Shown here one piece after another: positions 1 through 10,052 of a stretch of 10,052 bases of DNA; within the stretch, counting starts at the first letter, position 1; each line of letters opens with the position of its first letter. Source of the stretch: an uncultured SAR324 cluster bacterium (lineage in GTDB: Bacteria; SAR324; NAC60-12); NCBI GenBank assembly GCA_902513935.1, contig CABXOR010000051.1, forward strand, positions 1 to 10,052, read 5' to 3'. A model generated the notes under the pieces. The model saw only the letters and a list, made by a program, of their open reading frames with translations, was not told where the DNA came from and searched no databases. Both the position numbers and the translations under genes were made by a program.

Positions 1-94
1 AGACAGTTTAGGTCTTGATATAGATGCAGATTCAACAGTTACGTCTCTCTCGGTTGGCCACATAACTCCAGTTTCAATTGCGTCGAATAAGACA
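1..94 (+). repeat. Family A repeat, C-terminal end of a unit cut by the window edge
   Basis: This encodes the last 31 residues of a family A unit: the acidic DIDADS motif (17..34), the segment around SVGHITPVSIAS, and the NKT that precedes the next unit's LSG. Its DNA is almost identical to the end of the third complete unit (1312..1405), which is closer than its match to the unit ends lying between them. The unit itself begins outside the window. Confidence 0.9.
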
Positions 95-3000
95 CTTTCA
101 GGTGCAATCACAGTTTCCGCAGGATCATTAAAGCTTAATGAAACAGGTACGCTTGCCTCCAGTGTTTCGATGAGTCGTGCTACTTTTCTGGATGCAGATG
201 AGTCCATGACAATATCAGGATCACTGACGCAGTCAGGCAGCTTTAGTACAGATCAAGGCTGGACGATAGATGTAGCAGTAGGTAAGACACTTACCTATAC
301 CGGAGCAGCTATAGGTCTAGAGGGACACAAACTCATTTTGACCAGTAGCTCTAGTAATGGTGGGGCTACTTTTAATAACACAAATCCACTGTTACTTAAC
401 AATGCAAACAGTTATCTCAGATTAGATGCTGAAGTGACCGTTGGGTCCGTAAGCGTCAATGTTGCCGGCAATTCAGGCAAAGGCCTGAAAATTAAAGAAT
501 CCTCTACAATCAGTGCTTTAACAGTTGCAGCGGATACGGAACTTTCTATTGATTCCGGCAAGAGTTTATCAGGATCAATTACAGTAACGGCAGGATCATT
601 AAAACTAAATAAGACGGGAACCCTTGCCTCTACTATTGCAATGAGCGGGGGAACCCTTGATACGGATGCATCCATGACAGTATCAGGAGCACTGAGTCAC
701 ACTGCAGACATAACAATTGATGTTGCTTCCAGTAAGACGCTCACCTATTCCGGAACTGCAATCAGTGTTGGAGCAAATACTTTAACTTTAAGCGGTGGAG
801 GAAGTCTTGTCAGCGGAGGGCTGACCCTCAACAATGCAGACAGTAAGCTTCTGCTGAACTCAATCACACTAGACAATGCAACTACTTCTGCAAACAGTCT
901 AGGTTTAGATGTGAATGCAGATTCAACGGTTACGTCTCTCACGATTGCCCACATTACCCCGCTATCAATTGCATCAGACAAGAGTCTATCCGGTGCAATT
1001 TCAGTTTCGGCAGGCTCATTAAAGCTTAATGAGACAGGAACGCTTGCCTCAACAGTATCTATGAGCGGGGGTACTCTGGATGCAGATGAGACTTCGACAG
1101 TATCTGGAGAACTGAGTCATAGTTCAGACATAACAATAGATGTTGCCTCTGCCAAGACCCTTACCTATTCAGGGACAGCGATAGGTGTTGGAGCAAACAC
1201 CATCACATTGTCTGGCGGAGGAAGCCTTGTTAGCGGAGGACTTACTCTTGACAATGCAAGCAGCAAACTTCTCCTAAACTCAATCACGGTAGACAATGTA
1301 ACTACTTCTGCAGACAGTTTAGGTCTTGATGTAGATGCAGATTCAACAGTTACGTCTCTCTCGGTTGGCCACATAACTCCAGTTTCAATTGCGTCGAATA
1401 AGACACTTTCAGGTGCAATCACAGTTTCGGCAGGATCATTAAAGCTTAATGAGACAGGAACTCTTGCCTCAACTATTGTAATGAGTGGTGGTACTATGGA
1501 TGCAGATGAGACTTCGACAGTTTCTGGTGCACTGACTCAGTCAGGTGATATAACGATAGATGTTGCCACGGGTAAGACCCTTACCTATTATTCAGGAACT
1601 AATGTCGGTATTGGAGCAAATACTCTCACAGTTATTGGAGGAGGAACACTTTCCAACCAAAATGCAATTGTACTGGATAACACAAATAGTAAACTAATTC
1701 TTAACTCAGTTACATTGAAAGTCGTAACTACCTCAGAAGCCAGTGAAGGTATTGATGTTGATAACGACTCTACGATTACTAGCTTTTCAGTTGCCAATAT
1801 AACCCCAGTTGCAATAGCATCAGGCAAGACACTCTCGGGAGGAATTACAGTATCAGCCGGATCAATAAAGCTTAATGAAACAGGCACGCTTGCCTCAACC
1901 ATTGCAATGAGTGGTGGAACATTGGATGCAGATGATTCACTGGTAGTATCAGGTGCATTGACTCAGTCAGGTGATATAACGATAGATGTTGCTGACAACA
2001 AGACTCTCACTTATTCAGGAGCAGCTGTAGAAATTGGAGAATATACCCTGAACGTTATCGGAGGTGGAATACTGAACAATAACAATGCTCTTGTATTGGC
2101 TTCAGGAGGTAGTAAACTTCTCTTGGATTCAACTACATTAAACAAAGCAAGTACTTCATCAGGTAGTTTAGGTCTTGATGTGAATGCAAATTCAACAGTT
2201 ACTTCTCTTTCAGTTGGTCATACAACTCCGGTATCAATTGCAGCGAATAAGACACTTTCAGGTGCAATTTCAGTTTCGGCAGGCTCATTAAAGCTTAATG
2301 AGACAGGCACGCTTGCCTCTACCATTGCAATGAGCGGCGGCACTTTAGATGCAGATGAGTCTTCCACAGTATCAGGAGCACTAAGTCACACTGCAGATAT
2401 AACAATAGATGTTGCTGACAACAAGACTCTTACTTATTCAGGAGCAGCGATCAGTGTTGGAGCAAATACAATCACTCTAAGTGGTGGAGGAAGTCTTGTT
2501 AGCGGAGGACTGACTCTTAACAATGCCAGCAGCAAGCTTCTGCTGAACTCAATCACACTAGACAACGCAACTACTTCTGCAAACAGTTTAGGTCTTGATG
2601 TTGATGCAGATTCAACAGTTACGTCTCTCACGATTGCCCACATTACCCCGGTTTCCATTGCATCAGGCAAGACCCTCTCAGGAGCAATAACAGTAACAGC
2701 AGGATCAATAAAGCTCGATGAGGAGGGAGGAATACTTGCCTCGTCTGTATCAATGAGCGGGGGAACCCTGGATGTTGATTATGGGCTGACAGTTTCTGGT
2801 GCACTGACCCAGGCAGGCAACATAACCATAGACGTTCGAGACGGTAGGACGCTTACCTATTCCGGAGCAGCGATCAGCGTTGGAGCAAATACCCTGACCC
2901 TGACTGGAGGAGGAAGCCTTGTCAGTGGAGGACTTACTCTTAACGATCCAAGCAGCGTGCTCCTGCTGAACTCAATTACTGTAGACAACGTAAGTACCTC

Positions 3001-6000
3001 GGCAGACAGCAGTTCAGGAGGACTTGATGTAGATGATGACTCAACTGTCAGCAGTCTCTCAGTTGCCCATATAACCCCGGTTTCCATTGCATCGGGCAAG
3101 ACACTCTCAGGAGCAATCACAGTTTCGGCAGGATCAATAAAGCTTAATGAGACAGGAACCCTTGCCTCAACTATTGCAATGAGTGGTGGTACTCTGGATG
3201 CAGATGAGACTTCGACAGTATCAGGTGCACTCACTCAGTCGGGTGATATAACCATAGATGTTCTTGCTAATAAGACACTTACTTATTCAGGAGCACCACT
3301 CAGTCTGGGGGCAAACACTCTGACCATGAGCGGAGGCGGAACACTGAACAACACAAATGCCCTGGTATTGAATAATGCTGGCAGCCTCCTTTCTTTTGCA
3401 GGCATTGTAACAATTGGAGGTGTTCAGGCGACTGATAACGCTACTTCCGGTAAAGGGATTCAAGTTGTGGAGTCTGCGACCTTGGGAAGCTTTGACCTGA
3501 CTGCAACCAGCTATCTTGATATTGCAGCAAATAAAACGATCAATGGTCCAATAACACTAAACAATAATGCAGATCTGCAAATTTCAGGAAGCGGAGAATA
3601 TTTAGGAGACATGAAACTGGCCGGAGGTAAATTCCGTGTTGACAGCAACCGGGACCTGACTGGTACCGTAAGTGTTACTGCAAGTTCTGAGATAATTGTT
3701 CCCCAAAGTTATTCCCTGGTCCTTAACCAGACCGGTACCCTGGCCCTGGGAGGAAGCACCCTCTCTTCGAGTGGGGCAGGAAAGTTGAAGTTTGAAAAAG
3801 CAATTAATGTTTCAGATGGAGAACTGGAAGTCAGCAATGGAGCCCTGGATTTTGTTTCCGGAGGTACGGTTTCAGAACTGACCTTGGAGAGTGCAACCTT
3901 GGTTTTGAGTGATGATTTAACAGTTGGCGACAATTTAACAACCAGCGGGACAGATCCAACCCTGCAGCTGAACGGTACCCTGGATTTAACCGGCACTGGT
4001 GTCCAAATGCAGTTGGGAACAGGTCTGGTACTTGATAATGTATCCACGGGTGCAAACACAGGGCTGCTTCTAACTGCAGATGCTACACTTACCCGTGGTT
4101 CACCGTTCACTCTTGGCAGCATCAATCTTCAAAATAAAGCACTGACGCTTGGTTCAGGGACAAGTGACATGACGGTTACTAGCGCAGTAACTTTTGATAC
4201 CTCCTCTTCCCAGATACTGACTGGAGATGCAGATTTAACGCTTCAATCTGCTTCTGGATTTGATCTGGTAAATGGAAAACTGAGTTCTACTGGCGGCACT
4301 TTGTCATTACCGTATGGTATGGCTCTCGGGGGCGGAGCCATATTTGATTTTTCAGGCAGCACAGTAGAATTTACAGGAACACTGAATGTCGGAGATGGAA
4401 CAATAAGCTCAAACAGCAGCTCAACTCTTGAGCTCCAGGCTGCATCCAGCTTTACCAGCAATGCTGTATTTACCATTCCAATGCTTGACTTGAACTCTCA
4501 GGGACTGACCTTGAACACATCTTCAACTCATCTGACGTTGAGTAATCCGTTTACTGTTGGAGCATCAGAATCAGTAGATACTCAAGCAGGAAGCCTGACT
4601 CTTAGTGGCTCGGCCACTCTTGAAGATAACGGCACAATCGAGTCCAGCGCAGGATCACTGACATTCAATGGGAGTGTGGCGCTGGACAATGCAAGCCTGC
4701 TCTTGACCGGCGGTTCGGTTGCATTGAACTCAGGAGCAACCATCTCCGGCGGTGAGTTACAACTGTTTGACTCTTCACTGACGCTTGGCGGAAACGTTGG
4801 AATGATAAACGACAGCACCCTGGGTTTGAGAAATACTACCATTAATCCCGGTTCATACACAATCGGATTGACTGGAGGTACTCTTGGGCTTGGCGGAACA
4901 TACAGTGACTTTGGTGCAGTACAGACCGACAATGCTACATCCTTGGCACTGAATGCCAATGCCAGTATTACCCGTTCTGATCCACTTGAAATTGGTGGTC
5001 TGGATTTAAACAACTTTACGCTCACGCTTGGCTCAGCAACAACAGACCTGACAATACACTCAACACTTGCGGTTGACAGTTCGGGTTCGCAGCTCATCAC
5101 AAATGCAGCAGATTTGCTCCTGCCATATCCCCTCCAGCTTACAGCTGGATACATCACTTCCACAGCTGGAACATTCACTCTTACTCAGGGTGGAACTATA
5201 AACAATGCAACTTTGGATGTGAGCGGAACAACATTAAAATTGAGTGATAATCTTTCTGCAGGAAGTGGAACACTGACCTCAAATAACACTTCTGTCCTGC
5301 ATTTGCTGGATGATGTTACCCTGACGTTCAATGGAGAAAAAACCTTTAAGGCCCTTGAGCACAATGGCAATACATTGACGCTAGGCAGCGCTGCTTCAGA
5401 CCTTAAGCTTCTCGATTCGCTTACTCTCAATGCAGTAACCTTACATACCCAGGGTGCGGATTTAAATCTGCAGGGAGCACTTACCCTGCAAAACAACTCC
5501 CTCATTGATTCCACCGGCGGAACATTGACACTGGGCGGCACTGTTGATAACAGCTCTGAGCTAGACGTACCTGGAACTACATTGCAATTGCTAAGTGATT
5601 TTGCGATTGCCGGAACATTAAGCACAGGCACAGGAACTACCATTTCCCGCAACAACAATGAACTTGACCTTTCAGGAGGGCTGCTCAAGTTAGGCGGGGA
5701 TTTGAACCTGGCAGGAACTGTAACGGACAATGATACCGATCTGATTCTGCAGGCAGATGCAACTTTAGGAAACTCAGCCTCTACTGAAATCGGTTCACTG
5801 GACCTCAACGGCTCAGCGCTGACCATTTCGATGCCACTGATAGTTAATGATCCACTTACTCTTGATGATGCAGGGGAACAGCTTTTGACCGGATCATTAG
5901 ATCTATCACTGAAAGACGATCTGGTTATTAGTACAGGGAAACTCTCATCAACCAGTGGAATCATTTCTTTCGGTTCAACTGCGAGTTTAGGGTCTGCCGG

Positions 6001-9000
6001 AACTATTGACATCCAGGGGGGCGAACTTAAGTTGAGTGATAACATCAGCATTACAAGTGGAACATTAACATTTGCTGATAATTCTAAGTTGAGTCTGCTG
6101 GACGAAGTAACAGTTTCAACTAATACACCAATGAGTGTTGGAACACTTGAATTGAATGATAATAATTTTAATATCTCCGCCACTCAAGGTGCAGATCTGA
6201 CGATCAGAGAAGCGTTCAGTTTAGACAATGGTTCAACCCTCCAAATGAATGGTGCGGATTTGACGATGAGTGAGTCTGCAACTATTTCTGGGGTTCTCGA
6301 ACCTTCCGGCGGAACCCTGTTATTTAGTAATGGAGGTAATGTTTCAGGAACTGTAAACAGCAAAAACTCAATCCTCTCTTTGCAGACTGCAAATCTGGTC
6401 TTCACAGGTTTACTTCAAACCAACGGAAGCACTACTTTAAGTGGTGCAAATTGGCTCAATCTTTCGAATGGGACATTGGAGGTCGAAGGCAGCTTGACGC
6501 TGGATGATGTCATAACGAGCAATGGTACTGTACTAAAATTATCTGACCACACAACGATTAGCAGAAATTCCACATTCACAGTTGGCTCAGTGGACTTATC
6601 GGGAAAGACGTTAACCCTCGGGTCCACATATACTGACCTGACTATCGAGAATAGCTCACCAACTGAGGGTGGATCCGCTGGGACTTTCCAAATGCAAGGT
6701 GCAGATTTGACCTGGACCGGGGTCACAGCATTTAGTGCAGCAAAAGTCTACTCAGCAGGAGGGAAACTCACCCTTGCTTCCGGAAGCTCGCTTTCTTCAA
6801 CAGGACTTATTGACCTAAGTAACGGATCTACCCTGGTTTTGAATGGAGCGTTCGGCCAGTCCGGAGGTGAGTTGACTGCAGCTAATGCTACGGTAGAAAC
6901 TGCTGGAGACTTCAGCAAAACTGGAGGGACACTAACAAGTAATAACGGAACCTTTAAACTGAATGGCAACGTTACTGCCTCCAGCAATACACCACTATCT
7001 TTTAAAGCGCTTACCCTGAATAATAATGTCCTCTCCTTTGGTACCCAAACAGATAATCTGACACTAACTGAAGAACTGACACTGAATGATCCGGAGGGAC
7101 GAATAGAGCAGGGCTCAACTGCATTGCAACTGAATGGCGGAGTAAGCATTGATTCAGGAGGAGTGCTTCGATTAACGGATGTTTTAAACACAGGCTCCTC
7201 CAAAGTCAAACTAAATGGGGGCCTGCTCGCAATTGACAATGACACTACGCTAGATTCATCCATCCTGCACCTTGCAGCGTCCACAATAGAAATTGCTCAA
7301 ACGAAGACGCTGACCTATCAAGGAGCTTCAATTGAGATTGGTGCATCAGCATTAAGCATTAATGGAGGAGGAACTTTTACCAACACTAATCCGCTTGAAT
7401 TAGACAATGCGGCAAGTCAAATTAATTTGTCTGGAATTTCTGCAAACTACATCAGAACTGATTCTAACAGTCTTGGTATTACTGTTGATAACTCATCAAC
7501 CGTGAATGATTTTTCGGTAGGACATGTCACCCCAGTTTCTATTTCTCCAAATCAAATTTTAAATGGGTCTTTTAAAATTTATCGCGGAACTATTTATAGT
7601 AATCTTCAACTTAATAACACTGGGACACTGGCAGCCAATGTTACAATTTCAGGGAACGGTGGAACAGTTGAGGCGCAAGAAACTATGACTTTTACCGGAT
7701 CGCTGCAACAAGTTGATCAGCATGATGGATTTGAGTTAATAATTGCTTCCGGAGAAACGATGACATATTCAGGAAGTGAATTCGGAATTGGAGAACATAC
7801 TTTTAAGCTTTCTGGAGGCGGTACATTTAATAATACTAAGAATATTACACTTGATAATTCAGGTAGCAAACTGGAGATAAGTGACAGTACGAAAATATCT
7901 CACCTGTTGGTCAGTGCCAGCAATACAAACGGCGGCCTGACAATTTCTTCAAGTGTAAGTTCCAGTACAGGGAATTTAGTGGAGAATCTATCCCTAAGCG
8001 ATAGTTTTTACGTTAGCTCAGATGACAATTTTAGCATGGGCAGTATCACAGCTGGTGCAACACTTACTTTTTCGAGTGATCAGAATGTGAACATCGGAGC
8101 ACTTACTCTGACAGGCAGTGCAGATTTAAAATTGGGTACTGAAAATATAACTTTGAGTGTATCTGGTCCTGTAACGGTCGGAGATTCTCAAAAACTACAA
8201 AACGGTGGTGGATCTTTTAATTTCTTAGGTGGCTTAAGTCTTGAAGCGGGCAGCCAATTAATTGGTCAAGGTAAGAAGGTTTCCGGGAATATTGTGTTGA
8301 ACGGGGGTAAAATAGCAACCGAACAAAATACAGTCTTAACTGATAATCTGACACAGAGTGCAGACTCAACACTACAAATAGCTACTTCAAAAACTCTGAC
8401 TTACTCAGGAGCAGTTGTTGATATTGGCACTTCAAAATTGAATATCAATGGAGGAGGAAGCTTTATTAATTCAAATAGTTCAGCACTAAGTTTGAATAAC
8501 GCAAACAGTCACTTAGTCTTAGACAATGTGAGTGTAGGTTTTGTCTCAGGTTCTGCAGTAAGTAATAGTTCAAAAGGCCTGGAAGTGAGCGGAGACTCTA
8601 CGCTTACTAATTTGAGCATGACAGATAAACTGAGACTTTCAGTTGATTCAGGAAAGACTTTGACTTTAGCAGAGCCTTTGACTGTATCGACGCAGGGAAT
8701 GGATTTGGCAGGTGCCGGAACTTTGGACCTGACTGATAATTTAACCTTGAATGGAAACGTTACCCTTGTTTCAGGAAGTTTGACTATTGATGCTTATGGG
8801 CTCCTGCTGAATTTGGGAGGCGACCTCTATTTAGCGGACGGTGAATTGAAGACAGATAATACTACCAATTTCCATTTAATTGACAATTCAACACTGACCA
8901 CGAATGCAGAACAGACGGTTGCAAATGTTACGGTTACAGAAAACGTAGACCCTATGCTGACTTTGGGCAATACAACCATACTAAAGGTCGTTGAAGCGGT

Positions 9001-10052
9001 CGCTTTTGGAATCTCTTGTCCTCAATCTTTGCCTATTCTGCCTACGGGGCAATTGAGACTGCCTGGTGGATTACAAATTGACACCGGTGGAACGTTGTGT
9101 ATAGACGCATGGCTGGAAGGAGACATTGTTTTGAACGGTGGAACTTTACAGGTAGATAATGATACGACTATTAGTAGTGACTCAACAATTTCACTAAGTT
9201 CCTCTTCAAATCTAAAGATAGTTGAGGGTTTCAGCTTAACCTATGAGGGCGACGCTCTCAGCTTAGATAATAAAACATTGTCTTTGACCGGCGAAGGATC
9301 TTTGGTGCTTAATAGTGATGGTAGCAATCCAGTTACGCTTAATCATGCAGACGGAGAACTTGAATTTTCTAGCGACAATACCACTGTCAGTCACGTAAAA
9401 ATAAGTTCAGGTGATATATCGAATGCTCCTACTTTGAAAATTAGTTCCAATGGTGTAATTCAAAATCTGGCTCATGAAGAGTTTTCGGAAATTAATTTTG
9501 CGAGTGGCAAAACATTGAGTATTACACAAGCCTTTGAAGTACCTGACGGCAAACAGATGACGATTACAGGTGCTGCAGGGACACTGACACTGGGTGATAA
9601 CATGTCACTTAGTGGTACTCTTAATTTAGGAGTTGAAGATGTAATTTTATCTAGCGGATCACTCACTTTAAATGGAGGGCTCCTTGAGGTTAGTAAAGAT
9701 GCCAGTATTTCGTCAGCAGTAATTCAAGAGGTAAGTTCTGAATTTAGTGTGGCAGCAGGAAAAACTCTTTCTTACACTGGTAGTTCATTCGATATAAGTG
9801 CTTATACACTGACCCTCAGCGGAGGCGGCTATTTTCAGAGTGGAGGCTTGGATCTTAACAATGCAGACAGTAAGCTTCTGCTGAACTCGATCACGGTAGA
9901 CAATGTAAGTACTACAGTAGACAACCTGGGAGTTGATGTTGATAACGACTCTACGATTACTAGCCTTTCAGTAGCCAATATAACCCCGGTTTCCATTGCA
10001 TCCGGCAAGACACTCTCAGGAGCAATAACATTAACAGCCGGATCAATAAATC
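1..10052 (+). CDS. Internal segment of a giant repetitive beta-solenoid surface protein (partial at both ends)
   Basis: Reading from base 2, I translated all 3350 codons and found no stop. The frame at the right edge is the same as at the left, so the gene continues beyond both ends and has no start, ribosome site, signal peptide or anchor domain here. The product is Ser/Thr/Gly/Leu/Asn/Asp rich, poor in Lys and Arg, nearly free of Cys (only residues 3006 and 3033) and has four Trp. Strand-turn motifs recur throughout, giving a predicted parallel beta-helix. Residues 1-1179 are tandem 140-residue repeats, about 1180-2403 are a second degenerate repeat family, 2404-3222 are diverged copies of the first, and 3223-3350 return to the near-canonical repeat. 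Differences between units are whole codons and often third-position changes, supporting selection on the protein. No enzyme, RTX nonapeptide, VCBS or cadherin-like motif is visible. By analogy with giant adhesins it is probably exported and surface-located; that role is inferred. I do not recognise a specific named gene. Confidence 0.93.
95..565 (+). repeat. Family A repeat unit 1 (157 aa, expanded and diverged)
   Basis: The unit opens with canonical LSGAITVSAGSLKLNETG and then departs from consensus. The gap from LSG to the KTLTYTG motif (284..304) is 63 residues instead of 56, because of extra sequence around FSTDQGW. The gap from there to the next unit is 94 instead of 84. The second half uses the alternative FNNTNPLLLNN strand instead of SLVSGGLTLNN, and the usual acidic DxDxDS site is replaced by a lysine-containing stretch (KIKESS). 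It holds one of only four Trp in the window (codon 260..262). It resembles the second half of unit 8 and the diverged copies after 7211 more than its immediate neighbours, so it may be an older variant. Confidence 0.85.
566..985 (+). repeat. Family A repeat unit 2 (140 aa)
   Basis: This is a canonical-length unit. Visible landmarks in order are LSG at the start, SAGSLKLNKTGTLAS, MSGGTLD at 641, KTLTYSG at 734..754, TLSGGGSLVSGGLTLNN, SKLLLNSIT, the acidic DVNADS motif (908..925) and HITPLSIAS. MSGG to KTLTYSG is 31 residues and KTLTYSG to the next LSG is 84 residues. A stretch of this unit (830..861) is repeated base for base at 9857..9888, and the segment from about 846 to 905 closely resembles the same part of unit 6. 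Confidence 0.92.
986..1405 (+). repeat. Family A repeat unit 3 (140 aa)
   Basis: This is exactly the same length as unit 2, with KTLTYSG at 1154..1174 and an acidic DVDADS motif at 1328..1345. The last part (from 1312) matches the first bases of the window almost perfectly, and that match continues into unit 4 until about 1452. The first part is closer to units 2 and 4 than to unit 1. The unit is therefore a mosaic at DNA level although the protein pattern is uniform. Confidence 0.92.
1406..1831 (+). repeat. Family A repeat unit 4 (142 aa)
   Basis: The first half is canonical. The hallmark KTLTYSG motif carries a one-codon insertion, giving a Tyr-Tyr pair (tat tat at 1586..1591). The strand after GGGTL uses the variant SNQNAIVLDN instead of SGGLTLNN, and the acidic motif is DVDNDS (1754..1771). 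The bases around that motif (1752..1783) recur identically at 9933..9964, more than 8 kb downstream. Length changes against the 140-residue norm are in whole codons. Confidence 0.9.
1832..2254 (+). repeat. Family A repeat unit 5 (141 aa)
   Basis: KTLTYSG is at 2000..2020, preceded by DVADN, a variant shared at DNA level only with unit 6. The middle strand uses NNNNALVLA, as in the unit 4 type. The site corresponding to the acidic motif is degraded to DVNANS (2177..2194), with two of the three Asp replaced by Asn. The first half keeps the fixed 56-residue spacing from LSG to KTLTYSG. Confidence 0.9.
2255..2674 (+). repeat. Family A repeat unit 6 (140 aa)
   Basis: This is a canonical unit with KTLTYSG at 2423..2443 and DVDADS at 2597..2614. 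Its front half shares the DVADNKTLTYSGA segment with unit 5. Its back half (SLVSGGLTLNN, SKLLLNSITLDNATTSANSLG) is closest to unit 2, with only scattered silent changes. This change of nearest relative inside a single unit indicates past exchange between units. Confidence 0.92.
2675..3103 (+). repeat. Family A repeat unit 7 (143 aa)
   Basis: This unit has the most altered charged residues of the canonical set: DEEGG replaces NETG, DVDYG replaces DADET, and the motif is RTLTYSG (2846..2866) preceded by VRDG. The acidic site reads DVDDDS (3026..3043) and follows a Ser-Gly-rich spacer with extra residues (ADSSSGG). Base composition is locally high: a hand count of 2761..2820 gives 33 G or C in 60. 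Confidence 0.9.
3104..3538 (+). repeat. Family A repeat unit 8 (145 aa, second half diverged), end of the array
   Basis: The first half is fully canonical, through MSGGTLDADE and KTLTYSG at 3272..3292. After GANTLTMSGGGTL the unit switches to the NNTNALVLNN variant and loses both the acidic site and the HITPVSIAS segment. In their place are VVESATLGSF and LDIAANKTING, recognisable only by position. The following LSG equivalent is ING at 3539, after which family A similarity is no longer visible. This half-unit is the boundary between the homogenised array and the old, diverged central region. Confidence 0.85.
3539..7210 (+). repeat. Central region of degenerate family B beta-strand repeats (about 1220 aa)
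   Basis: No family A landmark survives here, but a second pattern recurs. Its fullest form is an Ile/Leu-Gly-(Ser/Gly)-(Leu/Ile)-(Asp/Asn)-Leu strand, then LTLGS, then TDLTI, followed by a GADLTL-like strand, a GGTLTLGG-like strand and a TLKLSDN-like strand. The LTLGS anchor or its equivalent starts at 4142, 4505, 5021, 5375, 5819, 6167, 6611 and 7031. Spacings are 121, 172, 118, 148, 116, 148 and 140 residues. Identity between copies is low and confined to the hydrophobic strand positions and turn Gly/Asn/Asp, so these copies are much older than family A units. The segment 3539..4100 holds related strands without a clear anchor. The region contains two of the window's four Trp (codons 6452..6454 and 6713..6715) and no Cys. 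The most likely structure is continuation of the same solenoid. Confidence 0.7.
7211..7558 (+). repeat. Diverged family A copy D1 (C-terminal three-fifths of a unit)
   Basis: The copy starts at an LNGG strand and reaches KTLTYQG (7304..7324) after 31 residues, the same spacing as in units 1-8. GGGTF and NTNPLELDN follow. The segment VGHVTPVSIS (7517..7546) is a clear relative of VGHITPVSIAS in the array. The next LSG equivalent is LNG at 7559, 85 residues after KTLTYQG (the canonical value is 84). The upstream 25 or so residues of a full unit are replaced by family B-like sequence. Confidence 0.75.
7559..8016 (+). repeat. Diverged family A copy D2
   Basis: LNG aligns with the LSG unit start. 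LQLNNTGTLAANVTISG aligns with the canonical LKLNETGTLASTIAMSG segment, and ETMTYSG (7754..7774) with KTLTYSG at a longer distance (65 instead of 56 residues). GGGTFNNTKNITLDNSGSKLEIS aligns with the following strands. After about 7900 the similarity fades into Ser-rich sequence. The right boundary is approximate. The start is AT-rich: a hand count of 7561..7620 gives 16 G or C in 60. Confidence 0.65.
8017..8296 (+). other. Spacer of unassigned beta-strand sequence between diverged copies D2 and D3
   Basis: About 93 residues of in-frame sequence with family B-like features: MGSITAGATLTF, GALTLTGSADLKLG and GGLSLEAGSQL. I could not align it convincingly to a complete unit of either family. It is clearly part of the same solenoid-like reading frame. 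Confidence 0.6.
8297..8659 (+). repeat. Diverged family A copy D3
   Basis: LNGGK at 8297 precedes an exact KTLTYSG (8390..8410) by 31 residues. Then come INGGGSF, SLNNANSHLVLDN (like LNNANSYLRLD of unit 1) and SKGLEVSGDSTLTNLSM, which parallels GKGLKIKESSTISALTV of unit 1. GKTLTL aligns with the canonical GKTLSG at 90 residues from KTLTYSG. It is closer to unit 1 and unit 8 than to units 2-7. Confidence 0.7.
8660..9130 (+). other. Unassigned beta-strand segment holding the only cysteine pair
   Basis: The first part has family B-like strands (LDLTDNLTLNGNV, LNLGGDLYLADGEL). From about 8980 the pattern is interrupted by a stretch unlike the rest of the window, with several prolines (SCPQSLPILPTG), two cysteines at codons 9017..9019 and 9098..9100, and a Trp at 9110..9112. 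This could be a loop or small subdomain protruding from the solenoid, or a closed coil held by a disulfide. Confidence 0.6.
9131..9514 (+). repeat. Diverged family A copy D4
   Basis: LNGGTLQVDNDTT parallels the canonical MSGGTLDADET, and FSLTYEG (9230..9250) parallels KTLTYSG after 33 residues. Later landmarks are weak: KTLSLTGEGSL for TLTLSGGGSL, LNHADGELEFS for LNNADSKLLLN, and FASGKTLSI for IASGKTLSG (LSI at 9515, 95 residues after FSLTYEG). It is the least conserved family A relative in the window, even though it lies just before a near-canonical unit. Confidence 0.6.
9515..9667 (+). other. Short unassigned segment between diverged copy D4 and the near-canonical unit
   Basis: This encodes about 51 residues, with LGDNMSLSGTLNLG and related strand motifs. 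It occupies the place of the front portion of a family A unit but could not be aligned to it residue by residue. Confidence 0.55.
9668..10012 (+). repeat. Near-canonical family A copy after a gap of about 6 kb
   Basis: LNGG (9668) to KTLSYTG (9761..9781) is 31 residues, and KTLSYTG to the next LSG (10013) is 84, both exactly canonical. From TLTLSGGG onward the protein is nearly consensus, including SKLLLNSITVDNVSTT, the acidic DVDNDS site (9935..9952) and NITPVSIASGKT. The DNA of this half has long exact or near-exact matches to units 2, 3, 4 and 7/8, whereas the front of the unit is diverged like D1-D4. Confidence 0.85.
10013..10052 (+). repeat. Start of the next family A unit, cut by the window edge
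   Basis: LSGAITLTAGSIN matches the canonical unit start LSGAITVTAGSIK. The DNA is closest to the junction and start of units 7 and 8. It implies that a second homogenised array begins here and continues to the right. Confidence 0.8.

Follow-up and report, generated by a model that had tools for sequence, protein, structure and literature searches.

A giant, predicted beta-helical and probable surface protein of SAR324 bacteria, encoded in relatives beside MotA, MotB and FliG-like genes

The window considered here, a stretch of 10,052 nucleotides on contig CABXOR010000051.1 of an uncultured SAR324 bacterium, is occupied by a single reading frame. Bases 2–10051 of the plus strand form a stop-free frame of 3350 codons that is open at both ends, as an earlier note on this DNA had described and as a recheck confirmed; frame reading and alignment to orthologs mark it as a piece from the interior of a giant gene for a probable surface protein. 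From the base composition (44% GC) the chance of such a frame is about 1e-87, and the remaining five frames contain between 62 and 301 stops. Compared with the nearest relative, the frame has a dN/dS of 0.30 over 2113 aligned codons, not counting codons with gaps or a single one that reads as a stop in that relative, and it is therefore coding and under purifying selection. The stretch that is collinear with this closest relative (G001) runs from base 3273 to 9678 on the plus strand, with 91% DNA identity over 6.4 kb, and its 535 mismatches are distributed over codon positions 1, 2 and 3 as 145:99:291.

Within the frame, an array of repeats of about 140 residues extends over bases 89–3532 (plus strand), as seen by pattern matching and by Tandem Repeats Finder. 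By the former, eight units begin at residues 30, 187, 327, 467, 609, 750, 890 and 1033; the latter reports 6.4 copies of a 420-base period at 569–3292, and the end of the window (10007–10051, plus strand) re-enters the same repeat family with a unit start at residue 3336. The earlier note had seen no recognisable globular domain; this stands insofar as nothing in the window scores above the cut-off of a Pfam or NCBIfam family. For the repeats, however, a long beta-helix like those of autotransporter passengers is predicted with high confidence. Three units modelled together (980–2248, plus strand) gave a mean pLDDT of 93.7 and a pTM of 0.87. The 420-base array of bases 1–3272 is without a collinear counterpart in G001, in which the most similar array lies downstream, past the stretch matching window bases 8364–10050. 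Bases 1–3272 may represent an assembly join through the repeat and, if so, the frame was kept across it.

The nearest relatives of the window are SAR324 genomes, and among these complete versions of the gene occur. The suggestion that the window is a fragment of a gene several times larger is borne out by a complete ortholog of 9484 codons between stops (JACNJW010000040.1), by another of 8385 codons in a different genus, and by a locus of about 41 kb in G001, where, in that assembly, small indels repeatedly interrupt the giant frame. Residues 158–3338 of the window align to residues 2940–6129 of the 9484-codon ortholog at 54% identity, and residues ~1201–3200 are also collinear with G002, at 61–72% protein identity. 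Further giant frames, of 4871 and 3748 codons, occur in other genomes, and in G003 the giant gene has a break near its start. Because several relatives have frames of thousands of codons, a short true gene with a repeat expanded by the assembler is ruled out as the explanation. It is likewise very improbable that most of the length results from misjoined repeats in a much shorter gene: the different placement of the first array in G001 and the broken frame of that genome would fit such an error, but the long frames of other genomes and the purifying selection across 2113 codons speak against it, as does P0002, which was recorded from another contig and matches the 9484-codon frame without gaps at 99.85% over 6106 residues, although the same reads may underlie both.

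The termini of the protein and its neighbouring genes are carried over from relatives, since the window shows neither. The complete ortholog begins with a signal-like segment, a hydrophobic N-terminal segment was found on a simple scale in all five full-length relatives, and a lectin-like Laminin_G_3 domain lies close to the N terminus of the ortholog. Its C terminus is a duplicated, tryptophan-rich domain, the second copy of which is split by a two-helix membrane insertion that ends in a lipobox-like cysteine. The model of this region is weak (mean pLDDT 61.9) and found no match among solved structures, and the membrane module is also present on proteins with no motor nearby. The earlier note had advised a search of the termini for a signal peptide, a membrane anchor or a secretion domain. 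In the relatives these termini have the signal-like N-terminal segment and the unusual C-terminal membrane and lipobox-like module, and Pfam and NCBIfam recognised in them no secretion domain of type I, Va or Vb. At E 0.1, residues 1–700 of the G002 protein gave no match to the N-terminal haemagglutination-activity domain of type Vb systems, and the last 702 gave none to a C-terminal autotransporter barrel, the membrane-helix module standing there instead, nor to an NCBIfam type IX C-terminal sorting domain, although divergent sorting domains could escape such a search.

In the relatives, genes for MotA, MotB and a membrane-anchored FliG-like protein lie on the same strand as the giant gene. 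Two genera (G002 and G025) share the order giant gene, FecR, barrel-like protein, MotB, MotA, FliG-like protein, and at G023:C11, G023:C63 and G028:C82 giant genes are accompanied by MotA, MotB and a membrane protein adjoining MotA. The ion-binding aspartate motif of MotB (FAD) is kept in 8/8 sequences checked and the MotA motif [AS]PAFG[MV]VGT in 5/5. The flagellar genes for FliF, FliG and the tandem MotB proteins lie elsewhere than the giant locus. In G006, which comes from the same place as G002, MotB_plug proteins number four: two in tandem on C41, one on C61 and, on C3, the one linked to the giant gene. This indicates that the triad is distinct from the cell's other MotB genes; the same genome has a further FliG, 336 residues long, on C49. 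The FliG-like domain itself belongs to a protein that also has a membrane helix and a periplasmic part. A profile built from 11 orthologs recovers FliG chains of the PDB (E 3.1e-5), a profile of four distant members finds FliG across its middle and C-terminal domains (E 2.3e-12), and profile–profile comparisons with FliG gave probabilities of 96.8, 98.6 and 95.8%. FliG_C matches just two of the 11 family members of the g1 type (E 0.1), and the G023:C63 protein, searched singly, has no FliG match in Pfam.

In related genomes, 14 loci encode such large proteins; seven of them have MotA and MotB within 25 kb and the other seven do not, two of the latter (G028:C203 and G028:C6) being on short contigs. 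Such absences would suit a static fibre or adhesin whose adjoining motor serves another task, for example envelope maintenance with Pal, TolQ and TolR, and is kept beside it by descent or chance, and in G002, G021 and G027 homologs of these three proteins are indeed neighbours of the motor genes. We consider this improbable, however, since giant genes have the motor genes beside them in each of four SAR324 genera (g1, g8, g6 and g5), in differing order and with extra genes, and twice in G023. At G023:C11, G023:C63 and G028:C82, moreover, references for Pal, TolQ and TolR found no homolog among the nearby frames that were read, except for weak TolQ matches inside MotA frames. Among 52 SAR324 genomes, a strong giant C terminus and a strong FliG-like protein occur together in 10, the C terminus only in four (51–85% complete) and the FliG-like protein only in four, one of these last also showing 27 residues of the giant C terminus (E 1.8e-10). 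The FliF C-terminal domain is present in 48 of the 52; SAR324 has true flagella, so that another motility machine is not needed.

The position of the giant gene in relatives, beside flagellum-like but non-flagellar motor genes, suggests that ion power may serve the cell in moving or holding a giant surface fibre. Judged from sequence, there is about an even chance that the window encodes part of the shaft of a surface protein of ~9,500 residues or more, a giant adhesin worked by a repurposed MotAB/FliG machine. The protein would be exported through Sec, and its C-terminal part would be lipidated and perhaps cut at the cysteine, giving two chains joined by the split domain. Display at the surface might depend on outer-membrane partners, for which the 732- and 421-residue proteins are candidates. 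Ion flow through MotAB, together with the FliG-like protein, would then put force on the fibre, which could be moved along the cell, producing a gliding-like surface movement, or be tensioned during attachment to particles.

Among the nearest precedents is SPI4 of Salmonella, in which, according to parts of PMC6272769, the giant adhesin SiiE and a MotA/MotB-like proton channel, SiiA and SiiB, are encoded in one locus. The likeness lies in this pairing, and it raises the possibility, unlikely in our view, that the SAR324 stator pair moves nothing and only energises or gates export and retention of the fibre, as proposed for SiiA and SiiB, with the FliG-like protein a structural or regulatory partner. 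The surface retention of SiiE is reported to depend on the PMF (same source, in part), and the MotB described here carries MotB_plug and OmpA-type domains, both of which would agree with such a role. In contrast to SPI4, a scan of eight proteins flanking the giant gene in G002 recognised no type I secretion protein, the repeats are predicted to form a beta-helix, with no Pfam match above cut-off in the window, rather than Ig-like (BIg) domains, and the protein has a signal-like N terminus. The SAR324 locus also adds a FliG-like membrane protein, a partner that the portion of the SiiE account available in PMC6272769 does not name.

A machine that moves or tensions the fibre would have other parallels. 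In the gliding of Bacteroidota, which use type IX secretion, the adhesin SprB is moved by the ion-driven 5:2 motor GldLM, which resembles MotAB but is described as non-homologous (PMC13104615, in part); the SAR324 motor differs in combining homologs of MotA and MotB with a FliG-like protein, and in the giant protein the search described above recognised no type IX sorting domain. In Myxococcus, the MotAB-like motor of Agl-Glt and Agl-Nfs is linked through the envelope to outer-membrane partners with surface cargo (PMC3858216 and PMC9389320, in part), whereas the likely SAR324 cargo is a giant protein and not a polysaccharide, again with a FliG-like protein. No Glt family was found at its cut-off, the only match being a TPR match to the GltE model, far below cut-off, in the second locus. 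Like the flagellar stator and switch, the SAR324 locus has homologous MotA and MotB, with the aspartate motif in the MotB helix, and FliG-like domains, but flagellar FliG is soluble and belongs to the flagellar gene set. Autotransporter passengers such as Ag43, EspP and pertactin differ in that no C-terminal autotransporter barrel was recognised in the giant protein. SwmB of Synechococcus, a giant surface protein associated with flagellum-independent movement, is comparable by description to the putatively movement-linked protein of SAR324; we know of no motor genes tied to it. Giant genes have also been described in Omnitrophota.

In the literature searched, SAR324 in combination with 'giant protein' gave no match, and no giant-adhesin/MotAB/FliG-like system of this kind appeared in titles or abstract openings among the best-ranked matches, most subscription journals lying outside the scope of the search. 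The terms 'SAR324' and 'adhesin' are absent from PMC12505986, and 'FliG' from PMC13104615. It may be, tentatively, that SAR324 has a further ion-driven surface machine, in which MotA, MotB and a FliG that has gained a membrane anchor no longer serve the flagellum but drive a giant beta-helix fibre, whose tether is a C-terminal domain split by an internal lipoprotein-type signal. If true, such a split domain with its lipobox-like signal would be a new tether for a surface protein. An inner-membrane FliG-like protein working with MotAB outside the flagellum would also open the origin of the flagellar rotor to direct tests, since parts of stator and rotor could be examined where no flagellum is present. 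The SAR324 group is abundant in the ocean and uncultured; the sections consulted of PMC9031357 report flagellar motility and cell adhesion genes in all genomes and suggest a particle-attached life. If true, a giant fibre that has a motor to itself would offer a concrete mechanism for living on sinking particles.

The single stop-free frame of 3350 codons (bases 2–10051 of the window, open at both ends) claimed in the earlier note was borne out when the codons were recounted; judged from base composition, such a frame would arise by chance with a probability of about 1e-87, and the other five frames contain between 62 and 301 stops. The nearest genome, G001 (SAR324 metagenome bin FRAM18_bin343), matches bases 3273–9678 at 91% DNA identity, and over 2113 common codons dS is 0.19 and dN 0.058, a ratio of 0.30, with gapped codons and a single codon read as a stop in G001 left out of the count. 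Ser, Leu, Thr and Gly are abundant in the encoded protein, whose 3350 residues include 301 Asp+Glu against 109 Lys+Arg, together with 2 Cys and 4 Trp, a make-up to be expected of an extracellular repeat protein of acidic character. The antisense strand has three open frames, 178 to 332 codons long, which are no sign of genes. Residues 1667–2666 had matches in 19 of 98 genomes; these all belong to the 52 genomes from the same class, SAR324, and the 46 genomes searched outside it gave none.

That the full gene might be several times the size of the window proved correct in relatives. In JACNJW010000040.1 (SAR324 NIOZ-UU44; handles G002 and G006 denote this one place), the orthologous frame at 17892–46343 (minus strand) has 9484 codons between stops, with the first Met at residue 6, and its residues 2940–6129 align with window residues 158–3338 at 54% identity. 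A protein from another contig of 85,989 bases (P0002, 6106 residues) matches G002 residues 3379–9484, gap-free and at 99.85%, although both may derive from the same reads. The ortholog of G025, a different genus, measures 8385 codons from stop to stop. The G001 locus covers about 41 kb (G001:C4, 644,900 to about 686,240; L008–L010), and many small indels break its frame: 15 of them fall within 6.4 kb of the giant gene, versus 5 breaks in 23.2 kb of adjoining genes, a density about ten times higher. The G003 frame is interrupted near its start, leaving one frame of 264 codons and one of 1945. In these two genomes the breaks may reflect either decay or assembly error.

Window bases 3273–9678 are collinear with G001, and residues 1201–3200 with G002 (61–72% identity), whereas residues 1–1000 match G002 at only 40–48% and in no single order. 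The repeat array in bases 1–3272 occupies a different position within the gene from that in G001, where the arrays most like it (70–81% in the longer matches) lie downstream of the stretch matching window 8364–10050, and the sequence immediately upstream of the collinear stretch matches the array at only 65–69%. Either the lineage of the window moved or copied the array, or the assembler made a join through the repeat; the join preserves the reading frame.

The search of the termini for secretion signals or anchors proposed in the earlier note could be answered in part from relatives. On a simple hydrophobicity scale, a hydrophobic N-terminal segment was present in all five full-length relatives checked, and the G002 protein carries Laminin_G_3 within its first 700 residues (E 1.5e-24). 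At the C-terminal end, the same scale gave two further hydrophobic segments in G002, G023:C11 and G023:C63 (genome and contig), one above threshold in G025, and none in G020:C4, which lacks the insertion described below; G023:C11 and G020:C4 each had one other internal hit. The C terminus consists of a Trp-rich domain in two copies. In 16 of 20 aligned proteins (ten of the 16 being orthologs from genus g1 and G025) the second copy is split by an insertion that contains hydrophobic segments and a Cys, which follows Ala in 15 and Ser in one; lipidation and cleavage may occur at this Cys. The other four have the two domains without insertion. In a wider search of 383 genomes the interrupted kind gave a single unbroken match at 19 places, with two truncated ones besides, and the uninterrupted kind gave two adjacent pieces (positions 2–181 and about 277–342) at eight places. 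The module was matched in 23 genomes, 21 of them SAR324 and the remaining two partial only. A structure model of the C terminus was weak (mean pLDDT 61.9), with the same order of strands and helices in both copies and two long helices inside the second, and had no match among solved structures. An identical type of split module was also seen on a large frame of G028:C548 (L169, 3–7931) with a subtilisin-type protease-like start, judged by eye, and the module therefore looks like a general tether.

Upstream of the G002 giant gene, on the same strand, lie genes for a protein of 568 residues whose start looks lipoprotein-like by eye, a protein with a FecR domain (E 1.6e-8), one of 421 residues that matches Porin_4 below cut-off (E 1.2e-4), a 529-residue MotB (MotB_plug and OmpA domains), MotA, and a membrane protein of 553 residues; the downstream neighbours are proteins of 732 and 156 residues with no Pfam match. 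The 732- and 421-residue proteins each have a C-terminal Phe, which is common in outer-membrane barrels. G025 has the same gene order plus three large frames with lipoprotein-like starts, and in G021 the FliG-like, MotA, MotB and 421-type genes are grouped up to the contig end. The MotB FAD motif is kept in 8 of 8 proteins (seven giant-type or like it, one from the second locus discussed below) and the MotA motif [AS]PAFG[MV]VGT in 5 of 5. In the giant-linked MotB of L025 (10577–12163, minus), about 340 residues separate the membrane helix from the OmpA domain, with matches below cut-off to Calx-beta (E 0.003) and LapA (E 0.03). The distant giant genes of G023:C11, G023:C63 and G028:C82 have MotA, MotB and a membrane protein adjoining MotA, as does the MotAB locus of G028:C530. 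Directly after the giant-linked MotB of G023:C11 lie contractile-tail genes (L139, 15635–17695, continuing into L140; phage sheath C-terminal domain, E 7.8e-15), possibly an extracellular injection system or a prophage.

By sequence, the 553-residue membrane protein is FliG-like. The six best PDB matches of an 11-ortholog profile were all FliG (three at E ≤0.0015, best 3.1e-5), and at E 0.1 its members matched MgtE_N (11/11), FliG_M (10/11), FliG_N (4/11) and FliG_C (2/11). A profile of the four distant membrane proteins matched FliG over the middle and C-terminal domains (E 2.3e-12). Searched alone, the G023:C11 protein matched FliG_C (E 0.005) and FliG_M (E 0.007), those of G028 more weakly, and that of G023:C63 had no FliG match. 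Profile comparisons linked the distant proteins to the g1 type (96.8%, E 2.5e-10) and to the second-locus type (98.6%, E 4.8e-16), and these two types to each other (95.8%, E 7.5e-9). Relatives of the giant-linked FliG-like protein over its full length were found in 14 of the 383 genomes, every one from SAR324 family f1, and partial matches in four more (E 4e-10 to 6e-9).

The giant-linked motor is not the flagellar motor. Flagellar genes are reported for SAR324 (PMC9031357), and the FliF C-terminal domain is present in 48 of the 52 class genomes. G006 encodes four proteins with MotB_plug: two in tandem on C41, a pair that is presumably the flagellar one, another on C61, and on C3 the one linked to the giant gene. 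A distinct 336-residue FliG lies on C49. Of the 52 genomes, 11 have a full-length relative of the giant-linked MotB (E <1e-180). A second non-flagellar-looking locus lies in G048 (L160, G048:C23, 4019–11757). There, MotA and MotB are accompanied by a barrel-like protein, by TPR proteins, by a protein that matches FliF_C weakly and by a membrane protein of 615 residues carrying FliG_M and FliG_C; the FliF_C-like and FliG parts of this locus were also seen in G012 (L156, G012:C14, 5889–11365), where MotA and MotB are absent from the stretch read. In 23 of the 52 genomes, frames of 590–670 codons gave FliG_C matches.

MotA and MotB lie within 25 kb at 7 of 14 loci that encode large proteins of the giant kind (G001, G002, G003, G025, G023:C11, G023:C63 and G028:C82, the last with a weak C-terminal match, E 9.7e-4, and none in the 383-genome search) and are absent within that distance at G020:C4, G020:C52, G022:C219, G023:C95, G023:C42, G028:C203 and G028:C6, the last two being short contigs. 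This count leaves aside loci on contigs ending near or inside the gene (in G004, G007, G009, G012, G016, G018, G028:C548, G028:C594 and others). A relative of the 732-residue protein lies 3' of the giant gene in G001, G002, G025, G023:C11 and G023:C63 and was not found at G028:C82; in G003 that side is on a different contig. Among the 52 genomes, a strong giant C terminus is present in 14, a strong FliG-like protein in 14 and both in 10, counts that are not independent trials because the genomes are related and incomplete.

The nearest working analogies are SiiE with SiiAB (PMC6272769), SprB with GldLM (PMC13104615) and Agl–Glt (PMC3858216, PMC9389320). By the tests made, the SAR324 system is a member of none of these, those for Agl–Glt and type IX secretion pointing neither way. 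The protein is taken to be a giant surface fibre on which ion flow through MotAB would act, in partnership with the FliG-like protein.
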